Below, one piece after another: positions 1 through 52,121 of a stretch of 52,121 bases of DNA. The notes under the pieces are model-generated. The model made no database searches, had not been told where the DNA came from, and worked only from the letters and a program-made list of their open reading frames with translations. The DNA is from Candidatus Saccharimonadota bacterium (GTDB lineage Bacteria; Patescibacteriota; Saccharimonadia; Saccharimonadales; UBA4665), in assembly GCA_013289705.1 (NCBI GenBank), contig JABCZM010000009.1, positions 1-52,121 of the forward strand, written 5' to 3'. Positions within the stretch are counted from its first letter, which is position 1. The number at the start of each line of letters is the position of its first letter. The position numbers were made by a program, and so were the translations under genes.

Positions 1-2
1 CC

Positions 3-110
3 AAGAAGCACGTTTCATGGATTCGACAAGCTTACGAGTACTTCCAGCGAATACTCACGGGGCTCAGGGCCTTAACGGTGCTGACGCCCCGTTCCAGAGG
101 TCAGGTTTGA
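3..110 (+). CDS. Possible C-terminal end of a gene cut by the window edge
   Basis: An open frame runs in from the left edge for 35 codons and stops at TGA 108-110. The peptide has a plausible amphipathic, aromatic-rich stretch (WIRQAYEYFQRIL) followed by a basic tail, but I do not recognise a family. The other two forward frames are less convincing: one stops at about base 75 and the other is the overlapping frame that runs on through the next gene. This may be a real C-terminus or non-coding DNA. Confidence 0.3.
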   Translation, partial: KKHVSWIRQAYEYFQRILTGLRALTVLTPRSRGQV

Positions 111-151
111 AGTGCATGTGGTTCAGTACTGGCGAGAACGCCATAAATCGT

Positions 152-157
152 TATAAT
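152..157 (+). promoter_or_regulatory. -10 box of a leaderless or near-leaderless promoter
   Basis: A perfect TATAAT lies 11 bp before the ATG at 169. Transcription would begin about 4-5 nt before the ATG. No Shine-Dalgarno is present and no good -35 is visible. Confidence 0.55.
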
Positions 158-168
158 GGGCATAGATT

Positions 169-828
169 ATGGCATCACTCTTCAGGAATAAGCATCGTTT
201 ACATGACCCAGTGTGGCATGTACAGATTGCAATGGTGGTGGCGATCATACTACAGCTTACGTTACCAGATAAATTCTCAGTCGGAACCCGTTATGCTATT
301 CCTGGGATCGAAGCTCTCTTGTTGGTCATCCTTTCGTTTACGACACCGAAGGAAAAAATATTTAAGTCGATCTCACGTCGTGTGAATGTCATCCTTCTCA
401 TCGGTATTACTTCTACGGCTAATGCATATGCGCTTGGTGAGGTTGCGAATCAGTTACTAAAGCATAGTGTGAGTAATGGCCGTGAACTTATCCTAACAGC
501 TATAAATATATACCTAACCAATATTATTATTTTTGGGCTCTGGTACTGGGAGATGGATGGCGGTGGACCTGGTGAGCGACAATTAGTTAAGGAATATGAA
601 CTAGACTTCTACTTTCCCCAGCAACAGAATGAGCTTCTCAAGCATCCGGAGTGGAAACCTACTTTTCTAGACTATGTATATGTCTCCTCAACCAATGCTA
701 TGGCATTTAGCCCAACTGATACGATGCCGTTATCTCGCCGGGCTAAAATGTTGATGCTTCTACAATCTACGGTGTCACTGATCGCAATTGCTTTGGTTGC
801 GGCCCGGGCTGTTAATATTCTCAATTAG
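169..828 (+). CDS. Integral membrane protein with an ion-channel-like C-terminal half
   Basis: 219 residues with about five hydrophobic segments (near 20-35, 45-60, 70-90, 100-122 and 190-215). A conserved-looking acidic/glycine patch (YWEMDGGGP) follows the fourth segment. The C-terminal part, FLDYVYVSSTNAMAFSPTD followed by SRRAKMLMLLQS and a last helix, resembles the pore-loop/second-helix arrangement of two-helix potassium channels and DUF1345-type proteins. It has no TVGYG-like selectivity filter, so a working K+ channel is unlikely. ATG 169 fits the TATAAT 11 bp upstream. The gene ends directly against the stop of convergent rlmH. Function unknown. Confidence 0.75.
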   Translation: MASLFRNKHRLHDPVWHVQIAMVVAIILQLTLPDKFSVGTRYAIPGIEALLLVILSFTTPKEKIFKSISRRVNVILLIGITSTANAYALGEVANQLLKHSVSNGRELILTAINIYLTNIIIFGLWYWEMDGGGPGERQLVKEYELDFYFPQQQNELLKHPEWKPTFLDYVYVSSTNAMAFSPTDTMPLSRRAKMLMLLQSTVSLIAIALVAARAVNILN

Positions 829-1269
829 TTATTTATGATACGGTTGGCCGGCATTGATACTGCTGGCCCGATATAAGGCTTCAAGCATGACAACCATTGC
901 CAGGTCGTGCGGAAACGTGAGTGGGCTAAGGCTCCATCGAAAGTCGGCTTTGTCGATTACTTCTTGCGGTAACCCTTCTGGCCCGCCAATGATAAAGCTG
1001 ATGTTTTTTTGTGTGAGCTCACGGCGCCGCAAGAACACTGCCAGCTCGCGGCTGCTCATTTCCTTGCCCTCTATAACTAACACGACTCGATAGGTGTCGG
1101 CCGAAGCGTCTAGAATTTTAGCGGCATCATTGGCGTATTTGTCGTGTAAGTGGTTCGCTACGACTTTATAAAAATGTTCCAGACGCCACATGTATTCGTT
1201 CCAGCCCAAGTTGGCATAGTGTAATTTTGGCTTGCCAACAGTTATGAGGTGGATTTTCATGGGTTTCAT
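829..1269 (-). CDS. rlmH: 23S rRNA pseudouridine-1915 N3-methyltransferase RlmH
   Basis: 146 residues, normal for the SPOUT-class RlmH family, which methylates pseudouridine 1915 in helix 69 of 23S rRNA using SAM. Visible family features are the N-terminal IHLITVGKPK strand, the SAM-knot segment FIIGGPEGLP (about residues 91-100), and the C-terminal LSPLTFPHDLAMVVMLEALYRA and GQPYHK, which are the best conserved parts of the family. The start codon overlaps the stop of the upstream methyltransferase gene (ATGA, 1266-1269), which indicates translational coupling. A second ATG at 1260 (MKIHL) is an equally plausible start. The stop abuts that of the convergent membrane-protein gene with no spacer. 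Confidence 0.96.
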   Translation of the reverse strand: MKPMKIHLITVGKPKLHYANLGWNEYMWRLEHFYKVVANHLHDKYANDAAKILDASADTYRVVLVIEGKEMSSRELAVFLRRRELTQKNISFIIGGPEGLPQEVIDKADFRWSLSPLTFPHDLAMVVMLEALYRASSINAGQPYHK

Positions 1270-1886
1270 AGATGTATGATACCAAGATTATGGGTGGTTT
1301 GGATGGTTATCTTGGGTAGCAGTTCGTGCACGGCTTTGGCGGCACCAGGCAATGCCTCACGGGCGTAATCATCAATGACAATGGTGCTTCCCGCCTGCAT
1401 ATGGGGCAGGACGAGTCGTAATGAGTCACGGATTGATTCGTAAAAGTCGCCGTCCAAGAATGCGAACGCAATTTTTTCTGGAATGTCTGCCTCTGTTAAA
1501 TTACTAAACCAGCCTTTGTGTACGGTTGGTGGCCGGAGGCCTGCCTTTTGAAATTCATGATGGAATTGCTTTTTACTGACGCTTAGCTCGCCGGCCTTGA
1601 ACTGTGTGCCGGCTGGGCTATCATCTTGAGCGGTTTTGGGCGGTAAGCCTTCGAACGAATCGTAGACGTGGAACTCTCTGGTGGTCTGGTGTAAATCGTG
1701 CGAATCGAGCAACCGTCGGATAAATAAGCTGGTGGTACCAATGTAACAGCCGAACTCCACGACTGCCCCGCTGACGTTCTTATCAATAATTTTTTCGAGC
1801 TCAGACAAGATTGTTCGGAGCTGATTGGTATTTACCTGATCCGAGATAAGCTGGTGGCGACCGAGCATTTCGTTGATTGTTGACAT
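1266..1886 (-). CDS. TylF/MycF-type SAM-dependent O-methyltransferase
   Basis: 206 residues with a class I methyltransferase fold. VVEFGCYIGTTS (about residues 43-54) is the SAM-binding loop, EFHVYDSFEGLPP (about 71-83) matches the TylF signature, and AFLDGDFYESIRDSL and IVIDDYAREALPGA carry the metal-binding acidic residues of the macrocin O-methyltransferase group. Shorter than antibiotic-pathway TylF proteins (about 250). In this context it is more likely to modify a sugar, lipid or small molecule than an antibiotic. The product is coupled to rlmH. The start at 1886 sits 6 bp after a perfect TATAAT, so the mRNA is probably leaderless. Substrate unknown. Confidence 0.85.
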   Translation of the reverse strand: MSTINEMLGRHQLISDQVNTNQLRTILSELEKIIDKNVSGAVVEFGCYIGTTSLFIRRLLDSHDLHQTTREFHVYDSFEGLPPKTAQDDSPAGTQFKAGELSVSKKQFHHEFQKAGLRPPTVHKGWFSNLTEADIPEKIAFAFLDGDFYESIRDSLRLVLPHMQAGSTIVIDDYAREALPGAAKAVHELLPKITIQTTHNLGIIHL

Positions 1887-1892
1887 GCCCTG

Positions 1893-1898
1893 ATTATA
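1893..1898 (-). promoter_or_regulatory. -10 box, leaderless promoter of the TylF-rlmH operon
   Basis: TATAAT on the minus strand, directly preceded by TG, exactly 6 bp before the ATG at 1886. It overlaps the umuC stop codon. No Shine-Dalgarno is present. Confidence 0.6.
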
Positions 1899-3180
1899 CA
1901 GGCTTCAGCACCGGTAATTCGGCCCAACTGCTGGTGTAGCGTGGGCTGCCAAGATGGAAGCGTGGGCGCCAGGCTTGGCTAAGGTCTTGTGAGGCGTAAT
2001 GGACGTGGTTGGTGCCATAGCGGCCGTTGAGCGAGTCTACGGCTCTCATGCGGGCTGTTTCGCGGTCGTTTCGTGCCGGATTAACCGTGCCAAGTAAATC
2101 GGTCTGGAGGGCTTGCGCTGGGATTAAATCGTAGAGCATCACATCGGCTTTGTGGTACAGCTCGTGCCCGCTAAAGATTTCTTCGAGTGCTTGGATGAGC
2201 GTGGCACAAATGTTGCCCGTGTCGGCGGTGGGTGTACCAAACTGCACGGCTTGGCTTAGTTTGCGGTAGCCGGGTTTATTGCGATTGGTACGGATTATGA
2301 CCATTGCCTGTCTGGCTAGTCGCTGTTCGCGGCGCAAATGGGCAGTGGCCTTGGCGGCAAGGTTGGTGATGGCGGCTTCGATGACGCTGAACTGATTGGT
2401 GTCTTCGCCAAACTGGCGGCCGCGCATAATCTGTTGCTGGGGTTTATGATGTTTTTGCAGCGGCAAGCAGGTGGTGCCGTTCAGTTCGGCAACCAGTTGC
2501 CGCCCATGGACGCCCATGAGCTGGCTGGCGTGCTTGGTTGAAAATTGACGTAGGTCGAGGGCGTTGTGGAGGCCTTCGGCCTTGAGTTTTGGCGCTAATC
2601 GCCAGCCAATGCCCCAAACATCCTGAATAGGTGTGCGTTGCAAGTAATAATCGGTTTGTTCGCGGCTGCTAGTGATAAGGCTGAGCACGCCGCCAAGTTC
2701 CGGTTCTTTTTTTGCACGTTCGGCAGCGAGTTTGGCTAAGGTTTTGCTAGTGGCAATGCCAATGGACACCGGCACGCCAATATACTTGAACACCTGGTCT
2801 CGTACCATAGCCGCCCACTGGGTGTAATCACTAATGTGTAGCTCGCTCAGGTCTAGAAACGATTCGTCTACCGAATAGACTTCGATGTGCGGCGTGATGC
2901 TGGTGAGCAAGTTGGTGATGCGGCTGCTGATGTCACCGTACAGTTCGAAATTTGCCGAAAACTGCACGACATTATGATCTTTGAGTGTGTGCAGGAATTT
3001 GAAGGCTGGTGCGGCCATCGGAATGCCGAGTGCTTTGGCTTCGTTGCTGCGGGCTACTACGCAGCCGTCATTGCTGGAAAGTACCACGACTGGCCTGCCT
3101 TCTAGATCTGGCCGAAACAGTTTTTCGCAAGAAACAAAGAAGTTATTGCAGTCGATGAGGGCGAAGATTGGTTGGCTCAT
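1894..3180 (-). CDS. umuC: UmuC-type Y-family translesion DNA polymerase
   Basis: 428 residues from the chosen start, close to the 422 of E. coli UmuC. MSQPIFALIDCNNFFVSCE is the typical N-terminus, with the first metal-binding Asp in ALIDCNNF. VYSVDESFLD carries the catalytic Asp-Glu pair, followed by SIGIATSKTLAKLAA, the helix-hairpin-helix segment DVWGIGWRLAPKL and the little-finger domain (GRQFGEDT onward). The C-terminal segment NGRYGTNHVHYASQDL is typical of UmuC. In-frame codons upstream to 3231 lie inside umuD and do not look like polymerase, so ATG 3180 is chosen; an AAGGAG lies about 13 nt upstream. It overlaps umuD by 38 bp. It copies across lesions, usually with processed UmuD as partner. 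Confidence 0.95.
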   Translation of the reverse strand: MSQPIFALIDCNNFFVSCEKLFRPDLEGRPVVVLSSNDGCVVARSNEAKALGIPMAAPAFKFLHTLKDHNVVQFSANFELYGDISSRITNLLTSITPHIEVYSVDESFLDLSELHISDYTQWAAMVRDQVFKYIGVPVSIGIATSKTLAKLAAERAKKEPELGGVLSLITSSREQTDYYLQRTPIQDVWGIGWRLAPKLKAEGLHNALDLRQFSTKHASQLMGVHGRQLVAELNGTTCLPLQKHHKPQQQIMRGRQFGEDTNQFSVIEAAITNLAAKATAHLRREQRLARQAMVIIRTNRNKPGYRKLSQAVQFGTPTADTGNICATLIQALEEIFSGHELYHKADVMLYDLIPAQALQTDLLGTVNPARNDRETARMRAVDSLNGRYGTNHVHYASQDLSQAWRPRFHLGSPRYTSSWAELPVLKPV

Positions 3181-3556
3181 TATAATTCTCGTGGCTCCTT
3201 TGGTATTGGTGAATAATGCTACTAACGACACCCCACGGCGTGTCTTCTTCTGTAAGGTGGTTCAGGTGAGCTATTTTGAAGCCCTGGTCGTGCCAGCAGA
3301 TGATGAGATCTGCTGGCATTGGATCGAGTGCTCGGTCGATGAGTGCGATGTCCCCATTAAAGATGCCTTGCTCGGCGTAATTATCGCCCTCGATGCGAAA
3401 GAAGTAGGTGCTGCTCGGATGACGGATAAGCAAACGGTCCAGGCTTAGTGATTGTGCACTGCCCCTGTCGGCCGCTGGGTTGGGAAAACCGGCATGTGTT
3501 GTGATTCCATCTCGTACTCCATCGCCTCCGGCCATAGCTGCCATACTTTCTTCCAT
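3143..3556 (-). CDS. umuD: UmuD homologue lacking the Ser/Lys protease dyad
   Basis: 137 residues from ATG 3556 (E. coli UmuD has 139), with an AGAGGA 8 nt upstream. The LexA-like beta core is recognisable: AGFPNPAAD matches the self-cleavage site region, then LLIRHPSSTYFFRIEGDN, GIFNGDIALIDRAL and WGVVSSIIH. Aligned to E. coli UmuD, catalytic Ser60 (GDSM) is Asn (GDNY) and Lys97 (FTVKKL) is Ala (FKIAHL), so autocleavage should be impossible. The bond at the cleavage site is Ala-Gly, as in many LexA proteins. It probably acts as a constitutive structural partner of UmuC. An upstream ATG at 3616 would add 20 poorly conserved residues and lacks a ribosome-binding site. Confidence 0.85.
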   Translation of the reverse strand: MEESMAAMAGGDGVRDGITTHAGFPNPAADRGSAQSLSLDRLLIRHPSSTYFFRIEGDNYAEQGIFNGDIALIDRALDPMPADLIICWHDQGFKIAHLNHLTEEDTPWGVVSSIIHQYQRSHENYNEPTNLRPHRLQ

Positions 3557-3591
3557 AATTTTTCCTCTGTGGTTAGGGTTTGTTTCTTCAT
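3445..3591 (-). CDS. 48-residue ORF overlapping umuD in another frame
   Basis: This short frame has the strongest Shine-Dalgarno of the operon, AGGAGGT 8 nt before ATG 3591, and its start overlaps the previous stop (TAATG). The peptide begins MKKQTLTTEEKLWKKVWQLW and is rich in Lys, Glu and Trp at first, then Pro/Gln-rich. It covers the first 37 codons of umuD in a different frame. It could be a real small protein, or a translated decoy that controls reinitiation at umuD. No family recognised. Confidence 0.4.
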   Translation of the reverse strand: MKKQTLTTEEKLWKKVWQLWPEAMEYEMESQHMPVFPTQRPTGAVHNH

Positions 3592-3863
3592 TACAGTGCA
3601 CCTCCTTTGACCCCAACCAAGGTCCAGCTGTTGTTCTCTAGTTTGAGTCGATAGGTTTGGCCATCTGCTCCGCTCATGTCGAATAGCTCGGCTAGTTTCT
3701 GGCCGCTTTTGATTAGCAGACGCAAACCACTTTCCGCAAAGGTGACGTTGTTGCCATCGAATTCGATTCGGCGTGGGAAGCTTTTAAAGTTTTGTCTTTG
3801 ATTTTGTGTAAAGTAGAACGAGTTAACAGTAACCTCGCGGTTAACAAGAGAGAATGTTTCCAT
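3591..3863 (-). CDS. Small hypothetical protein heading the umu operon
   Basis: 90 residues, no membrane segment or signal. The sequence looks like a small all-beta protein (VNSFYFTQNQ, FPRRIEFDGNNVTF, YRLKLENNSWTLVGV). It is not homologous to LexA or UmuD as far as I can tell. Start ATG 3863 is preceded by TTGGAGC about 8 nt upstream, which lies in one arm of a 10-bp inverted repeat. The stop overlaps the start of the 48-residue ORF, so it is co-translated with the umuDC genes. The position suggests an accessory or regulatory part of the mutagenesis operon; function unknown. Confidence 0.7.
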   Translation of the reverse strand: METFSLVNREVTVNSFYFTQNQRQNFKSFPRRIEFDGNNVTFAESGLRLLIKSGQKLAELFDMSGADGQTYRLKLENNSWTLVGVKGGAL

Positions 3864-3869
3864 GATATA

Positions 3870-3950
3870 AGCTCCAATCGTGATAGTAATAATAAAGAGA
3901 ACTGTGCGTAGATATTTCTAGCCAGTGAACGGATTTATGTGATTGGAGCT
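3870..3950. repeat. 10-bp inverted repeat enclosing the umu operon leader
   Basis: AGCTCCAATC at 3870-3879 and its exact reverse complement GATTGGAGCT at 3941-3950, 61 bp apart. In the operon mRNA the proximal arm contains the GGAGC ribosome-binding site of the 90-residue ORF, so pairing of the arms would hide it. If transcription starts between the arms the structure cannot form. Confidence 0.6.
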
Positions 3951-4150
3951 CTCAAGGATACGACTCTTTTTGTACCGTTCGAACAAGAGTTATGACCCAG
4001 GAACAATTGATTGGATAGCGCACAGGGACCGAGGTATGATTGCCCAAATTGGTATATAGAAGTCTGCGAGGAGGAAGTGAAGTAATCTCTAGACGAGATG
4101 TAAAACCCAGCCCTCACATGGCTTGGATATTACTATACGAGCCGCGCGGA
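3951..4150. other. Intergenic stretch upstream of the umu operon
   Basis: About 380 bp separates the umu operon start from the MMPL stop. Besides the inverted repeat and the hairpin near 4151, the only notable element is a perfect GTTCGAAC palindrome at 3977-3984, which could be an operator but does not match a LexA box I can defend. No convincing gene or promoter is seen here. Confidence 0.35.
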
Positions 4151-4179
4151 GAAAAAACAAGCTTGTGCTTGATTTTTTC
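4151..4179. terminator. Hairpin terminator downstream of the MMPL gene
   Basis: GAAAAAACAAGC, loop TTGT, then GCTTG-A-TTTTTTC with one bulged A. The A-rich and T-rich flanks suit termination in either direction, so it can serve the leftward MMPL transcript. A second small AACAC/GTGTT hairpin lies just beyond, near 4194-4206. Confidence 0.55.
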
Positions 4180-4245
4180 GAGCACGGCGTCGTAAACACG
4201 AAGTGTTACACGCCTCACTCCCTCATATTTGCAATGTGATTTTGC

Positions 4246-6387
4246 TTACTTTTTTCGGGCAATTTTTTTCACGGGACGGTTTTTGTCGACAGCTGGTTTG
4301 TGGCCGGGCCACCAAACTTTGTAGCCTAGGAGTGCGGCAACAGATGGAACTAGCAAGGTCGATATGATGAAGGCGGACAATACGATGCCAAAGGCAACTG
4401 CGAAGCCAAGCTGAGCGAGCAAGCTAATGCCGGCAAGCGCTAGCGAGCCGAAGGTGCCAGCCAAGATAAGGCCAGCGCTGGCAACGGTGGCGCCACTATG
4501 CTCGATGGCCACGTCCGATGCTTCGCGCGGTTTTAGACCGGCCCGAACTTCTTCACGCAGCCGTGTCATCACCAGAATGTTGTAGTCGGTACCAATTGCC
4601 ACTACAAAGATGTAGACCATAATCGGGATGAAGAATATCAAACCCGCGTTACCCTGAATGTTCTGGAACAGATAGACGGTACCACCGAGTGTTGCGGTGT
4701 AGCCCAGGGCCACGGCGAACAGTAAGTACAGCGGTGCCAAAGCGCTACGCAACAAGACCGCTAGGATGATGAAGATGATGATTGCTGCAGCTGGCAAGAT
4801 GACCGCCAAATCGCGGTTTACGGCACTACGAACATCGGCAAATGCGGCACTTTCGCCGTTGACGTAGGCTTTTGCACCGAGTGCGCTGCTTGCCTTTTGG
4901 ACGTCGGGTCGGAAGGTGTTATTCATGAAGTCTAGCGTTGCCGTTGAGCTGGCGTTACCGGCTAAGTAGGCTGTAACCTGAAGTGTTTTACCGTCTTTGG
5001 ATAGTCCGGCTGGCCCACCAGCGAGCGTGGTCTTTGGGATGGCGGCTAGCTCTTTTGAAGCCATGTCGATTTGGGTAGGTGTAAACGGTGTATCGGACGA
5101 GAAATACACTTCAGTTGGAGAAATTGCACCGGCCGAAAAGAGCCTGGCAACATCATTATATGCCTTGGCCGATTCGGTTTTTTGTGGTTGTTGTGAGCTA
5201 AAATCATAGCTTGTTTTGAGCTCGGTGTAGCCAAAAGCCAGTACTAGCAGAATCACTAGTGAGCCAGTTGCTACCCAGCCTGGACGTCGACCAATAAGAC
5301 CACCAACATGCTTGGATATTGTTCCCTTGGGTGTTTTCTGCCAGCCTTTGCTGGGCCAAAAAATCTTTGGTCCGATAATAGCAATAACTGCCGGAATAAG
5401 TGTTAGGACGGCAACCAGCATGGTGAGCACACAAATCACCAAACCAGGAGCTAGGTTTTTAAATAATCCAAAGTCCGAAAAGCCAAGGGCTGCAAACGCT
5501 GCTGCCACAACAAGCGCTGCCGACAGAATTGCTTCCCCTGCGCGGCTGAGTGCAAAGGCCACAACTTCGCGTCCACGGTCACCAGCCCGTAATTTTTCGC
5601 GGTAACGAAATAAGAGGAATAGGATGTAATCGGTACCAATTCCAAATAGCACAACGGTGTACAGAATGCTCAATTGGTCACTTATCTTAAAGCCAAAGGT
5701 TTTGGCGGCCAGAGCGATCAACGAACTCGCCAGGCTGTAGACCAAGCTTACGGCAATCACTGGTGCAAAGGCGGCGACTGGGCTGCGGAAGATAATGCCC
5801 GGCAAGATAATAACCAGCAGGAATGTCGCCATGGTGACAATCTTGGTGGCGGTAGTAAACGAGCTGCTGCTGTCCGCGTTCTGAGAGATCTGACCGGTCA
5901 AACCAGTGGTAAGGTCGCTGCCAACAACCAGTTTCTTGACGGCTTCACGGATAGATTTTGTTAGGTTTACGTCAGCTGTGCCACCCGTTACCTGTGTGCT
6001 GACGACCACTTGAACTATCTGTGCGCTGTCGTCCTTTGAGACGTTCGCATCAGATGTTATGACCGCTGCAACCTTTGAAACGTGTGCGGCTTTTAGTTGG
6101 GTGGCTAGTTTGGTGATTGTTGCATGGTCTGCGGCGGTTAGTTTGCCGCCATCTTGGCGTTTCACTAATAGGATTTCGACATCGTCTTTGGACTGCGGAA
6201 AGGCTTTTTCGGCAATCTTTTGAGCTTGGACGGAATCGTACTTGTTGGGTAGGAAGCTGGTCTGATCAGAGCTGGTGACAGAACTTAACTTTGGTGCAAA
6301 GGCGGTAATGGCAATGGCTGCTACTACCCAAACGGCAATTACTCGCCAACGATTCTTTACTACAAAGATCCCTAGTTTATTGAGCAT
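4246..6387 (-). CDS. MMPL-family (RND superfamily) membrane transporter
   Basis: 713 residues, with two repeats of one helix, a large extracytoplasmic loop and a five-helix bundle. The N-terminal helix is at about 10-30. Each half carries the family motif GTDY in its fourth helix, FGIGTDYILFLLFRYRE in the first half and IGTDYNILVMTRLREE in the second. The C-terminus is Lys/Arg-rich. The family exports lipids, peptides or drugs using the proton gradient. ATG 6387 has an AGGGGG 8 nt upstream, unlike the leaderless genes nearby. It is monocistronic and probably controlled at the palindrome overlapping its -10 box. No TetR/MarR-type regulator is encoded next to it. Substrate unknown. Confidence 0.93.
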   Translation of the reverse strand: MLNKLGIFVVKNRWRVIAVWVVAAIAITAFAPKLSSVTSSDQTSFLPNKYDSVQAQKIAEKAFPQSKDDVEILLVKRQDGGKLTAADHATITKLATQLKAAHVSKVAAVITSDANVSKDDSAQIVQVVVSTQVTGGTADVNLTKSIREAVKKLVVGSDLTTGLTGQISQNADSSSSFTTATKIVTMATFLLVIILPGIIFRSPVAAFAPVIAVSLVYSLASSLIALAAKTFGFKISDQLSILYTVVLFGIGTDYILFLLFRYREKLRAGDRGREVVAFALSRAGEAILSAALVVAAAFAALGFSDFGLFKNLAPGLVICVLTMLVAVLTLIPAVIAIIGPKIFWPSKGWQKTPKGTISKHVGGLIGRRPGWVATGSLVILLVLAFGYTELKTSYDFSSQQPQKTESAKAYNDVARLFSAGAISPTEVYFSSDTPFTPTQIDMASKELAAIPKTTLAGGPAGLSKDGKTLQVTAYLAGNASSTATLDFMNNTFRPDVQKASSALGAKAYVNGESAAFADVRSAVNRDLAVILPAAAIIIFIILAVLLRSALAPLYLLFAVALGYTATLGGTVYLFQNIQGNAGLIFFIPIMVYIFVVAIGTDYNILVMTRLREEVRAGLKPREASDVAIEHSGATVASAGLILAGTFGSLALAGISLLAQLGFAVAFGIVLSAFIISTLLVPSVAALLGYKVWWPGHKPAVDKNRPVKKIARKK

Positions 6388-6419
6388 ACCAGTGGCCCCC
6401 TATAATTCTGTATTTTTAA

Positions 6420-6440
6420 ATAGTTTATAGGCTAAACTAT
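6420..6440. promoter_or_regulatory. Palindromic operator candidate
   Basis: Perfect 8-bp inverted repeat ATAGTTTA-TAGGC-TAAACTAT. It covers most of the -10 box of the MMPL promoter, the usual place for a dimeric repressor (TetR/MarR/PadR type) to act. Confidence 0.6.
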
Positions 6441-6464
6441 ATGCTAGCTTCCCTCAGGAGTCAA
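6436..6464 (-). promoter_or_regulatory. Sigma-70-type promoter of the MMPL gene
   Basis: On the minus strand, TTGACT (6464-6459), 17-bp spacer, TATAGT (6441-6436). This is the most complete -35/-10 pair in the window. It gives a leader of about 40 nt with a Shine-Dalgarno. Confidence 0.7.
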
Positions 6465-6495
6465 CTATCAGACAACCGTGAGTCAAGTTATTGGT

Positions 6496-6915
6496 CTATA
6501 TGTCAATATTACTGAGAAATTCTACGAGTTCCCTAGGGGTAACTTCGGCTTTTACTATGTAACCATCGGCTTGTTGCTCGATATCGGCCCGAACTTCTTC
6601 ACGCTGTTCGAGGTTGGTGGTGATAATAATTTTGGCGTGTAAGTACGGTGTTTTCGCTGGATCGCGCAGAGCTTTGAGGACTTCAAAGCCTGTCATGCTG
6701 GGGATCATCAGATCGAGCAAGATGATATCGAATTGATCGGTTGCAGCAAGCGCCAGACCCTGCTGGCCGTCAGGCTCGACGGTGATGCTGTAGCCGGCTT
6801 TGGTTAGCGCTCGGACGTAAAGCTCACTGATGAAATATTCATCTTCGATACACAATACTTTTTTGCCGTTTGATTCGCTGGTTGATTTGTTGTTTGGTTC
6901 GCCATTTAATTCCAT
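6496..6915 (-). CDS. Single-domain response regulator (receiver only)
   Basis: 139 residues: a 17-residue polar N-terminal tail, then one CheY-like receiver domain. Acidic pocket residues lie in CIEDEYF, the phospho-acceptor is Asp68 in ILLDLMIPSMTG, the switch Thr is in IIITTN, and the conserved Lys is in IVKAEVTPRELV. There is no output domain, so signalling must go through protein contacts or a phosphorelay. It lies 35 bp downstream of the histidine kinase gene on the same strand. It has its own leaderless promoter (TGATACACT, 6 bp from the ATG), so it can be made independently of the kinase. Confidence 0.93.
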   Translation of the reverse strand: MELNGEPNNKSTSESNGKKVLCIEDEYFISELYVRALTKAGYSITVEPDGQQGLALAATDQFDIILLDLMIPSMTGFEVLKALRDPAKTPYLHAKIIITTNLEQREEVRADIEQQADGYIVKAEVTPRELVEFLSNIDI

Positions 6916-6921
6916 GAGTCT

Positions 6922-6927
6922 AGTGTA
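6922..6927 (-). promoter_or_regulatory. Extended -10 box, leaderless promoter of the receiver gene
   Basis: TG-A-TACACT on the minus strand, 6 bp before ATG 6915. No Shine-Dalgarno. Confidence 0.55.
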
Positions 6928-6950
6928 TCAGAAGTAGCTCTAGATTGCGT

Positions 6951-8489
6951 CTAGCGGCGGTACATTGAGTGGTTTTTGATCCAGCCGTGAGCGGCACGGG
7001 TGATTTCGGTGCTCATGTTATTTTTGAGTTCGTCAGCCAGCTTGGCATACGGAATCAGTGTAAAGCCAAAGCTACTACCCTCGCCTACTTTACTTTTGAC
7101 CCATATGTTACCACCGTGAGCTGTGACAATAGCTTTTGACAGATACAGGCCAAGGCCGGTGCCGCCAATTTGCGCTCGGTTGTGGTGGTCACGGTAGAAT
7201 TTGGTAAACAAGTGTTGCATGATGTTTGTTGGTATGCCGACACCGTAGTCTTCGACGATTGTTTCGACCATGCCCTCGTTGGTGAGCTGGGTGCTGATGC
7301 GGATTTTTTTGGACTTGCCACTGTACTTGATGGCGTTATCGACCAGGTTGTTGATAACTTCCAGGATGCTTACGCGGTCGACGCCAACAGTCGGTATGTC
7401 CGGCATAATGCTGTATTCCAGAGTGATTCCCCGTACTTTGGCGCGCAGGGCCATGTTATTAGCGGCCGAGCGTACAATATCGGCCCAGTTTTCTTCGTGT
7501 AGTTGCAGTACTAATTGATCGCCATCGACGCGTGCAACATTGAGGATATTATTGACGAAAGCGGTGAGCTGTTGAGCGCTGGCGCTCATCTTGAACATAA
7601 AGTCGTTCATTTCGGGGTCGAGTTTGCCAGCAAATTCTTCTTCGAAGGCCTCGATGTAGCCGCGTAGCAGTGTTAATGGTGTGCGGAGCTCGTGGACGCT
7701 GAGGGCAATAAAGCTAATGGCTTGATCGTCCTGGATGTATTGCTTGGTGTGGTCAAAAAATACTACCATGGTTTCAATGTGTTGCGAGTTGCTTCTGTTG
7801 TAGTAGGCGGCCAAATCAAACAAGCGCATTGGTCGTGTTTCGCTGACATTGAGCCGTACGCGTTCCCAGCTGCCATTGGCGGTGGCTTTAGTCTGTTTGA
7901 CGTCTGCTAGCCAGGTGTCAAAGGTTTGCTCGCTAGGAAATGACATATCGAGTAACGAATAAAAGTTTTTGCCAACAATATCAGATTCGGCGAGCTGTAG
8001 ATATTTGCAGGTTGCTTCGTTGGCAAACAGAATGTTTTGGCTGGCATCGAGTGTTATCAGCGGCAGCGGCAAGCTATTGGCAATGAAGTTGGCGTGCAAA
8101 TCGATCGGCTGGGGTTTGGTTTTGCTGGTTTGATCGGCGATGGTTGCTAGTTGATAGACTTGATGAATAAGGCTGGCGACCAGTTCTTTGCCAAAGGGGC
8201 TCGAATCGGGATTTGGTGCCGGCACAGGGTTGGCAGCATCGGGCATAATGTGCAAAATCGCCTCTGAAATAAGCTTCGTTGGCTGAGTCAAGTAGCGAGT
8301 ACTGAGCCATGGTAACAACGTGAGCGACAAAAGTGGCACAATCAGCAAAGCTGCGATCAGCTTGAAGCCAGTCAGATGTAGTACTTGCTCAACTAGCCAC
8401 CAATCGGCTAAAAAGACCAAATTATCAATAATTAACAGTGCAAAAATGCGTGTGCGAACTTGGCCGGTAAATTTATTGATATAGTCCAT
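6951..8489 (-). CDS. Membrane-anchored PAS sensor histidine kinase
   Basis: 512 residues. Two membrane helices (about 13-35 and 42-62) with almost no extracellular loop, a linker, a PAS domain (about 135-250), a HisKA domain with the phospho-accepting His266 in SVHELRTPLT, and an HATPase domain with N box NNLVDNAIKYSG, G1 VEDYGVGIP and G2 GGTGLGLYLSKAI. The lack of an outer sensing domain suggests that the PAS domain reads an internal or membrane signal. It follows the DUF3048 gene by 27 bp and lies upstream of the receiver gene, its likely phosphorylation partner. Confidence 0.94.
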   Translation of the reverse strand: MDYINKFTGQVRTRIFALLIIDNLVFLADWWLVEQVLHLTGFKLIAALLIVPLLSLTLLPWLSTRYLTQPTKLISEAILHIMPDAANPVPAPNPDSSPFGKELVASLIHQVYQLATIADQTSKTKPQPIDLHANFIANSLPLPLITLDASQNILFANEATCKYLQLAESDIVGKNFYSLLDMSFPSEQTFDTWLADVKQTKATANGSWERVRLNVSETRPMRLFDLAAYYNRSNSQHIETMVVFFDHTKQYIQDDQAISFIALSVHELRTPLTLLRGYIEAFEEEFAGKLDPEMNDFMFKMSASAQQLTAFVNNILNVARVDGDQLVLQLHEENWADIVRSAANNMALRAKVRGITLEYSIMPDIPTVGVDRVSILEVINNLVDNAIKYSGKSKKIRISTQLTNEGMVETIVEDYGVGIPTNIMQHLFTKFYRDHHNRAQIGGTGLGLYLSKAIVTAHGGNIWVKSKVGEGSSFGFTLIPYAKLADELKNNMSTEITRAAHGWIKNHSMYRR

Positions 8490-8516
8490 GTGCCACCCGC
8501 TATTTCACGTTTGACA

Positions 8517-9878
8517 TTACTGGTCAGTCACCTTCGAAGGGTCGGTGATGGCGGTGAGCCAGGTTTGCCCGGGGTTGAGTGCAATTGGCTTGCCAGCGGC
8601 GTCGGTGAACGTAATTTGGCTGGTATCGCTGGCTTTAGCCCATTGGCCGGTCGTGAGCGTGCCATCTTGGAATATATCGACGGGTCCGCTGCCAACGACG
8701 TTGTAGTTAGAATAATATGCGCCGCTGGAATCGAGTGCTCCTTGGCTTTCGGTTATTACCATGGCAACGACTACCTTTGGACTAATTTGGGCATTGGTGT
8801 TGGCATCGGTTTGCGGAGACCCACCTTCACTGCGATTGTAGCTATTGGTTGCGGCAACATAGTCGTAGTGGGCGTTATAGACTGGTCCGGAAAGTGTTAG
8901 GTTGATCGACGTGACGGTAGGTGTTTTCGCTGGTGCTTCGGGCTTGCGTGCAAAACCAGTGAATTTACTGCTGGTGTAGCCTTTTGTGGCTTCGAGTTGA
9001 TTTAAGGTTGAAACGGAAGTATACACATTATGCGGCGCTTCGCGAGTACTGATGCGGTGGTACGAGCTGCTGTTGGCAAACTGGTCGAGATCACGAACGT
9101 GCCAGGCTTTGATATCAGCCAAGCCATCAGGGCTGCCACCAACATGGGCGTAACCAGCATCGAAGCCGAGTGCCCATTCGATGTAGTATGGGCGGGCACT
9201 GCGAACTGGTCCAATGTTGTCTGGTGCGGTGTCCTGAAACAGTGCCAAGAAGCGCGTGACACCGCCTTCGGCAACGGCTTCAAACACGACATTGGCTTGG
9301 CTGAGGCCAGATTGCGGGCGGGCGTCGGTACTGTTTTCGATCATCACGCCAGTAACTGGTCGCAAGTTGACGGCTGGATCGACCTGTAAGCCGCTGAGTG
9401 TTGAGGCGACTGTCTTTGGAACGACGGGCTTTGGTTCGGTTTTATGGTGAATGGTAACTACTTCGTCTGCTTTAGAAATGGTGCGATGCGTCAGTACCCA
9501 CGTTGTACTGCTGAGCGTAATAATGAGCAGCGCCACACCACCCATGATGAGTAGCTGCTTTTTGGTTGGCGGCCAATCAACATGTGGCTTCCAATTGGTT
9601 TTCCAGCTTGTTTTCTGTGGTTTGGGGTGGCTGGTAACGATGTCGTGGTCGTTCGTTGACTTGTCGCTGTTTGCTAGTGTTTCTGGCTCGCCAATCTGTT
9701 CGGCCTGTTCCTTGGGGGTATCGAACGACATTATCCCAGGACTTACCACTTGTGCTGCCACTGGCTCTTGTGCGCTGATCTCTTCATCGAATATTGGCAA
9801 TGGTGCACGTGCCGGTTTTGCTAAGGGGTGAATTACTTTTGGTTTTCGCCCCGCCCTTGGGCGAAAGTCATCAATCAT
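8517..9878 (-). CDS. DUF3048 (YerB-like) membrane-anchored extracytoplasmic protein
   Basis: 453 residues from ATG 9878. A cytoplasmic N-terminal tail of about 105 residues, one membrane helix (LLIMGGVALLIITLSSTTWV), then a large extracytoplasmic DUF3048 region. The family signature is clear: RPVTGVMIENSTDARPQSGL, VVFEAVAEGGVTRFLALF, IGPVRSARPYYIEWA and the late FQDGTLTTGQW. Bacillus YerB is a lipoprotein of this family; biochemical function is not established. A GTG at 9884 is in frame, but a TACAAT ends 7 bp before ATG 9878, so a leaderless start at 9878 is preferred. The histidine kinase follows in the same direction. Confidence 0.88.
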   Translation of the reverse strand: MIDDFRPRAGRKPKVIHPLAKPARAPLPIFDEEISAQEPVAAQVVSPGIMSFDTPKEQAEQIGEPETLANSDKSTNDHDIVTSHPKPQKTSWKTNWKPHVDWPPTKKQLLIMGGVALLIITLSSTTWVLTHRTISKADEVVTIHHKTEPKPVVPKTVASTLSGLQVDPAVNLRPVTGVMIENSTDARPQSGLSQANVVFEAVAEGGVTRFLALFQDTAPDNIGPVRSARPYYIEWALGFDAGYAHVGGSPDGLADIKAWHVRDLDQFANSSSYHRISTREAPHNVYTSVSTLNQLEATKGYTSSKFTGFARKPEAPAKTPTVTSINLTLSGPVYNAHYDYVAATNSYNRSEGGSPQTDANTNAQISPKVVVAMVITESQGALDSSGAYYSNYNVVGSGPVDIFQDGTLTTGQWAKASDTSQITFTDAAGKPIALNPGQTWLTAITDPSKVTDQ

Positions 9879-9885
9879 AAGCACT

Positions 9886-9891
9886 ATTGTA
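9886..9891 (-). promoter_or_regulatory. Extended -10 box, leaderless promoter of the DUF3048 gene
   Basis: TG-A-TACAAT on the minus strand, 7 bp before ATG 9878. It lies only 1 bp from the alternative GTG at 9884, which it therefore rules out as the start of this transcript. Confidence 0.55.
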
Positions 9892-9908
9892 TCAGACGAC
9901 GAGTGCTT

Positions 9909-11372
9909 TTATAGCAATGCTTTGAGTGAACGGTTAAGTCGTTCCAGGCTGCGGTCTTTGCCAATGACGGCTAGCGTGTCTGCCAATCCGGGACTGGCGG
10001 CTGCCCAGGTAGTTGCAACACGAATCAGGCTAAAGAGTACGCCTGGCTTTTGGCCGGTTTGCTCTAGGAGCTCATTGAGCTTATTCGTGAGATCGTCGGA
10101 CGAAAAATCACTGGTTTCAAGTGTTGTCTTCGCCTGTTCGAGTAGCGTTTTTAGTTCTGCATGGCTAAACTTTTTGAGTTGCTTATTATTGTCGATCAGC
10201 GACATATCTACGGGCAAATCGCGAAAGAAGAAATTGGTTAGATCGGGGAGTTCAGCAAAGAATTTCAGGCGTTCTTGCACTAAACCGAGCACTCGCTTTC
10301 GATAGGTTGCACCATATGGTGCGGCAAATGCTTCTTCTGGCCAAAATGTTGCGTCTGGGCTTTCGCCGAGCAGTCTATAGAGTTGGTTTGGATCGTCTTC
10401 GTAGAGGTTGCGTATGTGTGCTCCGTTAAGCCATAGTAGCCGTCGTTCGTCAAAACGGGCACCAGAGCGTTGGACGCGGTCGAGTGAGAATTTTTCGATG
10501 AGCTCTTTGGTACTAAATACTTCCTGCTCGGTGCCGTCGTTCCAGCCGAGTGATGCCAGGAAGTTACGCATTGCCTCTGGCAAGTAGCCCTCTTTACGGT
10601 AGTCTAGGATGTCTTTGGCGCCATCGCGCTTGGAAAGTTTTTTGTTACCGTCTGGGCCAAGGATGTGTGGCATGGTGGCCAAGATTGGCGGTGTAATATC
10701 CAGTGCTTCGTAAAGATTTAGATAGTTAGGTACTGATGACAGAAACTCTTGGCCACGGATAACATGCGTGATTTCCATGTCGACATCGTCGACAATATGC
10801 GCAAAGTTGTAAGTTGGATAGCCATCTGATTTAACTAAAATAAAGTCGTCAATCGATTCTGGGCTAGTCGACAGATCACCCATAACGGCGTCGTGGCGGC
10901 TGTAAGCTTTTGGGTCGGATTTAAAGCGCAGTGGCGTCGTGCCATCCCAAACTGGCGGATTTTCTGGCCGGTGATTGCGGTATAGGAATGGCCTCTTCTC
11001 TTTTTGGGCTTGTTCACGAAAGGCTTGCACTTCCTCGGCGGTGTATGGGTCAGCGTATGCTCTGCCGGCGTCGATAAGCTTATGTGCCCATGTTTGGTAG
11101 ATTTCTAGTCGCTGGCTCTGATAAAAATCATTACGTGTGCCATCCTTGGGTGGCCCCTCATCGTATTCGATTCCCAGCCAAGATAGGGAGTCAATGATGT
11201 GCTGCGCGCTGCCCTGCACTTCGCGGGCCTGATCGGTGTCTTCGATGCGCAAAATAAACTTGCCGCCTGGTGACTGCTTGGCAACCAGCCACGCAAATAA
11301 TGCCGTACGGATGCCGCCAACATGCAAATAGCCGGTTGGTGAGGGTGCAAAGCGTGTGCGAACTGGTTTCAT
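9909..11372 (-). CDS. gltX: Glutamyl-tRNA synthetase
   Basis: 487 residues, the normal length of bacterial class Ib GluRS. The ATP-binding HIGH motif is HVGG within RFAPSPTGYLHVGGIRTALF (residues 6-25), and the KMSKS motif is KLSKRDG. FILRIEDTDQAR, the glutamate-binding segment, is intact, and the C-terminal anticodon-binding helical domain is present. The enzyme charges tRNA-Glu, and often also tRNA-Gln in bacteria that rely on GatCAB. The start sits 9 bp after TATAAT, which implies a leaderless mRNA. Confidence 0.98.
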   Translation of the reverse strand: MKPVRTRFAPSPTGYLHVGGIRTALFAWLVAKQSPGGKFILRIEDTDQAREVQGSAQHIIDSLSWLGIEYDEGPPKDGTRNDFYQSQRLEIYQTWAHKLIDAGRAYADPYTAEEVQAFREQAQKEKRPFLYRNHRPENPPVWDGTTPLRFKSDPKAYSRHDAVMGDLSTSPESIDDFILVKSDGYPTYNFAHIVDDVDMEITHVIRGQEFLSSVPNYLNLYEALDITPPILATMPHILGPDGNKKLSKRDGAKDILDYRKEGYLPEAMRNFLASLGWNDGTEQEVFSTKELIEKFSLDRVQRSGARFDERRLLWLNGAHIRNLYEDDPNQLYRLLGESPDATFWPEEAFAAPYGATYRKRVLGLVQERLKFFAELPDLTNFFFRDLPVDMSLIDNNKQLKKFSHAELKTLLEQAKTTLETSDFSSDDLTNKLNELLEQTGQKPGVLFSLIRVATTWAAASPGLADTLAVIGKDRSLERLNRSLKALL

Positions 11373-11381
11373 GATCTGTGA

Positions 11382-11387
11382 ATTATA
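11382..11387 (-). promoter_or_regulatory. -10 box, leaderless promoter of gltX
   Basis: Perfect TATAAT on the minus strand, 9 bp before ATG 11372. No Shine-Dalgarno in the short gap. Confidence 0.55.
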
Positions 11388-11428
11388 TGATAGATCGCTG
11401 TTTTTATGAAGTCGAACCTCGCGCTCGC

Positions 11429-12640
11429 TTACAGGCTAGTGGCGATGTCGATTAGCTGACTAGTGCTCAGATTGCCCTGGCTACTAACCTGGTACACGAT
11501 GCCGCCGTCAACCCAGGTTGCATCATTATTATTGTAAATGTAAATTGTTCGGCCCTTATTCTGGATGGTTTGATAGGTCTTGTTTGAGTTGGCGACAACA
11601 TTGTCGAGTAGTGTTTGACTGTCCCAGTTTGAAGCTTTTTGGGTCAGAGTGTAGGCTTGATTGCTGTCTGAATTGTTAAACACGGTGCTAATGGTACCGG
11701 TGCTGTATTTGAGCTTGCTGACCGCAAAACCATTTGGATGATAACCAGGCAAGCTGGCGTGAAAACCAGCTTCGGCGGAAGCAAGGTGTAGCTGAATATT
11801 CGTCTTATTTTGGTATGCGACGAATCCGGTAAGCAGCAACACCGCGAGCGAAGCAGTTACCACTGTTGCGGTTCGGTGGCGCAGTGGTTTATGCTCTGTT
11901 CGCCTAGCTTGTTTGGCCTGTTTGCGTTCGGCACGAGCCAGCTTCTTTGGATCGAGGTATGTTTCTTTGTGAGCATCGGCCTCGGCCAGTGCGCGGGTAA
12001 AGATATCCATCGACTGATTCTCGGTAATTGAACTACTGACTTGTGCATTTTGCAGTGCTGCTGGGGGTAGTGCGTAAACACGAACGGCTGCGCTGGGTCG
12101 TATATCGGCTGCGCTTGGCGAGGCAAAGCGGCGAATGAGTTTGCTTTTTGCGGTGTGCTTGGCACGCGCGAGGCGGCTTTCATCAATTTGCTGGATGGAT
12201 AGCTTCGGTGCGACCATTACCGTCATTGGATCGTTCGCCAGTACATCGGTTGGGCTAATTGCCTTGATTCGTTGTCCGGCCACTGGTTTCTTTACGGCGG
12301 TGCGCATTAGTGTCTGCGTGTGCTGCGGTTGATGTGCTTTGACGTGGCCAGAAGGCTTGGCCGATCCCCTTGCTGATCGTTGTACGTCCATGAATTTCTT
12401 GGTGTTGGCTGCGTCTGAATATGAAATTGGCTGGGCGATGGGCCTGATTGTTCCACTCAGGGCGGTTGTCTGTTTGCTAACGCGCATAACATCGTTAAGT
12501 GTTGGTGGGGCGCTTTTTTGTGGCGTCACTAGGTTGTCAGCTAATAATTGACCACTGTTTGGATCGTAACGACGCCCGTTGATACTGATAGATGTTATAT
12601 TTTTTTTCGCCACTGTGGTGGTTTGTCCCCTGGTTTGCAT
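11429..12640 (-). CDS. Membrane-anchored protein with a DUF4367-like outer domain
   Basis: 403 residues. A basic, Pro/Ala/Gln-rich, probably disordered cytoplasmic region (1-250) opens with ITSISINGRRYDPNSGQLL. One membrane helix at about 256-276 follows a Lys/Arg-rich stretch. The extracytoplasmic C-terminal domain of about 125 residues (YTLTQKASNWDSQTLL, TIYIYNNNDATWVDGGIVYQV, then STSQLIDIATSL) resembles DUF4367 domains found on anti-sigma and surface proteins. The resemblance is by eye only. There is no sigma factor beside it. Function unknown. Confidence 0.75.
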   Translation of the reverse strand: MQTRGQTTTVAKKNITSISINGRRYDPNSGQLLADNLVTPQKSAPPTLNDVMRVSKQTTALSGTIRPIAQPISYSDAANTKKFMDVQRSARGSAKPSGHVKAHQPQHTQTLMRTAVKKPVAGQRIKAISPTDVLANDPMTVMVAPKLSIQQIDESRLARAKHTAKSKLIRRFASPSAADIRPSAAVRVYALPPAALQNAQVSSSITENQSMDIFTRALAEADAHKETYLDPKKLARAERKQAKQARRTEHKPLRHRTATVVTASLAVLLLTGFVAYQNKTNIQLHLASAEAGFHASLPGYHPNGFAVSKLKYSTGTISTVFNNSDSNQAYTLTQKASNWDSQTLLDNVVANSNKTYQTIQNKGRTIYIYNNNDATWVDGGIVYQVSSQGNLSTSQLIDIATSL

Positions 12641-12733
12641 ACTTCTTACGCATATCTTACAACCTCCTGACGGCTGTTTGCAAGTTAAAGGGAGTCTGGC
12701 AAAGAGATTTCGCTTAGGCGGACCAGCTAGCTG

Positions 12734-12739
12734 TATAAT
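12734..12739 (+). promoter_or_regulatory. -10 box, near-leaderless promoter of the PEGA gene
   Basis: Perfect TATAAT, directly preceded by TG, 12 bp before ATG 12752. No Shine-Dalgarno and no clear -35. Confidence 0.55.
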
Positions 12740-12751
12740 GAATCATAGTCT

Positions 12752-14233
12752 ATGGAATTTCTTGACCCAAAAAAACAGCGAAATCACGTCATCTTGATAC
12801 TTGTTGGCTATGTTGCGATTGGTATCGCAATTTTGTTTGCTACCCGACTGCTACTTCTTGAGTCGTACGGTTATGGGCTCAATGGAGATGGCCAGCTGAT
12901 TCAGAGCGGCATTGTATTTGTATCGAGCGTGCCCAGCGGTGCCCAGATCCATCTGAACAATGCAACTCCAGATAAAACGCATGCCCGGCTGTCTGTTGTG
13001 AGTGGTGAGTATACTATGCAGCTGACGCGCACGGGCTATCGTTCTTGGCAACGAACCATCAGTGTTGATGGTGGTACGGTGCAACACTACGATTATCCGT
13101 TTCTGTTTCCTAGTAAGCTGGTGACCACCAATGCGCCTGATGCTACTTACGACAGTGCACCGGGGGTTGTAAGCCAGAGCCCTGACTTGCGTTGGCTACT
13201 GGTACAGCAGCCTGGCAACAGCGGCTCATTCAACGAATATGACTTTAATAATCCTAAACTGAAGCCAGTTGTACTCACCTTGCCTGAGTCGATTATAGGC
13301 ACCGATAAAACACATACCCTAGAAGCCATTGACTGGTCGAACGACAACCAACACCTGCTGCTCAAAGACACCGATAGCGATGGCAAAGTAAGCTTTATTT
13401 TATTTGATCGTAGTGACCCGGCCCAATCGGTCGATTTAAGTACGACATTCAATGTAGCGACAACAACGATGAGTTTTTTAAACGGCAAATACAATAGTTA
13501 TTACCTGTATGACACAACGGCTCAAACGCTGTCCACGGCCAACCTCGGCACTCCAACGGTAACGCCATTGTTGGACCATGTGCTTGACTATAAACCGCAA
13601 GATGGTGATGTCTTGCTCTATGTTTCCAGCGAAGGTGTGCCGAGCGGCAAGGTTGCGATTGATTTATTCCAGGCTGGTAAAACCTACGAACTACGAACCG
13701 CCGCAGCTAACGACAGGTACTTACTGAATCTTTCGAGTTATGCCGGCTCGTTGTTTGTGGCAGTTGGATCGAGTAGTGAAAATAAAGTCTACGTCTACAA
13801 AAATCCCGTCGATCAGCTGAACAGCAAAGCCGCACTGCTGGTGCCGATTTATGTGCTCAAGGCAAAGAATCCAAACTACGTGTCGTTCTCTGGTAATTCT
13901 CGCTTTGTAATGAGTGAAAATGGATCGAGCTTTGCGGTCTATGATGCCGAAAATGATAAGGGATACCTGTACGACACAAAAACAGCTTTGGATGCGCCCC
14001 AAACGCACGCTACCTGGATGGACGGGCACCGTTTGCAGTACGTTAGCGCTGGCAAGCTCGTGGTGTTTGATTTCGACAGCATGAATCAACAAACCTTGAT
14101 GCCAGCAAGCCCTAGTTATCTGCCGTTTTTTGATCCTAACTACAAGTTTGTTGACACGTTCGTGCCTGATGTGGCCAATCCGGCGCAGTTTACGCTCACC
14201 TCTACGGCACTTCGTACGCCAGCTGATCAGTAA
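12752..14233 (+). CDS. Membrane-anchored PEGA-domain protein with a beta-propeller-like body
   Basis: 493 residues. Signal-anchor helix at about 11-34, then a PEGA domain (about 50-115) containing VFVSSVPSGAQIHLNN and GYRSWQRTISVDGG. The remaining 370 residues are repeated beta-strand units of the type WLLVQQPGNSG, IDWSNDNQHLLLKDTDSDG and RFVMSENGSSFAVYDAE, as in WD40/TolB-like propellers. PEGA domains occur in surface and S-layer-associated proteins. It is divergent from the 403-residue membrane protein, and the promoter suggests a near-leaderless mRNA. The gene ends 22 bp before a 34-bp inverted repeat that lies between it and the convergent sortase gene. Confidence 0.85.
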   Translation: MEFLDPKKQRNHVILILVGYVAIGIAILFATRLLLLESYGYGLNGDGQLIQSGIVFVSSVPSGAQIHLNNATPDKTHARLSVVSGEYTMQLTRTGYRSWQRTISVDGGTVQHYDYPFLFPSKLVTTNAPDATYDSAPGVVSQSPDLRWLLVQQPGNSGSFNEYDFNNPKLKPVVLTLPESIIGTDKTHTLEAIDWSNDNQHLLLKDTDSDGKVSFILFDRSDPAQSVDLSTTFNVATTTMSFLNGKYNSYYLYDTTAQTLSTANLGTPTVTPLLDHVLDYKPQDGDVLLYVSSEGVPSGKVAIDLFQAGKTYELRTAAANDRYLLNLSSYAGSLFVAVGSSSENKVYVYKNPVDQLNSKAALLVPIYVLKAKNPNYVSFSGNSRFVMSENGSSFAVYDAENDKGYLYDTKTALDAPQTHATWMDGHRLQYVSAGKLVVFDFDSMNQQTLMPASPSYLPFFDPNYKFVDTFVPDVANPAQFTLTSTALRTPADQ

Positions 14234-14255
14234 TTTGCTTTTTGCTAGGTTGAGC

Positions 14256-14353
14256 AAGAACCAGCCACTGTGCTTTTGTAGTTTTTGATGACTCTCTCTG
14301 GTCGGCCCTAAAGGGCTGAATCAAAAACTACAAAAGCACAGTGGCTGGTTCTT
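14256..14353. repeat. 34-bp perfect inverted repeat between convergent genes
   Basis: The left arm at 14256-14289 begins AAGAACCAGCCACTGTGC and the right arm at 14320-14353 is its exact reverse complement. The 30-nt loop contains its own small hairpin, GCCC-TAAA-GGGC. It can act as a bidirectional terminator, but the stem is far longer than termination needs. It may instead be a decayed or miniature mobile element. Confidence 0.85.
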
Positions 14354-14375
14354 TAAGTTTTGCGTTACGTATTGT

Positions 14376-15689
14376 TTACAGTAACCAGTTCCAGAAGCGA
14401 CTCCAGGCAGTTGGGCCGTTACCGGGAAGTTGCGCGGGGCTGACTACATTGCTATTGCTGCTTTGAGGAGTTGTGCTGGTGGCGTTGCCACTGGGGTCCG
14501 GGCTGATCTGCTGACCAACAATAATTAATCTATGTAGTGACGTACCTGGCGGATCACAAGTAATTAATGTGGCAGTAGCAGTTTGCCCAGCTACCGGTCC
14601 GAGTACGGCTACGTCGCTTGGGTCGACAATGTCTTTGCTGATTACCTTGTAGACGTAGACTTTGTTATTGTTGGTCAGATAAAACGTGTCGCCTGGCACC
14701 AGTGTGTGTAGCAGTACAAAGGCGAACTTGTACTTACCCTTATTAAAGATATTGTTGCTAGAGTGGCCAAAGAATGCCGTATTGCCCTTTTCACCTGGCA
14801 TAACGGTGGTTGGATAGTGGACTACGCCGTCTTGCAGGTCGTTCTCGATCGTGTCTTCATTGGTGGAGGTTTCGGTGTAGTTAACGGGGATTTCGACGTT
14901 GATGCTGGGGATGATAACTTCGGGGTTTGGCGTGGGCGCAACGCCGCTACTATTGAGAATAAGTGGCGTGGCGCTGGCATTGCGGCTAGGTTGGATAAAC
15001 GGTGCGATAAAGAATTCATTAAAAAATCCAAACAGGAAGATAAAAATCACGGTAAAGCCAAGTCCCAATCCAAACAATAGCGACTGGAAATGGTGTTTTG
15101 CCTTCAGTTTGCCGCCGGCGCTTACTTTGTCCAGGACTGCTTTTTTGACTTGTTTTGGTGTGCGGGCGTCTTTGAGTTTTTGCTTTGGTCGCGATGGTGC
15201 GGCATGAATAGCCAGCATTTTTGGCTCAGCTTTGGCGGTGACAACGCCCGAAGATTCCAGTGCACTTTCTATCTCAGGTGCGCTGATTTTTGGCTTAGCG
15301 TTTTTTTGTTTGTGATACTTAGAAGACGCGGTGTTGCGGGCATAGAATTCTTTCCAGACCTCGTGTTTTTCGGCATCTGGCAGCGTGACATAGTAGTGGT
15401 GCCATTCGGTTTGGATTTCGGCCAAACTCTTGCCGGATGTGCTCAGTTCATGCATAAAATCCTGGTGCTTGGAGTTTGGCTTGATGATCATGACGTCTTC
15501 GAGCTCTTCTTCGGCACTTGGCTCGTTGTCGTAGATTTTGTTGAGTTTTTGGCGAATCATCACCGTTGCGGCGTTGCGTTCGGCAGTGGTTGATAGTGGA
15601 TTTACTTTGGCTTCTTTTTTGGGTAGCAAGTAACTCTCCGCTTCTGTGTCGGATTGGTCGTCGTTTGAGGCCGGAGGCTGGATATTCAT
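14376..15689 (-). CDS. Sortase with a long cytoplasmic N-terminal extension
   Basis: 437 residues. A charged cytoplasmic region (1-198), a membrane helix (about 201-233), then an extracytoplasmic sortase domain (about 255-395). The catalytic triad is visible: His309 in FFGHSSNN, Cys378 in TLITCDPPG and Arg387 in TSLHRLIIVG. The TLxTC and HRxxV pattern suits class D/E/F-like sortases. Such enzymes cleave an LPxTG-type signal and attach proteins to the cell wall. The extension of about 200 residues before the helix is unusual for sortases. No obvious LPxTG substrate is encoded in this window. Confidence 0.9.
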   Translation of the reverse strand: MNIQPPASNDDQSDTEAESYLLPKKEAKVNPLSTTAERNAATVMIRQKLNKIYDNEPSAEEELEDVMIIKPNSKHQDFMHELSTSGKSLAEIQTEWHHYYVTLPDAEKHEVWKEFYARNTASSKYHKQKNAKPKISAPEIESALESSGVVTAKAEPKMLAIHAAPSRPKQKLKDARTPKQVKKAVLDKVSAGGKLKAKHHFQSLLFGLGLGFTVIFIFLFGFFNEFFIAPFIQPSRNASATPLILNSSGVAPTPNPEVIIPSINVEIPVNYTETSTNEDTIENDLQDGVVHYPTTVMPGEKGNTAFFGHSSNNIFNKGKYKFAFVLLHTLVPGDTFYLTNNNKVYVYKVISKDIVDPSDVAVLGPVAGQTATATLITCDPPGTSLHRLIIVGQQISPDPSGNATSTTPQSSNSNVVSPAQLPGNGPTAWSRFWNWLL

Positions 15690-15695
15690 AGGCTT

Positions 15696-15701
15696 ACCGT
15701 A
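15696..15701 (-). promoter_or_regulatory. Weak -10 candidate before the sortase gene
   Basis: TACGGT on the minus strand, 6 bp before ATG 15689. It matches the leaderless spacing seen elsewhere but is a poor hexamer. Confidence 0.3.
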
Positions 15702-15834
15702 TGCTTACAGAAAAACAGGCGAAATGGCTCGCCTTCACCAGAGTATTATAGTACAATACTCCTCTGATAACCATGAGTATGCTTGTGGTTACATTTAACA
15801 ATTCAGGCAAACGATACGTTTTTTTACATCTTGT

Positions 15835-15920
15835 GCCGCAGTGGTGGAATGGTAGACACGCCGGACTCAAAATCCTGTGGGGGCAACCCCGTGTCGGTTC
15901 AAGTCCGACCTGCGGCACCA
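15835..15920 (+). tRNA. tRNA-Leu (anticodon CAA)
   Basis: 86 nt including an encoded CCA. Acceptor arm GCCGCAG/CTGCGGC, D-arm beginning TGGTGGAATGGTAGACA, anticodon loop CTCAAAA (anticodon CAA, reads UUG), a long variable arm TGGGGGCAACCCCG, and T-arm GTCGG-TTCAAGT-CCGAC. The long variable arm and A discriminator fit leucine. Confidence 0.97.
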
Positions 15921-15924
15921 GAGG

Positions 15925-16716
15925 TTAAAAAACTGCGATCGCTGTTGTAAGCGCTTCAAATGTTTTTGAAGGGTTTTGCAGCCACCACACGCTAGCGCGG
16001 GCGGCGGTTTTGACGCGCCAAATTGGCAGATCTTCGGTAAGTTTTGTGCTGCTGACTTGGCCGTCTACGGCCACGAATATTGTTTGTAAGTGCTTGACAA
16101 TGATGTTGATACGATGGGATTTGCTAAATTCATGCAGCGTGTCAACGAGTCGTATAAAATCCATATCAAAGGTAAATGCTCGCGCAAAGTGTGCATGTGT
16201 GGCCAGTTTTTGGAGCTGCGCAAAGCTGAGTACTAACGTTGTCTCAGCTCGGTCGACGATCTGTTGCGGTGCGGAGGTAAAATAGTCGACGGCATCTTTG
16301 GTGATAGTAACTTGACCAACGTGTTTGCCTAGGAATTTTTCGAGTAAAATTGCCGTTTCGCTATTGCGCCCAAAGCCACCAGCTAGCAACACTCCGTCGG
16401 CCCAGCCAGCCATCGAAATCAGCTGTGCCAGAGCGGCCTGGCTAAAACTGCCGCTGGGAGTGGTTGGCGCAAGTTCACCGGCGGTAAATGCCGGGCCAGT
16501 AAATTGACGCATCGAATCAGGCAAAAGCATACGAGCAGTGCCGATGCCAGCAGCCTCGGCTGCCCGAAATGCGTTGGCGGGCTCAACGAAGCCGAACTGG
16601 TTACCACCGACAATTAGTAGCTTGCCCGCGTGTTGTTTATTTTCTGGCCGGCTCCACAGTAGATCCGGAAATAACGGCTTATCGCTAGTTTGTCGATGCC
16701 AGTAGGTATTGTCCAT
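15925..16716 (-). CDS. Degenerate NAD(P)HX-dehydratase (NnrD)-like ribokinase-fold protein
   Basis: 263 residues from ATG 16716, which has AGAGGGG 5 nt upstream; codons up to 16761 lie inside the HAD gene and are not conserved in character. The N-terminal half fits the YjeF C-terminal/NnrD family, which repairs hydrated NAD(P)H with [42 protein letters not shown] and [14 protein letters not shown]. The typical C-terminal GTGD motif with the catalytic Asp is missing, and the region reads [15 protein letters not shown] instead. It may be a catalytically inactive relative or have another substrate. It overlaps the HAD gene by 32 bp and is probably co-translated. Confidence 0.65.
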
Positions 16717-17431
16717 TATTCCCCTCTTGCGTGAGTTTGTAGACCACGTTTTTGCGCTCAATAATTACCTCCCAACCACGGAGCTTGGCAGTCTCGAACA
16801 GATCCCGGTTTGGATTAAAGGCGATGGGCTTGCTTACCGCTTCAAGCATCGATATGTCGCTACCCGAATCGCCCACGCCAATACTGCCTTCGAATGTTAG
16901 ACCGTGCTTGGTAACTAATTCTTTGAGTGGTTCGAGCTTTCGTCCAAATGGTGTGTTCACTCGGCCGGTAAAATAGCCGTCTTTTTGTTCAAAATCGGCA
17001 CCTTTGTAATCATCAAAACTGTAGTAAGTGGCCAGCTTGGCGACGATCTCGTTTTGCGATCCAGAAATTGCAAATAAGACATAGTTTTTGGCTTTGAGTG
17101 ATGTAACGAGATCACGCGTGTAGGTATATACTTGGTCTTTATGTTCTTCGAACACGCTGCCGACAGCTGTTAAATAATCGTTGGTTTTAAGGCCTTTTAG
17201 GGCATCCAGGTAGGTGTGTACCAATACTTCTTCGTACTCACGGAATGATTCGCTGTGGCTACGCTTTTTCCAGGTCATACGCGCGTTGTGAATGACTTGT
17301 TCAGCGTTATCCGCTAAATGGCCTCGCTTGGCAAGTTCCGAAACGACTGCGTGATACAACTGCCAACGAATTAATGTGCCGTCAATATCAAAGACGGCAA
17401 ATTTCCTCTTTGCAGTGTCACCGGTGCTCAT
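16685..17431 (-). CDS. HAD-superfamily phosphatase (subfamily IB, SerB-like)
   Basis: 248 residues. Motif I FDIDGTLIR (residues 14-22) has the nucleophile Asp and acid/base Asp. The helical cap spans about 25-100. Motif II is the Ser in LFAISGSQNEIV, motif III is a Lys in the PFGRKLEPLKEL region, and motif IV is GVGDSGSDISMLEAV. The arrangement matches the IB group (phosphoserine phosphatase and related). Substrate unknown; a general phosphomonoesterase is possible. It has a leaderless promoter (TGTTACAAT, 7 bp before the ATG) and leads a two-gene operon with the NnrD-like gene. Confidence 0.9.
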   Translation of the reverse strand: MSTGDTAKRKFAVFDIDGTLIRWQLYHAVVSELAKRGHLADNAEQVIHNARMTWKKRSHSESFREYEEVLVHTYLDALKGLKTNDYLTAVGSVFEEHKDQVYTYTRDLVTSLKAKNYVLFAISGSQNEIVAKLATYYSFDDYKGADFEQKDGYFTGRVNTPFGRKLEPLKELVTKHGLTFEGSIGVGDSGSDISMLEAVSKPIAFNPNRDLFETAKLRGWEVIIERKNVVYKLTQEGNNGQYLLASTN

Positions 17432-17438
17432 AGTATTG

Positions 17439-17444
17439 ATTGTA
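17439..17444 (-). promoter_or_regulatory. Extended -10 box, leaderless promoter of the HAD gene
   Basis: TG-T-TACAAT on the minus strand, 7 bp before ATG 17431. Confidence 0.6.
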
Positions 17445-17534
17445 ACAGATCGACAATCGACTTAGAGCTAATAACACCTTGCCGAGTGAGCGATGATGAC
17501 ATTGGTTTTTGCTACGGTTATGGTCTGTTTGGTC

Positions 17535-17882
17535 CTAGGCGGCTTTGGCTTCAAGTTTTTTGAGGCGAGTTTCGTGGTTTTGGAGCTGTTCGTCGGTGCT
17601 TTGGTTGATGTCGTCGAACGCATTGGCTATAGACTCGGAAAGCGTATCGATTTTATTGCTGAGTTTGAGATCGAGTGCATCAATCTTATCGTCAATTTTC
17701 TGATCGAGCCTTTTGATATCAGTATGAAGGCCGCCGATATCGGCGTGAATACCATCGATAGCAAGATGAATACCACTAATATCGGTATGAATGCCGTTGA
17801 TATCACTACGAAGATCACTGGTCTGCTGCGAGATAGCGGCCGTAATGAATTGCTTAAAGTCGTCGATAACTGTTTCGTCCAT
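17535..17882 (-). CDS. Coiled-coil protein with near-perfect heptad repeats
   Basis: 115 residues, no membrane segment. After a 20-residue head (MDETVIDDFKQFITAAISQQ) the chain is a continuous heptad array with units such as GIHTDIS, GIHLAID, GIHADIG and GLHTDIK, which the DNA mirrors as degenerate 21-bp units at about 17705-17800. It ends NHETRLKKLEAKAA. It shares head and tail features with the protein at 18745-18969, and the two flank exonuclease III. A reverse-strand frame (17493-17921) is longer but lacks protein-like character. Likely a rod-like oligomer; function unknown. Confidence 0.8.
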   Translation of the reverse strand: MDETVIDDFKQFITAAISQQTSDLRSDINGIHTDISGIHLAIDGIHADIGGLHTDIKRLDQKIDDKIDALDLKLSNKIDTLSESIANAFDDINQSTDEQLQNHETRLKKLEAKAA

Positions 17883-17889
17883 GTCTCTA

Positions 17890-17895
17890 ATTTTA
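17890..17895 (-). promoter_or_regulatory. Extended -10 box, leaderless promoter of the coiled-coil gene
   Basis: TG-C-TAAAAT on the minus strand, 7 bp before ATG 17882. It allows expression separate from the exonuclease gene. Confidence 0.5.
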
Positions 17896-17932
17896 GCACC
17901 GGTTTATTAAAAAATCTTTAAATATCCAAGGT

Positions 17933-18736
17933 TTATATATCCAGGCTAATACTAATTGGGCAGTGGTCGGAGCCCATGACTGAGGCATGGATATCTGCTG
18001 CTGCGACTTTGTCTTTTAGACTTTCGGACACCATAAAATAGTCGATGCGCCAGCCGACGTTGCGGGCACGGGCGTTGGCGAAGTGGCTCCACCAGGTATA
18101 GAAGCCGTTACCTTGTTTAAATATGCGAAGGGTGTCCACAAAACCGGCATCCACGAAATTTTGGAAGCCGCTGCGTTCTTCGTCGGTGAAGCCTTTTTTG
18201 CCGCGGTTAGGCTTGGGGTTGGCTAAATCGTCCTCGGTGTGTGCAACGTTAAGGTCGCCGGTAAAGATGACTGGCTTAGATTTTTCTAGCTGCTTCACGT
18301 AGGCCAAAAAAGCCGGATCCCAGTGTTCGTGACGAAGCGGAATGCGGCTTAAGTCATCCTTGGCGTTGGGAGTATAGACCCCAACAACCCAGAATTTTTC
18401 AAACTCACCCGCAATAACTCTACCTTCTAAGTTTGGGTCGCCGTAAGTGTCGCCAGTTACTTTGTGATCGTCGATAATATCTTGCGGGAAGCCGTTGACG
18501 ACTTGTAGCGGGGTTTCTTTGGATAGTAACGCCGTGCCAGAATAGCCAGGTTTATCGGCTGAATACCAAAACACGTGGTAGCCGTCGGTGTTGGCATCAA
18601 TCTGTTCCGGTTTAGCCTTGATCTCTTGTAGTAGTAGAATGTCGGGCTGCTCTTTGTCTAAAAATGGTTGCCAGAGGCCTTTTTTTTGCACGGCACGGAT
18701 GCCGTTGACGTTCCAGGAATAAATCTTGGTCGTCAT
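17933..18736 (-). CDS. xth: Exonuclease III / AP endonuclease (ExoIII family)
   Basis: 267 residues, the usual size for ExoA/XthA. All family motifs are present: YSWNVNGIRA at the N-terminus, ILLLQEIKA with the metal-binding Glu, VVGVYTPNA, IFTGDLNVAH with catalytic Asp and Asn, TWWSHFANARARNVGWRIDYF, and the C-terminal SDHCPISISL with the catalytic His. It cuts DNA at abasic sites and removes 3' blocking groups in base-excision repair. The start lies 8 bp after the stop of the small coiled-coil gene, so the two form an operon. Confidence 0.97.
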   Translation of the reverse strand: MTTKIYSWNVNGIRAVQKKGLWQPFLDKEQPDILLLQEIKAKPEQIDANTDGYHVFWYSADKPGYSGTALLSKETPLQVVNGFPQDIIDDHKVTGDTYGDPNLEGRVIAGEFEKFWVVGVYTPNAKDDLSRIPLRHEHWDPAFLAYVKQLEKSKPVIFTGDLNVAHTEDDLANPKPNRGKKGFTDEERSGFQNFVDAGFVDTLRIFKQGNGFYTWWSHFANARARNVGWRIDYFMVSESLKDKVAAADIHASVMGSDHCPISISLDI

Positions 18737-18744
18737 GCGTGAAA

Positions 18745-18969
18745 CTACGCAACTTCCAGATGAGTTAGACGGACTTCGTGATTTCTAACCTGCTTATTGG
18801 TCTCGGTGACTGCGAGTTTTATAGTTTTTATGTCTGCCTTAACTTCTTCGAGGTCGGACTGCTTAGCGGTAAGCGTCAGCTGTTGCTTTAGTGCGCCAAC
18901 GGCTTCAAGTACGGCCTTGTTTTGGTCACGGATTTCTTCGAGAATAATACCAGTGTAGTCATCACTCAT
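18745..18969 (-). CDS. Small coiled-coil protein, paralogue of the one at 17535-17882
   Basis: 74 residues from ATG 18969. Mostly a charged coiled coil (ILEEIRDQNKAVLEAVGALK, then DLEEVKADIKTIKLAV) ending NHEVRLTHLEVA, very like the NHETRLKKLEAKAA end of the protein on the other side of xth. An earlier ATG at 18978 is in frame, but an extended -10 box ends 7 bp before ATG 18969, so a leaderless start there is chosen. It is co-transcribed with xth and may bind or regulate the nuclease, or act in DNA repair; this is an inference from position alone. Confidence 0.75.
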   Translation of the reverse strand: MSDDYTGIILEEIRDQNKAVLEAVGALKQQLTLTAKQSDLEEVKADIKTIKLAVTETNKQVRNHEVRLTHLEVA

Positions 18970-18976
18970 AATCTCC

Positions 18977-18982
18977 ATACTA
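18977..18982 (-). promoter_or_regulatory. Extended -10 box, leaderless promoter of the coiled-coil/xth operon
   Basis: TG-C-TAGTAT on the minus strand, 7 bp before ATG 18969. It lies back to back with the pyrH promoter. Confidence 0.5.
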
Positions 18983-19003
18983 GCATTTGGCCATACCTTT
19001 TGC

Positions 19004-19009
19004 TAGACT
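19004..19009 (+). promoter_or_regulatory. Extended -10 box, leaderless promoter of pyrH
   Basis: TG-C-TAGACT, 8 bp before ATG 19018. An AGGAG in the gap is only 3 nt from the ATG, too close to be an effective Shine-Dalgarno. Confidence 0.5.
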
Positions 19010-19017
19010 AGGAGTCG

Positions 19018-19722
19018 ATGTACAAAAGAGTTTTACTGAAATTTTCTGGCGAGCAATTATCGGGCAAATTTGATGGCGGCATTGATGCTGAGCTAATCAC
19101 CTGGTTGGCTGGCGAAGTCAAAAAAGTGATTGATGGCGGCAGCCAAATTGTGATTATGGTGGGTGGCGGCAATTTTGCGCGTGGTGCCCAACTGGCTGGT
19201 CACGGTATTGGCCGGGTAACTGCCGATAATATCGGTATGCTTGGCACAATCATGAACGCTGTGGCACTGGCCGACGTATTCAATGCTGCCGGCGTCAGTA
19301 GTCGTGCGCTGAGTATTGTGTCGGTCGACCAAATAGCTGACCAATTTACCCATCGCCGTGCCATGAGTGATCTAGAAAAAGGTCATGTAGTGGTTGCTGC
19401 TGGCGGTACTGGTCGCCCTTATGTGACAACTGATACTGCGGCATTGTCGTTTGCACTTGAGCTAGAATGTGACGTTGTTCTTAAAGCCACCAAAGTTGAT
19501 GGTGTCTACGATAAAGATCCTGCTAAATTCCCTGATGCTGTGAAGATTGATGCAATGAGCTTTGAACAGGCTGTTTCGGACGGTGCTATCAAGGTTATGG
19601 ATAAGGCTGCGCTTGGCCTGGCCCTTGAGTATCAGCTGCCTGTGGTTGTGTTTGATGCAATGCAAGAGAACAACATTGCACGGGTGGCTGCCGGCGAACC
19701 AATCGGCACTAAAATCGGCTAA
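19018..19722 (+). CDS. pyrH: UMP kinase
   Basis: 234 residues of the amino-acid-kinase fold, normal for bacterial PyrH. It converts UMP to UDP with ATP. Visible motifs are the phosphate-binding LLKFSGEQL, IVIMVGGGNFARG, the UMP-binding DNIGMLGTIMNAVAL, the YVTTDTAAL substrate loop, and KATKVDGVYDKDP. It stands alone, with a leaderless-type promoter. The stop codon overlaps the first base of an imperfect foldback repeat that probably terminates transcription. Confidence 0.98.
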   Translation: MYKRVLLKFSGEQLSGKFDGGIDAELITWLAGEVKKVIDGGSQIVIMVGGGNFARGAQLAGHGIGRVTADNIGMLGTIMNAVALADVFNAAGVSSRALSIVSVDQIADQFTHRRAMSDLEKGHVVVAAGGTGRPYVTTDTAALSFALELECDVVLKATKVDGVYDKDPAKFPDAVKIDAMSFEQAVSDGAIKVMDKAALGLALEYQLPVVVFDAMQENNIARVAAGEPIGTKIG

Positions 19723-19830
19723 AACTTTCCTAGAGCAGCACCCTGCGGCTGAATTTCTGCGCTCCGATGCTCACGTACCTTTATGTACGCTCTGCTTTAT
19801 CAACCACATTGCACTACTCTAAAAAGTTTT
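19721..19830. repeat. Foldback repeat, copy A
   Basis: 110-bp imperfect hairpin. Outer arms are AAAACTTT (19721-19728) with AAAGTTTT (19823-19830) and TAGAG with CTCTA; the inner stem is CGTAC (19774-19778) with GTACG (19785-19789). It shares an ordered set of blocks (CAGCAC, TCC.ATGCTCA, TACCTTT, TCTGC, TGCACTA) with the element at 22547-22670. Lying between convergent pyrH and the metallo-hydrolase gene, it probably serves as a two-way terminator. Confidence 0.65.
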
Positions 19831-19833
19831 TAG

Positions 19834-20469
19834 TTATGTGTTTATTAATTCGTTGGGTTTGAGTGGGAGATAGGTTTTGTTTGCTGCTTTGGTGGTATCG
19901 CCGAGCATGCGGTTGTGTAGGTCGTTGCCGGCTTCATTAAGAAAGCCATTGTGGGTTGGGAAGACTTTTTGGGCGCTATCGGTGGTTATAAAGTCGACAG
20001 CTTCGCTGAGTTTGAGCCAGGGTGCCATGCTTGGTGCGGCAAGTATGGTGTGTGGTTTGGGGCATGGCGTGAATGAATCGCCTGGGTAGTAGAGCGTGTC
20101 GTTTACGAGCACACCGAAGTTCTGATTTTTAGGATAGGTTGCGGTAATCATGGCGTGTTGGCCGCCGTAAAATGCTAGGGTGAATCCCCCCGCGGTGTAG
20201 ATTTTGCCAACTTCTGGCACGGTCACAGCTTTGTTGGCGAGTTTTTCGGCTACTTCGCTGGTGCTGAAGACCTGTACTGCTGGATTTGCGGCCAGTATTT
20301 GGCCGACTTTTTGCTCGTCAAAATGATCTTGATGTACGTGGGTAATAACAAGTGCGGTGATGTTATTGAAGTTAGTTAATGAAGTTGCATATGCACCGGG
20401 GTCAATGATGAGACGGCCGTCGCCATCAGTAATGTCTAGGCATGCGTGTTCGAGTTTAGTTATTTTCAT
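19834..20469 (-). CDS. Metallo-beta-lactamase-fold hydrolase (UlaG-like)
   Basis: 211 residues. The short N-terminus MKITKLEHACLDI, the metal-binding motif THVHQDHFD (His, His, Asp, His), a later His in YGGQHAMI, YYPGDSF with a bridging Asp, and the late PTHNGF all fit the small metal-dependent hydrolases related to UlaG. Members act on lactones, phosphodiesters or RNA, and the substrate cannot be told here. It has a leaderless promoter (TATACT exactly 6 bp before the ATG). It is monocistronic and convergent with pyrH. Confidence 0.9.
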   Translation of the reverse strand: MKITKLEHACLDITDGDGRLIIDPGAYATSLTNFNNITALVITHVHQDHFDEQKVGQILAANPAVQVFSTSEVAEKLANKAVTVPEVGKIYTAGGFTLAFYGGQHAMITATYPKNQNFGVLVNDTLYYPGDSFTPCPKPHTILAAPSMAPWLKLSEAVDFITTDSAQKVFPTHNGFLNEAGNDLHNRMLGDTTKAANKTYLPLKPNELINT

Positions 20470-20475
20470 AGGTTG

Positions 20476-20481
20476 AGTATA
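20476..20481 (-). promoter_or_regulatory. -10 box, leaderless promoter of the metallo-hydrolase gene
   Basis: TATACT on the minus strand, 6 bp before ATG 20469. Confidence 0.55.
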
Positions 20482-20511
20482 TATGTTTTTAGCGTGTTGG
20501 TTTGTAAGATT

Positions 20512-21978
20512 TTAGGCGTTGTAAGTGCTTGAGCTGGTATCGCCACCGTGGCCGGTCCAATTAGTGTGGAAGAATTCACCGCGTGGTTTGTCGGTACGCT
20601 CGTAGGTGTGGGCACCAAAGTAGTCGCGCTGGGCTTGCAGTAGATTTGCCGGTAGTTGCTCGCTGCGGTAGCTATCGTAAAACGAGAGTGCTGAACTAAA
20701 AGCTGGAACGGGCACCCCAGCCTGGACAGCACTGCTAATAACGTCGCGCCAGGCAGTCTGGCAATTTTCGATTGCTTGGGTGAAGAATGGATCGATTAAC
20801 AGATTGTTGAGCCCTGCGTTGTTGTCGAAGGCTTCTTTAATTTTGCCCAAGAAACGGCTGCGAATAATGCAGCCACCGCGCCACATGAGGGCGATGCCGC
20901 CGTAGTTTAAATCCCAGCCGTATTCCTGCGCTGCAGCTTGCATTAGCATGTAGCCCTGAGCGTAGCTGGTGATTTTTGAAGCGTATAGGGCTTGGCGGAT
21001 TTGTTCGATAAAGGCTGCTTTGTCGCCGTTGAAAGTGTTGTGTGGCCCTTGTAATGTCTTTGCGGCAGCAACCCGCTGGTCTTTGAGCGCCGAAACGCAG
21101 CGTGCGTAGACGGCTTCACTGATGATGGTCACTGGCTGGCCAAGATCTGCCGAATTAATGACCGTCCATTTGCCTGTACCCTTTTGCCCTGCAACATCGA
21201 GGATTTTATCGACTAACGGCTGGCCGTCTTCGTCTTTGTGGGTCAAAATGTCGGCTGTAATTTCTATTAGATAGCTATCTAACTCGCCCTTGTTCCAGTC
21301 GGCAAAAACGGCTGCCGTTTCGTCGGCACTGAGCCCAATATAGTTTCGTAGGAGTTGGTAGGCTTCGCCAATGAGCTGCATGTCACCGTATTCGATACCA
21401 TTGTGGACCATTTTGACATAGTGGCCTGCGCCGCCCTGGCCAACCCACTCGCAACACGGCGAGCCGTCTTCGACTTTGGCCGCAATACTTTGAAAGATGT
21501 CTTTGACGTGCGGCCAGGCTTCTGGTGAGCCGCCAGGCATGATTGATGGCCCGCGCCGGGCGCCTTCTTCGCCTCCGGAAACGCCGGTGCCAATGTACAA
21601 AAGCCCCTTGGAAGTTACATATTTTTCGCGGCGAATTGTGTCGGTGAATAAGCTATTGCCACCGTCGATAATGATGTCACCTTGGTCTAGATACGGCAAT
21701 AATTCGTCAATGGCAGCATCAACGGGCTCGCCGGCTTTGATCATCAACATGACGCGCCGTGGGCTTTTGAGTGTGCTAACAAATTCCTCAATGGAGTGCG
21801 TGCCAATCACATGGGTGCCTTCGGCACCGCTAGCCAAAAAGTCGTCAACTTTACTGACGGTGCGGTTAAAGGCGGCGACGGTAAAGCCGTGATCGTTCAT
21901 GTTTAGAATAAGGTTTTGGCCCATCACGGCCAGGCCCATAACACCAATATCTGCTCGCTGTTCACTAGTTGTAGTCAT
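20512..21978 (-). CDS. gnd: 6-phosphogluconate dehydrogenase, decarboxylating
   Basis: 488 residues, the long (dimeric, NADP-dependent) type. The Rossmann motif is GVMGLAVMGQNLILNMND, with AFNRT after it as in NADP-binding enzymes. The family signature GTGVSGGEEGARRGPSIMPG, the catalytic-region KMVHNGIEYGDMQLIGE, and the C-terminal RGEFFHTNW followed by Gly-rich residues are intact. It oxidises 6-phosphogluconate to ribulose 5-phosphate and CO2. The preceding two enzymes are encoded at 29230-31323, so the oxidative pentose phosphate branch is complete within this window. The mRNA looks leaderless. Confidence 0.98.
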   Translation of the reverse strand: MTTTSEQRADIGVMGLAVMGQNLILNMNDHGFTVAAFNRTVSKVDDFLASGAEGTHVIGTHSIEEFVSTLKSPRRVMLMIKAGEPVDAAIDELLPYLDQGDIIIDGGNSLFTDTIRREKYVTSKGLLYIGTGVSGGEEGARRGPSIMPGGSPEAWPHVKDIFQSIAAKVEDGSPCCEWVGQGGAGHYVKMVHNGIEYGDMQLIGEAYQLLRNYIGLSADETAAVFADWNKGELDSYLIEITADILTHKDEDGQPLVDKILDVAGQKGTGKWTVINSADLGQPVTIISEAVYARCVSALKDQRVAAAKTLQGPHNTFNGDKAAFIEQIRQALYASKITSYAQGYMLMQAAAQEYGWDLNYGGIALMWRGGCIIRSRFLGKIKEAFDNNAGLNNLLIDPFFTQAIENCQTAWRDVISSAVQAGVPVPAFSSALSFYDSYRSEQLPANLLQAQRDYFGAHTYERTDKPRGEFFHTNWTGHGGDTSSSTYNA

Positions 21979-21986
21979 GCGTTTAT

Positions 21987-21992
21987 AGTATA
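21987..21992 (-). promoter_or_regulatory. -10 box, leaderless promoter of gnd
   Basis: TATACT on the minus strand, 8 bp before ATG 21978. Confidence 0.5.
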
Positions 21993-22017
21993 TTTTTAGA
22001 TGAGTCCAAGCAAGCCA

Positions 22018-22023
22018 TAAACT
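22018..22023 (+). promoter_or_regulatory. -10 candidate before the DUF4190 gene
   Basis: TAAACT, 16 bp before ATG 22040. Unlike the leaderless genes, this one has a real Shine-Dalgarno (AGGAG, 6 nt from the ATG). Confidence 0.4.
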
Positions 22024-22039
22024 GAGAACAGGAGACTAT

Positions 22040-22387
22040 ATGCAGCCAGATCAGATTCTGCAGTCACCGTCGCCCGTGCCACCCTCTGCGGGATCGCCAT
22101 TTTCTCCTATTCAGGGGCAGTTTCCACCACAACGGCCACCAACGGTGCCTCCTGGCGAAGACCCAGGCCAAGTTTTGGCAATTGTCGGTATTATTACTGG
22201 TTTTATGGTGCTGCCACTAATTGGTCTTATTGTCTGTGTGATTGCAAGAAATCAGTCGAAGAAAGCTGGCTTTACGAATAATACGCTTGCGACTGTAGGT
22301 ATTTGGATACATGGAGTTTTGTCGGCGCTAGGGATACTTCTGATTCTTGCGTTGATTGCTCTATTCACGTTGGCTCCGCATCATTAG
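22040..22387 (+). CDS. DUF4190-type small membrane protein
   Basis: 115 residues. A Pro/Gln-rich cytoplasmic tail (1-45, many PP and PS pairs) is followed by two membrane helices: VLAIVGIITGFMVLPLIGLIVCVIA (about 46-70) and VGIWIHGVLSALGILLILALIALF (about 86-110). The connecting loop (RNQSKKAGFTNNTLAT) matches the DUF4190 pattern. Such proteins are common beside signalling or envelope genes in Gram-positive lineages; function unknown. It has a Shine-Dalgarno and ends just before a perfect 12-bp terminator shared with tRNA-Ser on the other strand. Confidence 0.85.
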   Translation: MQPDQILQSPSPVPPSAGSPFSPIQGQFPPQRPPTVPPGEDPGQVLAIVGIITGFMVLPLIGLIVCVIARNQSKKAGFTNNTLATVGIWIHGVLSALGILLILALIALFTLAPHH

Positions 22388-22420
22388 TTTGGGCTGCTGA
22401 AGACAACATGGCTTTGTAAT

Positions 22421-22452
22421 AAAAAAGAGCTTCTGTGGTGAAGCTCTTTTTT
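22421..22452. terminator. Bidirectional terminator between the DUF4190 gene and tRNA-Ser
   Basis: AAAAAAGAGCTT, 8-nt loop, AAGCTCTTTTTT: perfect 12-bp arms with an A-run and T-run at the ends, so it works in both directions. The last base is also the first base of the tRNA's encoded CCA complement. Confidence 0.9.
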
Positions 22453-22541
22453 GGCGGAGAGGGGGGGATTTGAACCCCCGAAACCCTTGCGGGTTTACCG
22501 CCTTTCCAAGGCGGCGCACTAGGCCACTATGCGACCTCTCC
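22452..22541 (-). tRNA. tRNA-Ser (anticodon GGA)
   Basis: 90 nt including an encoded CCA. On the minus strand: acceptor GGAGAGG/CCTCTCC, anticodon stem CGCCT/AGGCG around loop TTGGAAA (anticodon GGA, reads UCC/UCU), a long variable arm AAACCCGCAAGGGTTT, T-arm GGGGG-TTCAAAT-CCCCC and G discriminator, all typical of serine. Confidence 0.97.
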
Positions 22542-22546
22542 TTAGT

Positions 22547-22670
22547 GGAGGACTTCCCAAAAACAGCACATTTTGCCCGAAATGTTCCGTTCCAATGCTC
22601 ATCCTACCTTTGGTATGTCTGCGCTTCGGTGCTCGGTTTTCGAACAAACTGCACTATTTTCGGAAACTCC
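22547..22670. repeat. Foldback repeat, copy B
   Basis: 124-bp imperfect hairpin running from GGAG (22547) to ACTCC (22670), with inner TACC/GGTA around TTT (22605-22615). It carries the same ordered blocks as copy A at 19721-19830. Here it lies upstream of tRNA-Ser and of the ABC transporter, so it is not simply a terminator of a flanking gene. Confidence 0.6.
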
Positions 22671-22764
22671 TCTTTTTGCTTCCAAAATTTTGGGGTTGGA
22701 ATCATTCTGGCTGCAGTTTTGTGGGACGTTGGATAGTATATAGCAAAATTACTGTAAAAACACC
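22671..22764. other. Intergenic stretch before the ABC transporter operon
   Basis: Together with copy B, about 260 bp separates tRNA-Ser from the ABC operon. A CCAAAATTTTGG palindrome lies at 22682-22693. I see no gene. Confidence 0.3.
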
Positions 22765-22794
22765 TTGCGGCGGAGGTGACAACAGCGTTAAACT
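22765..22794 (+). promoter_or_regulatory. Promoter of the ABC transporter operon
   Basis: TTGCGG, 18-bp spacer, TAAACT. The -10 ends 8 bp before ATG 22803, so the mRNA should be leaderless. A GGAGGTGA at 22772-22779 lies upstream of the expected start and cannot serve as a Shine-Dalgarno for this transcript. Confidence 0.5.
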
Positions 22795-22802
22795 AGAGAC
22801 TA

Positions 22803-23678
22803 ATGCCTGTAATTGAAATCAAAGACGTCAGCAAGCTGTATGGCTTCGGTGATGCGACAACCCTAGCACTCGACGAAGTTGATCTTGTTATTGAAGAAGG
22901 CGAATTCGTGGCAATTATGGGTCCGAGCGGTTGTGGCAAGAGTACGCTCATGAACCTGATCGGCCTACTCGATCGGCCAACACACGGTGATTATCACCTA
23001 AACGGTCGTAAAGTTTCGCGGCTGCGTCCAAATCATGCGGCAAAAATCCGTCGTGATACGATTGGCTTTATTTTTCAATCTTTCAATCTGTTGCCCAAGC
23101 TCACGGCGCTGGAAAATGTTGCCTTGCCGTTGACGTATAAAAACATATCGCTCACCAAGCGTCTAAAAATGGCTAGTAATATCCTGGAACGAGTCGGCAT
23201 GAAAGATCGTGAATATTACTTGCCGTCACAACTCAGTGGTGGCCAGGTACAATGTGCAGCCATCGCGCGAGCGCTGGTAAATAATCCAAAACTAATTATC
23301 GCCGATGAACCAACGGGTAATTTGGACAGTACTGGTTCACGACTCGTCATGGAACTTTTGAGCGAAGTGCACCGCATGGGTAACACGATCTTGTTTGTGA
23401 CCCATAATCCAGAATTAACCCGCTATGCCACGCGGGTAGTCTATATGCACGACGGTACGATTGTTCAGGATGAGCAGACGGCGATTGGTCAGGTAGCTTC
23501 CACTGCCAAGAAAGCCTTGTACAAAACGGCGCCAACCAGCGAAGAAGATGATTTGGCTGGTGTGTCGGCGTTGATGAAGGCTGTCCCTTCTACCCCTTCC
23601 AAAAGGACATCAAAGCCTACTGCAAAAAAGAATCGTAAGCCCAACAAAACTACAAAGAAAGCAAAGGCAAAACGCTGA
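22803..23678 (+). CDS. ABC transporter ATP-binding protein (MacB/LolD type)
   Basis: 291 residues. Walker A MGPSGCGKST (about 38-47), Q-loop FIFQSFNLLP, signature LSGGQVQ, Walker B LIIADEPTGNLDS and the H-loop VTHNPE place it with the MacB/LolD/FtsE exporters. The usual QRVAIARAL after the signature is QCAAIARAL here, which replaces a highly conserved Arg. After the ATPase core (about 225 residues) there is an extra Lys/Pro/Thr-rich tail ending in a run of basic residues. Its stop overlaps the permease start (TGATG). Confidence 0.96.
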   Translation: MPVIEIKDVSKLYGFGDATTLALDEVDLVIEEGEFVAIMGPSGCGKSTLMNLIGLLDRPTHGDYHLNGRKVSRLRPNHAAKIRRDTIGFIFQSFNLLPKLTALENVALPLTYKNISLTKRLKMASNILERVGMKDREYYLPSQLSGGQVQCAAIARALVNNPKLIIADEPTGNLDSTGSRLVMELLSEVHRMGNTILFVTHNPELTRYATRVVYMHDGTIVQDEQTAIGQVASTAKKALYKTAPTSEEDDLAGVSALMKAVPSTPSKRTSKPTAKKNRKPNKTTKKAKAKR

Positions 23679-24904
23679 TGAAAACCTTGTCACGTGGTAA
23701 CTTCAAAGCCGCCTGGAAATCTGTCCGTCGTAATCGTGGCCGAAGTTTCTTGACGATGCTTGGCATTATTATTGGCGTTGCATCGGTTGTGAGTGTGGTG
23801 AGTATTGGCGAAGGCGTCAAGCGTCAAGTTACCATGCAAATTAACCACGTTGGCAGTGACCTTATTACGGTGCGGGCTGGCCAGTTATCGACATCAGCTA
23901 ATGGTCGGCTAAGCGTGCTATCTGGAGTCCATGTCAGCGGTAGTTTGTCCGACAAAGATCTTTCGTCGGTGCGCCAAACGGCAACGGGTGCAACCGTTGT
24001 GCCGTTGGCCGTTGTGGGTGGTGCCGTTACGGGCGAACATGGTGCGTATCAGGATGGGCCGGTTATTGCGACGTCTACAAACTTGCCTAGCGTACTGAAT
24101 CAGAGCACTGCCTTTGGCACGTTCTTTACGGGCGATGACGACCAGAATAACGTTGCTGTTTTGGGGGCTCAGGCTGCTCGGCGAATGTTTGATGAAGAAG
24201 TCCCGCTGGGTCACACGTTTGGTTTTCGTGGCAAAGAATTCATGGTTCGCGGAGTACTTAATGACTTCACAACCACACCACTGTCCACTGATGTTGATTT
24301 TAATAACGCCATCTATATTCCCTATGCTATGGGTCAGCAGCTGACTGATAACAGCACGTTACCGTACGAGATTTTAGTGAAACCAGCAGATGCGAGCAAA
24401 GCCGACAAAACAGTTGATGCTATCCGTTCTGGTCTGCTTAAAAACCATGGTGACAGCAGTGATTTCTCCGTACTAAAGCAGAGCCAGACGCAAGCAACCA
24501 CCGACGGTGTACTGAGCTTGCTCACGGAGTTGATTGCTGGGGCAGCGGCTATTTCACTGTTGGTGGGCGGCATTGGTATTATGAATATTACGCTCGTGTC
24601 GGTAACGGAGCGTATGCACGAAGTCGGCATTCGTAAGGCCGTTGGTGCCACGAATCGTCAGATTTTGAATGAATTTATGGCCGAAGCAGTCGTTTTGAGT
24701 GTTGGTGGTGGGGTGATTGGCATAATCATAGCGGGAATTATTGACGTTGTGCTGCGACTTACGACAACGCTTGCACCGGTTATGCAATGGCAAGCGGTTG
24801 TTATTGCGGCTGGCATATCAATTTTGATTGGTGTTGTCTTTGGCTCTGCTCCGGCGCTTAAGGCTGCCCGCAAGGATCCGATTACTGCGCTTCGCGGTGA
24901 GTAG
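23678..24904 (+). CDS. ABC transporter permease (MacB/FtsX type)
   Basis: 408 residues. First membrane helix about 25-45 within FLTMLGIIIGVASVVSVVSIG, a large extracytoplasmic MacB-like domain (about 50-270), then three helices: AAAISLLVGGIGIMNITLVSV, VLSVGGGVIGIIIAGIIDVV and VVIAAGISILIGVVFGSAP. The loop RMHEVGIRKAVGAT and C-terminal PALKAARKDPITALRGE are family hallmarks. Such pairs expel peptides, lipids or antibiotics, or transmit mechanical signals. No membrane-fusion (MacA-like) gene is adjacent, as in other monoderm systems. Substrate unknown. Confidence 0.96.
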   Translation: MKTLSRGNFKAAWKSVRRNRGRSFLTMLGIIIGVASVVSVVSIGEGVKRQVTMQINHVGSDLITVRAGQLSTSANGRLSVLSGVHVSGSLSDKDLSSVRQTATGATVVPLAVVGGAVTGEHGAYQDGPVIATSTNLPSVLNQSTAFGTFFTGDDDQNNVAVLGAQAARRMFDEEVPLGHTFGFRGKEFMVRGVLNDFTTTPLSTDVDFNNAIYIPYAMGQQLTDNSTLPYEILVKPADASKADKTVDAIRSGLLKNHGDSSDFSVLKQSQTQATTDGVLSLLTELIAGAAAISLLVGGIGIMNITLVSVTERMHEVGIRKAVGATNRQILNEFMAEAVVLSVGGGVIGIIIAGIIDVVLRLTTTLAPVMQWQAVVIAAGISILIGVVFGSAPALKAARKDPITALRGE

Positions 24905-24958
24905 GTAGGTGCTTGGACGCTCAACTCCAAATCTCACTTTCGGTAGCACACTATAGTT

Positions 24959-26332
24959 CTAAAACAAAGATATAATCGCGGCAATGCTGGCGACTGTCAT
25001 GATGGCGGTCACGGCCCAGCCAATGATGGTCACGTAGCGTTTATTCACCCAGTGGCCCATGACTTTTTTGTTGCTACTAATAAGTACAATCAATGCCAGA
25101 ACAATCGGTGCAACAACCGCATTTCCGACAGCCGCGTAGATTAAGGCTTTGATAGGATCAAGGCCAATGAAGTTAATGCCAAGCCCAACCATCATTGAAA
25201 TAATAATAATGCCGTAAAAGGCGTAGGCTTGTTTGAGGTTGCGGTATAAGCCTTCTTTCCAGCGTAGGCTTTCGGCAAAGGCATAAGAGCTTGAACCGGC
25301 AAGTACGGGGATTGCTAACATGCCAGTGCCAATAATGCCGATCGAGAACAAGAAGTAGGTTGCATTGCCGGCAAACGGTCGGAGTGCCTCGGCGGCTTGG
25401 GCGGTGGTTTGGATATTTGTAATACCGTGTGAGAACAAAATGCCGCCACAAGCTGCGATGATAAAGAACATCACTAGGTTTGATAGCAACATGCCGGACC
25501 AGACATCAATACGCATGCTTCGAATGTCTTCTTTTGACGTTGCCGCACCGCGCTGTCGAACGGTGGTTTTACCTTGCAAAATCTGCTCTTCGACTTCTTG
25601 TGAGGTCTGCCAGAAAAATAAATATGGTGATATGGTTGTGCCCAAGATTGCTGCCACGAGCAGTAATTCTTCTTTATTAAATGACAGATGTGGCACAACG
25701 GCTTGATGTAGCACATTCCCCCAGTTAAGGTGTGCCAGCAGTGCCGAAAATACATACGCCAGCAGCACCATTGCGAGCCATTTTAGGTATTTAGCATAGC
25801 GTACGTATGGCGTAAAAATCTGTAGCAACAAACTAAGTGCCGCAAAACCAACCACGACCAATCCAAAGTTAAGCCGTGGGTTTAGTAGCTGTATGCCTTT
25901 GGCCATTGCGCCCAAGTCGGCACCGATGTTAAAGGTGTTGGCGGTAAACAAGAGCAGCGTACAGACTTGTAACACACGCTTTGAAAAATGAATCCTAATG
26001 TTGCCGGCTAATCCTCTACCCGTCACCAGCCCAATGCGGGCGCACATTTCCTGCACGACTGCCATGAGCGGAAAAGTTAGCGGTGCGAGCCATAAGAATT
26101 TAAAGCCAAATTGTGCACCAGTTTGCGAGTAGGTAGCAATACCTGATGGATCGTCGTCACTTGCTCCAGTGGTCAAGCCTGGCCCAAGCATGTTCCAATA
26201 ATCTTTACCCTTTTTAACCATCTCATTGCCAGGCAACGCGGCGCCAACGCTTTGCATGGTTACGATGGTGCGGTCCAAAAACTCTGCAGGAGCTTCGACG
26301 CCTTTTTTTAGTAATTTGTCACGATTTTTCAT
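24959..26332 (-). CDS. Nramp-related divalent-metal transporter with altered metal site
   Basis: 457 residues from ATG 26332, about 11 membrane helices. Classic Nramp transporters bind Mn2+/Fe2+ through Asp and Asn in the helix-1 motif DPGN and Met in helix 6 (MPH). Here helix 1 reads DPSGIATYSQTGAQFG (Asp61 kept, Asn lost) and the helix-6 position reads LGTTISPYLFFWQ (no Met or His). This points to the Nramp-related branch, some members of which carry Mg2+ rather than transition metals. In-frame ATG 26377 would require a start upstream of the only good -10 box, so 26332 with GGGAAG upstream is preferred. The VKOR gene lies 66 bp upstream of this start on the same strand. Confidence 0.88.
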   Translation of the reverse strand: MKNRDKLLKKGVEAPAEFLDRTIVTMQSVGAALPGNEMVKKGKDYWNMLGPGLTTGASDDDPSGIATYSQTGAQFGFKFLWLAPLTFPLMAVVQEMCARIGLVTGRGLAGNIRIHFSKRVLQVCTLLLFTANTFNIGADLGAMAKGIQLLNPRLNFGLVVVGFAALSLLLQIFTPYVRYAKYLKWLAMVLLAYVFSALLAHLNWGNVLHQAVVPHLSFNKEELLLVAAILGTTISPYLFFWQTSQEVEEQILQGKTTVRQRGAATSKEDIRSMRIDVWSGMLLSNLVMFFIIAACGGILFSHGITNIQTTAQAAEALRPFAGNATYFLFSIGIIGTGMLAIPVLAGSSSYAFAESLRWKEGLYRNLKQAYAFYGIIIISMMVGLGINFIGLDPIKALIYAAVGNAVVAPIVLALIVLISSNKKVMGHWVNKRYVTIIGWAVTAIMTVASIAAIISLF

Positions 26333-26352
26333 ATTTGACTTACGCTTCCCTG

Positions 26353-26358
26353 ATTGTA
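26353..26358 (-). promoter_or_regulatory. Extended -10 box before the Nramp-related gene
   Basis: TG-G-TACAAT on the minus strand, 20 bp before ATG 26332. It gives a leader of about 13 nt. Confidence 0.4.
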
Positions 26359-26398
26359 CCAGATCACCGAAAAACAAAGAACAGGAAGATCACGGCAT

Positions 26399-27010
26399 TT
26401 AAAATAAATGTGAGCCGAAGTAGTACCAGAAGTGATTGAAAATCAGGAAGATGATAATCAAGTACACGAGCACAAGGATATCGAGATGATGATTGCGTAA
26501 AAACTTGCCAAAAGCTTGCCATCGCCTGCCGCCAGGCAGCTTGATTGCACCAGTTTGAAGGTTATAGAGTGTCGTGTACCAGAATGTGAATATGGTGACA
26601 ATGTCGACAGTGAGGCAGTATGGGCACAGGGCGTGAATTTGGTAAATACTTTCGTACAACAGCCAGCCCAAGAATATTAGAGCCAGTGTTAAGCCAACCT
26701 GCAGCCCGATCCAGAACCAGCGTTTAAATTTGGCCCCAGCAAGCATGCCTGCACCAATAGTAAGCAAGATCCCAAAGCCAACCAGCCCGATCCACGGATT
26801 TGGAAAGCCGAATGCCGATCCTTGCCATGATTTCATAACGCTGCCGCAGCTAATAATTGGGTTTAGATTGCACGATGGCTGGTAGCCTGCATTTTCCAAT
26901 AACTTCAGCTTTTCGTAGCTGATAATGAATGAGCAGATAGTGCCAACGATGCCGGTCAGGATAAGCAAATACGGCAGTACTTTTTCTAGAGTTAGCTTGC
27001 GTTTTGTCAT
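26399..27010 (-). CDS. VKOR-family disulfide-bond oxidoreductase
   Basis: 203 residues with four or five membrane helices. The active-site CxxC is CPYC in IHALCPYCLTVDIV. The loop cysteine pair is Cys-Asn-Leu-Asn-Pro-Ile-Ile-Ser-Cys in the first extracytoplasmic loop, followed by the conserved GSAFGFPNPWIGL. VKOR recycles a DsbA-like thiol oxidase using quinone as acceptor, so exported proteins gain disulfides. There is no fused thioredoxin domain and no DsbA-like gene nearby. The MarP-like protein encoded upstream has two outer cysteines that could be a client. The promoter is an extended -10 with leaderless spacing. Confidence 0.93.
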   Translation of the reverse strand: MTKRKLTLEKVLPYLLILTGIVGTICSFIISYEKLKLLENAGYQPSCNLNPIISCGSVMKSWQGSAFGFPNPWIGLVGFGILLTIGAGMLAGAKFKRWFWIGLQVGLTLALIFLGWLLYESIYQIHALCPYCLTVDIVTIFTFWYTTLYNLQTGAIKLPGGRRWQAFGKFLRNHHLDILVLVYLIIIFLIFNHFWYYFGSHLF

Positions 27011-27019
27011 GTGGCCATC

Positions 27020-27025
27020 ATTATA
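27020..27025 (-). promoter_or_regulatory. Extended -10 box, leaderless promoter of the VKOR gene
   Basis: TG-C-TATAAT on the minus strand, 9 bp before ATG 27010. Confidence 0.6.
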
Positions 27026-27042
27026 GCATTTGATACTGAGAA

Positions 27043-28212
27043 TTATTCGGCGCAGCTGCCGGTACTGACGCTATGATTCTTGGTTTGGGCTTGATGGATT
27101 TCGCTCAGCACTTGCCCGGTATTTAATGCATAGCCAACGTGGTTATAGGTGGTTGATTCTGCAAATACCACGCCAAACACCGAGCCGTCCTGGCCAATCA
27201 ATGGCCCGCCTGAGTTTCCGGGGATAATATCGGCCTCTACCTCGTAGATATCGCGTGTGATGTCACCTTGGTTATAAATATTGCGTCCAGTTGCCGTAAA
27301 TTCATCTAGTACAGCTGCGACGTTGGCTGTAAAGTCACCACCGCCAGGATAGCCAAGTACGGCGCCTGGTGTGCCGCGCGTGATCTTGCTATCATTGATT
27401 GGTAATGGTTTGCCTGCAAGATGATTAACCCGCAGCACGGCAAAGTCTAGGTTTGGGTCGAACCAAATTGGTGTTGCACTGTGCGTACCGTTGGTATCGA
27501 GTACGTAGGGTGATTGTATGCCAGCCACCACGTGCGCGTTGGTGGCGATCAGATTGGTGCCTACAACAAAACCAGAGCCTTCGACAATGCCGCCACAACC
27601 CTGCCCTTCAACTTTGACGACAGAAACCTGGTCTTTCTGGACGGCGGCTTGCATATCGCCCAAATTGGGCAATGGGACGTTACTCTCTGGGCTTGGTTCA
27701 TTGCCTGTGAACACTTGTGGAAAGCCATTTGGGTCAATTAAGTGACTGAGGCTGGCCACGATTGTTGGTGCTGGTGGCAACTTGCGAGACAGGTTTGCTA
27801 TAATCGCCGAACCTTTAATCGCCGACTGCAAACTGGCCGATGGAACCGATAAGGCAATCGAGGCACTGAGCCATACGCCAACCAAGACAGTCGCGAGCGC
27901 TAGCAACGAGCCAAGCACATTGTCTGCAGCGTTAATACGTTTTAACGTGAACTTCGTTTTGAGCACAATGCCAATGTATTCACCCACGGTGAGCAGTAGA
28001 AATGCACAACCCAAGGTAGTTAGCAGTGTGACGACGGACCGTGCAACAGGCGATTCTACTAAATGAACTGTGTGTGGTTCGAGCAAAGCACCAATAAACA
28101 GCCCGCCAAAAAAACCAAGGGTCGAAAGCAGCTGGCGTACAAAGCCAACTTCCCTGCCACGGAATACCGAACTAATCAGCAGTGCAACGATAATAATATC
28201 GATAAAATTCAT
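27043..28212 (-). CDS. MarP-like membrane serine protease (CvpA domain plus trypsin-like domain)
   Basis: 389 residues. N-terminal CvpA-like membrane domain with four helices (about 4-20, 28-45, 60-85 and 97-120), then an extracytoplasmic chymotrypsin-fold protease (about 190-375). The triad is His227 (ATNAHVV), Asp256 (NLDFAVLRV) and Ser334 (IPGNSGGPL). Cys206 and Cys387 match the positions of the regulatory disulfide known in mycobacterial MarP, which protects the cell against acid and oxidative stress by processing envelope proteins. A disulfide-forming VKOR is encoded next to it, which makes a functional link reasonable. A TAGGG just before the ATG is the only ribosome-binding candidate. 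Confidence 0.93.
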   Translation of the reverse strand: MNFIDIIIVALLISSVFRGREVGFVRQLLSTLGFFGGLFIGALLEPHTVHLVESPVARSVVTLLTTLGCAFLLLTVGEYIGIVLKTKFTLKRINAADNVLGSLLALATVLVGVWLSASIALSVPSASLQSAIKGSAIIANLSRKLPPAPTIVASLSHLIDPNGFPQVFTGNEPSPESNVPLPNLGDMQAAVQKDQVSVVKVEGQGCGGIVEGSGFVVGTNLIATNAHVVAGIQSPYVLDTNGTHSATPIWFDPNLDFAVLRVNHLAGKPLPINDSKITRGTPGAVLGYPGGGDFTANVAAVLDEFTATGRNIYNQGDITRDIYEVEADIIPGNSGGPLIGQDGSVFGVVFAESTTYNHVGYALNTGQVLSEIHQAQTKNHSVSTGSCAE

Positions 28213-28287
28213 ACCCTACCATTTTCTCACAGTTTCTAGGAGATGTAACTGAAACAAATCATCTGGCTGCAGCTAAAGAGAAAATTC

Positions 28288-29223
28288 CTAAAAGTGTCCG
28301 CGGTAGATTCCTAATAGGAACATAAAAACGCCAATGGTAATACAGTACATACCAAATGGTCGTAAGCTGCGTGTACGGAAATACTTGTCCAGGTAGCGCA
28401 CCGTAAGATATGCCGAAATGCCCGCAACAACGCCGCCCGCGAGTACTTGCCCACGAATGCCCGCACCGTTACTGCCAATAAAATCGTGCAGCTTGTACAG
28501 GCCTGCCAACAAAATAATTGGCGTTGCCAGCAAAAACGAAAATCGTGCGGCATCTTCGTGGTCCAGGCCGCTACGCAGCCCGGCAATCATGGTAATACCG
28601 GAGCGTGATATGCCAGCAAATAAAGCGCCAATCTGCACCACGCCAATTACTAAAGCTTTTCCAAAACTTAGGTGATCGCTTACCATGCGGCTGGTCTTGC
28701 CGATGGCTAATTCATCCACGTTGTCGCCAGTAGTTGCTGCTTGTTTGCGATTGCGTGGGCGACTAATCTGCCCTTTCTTTACCAGTTTGTCGCCCTTGAG
28801 CAGGATGATACCGTTTATTGTAATGAAGATGATCGCAAAAATCGGTTTGGCAAACTGGGTGCGCAAGACATGTTCAAAAATCAGTCCGAACAACCCGGCT
28901 GGAATAGTAGCGGTAACGAGTAGCCAAGCCAATTTTGCGTCGTTGTCGCCATCAACTTTTTTGGTGCGCAAACTACGGAAGAAGCCTTTGATAATTCTGA
29001 TCCACTGCTGCCGATAAAAAATAAGCAGCGCAATTGCCGTAGCCAAGTGCAAGATAACCAAAAATGATAAAAAGCCTGATTCTTTAGCCGTTTCTTGCTT
29101 GAGCAGATTGTTCCAGCCGAATAAGTTTGCGATCAATACCGAGTGCCCTAGGCTCGAAATCGGGAACAGTTCGGTCACGCCCTGGACGAGTCCCAAAACA
29201 ATTGCTTGGAGAAATGTAATCAT
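28288..29223 (-). CDS. uppP: Undecaprenyl-diphosphatase UppP (BacA)
   Basis: 311 residues, somewhat longer than the usual 265-280 because of an inserted cytoplasmic loop (about 140-175, basic and asparagine/threonine-containing). The two active-site segments are clear: GVTELFPISSLGHSVL near the N-terminus and FAGISRSGITMIAGL in the middle. It removes a phosphate from undecaprenyl diphosphate so that the lipid carrier can be reused for cell-wall synthesis, and confers bacitracin tolerance. It is the last gene of pgl-zwf-uppP, starting 6 bp after zwf. Confidence 0.95.
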   Translation of the reverse strand: MITFLQAIVLGLVQGVTELFPISSLGHSVLIANLFGWNNLLKQETAKESGFLSFLVILHLATAIALLIFYRQQWIRIIKGFFRSLRTKKVDGDNDAKLAWLLVTATIPAGLFGLIFEHVLRTQFAKPIFAIIFITINGIILLKGDKLVKKGQISRPRNRKQAATTGDNVDELAIGKTSRMVSDHLSFGKALVIGVVQIGALFAGISRSGITMIAGLRSGLDHEDAARFSFLLATPIILLAGLYKLHDFIGSNGAGIRGQVLAGGVVAGISAYLTVRYLDKYFRTRSLRPFGMYCITIGVFMFLLGIYRGHF

Positions 29224-29229
29224 GTCGGC

Positions 29230-30636
29230 TTATTGTACCAAAGCTTCATCATTTGGCCCAGCTGAACCGCTGGCATAGGTGGCAATACCTTCGTTTGTAT
29301 CGCGCCAGGCCTGAATAATCGGCTCAATAATGCGCCATGATGCTAAGACCTCACGGCTGCTACTAAATAGCGTGCGATCGCCCTTAACGGCATCAACCAG
29401 GACGCGTTCGTAGGCATCGGGATGAGTGCTGTCGCCGCCAAAAGTTTGCTTGTAGCTAAAGTCCATGGCTGCATCGGCGACTTCGTCATCGAAGCCAGGT
29501 TTTTTGACCCGCAGCTGCACGTGAATGCCTTCGTTGGGATGAATCCGAAACGTCAGTACGTTCGCGATCTTGTCGGCCGGGCTGGTAAATGTGAGCGTGA
29601 TTTCGGTGTGCTTTTCCTGTAGCGCTTTGCCTGTGGTGATGCTGAGTGCTACGTTACGCCAACGCTCAGTATCTATGCGCAGGTTAATGCGCGCGTAAGT
29701 TTCGGTGGTTGAATCGGGATTGCCAACTTCTTGTTTGTAGGTATCGTACTGGCCGCGGATTGCTTCTGCGGGGTCTGCTGGCACGACGGCTTCTAGTAAG
29801 GCTTGGCGAGCGGCATGGATGCTGTCATTATCGAGTTCGCTAGGCAAATCCATAGTGGTAACGGCCAGTAATTGCAGTAGATGGCTTTGTATCAAATCGC
29901 GTAGCGCGCCGACGCCCTCGTAAAAATTAACACGATTTTCGATGCCGATTTTCTCGCTGGCTATAATGTCGATGCTGGCAATGTGCTGATTGTTCCAGAT
30001 GTCGGCAAAAATCGGATTGTTATGGCGAAACGTCAAAATGTTCTGGACGGTTTCTTTTGCAAGGTAGTGATCGATGCGGAAGACTTGTTCTTCGGCAAAA
30101 ACCTCGTTGGTTTCTTTGATTAATGTCTCGGCTGACGCCAGGTCATAGCCAAAAGGCTTTTCAACGAGCAAGCGAGTCTTTGCATTGCCGTGTTCGCAGC
30201 TGCCGTTAAGCCCTGCTTTGCCAAGGTTCTGGACGGTTGCCGCAAAGACTTTTGGCGGAATAGAAAGATAATAGAGGCGGTTCATGCACACGCCATGTGT
30301 TGCTTCAATGGCGTTTAAATGCTCGAGTAGTTTGGGATAATCATCGCTGTTGTTTGGATCGAACTGAAATAGTTGTGTTTTTGATATGATGCGCTTTAGC
30401 GCCACTGGGTCACAGATATTGTCGACTTCGTTGATGCATAATTCTACTTTGCCAAACAGTTCGTCGGCGGTCATGGCCTGACGCGTTAGGCCAACGATTT
30501 CGGTGTGCTCGTGGAGTAATCCATCCTTGAACAGGTGGTAGAGCGCTGGCAGTAAGTAGCGCTGCGATAAGTCGCCGGTGATGCCAAAGATCACAATAAT
30601 GCTTGGTTCAAGCGATGGTTTCACGGTGTCTTCCAT
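29230..30636 (-). CDS. zwf: Glucose-6-phosphate 1-dehydrogenase
   Basis: 468 residues. N-terminal nucleotide-binding motif VIFGITGDLSQRYLLPALY, lysine of the LVEKPFGYDL strand, and the active-site signature RIDHYLAKETVQNIL with catalytic His. The large C-terminal domain has the usual SYKQTFGG and DAYERVLVDAVKGDRTLF. It oxidises glucose 6-phosphate to 6-phosphogluconolactone and makes NADPH. It starts 3 bp after pgl, with a GGAG inside the end of pgl, so the two are co-translated. Confidence 0.98.
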   Translation of the reverse strand: MEDTVKPSLEPSIIVIFGITGDLSQRYLLPALYHLFKDGLLHEHTEIVGLTRQAMTADELFGKVELCINEVDNICDPVALKRIISKTQLFQFDPNNSDDYPKLLEHLNAIEATHGVCMNRLYYLSIPPKVFAATVQNLGKAGLNGSCEHGNAKTRLLVEKPFGYDLASAETLIKETNEVFAEEQVFRIDHYLAKETVQNILTFRHNNPIFADIWNNQHIASIDIIASEKIGIENRVNFYEGVGALRDLIQSHLLQLLAVTTMDLPSELDNDSIHAARQALLEAVVPADPAEAIRGQYDTYKQEVGNPDSTTETYARINLRIDTERWRNVALSITTGKALQEKHTEITLTFTSPADKIANVLTFRIHPNEGIHVQLRVKKPGFDDEVADAAMDFSYKQTFGGDSTHPDAYERVLVDAVKGDRTLFSSSREVLASWRIIEPIIQAWRDTNEGIATYASGSAGPNDEALVQ

Positions 30637-30639
30637 GAG

Positions 30640-31323
30640 CTACTTTTTCTCCGTTTTTTGGTCATTGAGTTGATTATTATAGAGGTAGACTTCGGGTAAT
30701 TCCTTGAGAAATTGAGCCGGTTGCTCGGCTAGCGGCAATATTTTATCACGAAGTTGGGTGAGCGTTGGCTTTTTTTCGTCACCAAATGCCATCACATAAG
30801 CTACTGAAACATGGCGGAGTGCATCAAACGTGAGTGTCACTCGTGTATAGGTAGGTGTTTTGTAGGCTGCAACCCAGCCGTTGGCGTCAACTGCTGGCGA
30901 ATGCGGTAAGATGCCCGCAATATGGCCGTCTGGGCCAATGCCAATTTGAGCGATAATAACATCAGCGTGTTCAAAGGCCCGCTGGCTGGCTTGCGCATAA
31001 CGCTCACGGGTTTCTTCTAGCGAAAAGCCTGGCGCAAGGGTCGGCACAAACACTGCTTCTTTGGTCTGAAAGCCGGCATCGAGCAATTGTTTGGCATTTG
31101 AATCGAGGTGCCCAACTGCACCGTAGCGCTCGTCGGTCAAGAAAATAGCCAAATTTTTCGTGTCGTCAACTGGCAATGCTTGCATAACCGCAGTGGAAAT
31201 AGCAATGTTCGAGCCACCAGATATCAGCCAGAGTACGTGTTTTCCCTGTTTTAACTCTGAAGCTAACCGCTTTTCTAGCTCCTTGGTTCCCTGTGTCGGA
31301 CTCGTTGTCTTAATAAACCGCAT
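30640..31323 (-). CDS. pgl: 6-phosphogluconolactonase
   Basis: 227 residues of the SOL/DevB type, related to glucosamine-6-phosphate isomerase. LWLISGGSNIAI (phosphate loop), LTDERYGAVGHLDSNAKQLL and IGIGPDGHIAGILPHSPAV are the defining motifs, the last with the catalytic His. It hydrolyses the lactone made by Zwf. First gene of pgl-zwf-uppP. The start is 7 bp after a perfect TATAAT, so the operon mRNA should be leaderless. Confidence 0.95.
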   Translation of the reverse strand: MRFIKTTSPTQGTKELEKRLASELKQGKHVLWLISGGSNIAISTAVMQALPVDDTKNLAIFLTDERYGAVGHLDSNAKQLLDAGFQTKEAVFVPTLAPGFSLEETRERYAQASQRAFEHADVIIAQIGIGPDGHIAGILPHSPAVDANGWVAAYKTPTYTRVTLTFDALRHVSVAYVMAFGDEKKPTLTQLRDKILPLAEQPAQFLKELPEVYLYNNQLNDQKTEKK

Positions 31324-31330
31324 TGGTCTT

Positions 31331-31336
31331 ATTATA
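31331..31336 (-). promoter_or_regulatory. -10 box, leaderless promoter of pgl-zwf-uppP
   Basis: Perfect TATAAT on the minus strand, 7 bp before ATG 31323. Confidence 0.6.
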
Positions 31337-31390
31337 GTACACTAGCCGACGATGAATGAACCGTCGATGATGCGTCGAATCTTGATGAGC

Positions 31391-31900
31391 TTACTTTATT
31401 AGGGGGAGCTTGAATCTTGGTTTGTTGCTTTGCCAGCTTGCAGGTTCAAAGACAGCCACAACTAGAGCACAGACGGGAAAATCATGGCATTTTGCGCCAA
31501 CAACGTGCATCTGGGGTTCACTGAATTCCCTGCGGCGATTATTGGCCAGTGCTTTTAGACTACTCTGGATGTCGGCCCGAACTTCTGCTTCGCTATGACC
31601 TTCGTGCTCAACAAGCAAACCTTGCTTTGTCTCTGAGTCTTGAATCCAGCCGATGCCGGCCCAAACCTCTTGATTGCGCTGAGAAGTACGCTTTTGAGCC
31701 ATGACGACGTATAGCCGATCACCCCAGTTACCACCGGGATTCTGGGGTTTGCCGCTGAATACTACTTCGCTGTCAGGCGGCAAAACCGAGCTCAGGTAAA
31801 TAAGGTTGTAGTTAGCGACGCCTGCTTTGACAAGCGCCTGGTCGAACGCCGACAGTTCAGTTGGGCCGGTACCAGCGCCTTCGGAAACTTGAATAAGCAT
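31391..31900 (-). CDS. Pyruvoyl-dependent arginine decarboxylase
   Basis: 169 residues, normal for PvlArgDC. The proenzyme self-cleaves between two serines, and these are Ser37-Ser38 in LIYLSSVLPPDSEVV, leaving a pyruvoyl group on the new N-terminus. GTGPTELSAFDQAL near the start and IGWIQDS with LLVEHEGHSEAEV are further family segments. It converts arginine to agmatine, the entry to polyamines, and can consume protons. It is monocistronic with a leader carrying AGGA about 8 nt upstream. No agmatinase or agmatine deiminase gene is nearby. Confidence 0.93.
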   Translation of the reverse strand: MLIQVSEGAGTGPTELSAFDQALVKAGVANYNLIYLSSVLPPDSEVVFSGKPQNPGGNWGDRLYVVMAQKRTSQRNQEVWAGIGWIQDSETKQGLLVEHEGHSEAEVRADIQSSLKALANNRRREFSEPQMHVVGAKCHDFPVCALVVAVFEPASWQSNKPRFKLPLIK

Positions 31901-31969
31901 TGGTTTTTCCTAAATATTTTCTATATTTAATTTGTTATTGGGAATCCAATAGATAATACTATATTGCAA

Positions 31970-32884
31970 ATGGAATGGCTACTGCTCGCCCTTATAGCGC
32001 CTCTACTTTGGGCTGTTGTTGCTCTTATAGACGACAATCTGCTCCGTGGCCTATACCGTAGTCCGGTGTTAGCGGCACTGGTTTCTGGTATTTGTGGCAT
32101 GGCTCCCATGCTGAGCCTGGTATGGCTCAATATCCAGCCAACAACTGTTGCCGTTGTGTCATTGGCCGGACTGGCCGGACTGCTAACAGTTGTCTACTAT
32201 TATTTTTATTTTCAGGCTTTGGAGTACGATGCACCTTCGGTAGTGATATCTTTGTTTAGTCTCGCACCCGTAGCACTACCCTTCTTTGCCCACTTCTTGG
32301 TGGGAGAGAACTTGAAGATTATGCAAATTATAGGTTTTGCGATTGTGCTGTTCTTTACTTTTATGTTGGCGGCTGTAGACGTCAAAAAATTTCGTTTTTC
32401 TAAGGCCTTGCTACCAATATCTATAGCGGCAATTTTGCTGGATGGTGTTTTGCTGAGTGAAAAGTATGTCTACCAACATGTTAATTTCTATAGTGGTTTT
32501 ATGTTCTTTTCGCTTGGTATGGGCGTGGGCGGACTGCTGTTAGTAATACTCATGATATTGCGTAATTTTAATAAACCGTTTCATTTCAAGAAATCGAAGG
32601 GTCTGCGTTTTATCGTTACCGCTCTCATATTTGTAGCCATTACCGAAGTTATAAACATCGCAGCCGAGTTTACATCCAACCTAGCAGTTAGCAAAGGACC
32701 GGTGTCACTGGTAGAGGTAATCCAGAATATCCAACCTCTCTATATGCTTACTCTAGCCTTGTTACTCTATCCCTTTTTCCCCAAGTATTTCCGCGAAGCT
32801 CGCTACGGTCGCGTTCGCTTCAAGTTCTTGATGATGGCCGGTATTATGGTTGGAGTTGCCTTAACTGTTGTAGGCAAAATCTAA
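31970..32884 (+). CDS. EamA/DMT-superfamily transporter
   Basis: 304 residues and ten membrane helices in two five-helix repeats. The first repeat begins MEWLLLALIAPLLWAVVALID, and each half carries a typical EamA pattern (ALEYDAPSVVISLFSLAPVALPF; SLVEVIQNIQPLYMLTLALLL). The family moves metabolites such as amino acids or nucleotide sugars; substrate not predictable. ATG 31970 is chosen over TTG 31964. AT-rich -10-like hexamers (GATAAT 31952-31957, TACTAT 31957-31962) lie just upstream and there is no Shine-Dalgarno. Its stop interlocks with that of the convergent DUF2156 gene (CTAA, 32881-32884). Confidence 0.9.
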   Translation: MEWLLLALIAPLLWAVVALIDDNLLRGLYRSPVLAALVSGICGMAPMLSLVWLNIQPTTVAVVSLAGLAGLLTVVYYYFYFQALEYDAPSVVISLFSLAPVALPFFAHFLVGENLKIMQIIGFAIVLFFTFMLAAVDVKKFRFSKALLPISIAAILLDGVLLSEKYVYQHVNFYSGFMFFSLGMGVGGLLLVILMILRNFNKPFHFKKSKGLRFIVTALIFVAITEVINIAAEFTSNLAVSKGPVSLVEVIQNIQPLYMLTLALLLYPFFPKYFREARYGRVRFKFLMMAGIMVGVALTVVGKI

Positions 32885-33789
32885 CCAGCTAATTCATGTA
32901 GCGAAATAGTGTATTTTTTTAACATTCGTATTGGGTGATAAGAGCTTTTGGCTCGGCGTAAACCTGGTAAGCCCAGGTCTTGCTCCCAGTTAACTTTGTT
33001 ACAACCAAGGCTTGCCAGCTCCTTTGCTACTTGAATAACCAAAAATGTGAAGATGTTTTGATGGTGTGTGGTGAGTGCTTTCTCGAAGTGACATATGGCA
33101 TAGCCATCGCCCAGTACTTCGTTGATTGAAAATGCCTTGATCTCGTTGTTGACGAGCACTTCAGTAATGACAAGGTTGAGCGCATTAAAGTTAGTCAGCA
33201 ATGTGTCGAGCGCCGTTCGTTCAGGTAAAATATCACCTTCGTCTCGTGAGTGTTGTTCTGCCCACTCTCTGTCAAGTGCCCGTATCTTGTCGGCATGCTG
33301 AGTGTCGAGTGTAGTGTAACTTTGTACTGTCAATTCGTAATGCTCATGATCTTTGACAAACACGTTTGCTTTGTTGCGTTTCTTCTTGAATTTGCTTCCA
33401 GGCATGTCAATGAGATGGGACATGTCGTAGGTATAATCGAAGCTATCTTCGTCCTCGATGATCTTATAGTCGGGATGTTTATGCAGAACATTAGCTACAG
33501 CTTCTGGGATAAGCTCTAACTTGCTCGCCACTTCTAGAAGTTCTTGGACGGTGGCTTCGATCTGGTTGGAGCCAAGGACTGAATATAGTAAGTGGCCATC
33601 GAGATAGTCAGGCATTCTGATGACCAGGTTGCCATTCAAATGCGAAACTTCCGTTGTACCGTCGGTGTTCCAGCAAAAAATACTGGTAAAATTAAAGTCC
33701 GAGTATGGCTCAAACTGTGCCACGAAGTCCCTTATCTCGCCCATGTGGTCGAGATCGAGTTTAGAGAAGTCCGGGTAGGTAGCGATCAT
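32881..33789 (-). CDS. DUF2156 (LPG-synthetase C-terminal-like) acyltransferase-fold protein
   Basis: 302 residues from ATG 33789. Two GNAT-like halves: YSDFNFTSIFCWNTDGTTEV at the start, KKRNKANVFVKDHEHYELTV in the middle and NWEQDLGLPGLRRAKSSYHP near the end, the signature of DUF2156 and of the soluble domain of aminoacyl-phosphatidylglycerol synthases. It probably transfers an aminoacyl or acyl group; no membrane flippase domain is attached. In-frame codons up to 33891 would overlap the start of the divergent sensor gene, so the start MIATYPDF, which suits the family, is preferred. Confidence 0.85.
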   Translation of the reverse strand: MIATYPDFSKLDLDHMGEIRDFVAQFEPYSDFNFTSIFCWNTDGTTEVSHLNGNLVIRMPDYLDGHLLYSVLGSNQIEATVQELLEVASKLELIPEAVANVLHKHPDYKIIEDEDSFDYTYDMSHLIDMPGSKFKKKRNKANVFVKDHEHYELTVQSYTTLDTQHADKIRALDREWAEQHSRDEGDILPERTALDTLLTNFNALNLVITEVLVNNEIKAFSINEVLGDGYAICHFEKALTTHHQNIFTFLVIQVAKELASLGCNKVNWEQDLGLPGLRRAKSSYHPIRMLKKYTISLHELAG

Positions 33790-33879
33790 AGTATCTAGTG
33801 TGGTGTATCTGGAAAAATAAAATGTTGCTGCTTTTTCATAGGTGTGATGATACCATAATAGTAATGGTTTGCTAACATT

Positions 33880-34767
33880 ATGCAAGAACAACCAAAAACA
33901 ACCCCCAATAATATAAATACGGCAAAGCTGTTGATCGGTATCGCGGTAGTGATGTTTGTCGGTTTCGCAGGCTTCTGGAGTGTGTTGGCGGTTAAGGGTC
34001 TGCAGGGTGAGACTAACATCGCTGAGAAGTTCAGTGCCCTTTATGGCTTAATGGCCTTATATGGAGGTGTCGTCGGCTTGACTGTAAGCAGGCGTTGGGG
34101 CTGGTTTAAGAGTAGAGTTGGCCGTGCGGTTGCCTTTGCGTCACTAGGCTTACTTGCTCAGGAACTTGGCCAAGTTACCTACTCTGCTTACACCTATCTA
34201 TGGCACCGCGAAATTCCCTACCCTTCTTGGGGTGATGTTGGTTACTTTGGAAGCGTAATCTTATACATATTAGCGGCATACAGTCTTGTCAAGGCCTTGA
34301 GTGTTAAGTCGGCCTCACGAACAAAGCTCAGTAAGCTTTGGATTGTTTGCATTCCAATCGTAGTTTTGGCGTTCTCATATTTCATGTTCCTGCGAGATTA
34401 TCAATACAACTTCAGGCATCCCCTAACGTTATTCCTGGATTTTGGCTATCCGCTAGGCCAGGCCTTGTATATTGCTCTTGCCATTCTGGCATTCGTGTTA
34501 TCACGACGTTTCTTAGGAGGTGTTATGCGCTCGGTCATATTGTTTTTGATCTTTGCATTTGCACTGCAATATGTAGCCGACTTTATGTTTCTCTACCAGG
34601 TTAGTCGCAATACGTGGAAGACGGCTGGCGCTAATGAGTTAATGTATCTGATCTCATATTTTGTTATGACGCTTGCCTTGATCTCGTTCAAGTCGGTGCT
34701 TGATAATTTATCTCGTGGCCGAACCATGGCTGGGCAAACTAGTGTAGAAGATGCGGAGCAACGGTAA
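33880..34767 (+). CDS. Eight-helix membrane sensor-like protein of a split kinase operon
   Basis: 295 residues with eight predicted membrane helices (about 18-40, 48-66, 82-101, 117-138, 147-167, 180-205, 212-233 and 246-267) and short loops. The segment YLWHREIPYPSWGDVGYF resembles the P-S-x-x-D-x-x-Y signature between helices of membrane sensor modules fused to diguanylate cyclases or kinases. Here the module is a separate protein. Its stop overlaps the ATG of the 92-residue gene (TAATG), and a histidine kinase follows 15 bp later, so the three are co-translated. Likely the membrane input of that kinase. Ligand unknown. Confidence 0.7.
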   Translation: MQEQPKTTPNNINTAKLLIGIAVVMFVGFAGFWSVLAVKGLQGETNIAEKFSALYGLMALYGGVVGLTVSRRWGWFKSRVGRAVAFASLGLLAQELGQVTYSAYTYLWHREIPYPSWGDVGYFGSVILYILAAYSLVKALSVKSASRTKLSKLWIVCIPIVVLAFSYFMFLRDYQYNFRHPLTLFLDFGYPLGQALYIALAILAFVLSRRFLGGVMRSVILFLIFAFALQYVADFMFLYQVSRNTWKTAGANELMYLISYFVMTLALISFKSVLDNLSRGRTMAGQTSVEDAEQR

Positions 34768-35045
34768 TGGATGTTTACGCGCAGATAGTTGAGAGTATTA
34801 TCCGGCATCAGGAAGAGATTATTGGCCCGGTGGCAATTGAGCAGGCCGAGCATGTGCAGAATTTGCATCTGGACTGGCAGCAGCATGCGGTGACTATTAC
34901 TGGTGAGCCGGTGGTGGTTATCGAGAGCTTGGTGCAGGCGTACAAAGATTTGTTCGGCCAGATTTCGGTGGAAGTCTCCAAAGAAGCGGCCGGTTCGCTG
35001 CTGGCGCGTTTGCAACCCAACAGTCTTCCTCCATCACTAAAGTAA
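34767..35045 (+). CDS. Small protein between the membrane sensor and the kinase
   Basis: 92 residues, soluble. MDVYAQIVESIIRHQEEIIG starts an amphipathic helix, followed by a short strand-rich part (VTITGEPVVVIESLVQAYKDL) and another helix. It looks like a small alpha/beta protein; I cannot name the family. Overlap with the upstream stop and close spacing to the kinase gene indicate one operon. It may couple the membrane module to the kinase, by analogy of position only. Confidence 0.65.
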   Translation: MDVYAQIVESIIRHQEEIIGPVAIEQAEHVQNLHLDWQQHAVTITGEPVVVIESLVQAYKDLFGQISVEVSKEAAGSLLARLQPNSLPPSLK

Positions 35046-35060
35046 TAAAGGACTAAAGCC

Positions 35061-36494
35061 GTGGCAGATAAGGTGATAGCGGAGCGGCACAGACAGTTAG
35101 AGCAGGACTTGGCTCATGTTAGTCAGGAAATGTATATTCGCAACAAAGAGTTAGCGGATACGAACCGGATGCTTCGATTGCTGAGTACGATTGATGCGGC
35201 AGTGCTGGAGACCGATAGCTCGCTCGAAACGGTGTGCCAAAATATTACGACGGCCATTGTTCAAAATACCGATTATCCACTAGTGGCCATCCTAAGTCGG
35301 CCAGAGCATCAGCACGAGCATTTACAGCTGATGGGCTTGAGTGTTAAGAATTGGCCAGAGGCAGCTACCTTCTTTACGAGCGAACAGCCGTCGAATATAA
35401 ACTTGCACCACCAGATGGTTGATTCGTTCGCTACTACTTCGCAGCTGTTACCTATCGAAACCTTATCTATCAAGCAAATTGCGGGGTTTCTTGGTTGCCC
35501 AGAGTTGCACGTTCAGAAAACTTTGGATCGTGTGCCGGTGAAGTCGATATTTGTTGTCAAACTAACAGTTCGCGGACAGCTGGTGGGTTTATTGGGGGCT
35601 GGGTTTTTTAGCACATTTGACCAAGTAGCCCAGACTGATACTTCTCTGCTGCGCCGGCTTGGCGATAGTATTGGCGTGGCGCTCGACAACAAGCTACTTT
35701 TTCAGGAAAACCAGCGCGTGCTGCGCCAATTGCGCCGCTCAAATACCAAACTCCAGGCACTGGACGAAGCCAAAGACGATTTCATAAGCATGGCTTCACA
35801 CCAGTTACGGACACCGCTAACGAGTATTAAAGGCTATACGAGTATGCTGCTCGAAGGCGACGCCGGCGATCCGCTCAACCCGACTGAGGAGAGGTTTTTG
35901 CGTCAGAGTTTTGCCAGTTCTCAACGAATGGTGTGCCTCATTGCCGACCTTCTGAACCTATCCCGACTCAAAACTGGTAAATTTGTGATTGATGCCAAAC
36001 CACTGAATCTGGCCGATGTTGTGGCCGACGAAATCGATCAGTTGCAAGCGATTGCTGCTGGTAAGGAAGTTACCCTCAAATACAAGCGGATTGCCCATTT
36101 CCCGACCCTGATGCTCGACGAAAATAAAATCCGTCAGGTTATTATGAATTTCACCGATAACGCCATTTATTACACACCCAGCGGCGGCAAGATCGTGGTT
36201 GAACTAGTAGACAAAGGCCGCAGTATCGAACTAACAATCAATGATAATGGTATTGGCGTTCCAAAGGCCGAACAGCCACACCTGTTTACCAAGTTTTATC
36301 GGGCAACCAATGCCCGCCAAGCTCGGCCAGACGGTACCGGTATTGGTTTGTTTATGGCCAAGAAAATTATCATTGCTCAGGGCGGCTGGCTGATTTTCAG
36401 GAGTAAAGTTGGCGAAGGTAGCTCCTTTGGCTTTGGGTTTGAAAAATCCAAGCTTGCGGCGGTTCCGGCTAATGTTCCCGACGTCGTTGTTTAG
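35061..36494 (+). CDS. Soluble GAF-domain sensor histidine kinase
   Basis: 477 residues from GTG 35061. N-terminal coiled coil (about 5-45), GAF-like domain (about 45-212), linker helix, HisKA with the phospho-acceptor His247 in SMASHQLRTPLTS, and HATPase with N box NFTDNAIYYTPSG, G1 INDNGIGVP and G2 DGTGIGLFMAKKI. There is no membrane helix, so it must rely on partners for membrane input, and the two genes before it are the obvious candidates. Its stop interlocks with that of the convergent receiver gene (TTAG, 36491-36494). AGGACTAAAGCC precedes the GTG. Confidence 0.94.
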   Translation: MADKVIAERHRQLEQDLAHVSQEMYIRNKELADTNRMLRLLSTIDAAVLETDSSLETVCQNITTAIVQNTDYPLVAILSRPEHQHEHLQLMGLSVKNWPEAATFFTSEQPSNINLHHQMVDSFATTSQLLPIETLSIKQIAGFLGCPELHVQKTLDRVPVKSIFVVKLTVRGQLVGLLGAGFFSTFDQVAQTDTSLLRRLGDSIGVALDNKLLFQENQRVLRQLRRSNTKLQALDEAKDDFISMASHQLRTPLTSIKGYTSMLLEGDAGDPLNPTEERFLRQSFASSQRMVCLIADLLNLSRLKTGKFVIDAKPLNLADVVADEIDQLQAIAAGKEVTLKYKRIAHFPTLMLDENKIRQVIMNFTDNAIYYTPSGGKIVVELVDKGRSIELTINDNGIGVPKAEQPHLFTKFYRATNARQARPDGTGIGLFMAKKIIIAQGGWLIFRSKVGEGSSFGFGFEKSKLAAVPANVPDVVV

Positions 36495-36865
36495 TCGTTG
36501 GCTAATGCTTCTTTAACCAGATCGGCCACTTGACGTGGTGTCATGGTGGCTTTGATAACGTAGTACTTTACGTTGAGGCTAGAAATGTCTGATGGCACGT
36601 TTTGCATATCAGTGTTGGTCATGAGTAGCACTTTGAGTTTTTTGCCAAAGCGGGTAGCTCGCAGTTTTTTCAGTGTAACGTCGCCAGTCTCATAGGGCAT
36701 CATTATGTCGAGCAATACAATATCTGGCTGGAAGTCGGCAATGAGCGCGAGGCCAGCTTGGCTGGAGTCGGCTACCTTGACTTCGTAACCTTCGTTTTCC
36801 AGCTTGAACTGGTACATCTCGCGTATCAATGCCTCATCTTCGACGATAACAACTTTTTGTTTCAT
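36491..36865 (-). CDS. Single-domain response regulator (receiver only)
   Basis: 124 residues from ATG 36865. A complete CheY-like receiver: acidic residues in VVIVEDEALI, phospho-acceptor Asp53 in IVLLDIMMPYETG, Thr in VLLMTNTD, Lys in YVIKATMTPRQVADL. There is no output domain. An ATG at 36883 is in frame, but a TACAAT box lies between the two, exactly 6 bp before ATG 36865, which settles the start. It is convergent with, and overlaps, the GAF histidine kinase, its likely partner. It resembles the receiver at 6496-6915. Confidence 0.93.
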   Translation of the reverse strand: MKQKVVIVEDEALIREMYQFKLENEGYEVKVADSSQAGLALIADFQPDIVLLDIMMPYETGDVTLKKLRATRFGKKLKVLLMTNTDMQNVPSDISSLNVKYYVIKATMTPRQVADLVKEALAND

Positions 36866-36871
36866 CCCCTT

Positions 36872-36877
36872 ATTGTA
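36872..36877 (-). promoter_or_regulatory. -10 box, leaderless promoter of the second receiver gene
   Basis: TACAAT on the minus strand, directly preceded by TG, 6 bp before ATG 36865. It lies inside the longer annotated frame, so the longer start cannot be used by this transcript. Confidence 0.6.
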
Positions 36878-36918
36878 CACCACCTAAGTGCCAGAAACTT
36901 TTGGACTATTTAAGGTGA

Positions 36919-38163
36919 CTATTTGGCGATGAAGGTCAGCGCGTGGCCGATTTTGCCTGCACGGCCGGCTCGGCCGATACGGTGTACGTAATCTTCGTAG
37001 CTTTGTGGTTGCGTGAAGTTAATGACGTGAGTGATGTCTTTGACGTCGATACCGCGGGCTGCAACATCAGTGGCAACCAAGATTTTGATCTGGTTCTTTT
37101 TAAACTTATCGAGGGCACGTTGGCGTTGGCCTTGACTCTTGCCGCCGTGAATAGCGTCGGCATCAAAACCGCGAGCGACGAGTTCGTTGCTGAGGCGTTC
37201 GACACTGCGCTGAGTTTCATCGAAGACAATCGTCTTGCCGACTTCTTCTTTGAGCAAAATTTCGTGCAGTTTTTCTAACTTATCGGCGCTGGTAAAGTAG
37301 TGTACGACATCTTGGTTGATGTTGTCGGCAGTTTCGCCAACTTTAAGCGAGATGGTAACGGGATCTTTGGCAAACGATAGAATCAAGTTCTTAACGCGTG
37401 CATCAAGGGTTGCCGAAAAGAAGAACGACTGACGTTCTGGTGACAGGTTGTCCAAGATGTTGCGTACGTCGTCCACAAAGCCCATGTCGAGCATGCGGTC
37501 AACTTCGTCCAAGATTGCGATGTTAAAATCGGCAAGGTTGAGTGTTCCGCGTTCCATGTGGTCTTTAATTCGTCCTGGTGTACCAATGACAATGCGTGGG
37601 TTACCACGAAGGTCACGTAGCTGCGGACCCATAGCCGAACCACCAATAAGCAATGCGCCGGTGAGGCCACTGCCCTTGCCCATCGAGCGGCAGTCGTCTT
37701 CGATTTGCTGCGCGAGTTCGCGGGTTGGGGCAACAATTAGTGCTTTTGTGTCGGCAAAGGTCATTAACTGGTGCAGCATAGGGATCGCAAAGGCTGCCGT
37801 CTTGCCGGTACCAGTGTTGGCGATGCCAATCATGTCGTAGCCTTCCAAGGCAACAGGGATAGTTTGGTCCTGGATTGGGGTTGGCGCTACAAAGCCTTTG
37901 GCGGTTAGGTTGGCTTTAATAAGGTCGTTGATCTCGAAGTCGGCAAATTGGTGCATTGGCACATATTCGTCTTTGACTTCGACAATTTTTGCAGCTTTTA
38001 CAAAGCGTGCTGGGTCGATGTACTGACCACGGCGCCCACCATTGCTACGGCCGCCACCGCTAGAGCGACGATTGCCGCCACCAAAGCTAGAGCCGCCGCT
38101 ACGGCGATTATTAAAACTAGAACCACCTGCGTGGTAGCTGGTGCCTGATTTGTTATATGGCAT
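36919..38163 (-). CDS. DEAD-box RNA helicase with a glycine/arginine-rich N-terminus
   Basis: 414 residues. Residues 1-45 are Gly/Ser/Arg/Asn-rich (GGSSFGGGNRRSSGGGRS), a likely disordered RNA-binding tail at the N-terminus rather than the more common C-terminus. Q motif GFVAPTPIQDQTIP, motif I IANTGTGKTAAF, Ia PTRELAQQ, motif II ILDEVDRML (DEVD in place of DEAD), motif III FFFSATLD, motif VI YVHRIGRAGRAG. It unwinds RNA in ribosome assembly or decay. Transcript leader about 145 nt with AGGATT near the start, unlike the leaderless genes; cold-inducible helicases elsewhere also have long leaders. Confidence 0.96.
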   Translation of the reverse strand: MPYNKSGTSYHAGGSSFNNRRSGGSSFGGGNRRSSGGGRSNGGRRGQYIDPARFVKAAKIVEVKDEYVPMHQFADFEINDLIKANLTAKGFVAPTPIQDQTIPVALEGYDMIGIANTGTGKTAAFAIPMLHQLMTFADTKALIVAPTRELAQQIEDDCRSMGKGSGLTGALLIGGSAMGPQLRDLRGNPRIVIGTPGRIKDHMERGTLNLADFNIAILDEVDRMLDMGFVDDVRNILDNLSPERQSFFFSATLDARVKNLILSFAKDPVTISLKVGETADNINQDVVHYFTSADKLEKLHEILLKEEVGKTIVFDETQRSVERLSNELVARGFDADAIHGGKSQGQRQRALDKFKKNQIKILVATDVAARGIDVKDITHVINFTQPQSYEDYVHRIGRAGRAGKIGHALTFIAK

Positions 38164-38314
38164 AAAAAATGAATCCTTTTTTTGTAGTTGAGTTTAATAA
38201 CTTATAGTGATTGTTGGAATCCTAAAGCAAAACTACGTACAACTTCCGGATTCATGGTGTGCGGTCAAAGATTGATTTCTATAAATTTCTAAAACAGCAC
38301 TAACAATTACTAAT

Positions 38315-38343
38315 ACATTAGCACGATATTCCCCCAGAGTCAA
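38315..38343 (-). promoter_or_regulatory. Promoter of the DEAD-box helicase gene, giving a long leader
   Basis: On the minus strand, TTGACT (38343-38338), 17-bp spacer, TAATGT (38320-38315), placed just after the typA stop. The leader runs from about 38308 to 38164. Confidence 0.5.
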
Positions 38344-38351
38344 CTGGTTAT

Positions 38352-40178
38352 TTAGCGGCGTTTGCGTTTGTTGGGGTCGAGCTCTTTTTTGCGGAGACGC
38401 AGGTTTTTTGGTGTTACTTCGAGAAGTTCGTCGTTTTCTAGGAAGTCTAGGCACTGTTCTAGGCTAAAGATGACGGGTGGCGTTAGCTGGACGACACCGT
38501 CAGATGATGACGTACGCATGTTGGTAAGCTGCTTTGGTCGGCAGATGTTGATTTCCATGTCTTCGGAACGGGTGTTGAGACCAATAATCTGGCCGGCGTA
38601 AACTTTTTCGGCTGGACCGATAAATGTTGTGCCACGAGCTTCGGCATTTTGCAGTGAGTACGGCGTAGACGTGCCGGTGCTAAAGCTGATGAGTACACCG
38701 GGGCGAAGCTGCTGCAAGGCGGTTCCCTGCACTTCGTAGCCAGTGGTCAGCGAGTTCATGACGATGGTGCCCTTGGTGTTTGTCAGTAGGACGTTACGCA
38801 TACCAAGCAATGCACGAGTTGGCATGGTGTAGACAAGTTTGGTAACACCTTTGGGACTAGCAAACTGCTCTTTGAGCATAGCGCGACGTTGGCCAAGTTC
38901 CATCTGCACAGCACCAACGTGCTCGGCTGGAACTTCGATGATGACTTCTTCGATTGGCTCCATGGTTTTGCCGTCTTCCTCGTGCGTCACCACTTGTGGG
39001 CGGCCAACTTCAAATTCGTAGCCTTCGCGGCGCATAGTTTCAATCAGCACGCCAAGGTGGAGTTCGCCACGGCCAGCGACGGTAAAACCAATACCATCGG
39101 CTTCAACGCGCAGTCCAACGTTAGTTTCGAGTTCTTTGTCTAGGCGTTCAGAAATTTGGCGAGAAGTGTTGAATTCACCTTCTTGGCCTTTAAATGGACT
39201 GGTGTTTGGGCCGAGGTAAATACGCAGGGTTGGTGCTTCAACTTCGATGGTTGGCAGGGCTTCTGGTTCGAGCGCGTCGGCAATAGTTTCGCCAATTTTG
39301 GCATCGGCAATGCCGGTTAATTGGACGATATCACCAGCAACACCTTGAGGAACTTCGAATTTGCTTACGCCGTGACTCATGAATACTAGTTCGACTTTGG
39401 CTTTAGTGAAGGTGCCGTCTTTTTTACAGAGTGTGACTTGGTCGCCACTTTTGACGGTGCCGCGAGTAATTCGGCCAATGGAGTATTTACCCTTGTAGGT
39501 GTCCCATGCCAGCGCTGTAACTAGCATTTGGAATGGTTTTTCTAGCTCAACTGTTGGCGCGGGCACGTGCTCGATAATGGCGTCGAAAATTGCGTCCAGG
39601 TTGCCATCGGCTTCAAAGTCGCTCGGTGTTTCTATCCAAGCTTTACCAGCACGGCCAACGGCGTAGTAGACAGGATAATGCAGCTGATCTTCGTGGACAG
39701 CCAATTCTAGGAATAAATCGGCCAATTCGTCTTCTACCTCTTTGATTCTAGCTGCTGGTTTGTCGATTTTGTTAATGATAACAATTGGCTTGAGTTGGCC
39801 TTCGAGTGCGCGTTCCAGCACGAATTTGGTTTGTGGCATTGGGCCTTCTTGGGCGTCGACGATCAAAATACAGCCATCGGCCATGTTCAGGGTGCGTTCG
39901 ACCTCACCAGAAAAGTCGGCATGTCCCGGGGTGTCGATGATGTTGATGCGGTAGTCACCGTGCTGTACGGCAGTGACCTTGGCGGTAATGGTAATGCCGC
40001 GCTCTTTTTCTTGGTCGCCGCTGTCCATGATTAGTTCTTGGCCCATTTCGGCTGCGTTGTCGCGGAAGGTTTGCGACTGCTTCAAAAGTCCATCTACCAG
40101 GGTTGTCTTTCCGTGGTCAACGTGGGCAATAATAGCAATGTTGCGGATCTTCGATGGATCCTGAATGGCTTCTGACAT
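38352..40178 (-). CDS. typA: Ribosome-associated GTPase TypA/BipA
   Basis: 608 residues, normal length. G1 AHVDHGKTTLVDG, G2 with RGITITAKV, G3 DTPGHADFSGE, G4 INKIDKPAAR, then domain II, the EF-G-like domains III and V, and the BipA-specific C-terminal domain (ALLGMRNVLLTNTKGTIVMN; RSEDMEINICRPKQLTNMRT). It binds the ribosome like EF-G and helps 50S assembly and translation under stress, notably cold. It has its own promoter, a leader of about 38 nt and an AGGA. Confidence 0.98.
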   Translation of the reverse strand: MSEAIQDPSKIRNIAIIAHVDHGKTTLVDGLLKQSQTFRDNAAEMGQELIMDSGDQEKERGITITAKVTAVQHGDYRINIIDTPGHADFSGEVERTLNMADGCILIVDAQEGPMPQTKFVLERALEGQLKPIVIINKIDKPAARIKEVEDELADLFLELAVHEDQLHYPVYYAVGRAGKAWIETPSDFEADGNLDAIFDAIIEHVPAPTVELEKPFQMLVTALAWDTYKGKYSIGRITRGTVKSGDQVTLCKKDGTFTKAKVELVFMSHGVSKFEVPQGVAGDIVQLTGIADAKIGETIADALEPEALPTIEVEAPTLRIYLGPNTSPFKGQEGEFNTSRQISERLDKELETNVGLRVEADGIGFTVAGRGELHLGVLIETMRREGYEFEVGRPQVVTHEEDGKTMEPIEEVIIEVPAEHVGAVQMELGQRRAMLKEQFASPKGVTKLVYTMPTRALLGMRNVLLTNTKGTIVMNSLTTGYEVQGTALQQLRPGVLISFSTGTSTPYSLQNAEARGTTFIGPAEKVYAGQIIGLNTRSEDMEINICRPKQLTNMRTSSSDGVVQLTPPVIFSLEQCLDFLENDELLEVTPKNLRLRKKELDPNKRKRR

Positions 40179-40222
40179 AAAACGGCGTTCCTATGATTAT
40201 TAAATACTAAAAACTTACCTAA

Positions 40223-40251
40223 ACTATAGCACAATTGATGTAAAAATGAAA
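40223..40251 (-). promoter_or_regulatory. Promoter of typA
   Basis: On the minus strand, TTTCAT (40251-40246), 17-bp spacer ending in TGC, TATAGT (40228-40223). An extended -10 with a weak -35. Confidence 0.55.
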
Positions 40252-40254
40252 CAG

Positions 40255-41373
40255 TTACTCACGAGGGCGTTGATTCATGTTTGTGTATAGGGCGTCATTG
40301 GCTGCAAGGTTTGGTGTGATAGCCCCTCGCGCAAGATAAAGTAAGAGGTTGGGGAGTGTTTCGATGATCCTTCCATTACCTTCATTGATGTATACCATTG
40401 ATCGCAGATTTTGATGTTCTAGATACGCCACGGTGCGCGCAAGGGTTTGTACATATTGGCGACTGATTTTTTTGTAAATTTCATATACATGTGCAACATC
40501 TTCATCAGTCGCCTGTAGCAAAAAACGATCAATAGCGAACACTTTTCGCGCTCCATTTGTGCCATACGAGTCAATGACGGCTGGCGTGGGTGGATAGTCT
40601 CTCATCAGCATGGTGGGTATCATTTCTGGCAAATAGCGATCCGCAACCATCACGCCAAATAAGGCCGCCTCAGTGCTTTCATTGGCCGCGCGGTGATATG
40701 GTGCATAATCGACTGCTATATTACGTGAACGATCCTCTATTGCTGGGTAGACACGTGGCTGAAGTTCGCGCGTAGGGGTATTTGTTTCGACGTGCGTATC
40801 GTTCCTACGTCGGAGCTCAGGGTACAGTAATTGAGCAGCCAAAGCCATTTCAAGTGGTAGTATGTGTGTACCATCTTCTTGTAATACGGCATGTAGACCT
40901 GGATCGCCTGGAGTGTAATCATTGGAAAGCAAGTAGTATAAAGCCCTAGCCACACGACCATTTGCAGTTAGGAATGGGTGTGTAGCTAAAACACCAGTGG
41001 CTAAGGTGAGCGGCTTATAATCCAATACAGGGCTAACCTGTGCGGTCTTAAGTATCGAGCTAAGCAGACGAATCTTGTCTTCCGGAGGAGGCATGACGTC
41101 AACCTTCATCGGCTCCGCTTGGTCACGGGTGACTTGGAAGTGGTCTGAAAGGAGTGCTGTGGTTGCAGGCTGATCAGTGAGCACACCGTCCATCTCTACG
41201 AGTAGGTCTAGAAAATCTTGAGGACCGAGTTGTTCTACGAATGTTACTCTTCCTTCTGCTGTGCTAAGTCGACTGCCGAGCCCTGAATTGAGAACAAACA
41301 CGTCAAATGCCTCGGCCTGTTGGTGCCGATTTACTTCAATTGGGTCTGGGGGTAGCCCCTCGCGGAAGAACAT
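40255..41373 (-). CDS. Fic-like protein with an altered active-site motif
   Basis: 372 residues, no membrane segment or signal. The segment THPFLTANGRVARALYYLL (131-149) matches the Fic motif HxFx(D/E)(G/A)N(G/K)R: His132, Phe134, Asn138, Gly139 and Arg140 are present, but the Mg2+-binding acidic position is Thr136. Fic enzymes attach AMP or other groups to proteins. Loss of the acidic residue usually lowers or changes this activity, so the protein may be inactive or use another donor. The C-terminal 200 residues are unfamiliar. The start lies 6 bp after TATAGT, so the gene should be leaderless. No antitoxin-like gene is adjacent. Confidence 0.6.
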   Translation of the reverse strand: MFFREGLPPDPIEVNRHQQAEAFDVFVLNSGLGSRLSTAEGRVTFVEQLGPQDFLDLLVEMDGVLTDQPATTALLSDHFQVTRDQAEPMKVDVMPPPEDKIRLLSSILKTAQVSPVLDYKPLTLATGVLATHPFLTANGRVARALYYLLSNDYTPGDPGLHAVLQEDGTHILPLEMALAAQLLYPELRRRNDTHVETNTPTRELQPRVYPAIEDRSRNIAVDYAPYHRAANESTEAALFGVMVADRYLPEMIPTMLMRDYPPTPAVIDSYGTNGARKVFAIDRFLLQATDEDVAHVYEIYKKISRQYVQTLARTVAYLEHQNLRSMVYINEGNGRIIETLPNLLLYLARGAITPNLAANDALYTNMNQRPRE

Positions 41374-41379
41374 AGTTTA

Positions 41380-41385
41380 ACTATA
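41380..41385 (-). promoter_or_regulatory. -10 box, leaderless promoter of the Fic-like gene
   Basis: TATAGT on the minus strand, 6 bp before ATG 41373. Confidence 0.5.
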
Positions 41386-41434
41386 GTAAAACTTAATTTG
41401 TAATTTTGCAATATCCTGTTATTTGACTTGCAAA

Positions 41435-41468
41435 ACAAAAGACCGGGGATTTCTCCCCGGTCTTTTGT
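41435..41468. terminator. Terminator of the RRM gene
   Basis: Perfect 15-bp stem ACAAAAGACCGGGGA / TCCCCGGTCTTTTGT with a TTTC loop, 16 bp after the RRM gene stop. GC-rich core flanked by A and T tracts. Confidence 0.92.
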
Positions 41469-41484
41469 TACATCGGTTGATGAA

Positions 41485-41805
41485 TTAGTAGCGGTTACCG
41501 CCACCAAAACCACCACCGTTGCCACCACCGCCACCGAATGAACGGTTTTCGCGGGGAGCTTGTGGGCGAGCTTCGCTAACTGCAACAGCGCGGCCGTTGA
41601 GTTCTTTGCCGTTGAGGGTGTCAACTGCAACCTTAGCTTCTTCGTCGCTGCTCATCTCTACGAAACCAAAGCCCTTAGAGCGGTTGGTATCGCGGTCGAT
41701 GATGACCTTTGCAGATACTACGGTGCCGGCTGGTGCAAAAAATGCAGACAGGTCGTCATCGGTAGCTGTGTAGGCCAAAGAGCCAACAAATAGTTTACTT
41801 GCCAT
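41485..41805 (-). CDS. RRM-type RNA-binding protein with a glycine-rich tail
   Basis: 106 residues. One RNA-recognition motif (about 3-80) with RNP2 KLFVGSLAY and RNP1 SKGFGFVEM, then a Gly/Asn/Arg-rich tail from about residue 86 to the end. This is the architecture of bacterial Rbp proteins best known from cyanobacteria, where they accumulate in the cold and act as RNA chaperones. The gene has a leader of about 145 nt in which a 9-bp hairpin covers the GAGG ribosome-binding site, so translation is probably regulated, perhaps by temperature or by the protein itself. A strong terminator follows. Confidence 0.96.
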   Translation of the reverse strand: MASKLFVGSLAYTATDDDLSAFFAPAGTVVSAKVIIDRDTNRSKGFGFVEMSSDEEAKVAVDTLNGKELNGRAVAVSEARPQAPRENRSFGGGGGNGGGFGGGNRY

Positions 41806-41809
41806 TAGT

Positions 41810-41840
41810 ACTTACCTCTTTCTTCGAACTTGAGGTAAGT
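41810..41840 (-). promoter_or_regulatory. Leader hairpin covering the RRM gene ribosome-binding site
   Basis: In the mRNA, ACTTACCTC pairs perfectly with GAGGTAAGT across a 13-nt loop. The 3' arm contains the GAGG Shine-Dalgarno and ends 4 nt before the ATG, so the closed form should block initiation. Confidence 0.75.
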
Positions 41841-41957
41841 TTTTCGGTATTCACCTGACACTTAGCTGCTCCCCATCGCGAAACAATTCTTTACTTATTA
41901 ATTTACCTAGACCGTTCACTTTGCAGCGAACTTCCTAGCAGCTTCTCTAGTAGCGAC
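41841..41957 (-). other. Remaining leader of the RRM gene
   Basis: Untranslated leader between the promoter and the regulatory hairpin. No ORF and no known riboswitch recognised. Confidence 0.4.
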
Positions 41958-41986
41958 ATTGTTACATCTTTACACCGAAGTTGCAA
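41958..41986 (-). promoter_or_regulatory. Probable promoter of the RRM gene
   Basis: On the minus strand, TTGCAA (41986-41981) and AACAAT (41963-41958) with a 17-bp spacer. A fair, not perfect, match. Confidence 0.45.
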
Positions 41987-42010
41987 GCATAATCCCTACA
42001 TTATTCATCA

Positions 42011-42151
42011 CTAGTTTGGAAATAGCTTGTCTATCTTTTTGCGTTCTTGGTCGGAAACGCTGGGAATCCTGCCGGTAATGCCAAAATCTTTTAGGAGTTG
42101 GAAGAACTGTTTGTCTTGTTTTGCGCGAGCCGTTTTTCTGTTCGACGTCAT
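42011..42151 (-). CDS. 46-residue basic protein
   Basis: A short frame with a strong Shine-Dalgarno: AGGAGG 6 nt before ATG 42151. The peptide begins MTSNRKTARAKQDKQFFQLL, has a central DFGITGRIPSVSDQE and ends KKIDKLFPN. It is rich in Lys, Arg and Gln, has no Cys and no membrane segment, and looks like a small helical, perhaps nucleic-acid- or ribosome-binding, protein. The frame at 41970-42170 on the same strand is longer but has no ribosome-binding site and an unnatural composition. It is divergent from folD and upstream of the RRM gene. Not recognised. Confidence 0.65.
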   Translation of the reverse strand: MTSNRKTARAKQDKQFFQLLKDFGITGRIPSVSDQERKKIDKLFPN

Positions 42152-42304
42152 AGCAAACCTCCTCTGTCACACCTTAACAACCCCATCGTAGCGCGCCGAG
42201 CTAATGGCGAGCTATGGCATATCTTACAAGAGTCTAAGTTGCCTATGCTTGCTCTAGATGAATGGCCCATGGATAATAGAAAGAGAAAATAAGGAGTTGA
42301 CGGT

Positions 42305-43261
42305 ATGAGTGAGCACCCACCTGTAATTCTGAAAGCTGCACCAGTTGTTGAGCAGTTGCGACCAAATCTAAAAGCAAGGGCCGCGGCTATTCGCGCCCAG
42401 GGCGTGGTGCCACGACTGGCAATCGTTACCGATAACTATAAAGGCCCAATACAGAAATACGTTGATCGAAAACGAGTAGTTGGTGCTGAGCTGGGTATTG
42501 ATGTTGATTTGTTGTCCGAATCTCGTTGTCTCGAATCGCTACAATCCTATCTTAAGCAGGCTTGTAATGATACTGAAACAAACGGTGTTATTCTGCAGCT
42601 GCCAGTTGCTGGCTTACAGGGGATGAGTCCTCGCGAGAGAGGGCTTCGTGAAGCAGCGCTTCTTGACTCCATCCCACTTGAGCGTGACGTAGATGGCCTT
42701 GCGCATGGCTCTCCATTTTCTCCGGCTACGCCGATGGGAATTTTTGCGTTGCTTGGTCATTACGTACCTGATTTCCTGGAGCAAAATACAGTGCTGTATG
42801 GTGATGGAGTTTTAGTGGGCAAGCCATATGGACGGCTGGCGAAACTGGCTGGTGCAAAAAACATCTCAGTTGTTGATATAAATACGTCGCCCAAAGAGCG
42901 GCAAGAAATGCTCCATGCTGCCAGTATTATTATTGCTGCAACCGGTAGTCCAGAAAGTCTGACACTTGCCGATGTCGGTACGGACTTACCAAAGATTATT
43001 GTTGACGCGGGTACTGCTGAGCGTAGCGGCAAGAATGTTGGTGATATGTCTGCCGAACTGAGGGCTTATGCCGAAAACACTGCCGGCTGGGGCACGACAC
43101 CCGTTATAGGTGGTGTTGGTCCGTTAACTGTCTGGAACTTGCACGGTAATGTGCTCACCGCGGCTGAACGTGCAATGGAAGCTGGTACGGCGTCACAGGC
43201 ATGGCTATCGGACACTATGGCCGGGCAAGCTTATGCCAACATGCTGGCCTTTGAGGGCTAG
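42305..43261 (+). CDS. folD: Divergent FolD (methylene-THF dehydrogenase / methenyl-THF cyclohydrolase)
   Basis: 318 residues, slightly longer than usual (about 285-300). Substrate-domain signature [14 protein letters not shown] with the conserved Tyr and Lys, the motif [10 protein letters not shown], and [19 protein letters not shown] with the conserved Asp are present. The nucleotide-binding part ([17 protein letters not shown]) replaces the common GRSxxVGxP, and the C-terminal [14 protein letters not shown] corresponds to PGGVGPMT. The enzyme makes 10-formyl-THF for purine and formyl-methionine synthesis. AGGAG is 8 nt upstream. Its stop interlocks with the purL stop (CTAG, 43258-43261). 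Confidence 0.88.
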
Positions 43262-46200
43262 TTTTTCGTTTCTTCGACCCACTCACGGGCGTTTTGGAAG
43301 ATTTTGAGCCAAGGTGAATCAGTTGGCCAGTCGGCAGGGTGCCAGGATAGTTGACGGCTTTGGACGGCCCGTTCGGGGTGCGGCATGAGTATGGTGGCGC
43401 GGCCGTCTGGCGTGGTAAGGGCGGTGATTCCCAGGGGTGAACCATTGGGGTTTGCAGGATATTGTTCGGTAACGCGGTGGTAATTGTCGACGTATTGCAG
43501 GGCGACGAGGTTGCTTGAGATGGCATTGCGCAGCGCTTCGTCACTGTCAAATGTTGCGTTGCCTTCGCCGTGAGCGACGGGGATTGGCAGGAACGAGCCA
43601 GCCATGTCTTTAAAGAAGATGGATGGTGATTCGGTAATTTGTGTGAGCGCTACCCTGCCCTCGAACTGCTCAGATTTGTTTTTGAGGAAGGTTGGCCAGT
43701 TTTTGGCACCCGGAATGAGCTCTTTGAGGGCCGACAACATCTGGCAACCATTACAAACGCCTAGACTAAAGGTGTCGGCTCGGCTAAAGAAGTCAGCAAA
43801 CTGCTTGCGAAGCCCATCGTTGCCCAAGATTGACTTGGCCCAGCCCTCGCCCGCTCCCAATACGTCGCCGTAGCTAAAGCCACCACAGGCGGCCAGACCA
43901 ACAAAATCTTCCAGCGACATGGCGCCACTAACTAAGTCGTTCAGATGTACATCGACACTGGCAAAGCCGGCGCGATCAAACGCAGCTGCCATCTCGATCT
44001 GGCCGTTGACGCCTTCTTCACGGAAAATGGCGACTTTTGGCTTGGTGTCGTAGCGTGTAAAGCTTGGTTTGAATGTTAGTTCTGGTGATAAGCCTGGGTC
44101 GGCGTCGTCACTGATTGTTTGGTACTCTGTATCGGCGCAAGTGGGGTTGTCGCGCAGTTTTTGCATCTGATAGCTGGTGTCGCTCCACCAAGATTCTAGT
44201 TGCGATCGACTGGCTCGGTAGAGTTCGGTTTCGCCGTTGGCAATAACGATTGCTTGATCGCTGGTCGGTCGGCCGACGATGTGGGTTTGTTCAGCAAGCT
44301 TCTTGCCAAGAATTTTGTGCACGGCTCTATAATCTCGTGTTTTGATTTGAATGACGACGCCCAACTCTTCGTTATACAGTTTTTGCAGTGTGCCGCCAGA
44401 CAAGTTTTTAAGATTTAGTTCGAGTCCACAGCGGCTCGCAAAGGCCATTTCGAGCACGGTAGTGAGTAGTCCGCCATCGGAACGATCGTGATAAGCCAGA
44501 ATTTTTTTGTCTTGTTTGAGTTTTCGGAGAGCGCCGGCGAAGTCTTTGAGCGTTTCTGCGCCAATGTCTGGTGCGGTATCACCCAGTTGGTCGTAGACCT
44601 GTGCGAGTGCTGAACCACCCAAACGATTTTTGCCAAGACCAAGATCGATGAGTAGTAAAATAGTCTCTTCGGTGGTATTGAGTTGTGGCGTAAGCGTTCG
44701 TTCGATGTTTGCAACGGGGCTGAAGGCGCTGATTAACAGTGATAACGGCGCGGTGACGCTTTTGTTTTCGCCAGCTTTGTCCCCTTCATTGTTCCAAACA
44801 GTCCGCATGCTGAGCGAATCTTTGCCAACCGGGATTGTTAGGCCAAGCTTTGGGCAAAAGTCTTCGCCAACCGTTGTTACGGCGTCGAATAACGCTTGGT
44901 CTTCGTGGCCATTACCCGCTGCTGCCATCCAGTTAGCTGATAGTTTGATATCCGATAATTGAGCAACATCGGCTGCCAAGATGTTGGTGATTGCTTCGCC
45001 AACGGCAATACGTGCTGAGGCCGCAGCGTCAATCAGGGCTAGCGGTGTGCGTTCGCCCATGGTCATGGCTTCGCCGGCATCAGTGTCAAAGGCGGCTGCC
45101 GTGACGGCTACGTCGCTGACTGGTACTTGCCACGGGCCAACCATCTGATCGCGCGTCACTAATCCACCAACAGTCCGATCGCCGATAGTAATGAGGAATT
45201 TTTTGCTGCCAACGGCTGGCAAATGCAGCACACGTTCAATACTGTCTGCAAGGTCGATGTCGTCGGTTTCCAGGGGTGGCAAGAGTGTTTCTTGTCTGCT
45301 GAAGCTGCGTGTCATTTTTGGCGGTTTACCAAAGATAACGGACATTGGGATGTCGACTGGATTGTTATTGAATAAAGCATCGTGCACAACTAATTGTTCG
45401 GCTTCGGTGGTTTCGCCTACAACGGCGAATGGGCAGCGCTCGCGCTCGCAGATGGCTTTGAATGTATCCAGATCTTTGGCATCGATGCCCAATACGTAGC
45501 GTTCTTGCGATTCATTACACCAAATTTCCAGGGGTGATAAGCCTGGTTCGGCGCTAATAATGTTGCGGATTTCGAACTGAGCACCGCGGCCAGAGTCGTG
45601 CACGAGTTCTGGCAAAGCGTTGCACATGCCGCCAGCACCGACGTCGTGGATAGAGATAATGGGGTTGGTGGTACCCATTGCCCAACAGTGGTCGATGACT
45701 TCTTGCGCACGGCGTTCCATTTCGCCGTTGCCGCGCTGTACTGATGCGAAATCAAGATTTTCGGCGCTACTGCCGCTTTGCATGCTGGACGCTGCGCCGC
45801 CGCCAAGGCCAATTAGCATCGCGGGACCGCCCAACACGATAACTTTGGCGCCAACGGGCAGAGTTTGCTTCTGGACGTGTTGGTCACGAATATTACCAAG
45901 CCCGCCCGCCAACATAATGGGTTTGTGGTAGCCGCGAACATCACCGGCTACGGCTTGTTCGTAAGTGCGGAAATAGCCGCTGAGGTTTGGGCGCCCAAAT
46001 TCATTGGCAAAACCGGCTGCACCGATGGGTGCTTCAAGCATGATGTCAAGTGCTGACGCAATGCGTGCTGGTTTGCCGTATGGTTTTTCCCAGGGTTGTT
46101 CGGCACCAGGAATCTGTAAGTTTGATACGGTGTAACCGGCGAGGCCCATCTTTGATTTTGCACCACGGCCAGTGGCGGCTTCGTCACGGATTTCGCCGCC

Positions 46201-47124
46201 TGTGCCAGTAGCTGCACCCGGTATCGGAGCAATCGCGGTCGGGTGGTTATGGGTTTCGGCTTTGATGACGCTGTGCACGGCTTCTTGGTGGTAGCGGTAG
46301 GTGTTATCGGCTGGGTCGGCAAAGAATCGGCCGGCTTTTGGCCCTTGTATGACTGCAGCGTTGTCGGAATAGGCACTGAGGACTTTTTGGCCACCTTTTT
46401 CGTAGGTGTTTTTGATCATTTTAAAGAGGCTTTTTGGCTGTTTCTCGCCATCAACAACCCAATCGGCATTGAAGATTTTGTGGCGGCAATGCTCGCTGTT
46501 TACTTGGGCGAACATCATCAACTCGACATCGGTTGGATTACGTTTGAGGTCCGTAAACGCCTCGAATAAGTAATCGATCTCATCTTCGGCCAATGCTAGG
46601 CCAAGTGTGGCGTTGGCTATGATGAGTGCTGCCTTACCGCCTTGTAGGATGTCGACGTCGGTTAGTTGTTTGGGCGCGGTTTCGGCAAACAATACGGCTG
46701 CGGCTTCGAGTGAATCCAGTACCGATTCGGTCATGCGGTCATAAAGTGGCGTGGCTACTACGGCGTGATCAAGTGCGGAGGGGCTGGTTATATAAAATGC
46801 AGTGCCACGCTCAATGCGGTTGACGCTTGCGAGTCCGGAGTTGTGGGCGATATCAGTGGCTTTTGAAGACCAGGGAGAGATTGTGCCGGGTCGTGGAATA
46901 ATGAGATAGAGCTTGCCACTGTTACTGGCGGTGTCGGAACCATCGTGCCCTAACAATTTCTTGAGTTTAATTTCGTCTGCTGGGCTAAAAGCGGTGTTTG
47001 TATCAACAAAATGGACGTAATTGGTGTGAATATCAGTAATTGTAGGGTCGATCGCCTTAAGTTGCGCAAGCAGCTTGTCACGCCGGAAGTCTGATAGTGC
47101 CTGACCTCCGAAGTAGGCCTGCAT
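43258..47124 (-). CDS. purL: Phosphoribosylformylglycinamidine synthase, full-length (PurL)
   Basis: 1288 residues, the large single-chain form with three parts: N-terminal domain, two PurM-like ATP-binding halves (about 170-990), and a C-terminal glutamine amidotransferase (about 1035-1288). Visible motifs are [40 protein letters not shown], and in the amidotransferase [21 protein letters not shown], the nucleophile in [10 protein letters not shown], and LMPHPERAV with the catalytic His. It makes FGAM from FGAR, glutamine and ATP. Its start overlaps the purM stop by one base (TAATG), so the pair is coupled. Confidence 0.98.
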
Positions 47125-48221
47125 TAGCGAACCTCCAGAGTGTCACCGGCAAAGGTGATGCCGTTGGGTTCAATGATGACCTGTTTTGGCCCTGTTTCGA
47201 CTACCCCGGCTGTCCAAGCTTGCAGATTTTGGGCCTTGGCGACTTCAACGACTTTTTCGGCATCGGCCGCTGGTACATAGACGGCATAGCCAGCGCCCAT
47301 GTTGAAGTTGCCGTACATGTCAATTTCGTCGTTGCCTGATTTTTCGGCAATAAAGTTGAAGATTTCGTGCACGGGGGTAACGGTGTGCATACGATAGGTA
47401 AATTCGGGAGTTGCACGCATCAGTTTGCGCCAGCCATGACCAGTGATATTTGACAGATAATGAACGTCTACATTGGCTGTAAATAGTGCCTCAACGAGTT
47501 TGGCATACAAATGAGTGGGGATAAGCGCGGTTTCACCGTAAGTGCTGCCGTCGGCTAGTTTTGTTTGATAGCCATCTGGTAACTTACCGGCAATTTCGCG
47601 GACTAGGCTAATACCGTTGGCATGGACGCCGCTGGCTTCGATGAGCACGATGGCGTCGCCGCTATGCAGATTATCACCACTGATGAGCCGTTTTTTGTCC
47701 TGAATCACCCCAAACGCTGAACCGGCAAACTCTAGTGAGCCTGGTGCCACAACACCGCTAAGTGACTGCGTTTCGCCGCCTCCCCACACGACGCCCGATA
47801 GATCACAGGCTGCGCGCCAGCCTTTGATGAAATCGGTGGTGAGCGTGTGATCGGTGAGCCATTCGTACGAACTCGCAGACCAGTAGGCGTTTAGTACAAC
47901 GGGCGTAGCGCCAACGCTAACCAGATCATTAATGATGCAGGCTACAGTGTCTTGGGCGACGGCGCCAAAGTACGATACGCCAGTTTTTGCATAGACGGCT
48001 TGGGTGATCAGGCTTTTGCTGCCCAGACCTTCTTGGACAAGTGCGCCGTAGCTGTCTCCCATCTGGAACACGTAGCCAGATTCGCCGCGTGTGCCGCTGA
48101 CCTCGCGAAACCCGTAGGGCATGTTGCTGGCCGTAGCTAGGCCCTCTTGTTGGGCAAGCACTTTGGCAGGATCCGCTTGGGAGTAATCGACTGTCTGGTG
48201 GTAATCAATCTTATCGGCCAT
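47124..48221 (-). CDS. purM: Phosphoribosylaminoimidazole (AIR) synthetase
   Basis: 365 residues, slightly longer than usual PurM (about 345). Features are [20 protein letters not shown], the conserved acidic-Asn motif [59 protein letters not shown] and [11 protein letters not shown]. It closes the imidazole ring: FGAM plus ATP gives AIR. It is the step after PurL, encoded directly downstream. AGGAGG about 11 nt before the ATG. About 190 bp of upstream DNA holds no recognised riboswitch; TTGACA motifs are seen on the minus strand near 48305-48310 but lack a good -10. Confidence 0.95.
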
Positions 48222-48360
48222 GGGCTAATGTCCTCCTGCTAGTAAGTACGTTAGTGTCAATGCAAACCAGACCCCGTCGTGCCATCAGTGTGTTACCCTC
48301 CTGATGTCAACCATTGTACGTCAGGTGTGCCATTCTTGGCCACAAAATTCTGTCGTCAGA

Positions 48361-48389
48361 TTTACGTCGACTTTCCATCATGCTATACT
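48361..48389 (+). promoter_or_regulatory. Promoter of the beta-helix protein gene
   Basis: TTTACG, 17-bp spacer, TATACT; the -10 ends 26 bp before ATG 48416. The short leader has no Shine-Dalgarno. Confidence 0.5.
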
Positions 48390-48415
48390 CCCCACAGTAC
48401 CCATAAAACCCAAAC

Positions 48416-49918
48416 ATGCCCAAGCCGCCTAAGTCTTACCCGACACGTCCTGCTCATTCAACATACGCAGGCATTGTTGTCTCCGATGATCTTAGCCCGC
48501 AGGCTTGGCAACGGCTGTGGCATCGTCTCTATCCAGTGCGTCGATTCGTACACTGGATGACTCGCTCAACGGTGAATATGAGCATTGTTATTATCTGTGT
48601 TGGGCTTACTATCTATGTCGTGAAACCCAAATTAGAACGCTTATTCTTACCCATGAGCTTTCAGGATGGCAGCAGTACAAATTCAGCTTCGACGGCTTCG
48701 GCACCGGCTCCTGACTCGGCTGGGCCAGCGGGTAGCAGTGTGGGAACGACACAGACGGGGGAGAACCCAAATGCAGCGAGCGCGGCGAACCCAACCTCAA
48801 ACACCGGTGCTGATAGTACCGTGACGCCTACGCCTGCCTCGACGAATACAACTGTCACCAATAGTGTCAATGTGGAGAGTTATGGTGCAGCCGGTAACGG
48901 ATTTACTGATGACACTGCTGCACTGAATACGGCCTTCAGCCGTGCCCCCGCAGGCTCTACATTAGTGCTGAGTGCCGGTAAAACGTACAAGCATACGGGT
49001 TTACTAAAGGTAAGAGTTGCGGGTTTGCACATTACTGGTTCAGGTACCTTGCTCGCCACTAATGAACTCGACTCGGCTTTGCAGATAAATGCCAACAATG
49101 TCACGGTTGACGGTGGCTTGTACTTCAGATTTAATACCGCCGGTATAGCTCGGCAAAATGCCGGCTGGGAAACTATGATTTTTGTGCAGGGCTGTAGCGG
49201 CACTCACTTGAGTAACATAACAATTGACGGTTCGCCGTCTGCTGGAATTTTATTCCTTGATGCATCAAACTATACTGTTGATACGGTGCTGGTTGAAAAT
49301 ACTCTAGCCGATTCAATACACAGCACAAACGGCTCCTATAATGGCCTGATAGAAAACTCTACTTCCATTAACAGTGGTGATGATGGCTTTGCTAATGTTT
49401 CGTACACTAGCAATGCCGTGCAAGTACATGATATTACCTATGAGAACGATACGGTAAGGAACCAACTGTGGGGCCGAGGGTTTTCGGTTGTTGGCGGCCA
49501 CGACATAACTTTTAATAACATCCATGTGGACGGTACTAGCTCTTCGGCCGCCATCTATGTTGCATCCGAAGCTAATTTTAAAACCTACGGTGTGGCAAAC
49601 GTCCATGTCCACGGCGCCACCATTAACCATGCCAATGCCAACAACGCGGTTGTCCTGATAGCCGATTCACAACCCGCCTACTCGATCACCGACGTGGACA
49701 TGTCGGACGTCGTTATTACCAACGTTAGCGCTGGAGTACCCCAGGTGGTTGGTATCCAAGCGCATGCTGGGACGGGTATATTGCGTATCGGTCTGTACCG
49801 GTTTACTATTACTGGCCCTCAGCTCCCGTTTGCGCTATCAGGTACCTCGCCAGCGTCATATAGCACGGTGGGTTGGACGGTTAATAACGCGCATGTGGCC
49901 GACCACATCGGCTTCTAG
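48416..49918 (+). CDS. Membrane-anchored right-handed beta-helix (pectate-lyase-like) surface protein
   Basis: 500 residues. A basic cytoplasmic head (1-60) with VRRFVHWMTRSTVNMS, one membrane helix (IVIICVGLTIYVV, about 61-75), a Ser/Thr/Ala/Pro-rich wall-spanning linker (about 88-150), then a parallel beta-helix domain. That domain opens with VESYGAAGNGFTDDTAALN, the Pectate_lyase_3/polygalacturonase-like start, and continues with coils rich in Asn and Asp (LSNITIDGSPSAGILFLDA, VHDITYENDTVRN, DITFNNIHVDG). It probably binds or cuts a polysaccharide at the surface. It is separated by 12 bp from convergent virion-like genes, so a phage or host-contact role is also possible. Confidence 0.85.
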   Translation: MPKPPKSYPTRPAHSTYAGIVVSDDLSPQAWQRLWHRLYPVRRFVHWMTRSTVNMSIVIICVGLTIYVVKPKLERLFLPMSFQDGSSTNSASTASAPAPDSAGPAGSSVGTTQTGENPNAASAANPTSNTGADSTVTPTPASTNTTVTNSVNVESYGAAGNGFTDDTAALNTAFSRAPAGSTLVLSAGKTYKHTGLLKVRVAGLHITGSGTLLATNELDSALQINANNVTVDGGLYFRFNTAGIARQNAGWETMIFVQGCSGTHLSNITIDGSPSAGILFLDASNYTVDTVLVENTLADSIHSTNGSYNGLIENSTSINSGDDGFANVSYTSNAVQVHDITYENDTVRNQLWGRGFSVVGGHDITFNNIHVDGTSSSAAIYVASEANFKTYGVANVHVHGATINHANANNAVVLIADSQPAYSITDVDMSDVVITNVSAGVPQVVGIQAHAGTGILRIGLYRFTITGPQLPFALSGTSPASYSTVGWTVNNAHVADHIGF

Positions 49919-49930
49919 TCTTAGGTATAG

Positions 49931-51349
49931 TTAGTTGACTGCAAACCCGTAGTAGGCTGACACCCAGCGTTTGAAGTTGGTGTAGTTTGCATCGGTTGTC
50001 ATATCGCCGTTATAGATACCCCAGAAAGCTACGTAACCGTTAATATAAAAGGCGTAGGTTGGTGTGCCGTCTGAACCTGCGCCAATGGTTGTCCGGTTTA
50101 TGGTTGGCCCGCTACTTGCGCTACCTGAGAGAATAGTTGTGCCATCAAGTTTCAGGAATGAACCGCTCGCTCCCGTAAAATAGCTCGAAAGGATATGAGG
50201 ATTAGTATCTGCTGTAGTAGCACTGGTCGCACCAAAGTTAATCCAGAAGTTACTACTTGACTTACCAATACCACTGTTACCAACGTTACCTTCACCAAAA
50301 ACACGTTCTGCATTACTATTGGCACCATCGGTGTTGATGCCGATTATGACTATTGTTACCGGAGTTGATGTAGCGACAATCGGTGTAATGGCAGTATCGA
50401 GAACTTGGTTACTCGCAGCAACGAATTGGATTGCCTCACGGTTATTGAGAGCGCTTACGGTAGACCGATAGGTTGGTTGATTACTGGCTGTTGCTTGAGA
50501 GGGGTTGGCGCCGCCGACATCACGCCAATTGGCGACCTTATTGCCATCACCTGGTCTTGACCATTGGGGGTCACCCGCCCAGCCGCTATGGAGCCAGGTT
50601 ATATCTGTAAGGGGATTAAAGACGAATTGCCGATTAATAGCAAACTTTCGGCCTGATATAGAATCAGCCCCAGCGATAGTTATGGTCGCAGCATTAGATG
50701 AGGTTTCGGTAAACGACGTAGTGCCAGGGTTCTGGATAGCAAAGTTAGCGTCAAGCTGCACTGTGCCGTTGATACCATTAAAAACTTGCGTTCTAAAGAT
50801 GGTACCCGCAAAGGTCTGGGTTGAGGCTGACGTACTGAATGCACCGATTAATACTTGGTTAGTTGTAGAAAATGGGGCAGCTGGTGCGCTACCAACCACT
50901 TGTGAGCCAAGTTGTGTCCAAGTATTTCCATCAGGAGACGTATAGAACGTAACTTGCCAGTTGCCGCCAGCACCGGTATTAGAACGAGTCGCTCGTACCC
51001 ATTTACCTGTATATTGAGCGGCAGTTAGAGGGGCTGTTGAGGTTGCAATTACGGCAACCGGCCCTGTCTCGAACCAGTACATCTCCAGACTGGTACCCGC
51101 TCCTCCAGCCATACGAAAAGCAAACTCAGCAGCATTACCCCCAGCACGCTTACAGATTATATTCTGACTAGAGTTAGGGGCAGTATTTTTAATCAGCGCC
51201 CGTACATCAATATCTCCTGTAATCTGTAACGCAGCAGAGTTTGGCACACTTGCATATGCACCAACCGCTATAACGGATGCCAACCCAACGTCAGGAGTTA
51301 CGGTACGGGCTCCGGCAACCGTTCTAGTACTAGCTACGGTTCTAGGCAC
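49931..51349 (-). CDS. Large virion- or adhesin-like structural protein with LamG-type domains
   Basis: 472 residues from GTG 51349, whose first base overlaps the upstream stop (TAGTG). Thr/Ser/Ala/Asn-rich, low in Lys and Glu. The N-terminal part (about 30-215) has LamG/concanavalin-like strands such as FRMAGGAGTSLEMYWFETG, NWQVTFYTSPDGNTWTQLG and AGTIFRTQVFNG. The C-terminal half (about 230-472) looks like a second sandwich domain (WSRPGDGNKVANWRDVGG; YAFYINGYVAFWGIYNGDM). Such sequences are typical of phage tail or capsid decoration proteins and of surface adhesins. No transmembrane or sortase signal was seen, which favours a virion-type protein. Confidence 0.65.
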   Translation of the reverse strand: MPRTVASTRTVAGARTVTPDVGLASVIAVGAYASVPNSAALQITGDIDVRALIKNTAPNSSQNIICKRAGGNAAEFAFRMAGGAGTSLEMYWFETGPVAVIATSTAPLTAAQYTGKWVRATRSNTGAGGNWQVTFYTSPDGNTWTQLGSQVVGSAPAAPFSTTNQVLIGAFSTSASTQTFAGTIFRTQVFNGINGTVQLDANFAIQNPGTTSFTETSSNAATITIAGADSISGRKFAINRQFVFNPLTDITWLHSGWAGDPQWSRPGDGNKVANWRDVGGANPSQATASNQPTYRSTVSALNNREAIQFVAASNQVLDTAITPIVATSTPVTIVIIGINTDGANSNAERVFGEGNVGNSGIGKSSSNFWINFGATSATTADTNPHILSSYFTGASGSFLKLDGTTILSGSASSGPTINRTTIGAGSDGTPTYAFYINGYVAFWGIYNGDMTTDANYTNFKRWVSAYYGFAVN

Positions 51350-52121
51350 TACCTGTAGCTCACTGTTATATCTGAACCATTGGCGGTGCTGGTCACAATC
51401 GTTAGTCCGGTAGTAAAGGTGATGTTGTATTGTACGGTGACAGGGGTGGTAACAGAAGTGGTTGCCGGTATAGCGATAACTGTTCCTGAGCCGGCCGTGT
51501 TGTCGTAGAGCGTTGTCACGTTGGTTGCGGCCGCGGCTGAGTTGAATGTTATGGAATATAGGAAACCCGCACCAGATTTAACGGTCGTGGTAGCCTGTCC
51601 GGCTGCGATGTGTATATAGGTTCCGTGCTGTTCAACTCGGAGGACATTGTTAGGTAAGTCCTCGCCAGCAATTAGGGTTGCCAGGCTATCTTTTAGGTTC
51701 CCGTTAACATCAAGTTGGAGCCGCTCATAGTTGCCATTCGTTATAGTAGGGGCAGAAGAGTTATAAATGCCTAGAGCACCAGCACCTAAGAGTCCCGTGC
51801 CAGTGGTAGCTGCGGCCGTGGTAGCCGAGCGCTGACGATCCCAAGTTGTTCCGTTAAAAACCTCACCAGCAGCTGCCACAGGTAACCCGCCAGACAGCGA
51901 AGCTGCGTCTGCGGGCGATATTGTGCCCTGTACTGCCGCGCCAAGGGTATGCAAAACACGGGACGTAGTGAAGAACGAAACAGTTCCAGTTGCTGTACCG
52001 GACGTGTACGCGCCAGTGAAGTTCAAGCGGAAATAGCGACCAGGAAGCGGTCCTTGATAAGAGTTACCAGCAGTTGAGGTACCTGTAACTCCGGCACCTG
52101 TGGTCGATGTGGTGTTCTCTA
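51349..52121 (-). CDS. Virion-like structural protein, N-terminus beyond the window
   Basis: At least 256 residues, open to the right edge: 31 codons precede the TTG at 52026 without a stop and read like the rest of the protein (PLPGRYFRLNFTGAYTSGT crosses the TTG), so that TTG is not the start. Very rich in Thr, Ala, Ser and Gly. The segment GEVFNGTTWDRQRSATTAA resembles a motif common in predicted phage structural proteins, and NVLRVEQHGTYIHI and LYDNTAGSGTVIAIP are repeated-strand segments. Translationally coupled to the following gene. Confidence 0.6.
   Translation of the reverse strand, partial: ENTTSTTGAGVTGTSTAGNSYQGPLPGRYFRLNFTGAYTSGTATGTVSFFTTSRVLHTLGAAVQGTISPADAASLSGGLPVAAAGEVFNGTTWDRQRSATTAAATTGTGLLGAGALGIYNSSAPTITNGNYERLQLDVNGNLKDSLATLIAGEDLPNNVLRVEQHGTYIHIAAGQATTTVKSGAGFLYSITFNSAAAATNVTTLYDNTAGSGTVIAIPATTSVTTPVTVQYNITFTTGLTIVTSTANGSDITVSYR

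What the first reader, a model, noticed from the sequence alone, without database searches (positions are those of the whole stretch)
41810..41840. Hairpin sequestering the Shine-Dalgarno of the RRM RNA-chaperone gene
Seen: ACTTACCTC and GAGGTAAGT form a perfect 9-bp stem that includes the GAGG and ends 4 nt from the ATG, at the end of a leader of about 145 nt. Known: RRM-type Rbp proteins and cold-shock genes are often regulated through structured leaders. Inference: an RNA thermometer or autoregulatory switch, standing out in a region where most transcripts appear leaderless.
Basis: partly seen in the sequence, partly recalled or inferred. Interest (0 to 1): 0.64.

Follow-up and report, generated by a model that had tools for sequence, protein, structure and literature searches.

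The report
Pseudoknotted leader of RRM gene
The gene for a small RNA-binding protein in Saccharibacteria (tiny, host-dependent bacteria) starts with a previously unlisted, evolutionarily conserved RNA structure, a pseudoknot whose last strand can instead cover the ribosome-binding site, so this RNA probably sets how much of the protein is made.

Summary
In all 79 RRM orthologs of this type that I aligned from the bacterial family, the leader begins at a predicted extended -10 promoter and reads CUAGA / GCUGC / variable hairpin / UCUAG / AU-rich linker / GAGG-N-GCAGC-UAA-hairpin-UUA-CCUC, then SD and AUG. CUAGA pairs with UCUAG (P1), GCUGC with GCAGC (pseudoknot, PK), GAGG..UAA with UUA..CCUC (P3). 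All three show compensatory changes that shuffled controls never reach. A covariance model finds one copy per matching genome; every copy inspected at good scores lies directly before an RRM gene, in many families of Saccharimonadia. No Rfam family matches, including Chlorobi-RRM. The hairpin is predicted to stay closed up to 70 C, so a simple RNA thermometer is unlikely. Autogenous control by the RRM protein is the best guess; a cspA-like cold switch is the main rival. Neither was tested.

The parts
41951..41951 (-). predicted transcription start (purine just before CTAGA); TG-extended -10 at about 41958-41966
   Evidence: Position-specific conservation over 79 orthologous upstream regions: T(-16) G(-15), A(-12), A(-10), T(-8), purine at -1, then near-invariant CTAGA
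41946..41950 (-). P1 5' strand CUAGA
   Evidence: Pairs with UCUAG 41907-41911; 98.8% of cells paired in 100 leaders, with CG to UA and other double changes
41938..41942 (-). pseudoknot (PK) 5' strand GCUGC
   Evidence: Pairs with GCAGC 41865-41869; 99.6% of cells paired, compensatory changes at 3 of 5 pairs; RNAalifold predicts exactly this helix
41914..41931 (-). P2, variable hairpin (7 bp here)
   Evidence: Predicted in the minimum-energy fold; length and sequence vary between relatives
41907..41911 (-). P1 3' strand UCUAG
41871..41874 (-). P3a 5' strand GGGG (GAGG in most relatives)
   Evidence: Pairs with CCUC 41832-41835; double changes in all four pairs (GAGG/CCUC, GGAG/CUCC and others)
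41865..41869 (-). PK 3' strand GCAGC, in the 6-nt bulge of P3
41861..41864 (-). P3b 5' strand UAAG
   Evidence: Pairs with CUUA 41836-41839
   Evidence: Sequence; both pairings cannot form at once; duplex with the SD region -14.1 kcal/mol, 0 of 200 shuffles as good
41810..41818 (-).
41485..41805 (-). RRM protein gene, 106 aa, RRM plus Gly-rich tail
   Evidence: RRM_1 E=4.2e-22; orthologs or paralogs in 88 of 93 family genomes
41434..41469 (.). long perfect inverted repeat with T-rich flanks after the RRM stop codon, probable terminator; suggests a single-gene transcript
   Evidence: Inverted repeat and sequence; function is inference

Best explanation
A conserved cis-regulatory RNA of about 120 nt that controls translation of a single-RRM, glycine-tailed RNA-binding protein in Saccharimonadia. 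The transcript starts at the element. P1 (CUAGA/UCUAG) and PK (GCUGC/GCAGC) form an H-type pseudoknot; PK docks into the bulge of helix P3. In the window's lineage the P3 3' strand (CUUACCUC) is also the exact complement of the SD strand (GAGGUAAG). When PK+P3 form, the SD is free (ON); when they do not, the strand snaps onto the SD (OFF). I propose that the RRM protein is the signal: in excess it binds single-stranded conserved segments (AGCAGCUAA or the AU-rich linker), unzips PK/P3 and shuts off its own translation. Shown: conservation, covariation, position before RRM genes, mutual exclusivity of the pairings. Inferred: that P1 and PK coexist, which state is ON, the signal, and translation rather than mRNA decay as the output. 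In lineages without strong SD pairing the same PK/P3 would act by occupying the ribosome approach region.
For: All 79 aligned family orthologs carry the element. Covariation over 100 leaders: 94.5% of cells paired, 17 of 21 pairs with double changes, 140 double-changed cells against 36 in shuffles, 0/500 shuffles reach it; slid controls 25-48% paired. PK alone: 99.6% paired; G-C to A-U, U-A to C-G and C-G to U-A double changes, 0-1/500 shuffles. PK was not in model R1, so that alignment was not fitted to it, and RNAalifold returns exactly this helix. One copy per matching genome: own genome one hit, E=3e-9; order 93/393; class 65/393. All 18 further hits inspected, 15 of them from other families, lie directly before RRM genes. 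No copy before paralogous RRM genes or before RRM genes of other phyla (one weak hit elsewhere in L042 is a terminator-like hairpin). SD pairing: median duplex -11.25 kcal/mol per genus in CUUA-type leaders against -5.9 in the rest, P=2e-4. No U-run follows the SD hairpin, so it is not a terminator.
Against: No experiment. P1 and PK may be alternatives rather than simultaneous. Strong SD pairing is found in about nine of some 39 genera, so the SD exchange is not the universal mechanism. In the window P3 is weak (one G-U pair, no stable apical helix), and pseudoknot-free folding gives the SD hairpin about 99% at all ordinary temperatures, so without PK energy or a factor the gene would be OFF by default. 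Another RRM paralog in the same genome lacks the element, so the sensing partner need not be this RRM protein.
Confidence: 0.5

Rival explanations
1. Cold-responsive leader working like the E. coli cspA mRNA: at low temperature the pseudoknot and P3 are favoured and free the SD, at higher temperature the SD hairpin wins. The RRM protein would take the role of cold-shock-domain proteins.
For: Cold-shock-domain proteins are missing from the window's genome and from 55 of 59 family genomes searched, only 2 of 59 passing the family cut-off, while 9 of 14 control genomes ring. Two competing folds share one strand.
Against: No temperature data; pseudoknot-free folding shows no temperature shift between the two states. 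Strong SD pairing is not universal.
Confidence: 0.2
2. Small-molecule riboswitch: the PK-P3 junction is a ligand pocket.
For: Compact pseudoknot with near-invariant bulge nucleotides and a strand-exchange expression platform.
Against: Only RRM genes lie behind it, one copy per genome; metabolite riboswitches usually serve several genes of a pathway.
Confidence: 0.1
3. The structure protects the mRNA 5' end or serves as a decay or ribosome-standby element, and SD pairing is incidental.
For: P1 starts at the second nucleotide of the predicted transcript; many relatives lack strong SD pairing.
Against: Restricted to one gene family; SD complementarity of up to 9 bp recurs in several genera.
Confidence: 0.12
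4. Simple RNA thermometer: the SD hairpin melts at elevated temperature.
For: A perfect SD hairpin exists.
Against: Predicted stem -10.9 kcal/mol at 37 C and still formed at 70 C; known thermometer stems are weak and mismatched; the conserved part is elsewhere.
Confidence: 0.04

Closest known systems
Chlorobi-RRM RNA motif (Rfam RF01697; Weinberg et al. 2010, PMC2864571, listed there as probable cis-regulatory, not a riboswitch)
   Same: Conserved structured RNA associated with RRM-protein genes in bacteria
   Different: Different phylum; the Rfam model finds nothing in this genome or 58 relatives nor in the leader
E. coli cspA mRNA cold-sensing leader (from general knowledge)
   Same: Long leader of a nucleic-acid-chaperone gene with two competing folds, one pseudoknotted
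   Different: Gene family, sequence and layout differ; no temperature evidence here; no Rfam match
Autogenous leaders of ribosomal proteins (for example the S15 and S4 pseudoknot leaders; general knowledge)
   Same: Single-gene association and a pseudoknot close to the ribosome-binding site suggest product-mediated feedback
   Different: The product is an RRM protein, no rRNA-like site was identified, and binding is untested
RNA thermometers (ROSE, fourU; general knowledge)
   Same: SD inside a stem
   Different: Stem far too stable, no mismatches; no Rfam match

Membership tests
Chlorobi-RRM (RF01697) | match to the Rfam covariance model | tested here: not met
   No match to any Rfam family up to E=5 in the leader; 0 of 59 family genomes match RF01697
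Chlorobi-RRM (RF01697) | associated with an RRM-protein gene | tested here: met
Any described Rfam family | gathering-score match | tested here: not met
   Window (only two tRNAs), leader region and 20 related loci
RNA thermometer | SD helix that opens within the physiological temperature range | tested here: not met
   Computed SD unpaired 0.001 at 37 C, 0.03 at 70 C, pseudoknot-free model
cspA-type cold switch | fold changes with temperature so that the SD opens in the cold | tested here: inconclusive
   No shift in a pseudoknot-free model; the pseudoknot cannot be scored with these tools
Autogenous protein-binding leader | found only before the gene of the binding protein | tested here: met
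Autogenous protein-binding leader | product binds its leader and lowers its own expression | not testable with these tools
   needs binding and reporter assays
Riboswitch | direct binding of a metabolite | not testable with these tools
   no pathway association seen
H-type pseudoknot RNA | two crossing helices both supported by covariation | tested here: met
   P1 98.8% and PK 99.6% of cells paired, double changes in 4 of 5 and 3 of 5 pairs; simultaneous formation not shown

The most novel reading that the evidence does not exclude
A new class-wide family of autoregulatory mRNA leaders in which a bacterial RRM protein controls its own synthesis through a pseudoknot whose bulged helix and the SD helix compete for one strand: a pseudoknot switch read by an RRM protein, in an episymbiont lineage that has largely lost cold-shock-domain proteins.
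Probability: 0.4. Interest if true: 0.75.

Novelty: new variant of a known kind. Interest (0 to 1): 0.62.

Why it matters
Gene regulation in Saccharibacteria and other Patescibacteria is almost unexplored, and few bacterial RRM proteins have known RNA targets. A single-copy, covarying leader before the RRM gene gives a concrete candidate target for the protein and a defined switch that can be tested in vitro or in an E. coli reporter. It also suggests that RRM proteins stand in for cold-shock proteins in this lineage, and it adds a structured RNA absent from Rfam.

Tried and rejected
Known Rfam families: none match the window region, the leader, or 20 relatives; RF01697 tested by name and rejected. 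Simple thermometer: rejected on predicted stability. Chance hairpin: bare 9-bp hairpins are about as common as chance, so I did not rely on the hairpin itself. Generic promoter scan: found nothing; the promoter became visible only by aligning orthologs. Shared leader with the RRM paralogs: rejected, model R2 does not hit them, and RNAalifold gives no consensus structure for the paralog leaders. A weak R2 hit in a Komeilibacteria contig (L042) is a terminator-like hairpin, not an RRM leader. Presence outside the class: 287 genomes drawn across the phylum gave four hits, all in the window's own order. Phage copy of the leader: none. Papers on RRM leaders or riboswitches in Saccharibacteria: none found in the held library; the 2017 survey of 224 structured RNAs is not held, so a description there is not excluded beyond the Rfam negatives.

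Full report
OBSERVATION. The RRM gene lies on the minus strand at 41805..41485 (106 aa; Pfam RRM_1 E=4.2e-22). Read on that strand, ACTTACCTC (41840-41832) and GAGGTAAGT (41818-41810) are perfectly complementary over 9 bp with a 13-nt loop, and the 3' arm ends 4 nt before the ATG. Local folding gives -11.9 kcal/mol with 0 of 200 shuffles as stable. A bare 9-bp hairpin is not rare in 52 kb, so I looked for conservation.

WHERE IT IS FROM. The window is contig 9 of a 1.24-Mb genome. The nearest named RRM relatives are Candidatus Saccharibacteria records (JACMNI010000043.1, 88% identity; JAQGHB010000022.1, 71%). RRM orthologs or paralogs occur in 88 of 93 genomes of the family.

THE ELEMENT. Upstream sequences of the orthologs share one layout, aligned: CUAGA - GCUGC - variable hairpin - UUCUAG - AU-rich linker - GAGG-N-GCAGC-UAA - hairpin (often CUGG..CCAG) - UUA-CCUC - SD - AUG. 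Three long-range helices follow: P1 CUAGA/UCUAG, PK GCUGC/GCAGC, and P3 GAGG..UAA/UUA..CCUC, with the PK strand in the bulge of P3. P1 and PK cross, so together they make an H-type pseudoknot. The promoter also aligns: TG-extended -10 and a purine start immediately before CTAGA, so the RNA starts at the element, and in the window the leader is 146 nt.

COVARIATION. In 79 family leaders 93.4% of cells form standard pairs and 11 of 21 pairs show double changes; 0 of 500 shuffles reach any of the five measures. After adding other families and another order (100 leaders, aligned with a model that contained P1 and P3 but not PK) the figures are 94.5%, 17 of 21 pairs, 140 double-changed cells against 36 in shuffles; slid controls drop to 25-48% paired. 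PK alone is 99.6% paired, with G-C to A-U, U-A to C-G and C-G to U-A double changes in different lineages. RNAalifold, given this alignment, returns exactly PK and nothing else. The P1 and P3 counts on the second alignment lean towards the structure because the alignment was fitted to it; the first alignment (MAFFT) was not.

DISTRIBUTION. The covariance model R1 finds one place in the window's genome, this one (E=3e-9). It matches 93 of 393 genomes of the order and 65 of 393 of the class, including two from outside the order at weak scores, always one match per genome. I read 18 of the further hits, 15 from other families: every one is followed within about 35 nt by an RRM gene (for L207 the contig end cuts the gene, but its start is visible). 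Unfiltered search of RRM upstream regions from genomes without a clear hit adds divergent versions (L221, L240, L245, L246, L249, L250, L256), for example UUAGA/UCUAA with GCUGC/GCAGC outside the order; these rest on my reading plus E-values of 0.005-0.04. The element is absent from the RRM paralogs of the same family, from before the RRM genes of 78 loci in other groups, and from all genomes outside the order in a phylum-wide sample of 287.

The strand CUUACCUC (41839-41832) is the 3' side of P3 and also the 5' arm of the SD hairpin; the two pairings are mutually exclusive. The upstream strand GGGG[AGCAGC]UAAG is in effect the SD sequence GAGGUAAG split by the pseudoknot bulge. Leaders whose P3 strand reads CUUA (10 genera) pair strongly with their SD (median -11.25 kcal/mol per genus), the others weakly (-5.9; P=2e-4). 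So the SD exchange is a feature of part of the family, while PK and P3 are general. Most changes in the SD helix lose outer pairs; I do not claim covariation for it.

MECHANISM. Most likely the leader sets translation of the RRM protein, and the protein itself is the signal (autogenous control), because the element is found only before RRM genes and in one copy. In the window's lineage, PK+P3 hold the anti-SD strand and leave the SD free; loss of PK/P3 releases it onto the SD. Which partner tips the balance is inferred. Pseudoknot-free folding puts the SD hairpin at about 98-99% from 4 to 50 C and 93% at 70 C; this argues against a simple thermometer and implies that PK or a factor is needed for expression. 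A cspA-like cold switch remains open: cold-shock-domain proteins are missing from 55 of 59 family genomes, the window's included, so an RRM chaperone may fill their role.

COMPARISON. The nearest described thing is Chlorobi-RRM (RF01697), listed by Weinberg et al. 2010 (PMC2864571) as probably cis-regulatory and not a riboswitch. Its model finds nothing here. No Rfam family matches, and no held paper describes an RRM leader in Saccharibacteria. It is therefore a new family within a known kind (structured leaders of RNA-binding-protein genes), with a distinct architecture.

LIMITS. E-values of home-made models are rough; genome samples are draws, and strict filters lose weak matches, so prevalence figures are lower bounds. 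Sequences are related by descent, so cell counts are not independent events; the PK double changes come from at least three lineages. Simultaneous formation of P1 and PK, the ON state, the ligand and the output are not shown.

Noticed in passing
L135, L142, L150, L151, L158, L160, L163, L165, L166, L169 (upstream of the RRM start): Paralogous RRM genes of the same family carry a different conserved leader (GCAAGTRGTTAC ... CTATC ... CGAGCGATA); RNAalifold gave no consensus structure on ten sequences.
   Followed up: partly
L225, L228, L230, L232, L234-L238: RRM genes starting MYKLF in other families of the order share a third leader with TCTTATCTGTTC ... GTTCG ... GGTCGTNCCT.
   Followed up: no
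L244, L252, L253, L254: RRM genes of another family of the class share a fourth leader, TCTAGAAACAAGC ... GCTTGTCGAT ... CTCATTCCAGA.
   Followed up: no
L245, L246, L247, L249, L250, L256: Divergent version of the present element before RRM genes outside the order: GTTCTTAGATACTATGCTGCTACGGCTCTAA ... CTGGGTGCAGCTAA ... CCAG, keeping P1 and PK with changed P3.
   Followed up: partly
whole genome G000 and 58 family genomes: Cold-shock-domain proteins (PF00313) are missing from 55 of 59 genomes of the family.
   Followed up: partly
window, 42 ORFs of 150 aa or more: Only 9 of 42 long ORFs have a recognisable SD; many have a TATAAT-like box a few bases before the start codon, as expected for leaderless transcripts.
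   Followed up: partly
window 40255-41373, minus strand: Downstream gene product has a weak Fic/DOC match (E=1e-3, below the Pfam cut-off).
   Followed up: no
H1-H3 (Microcystis phage MaAM05, Acinetobacter phage MD-2021a): A few phages encode RRM proteins distantly related to this one (38-53% identity).
   Followed up: no
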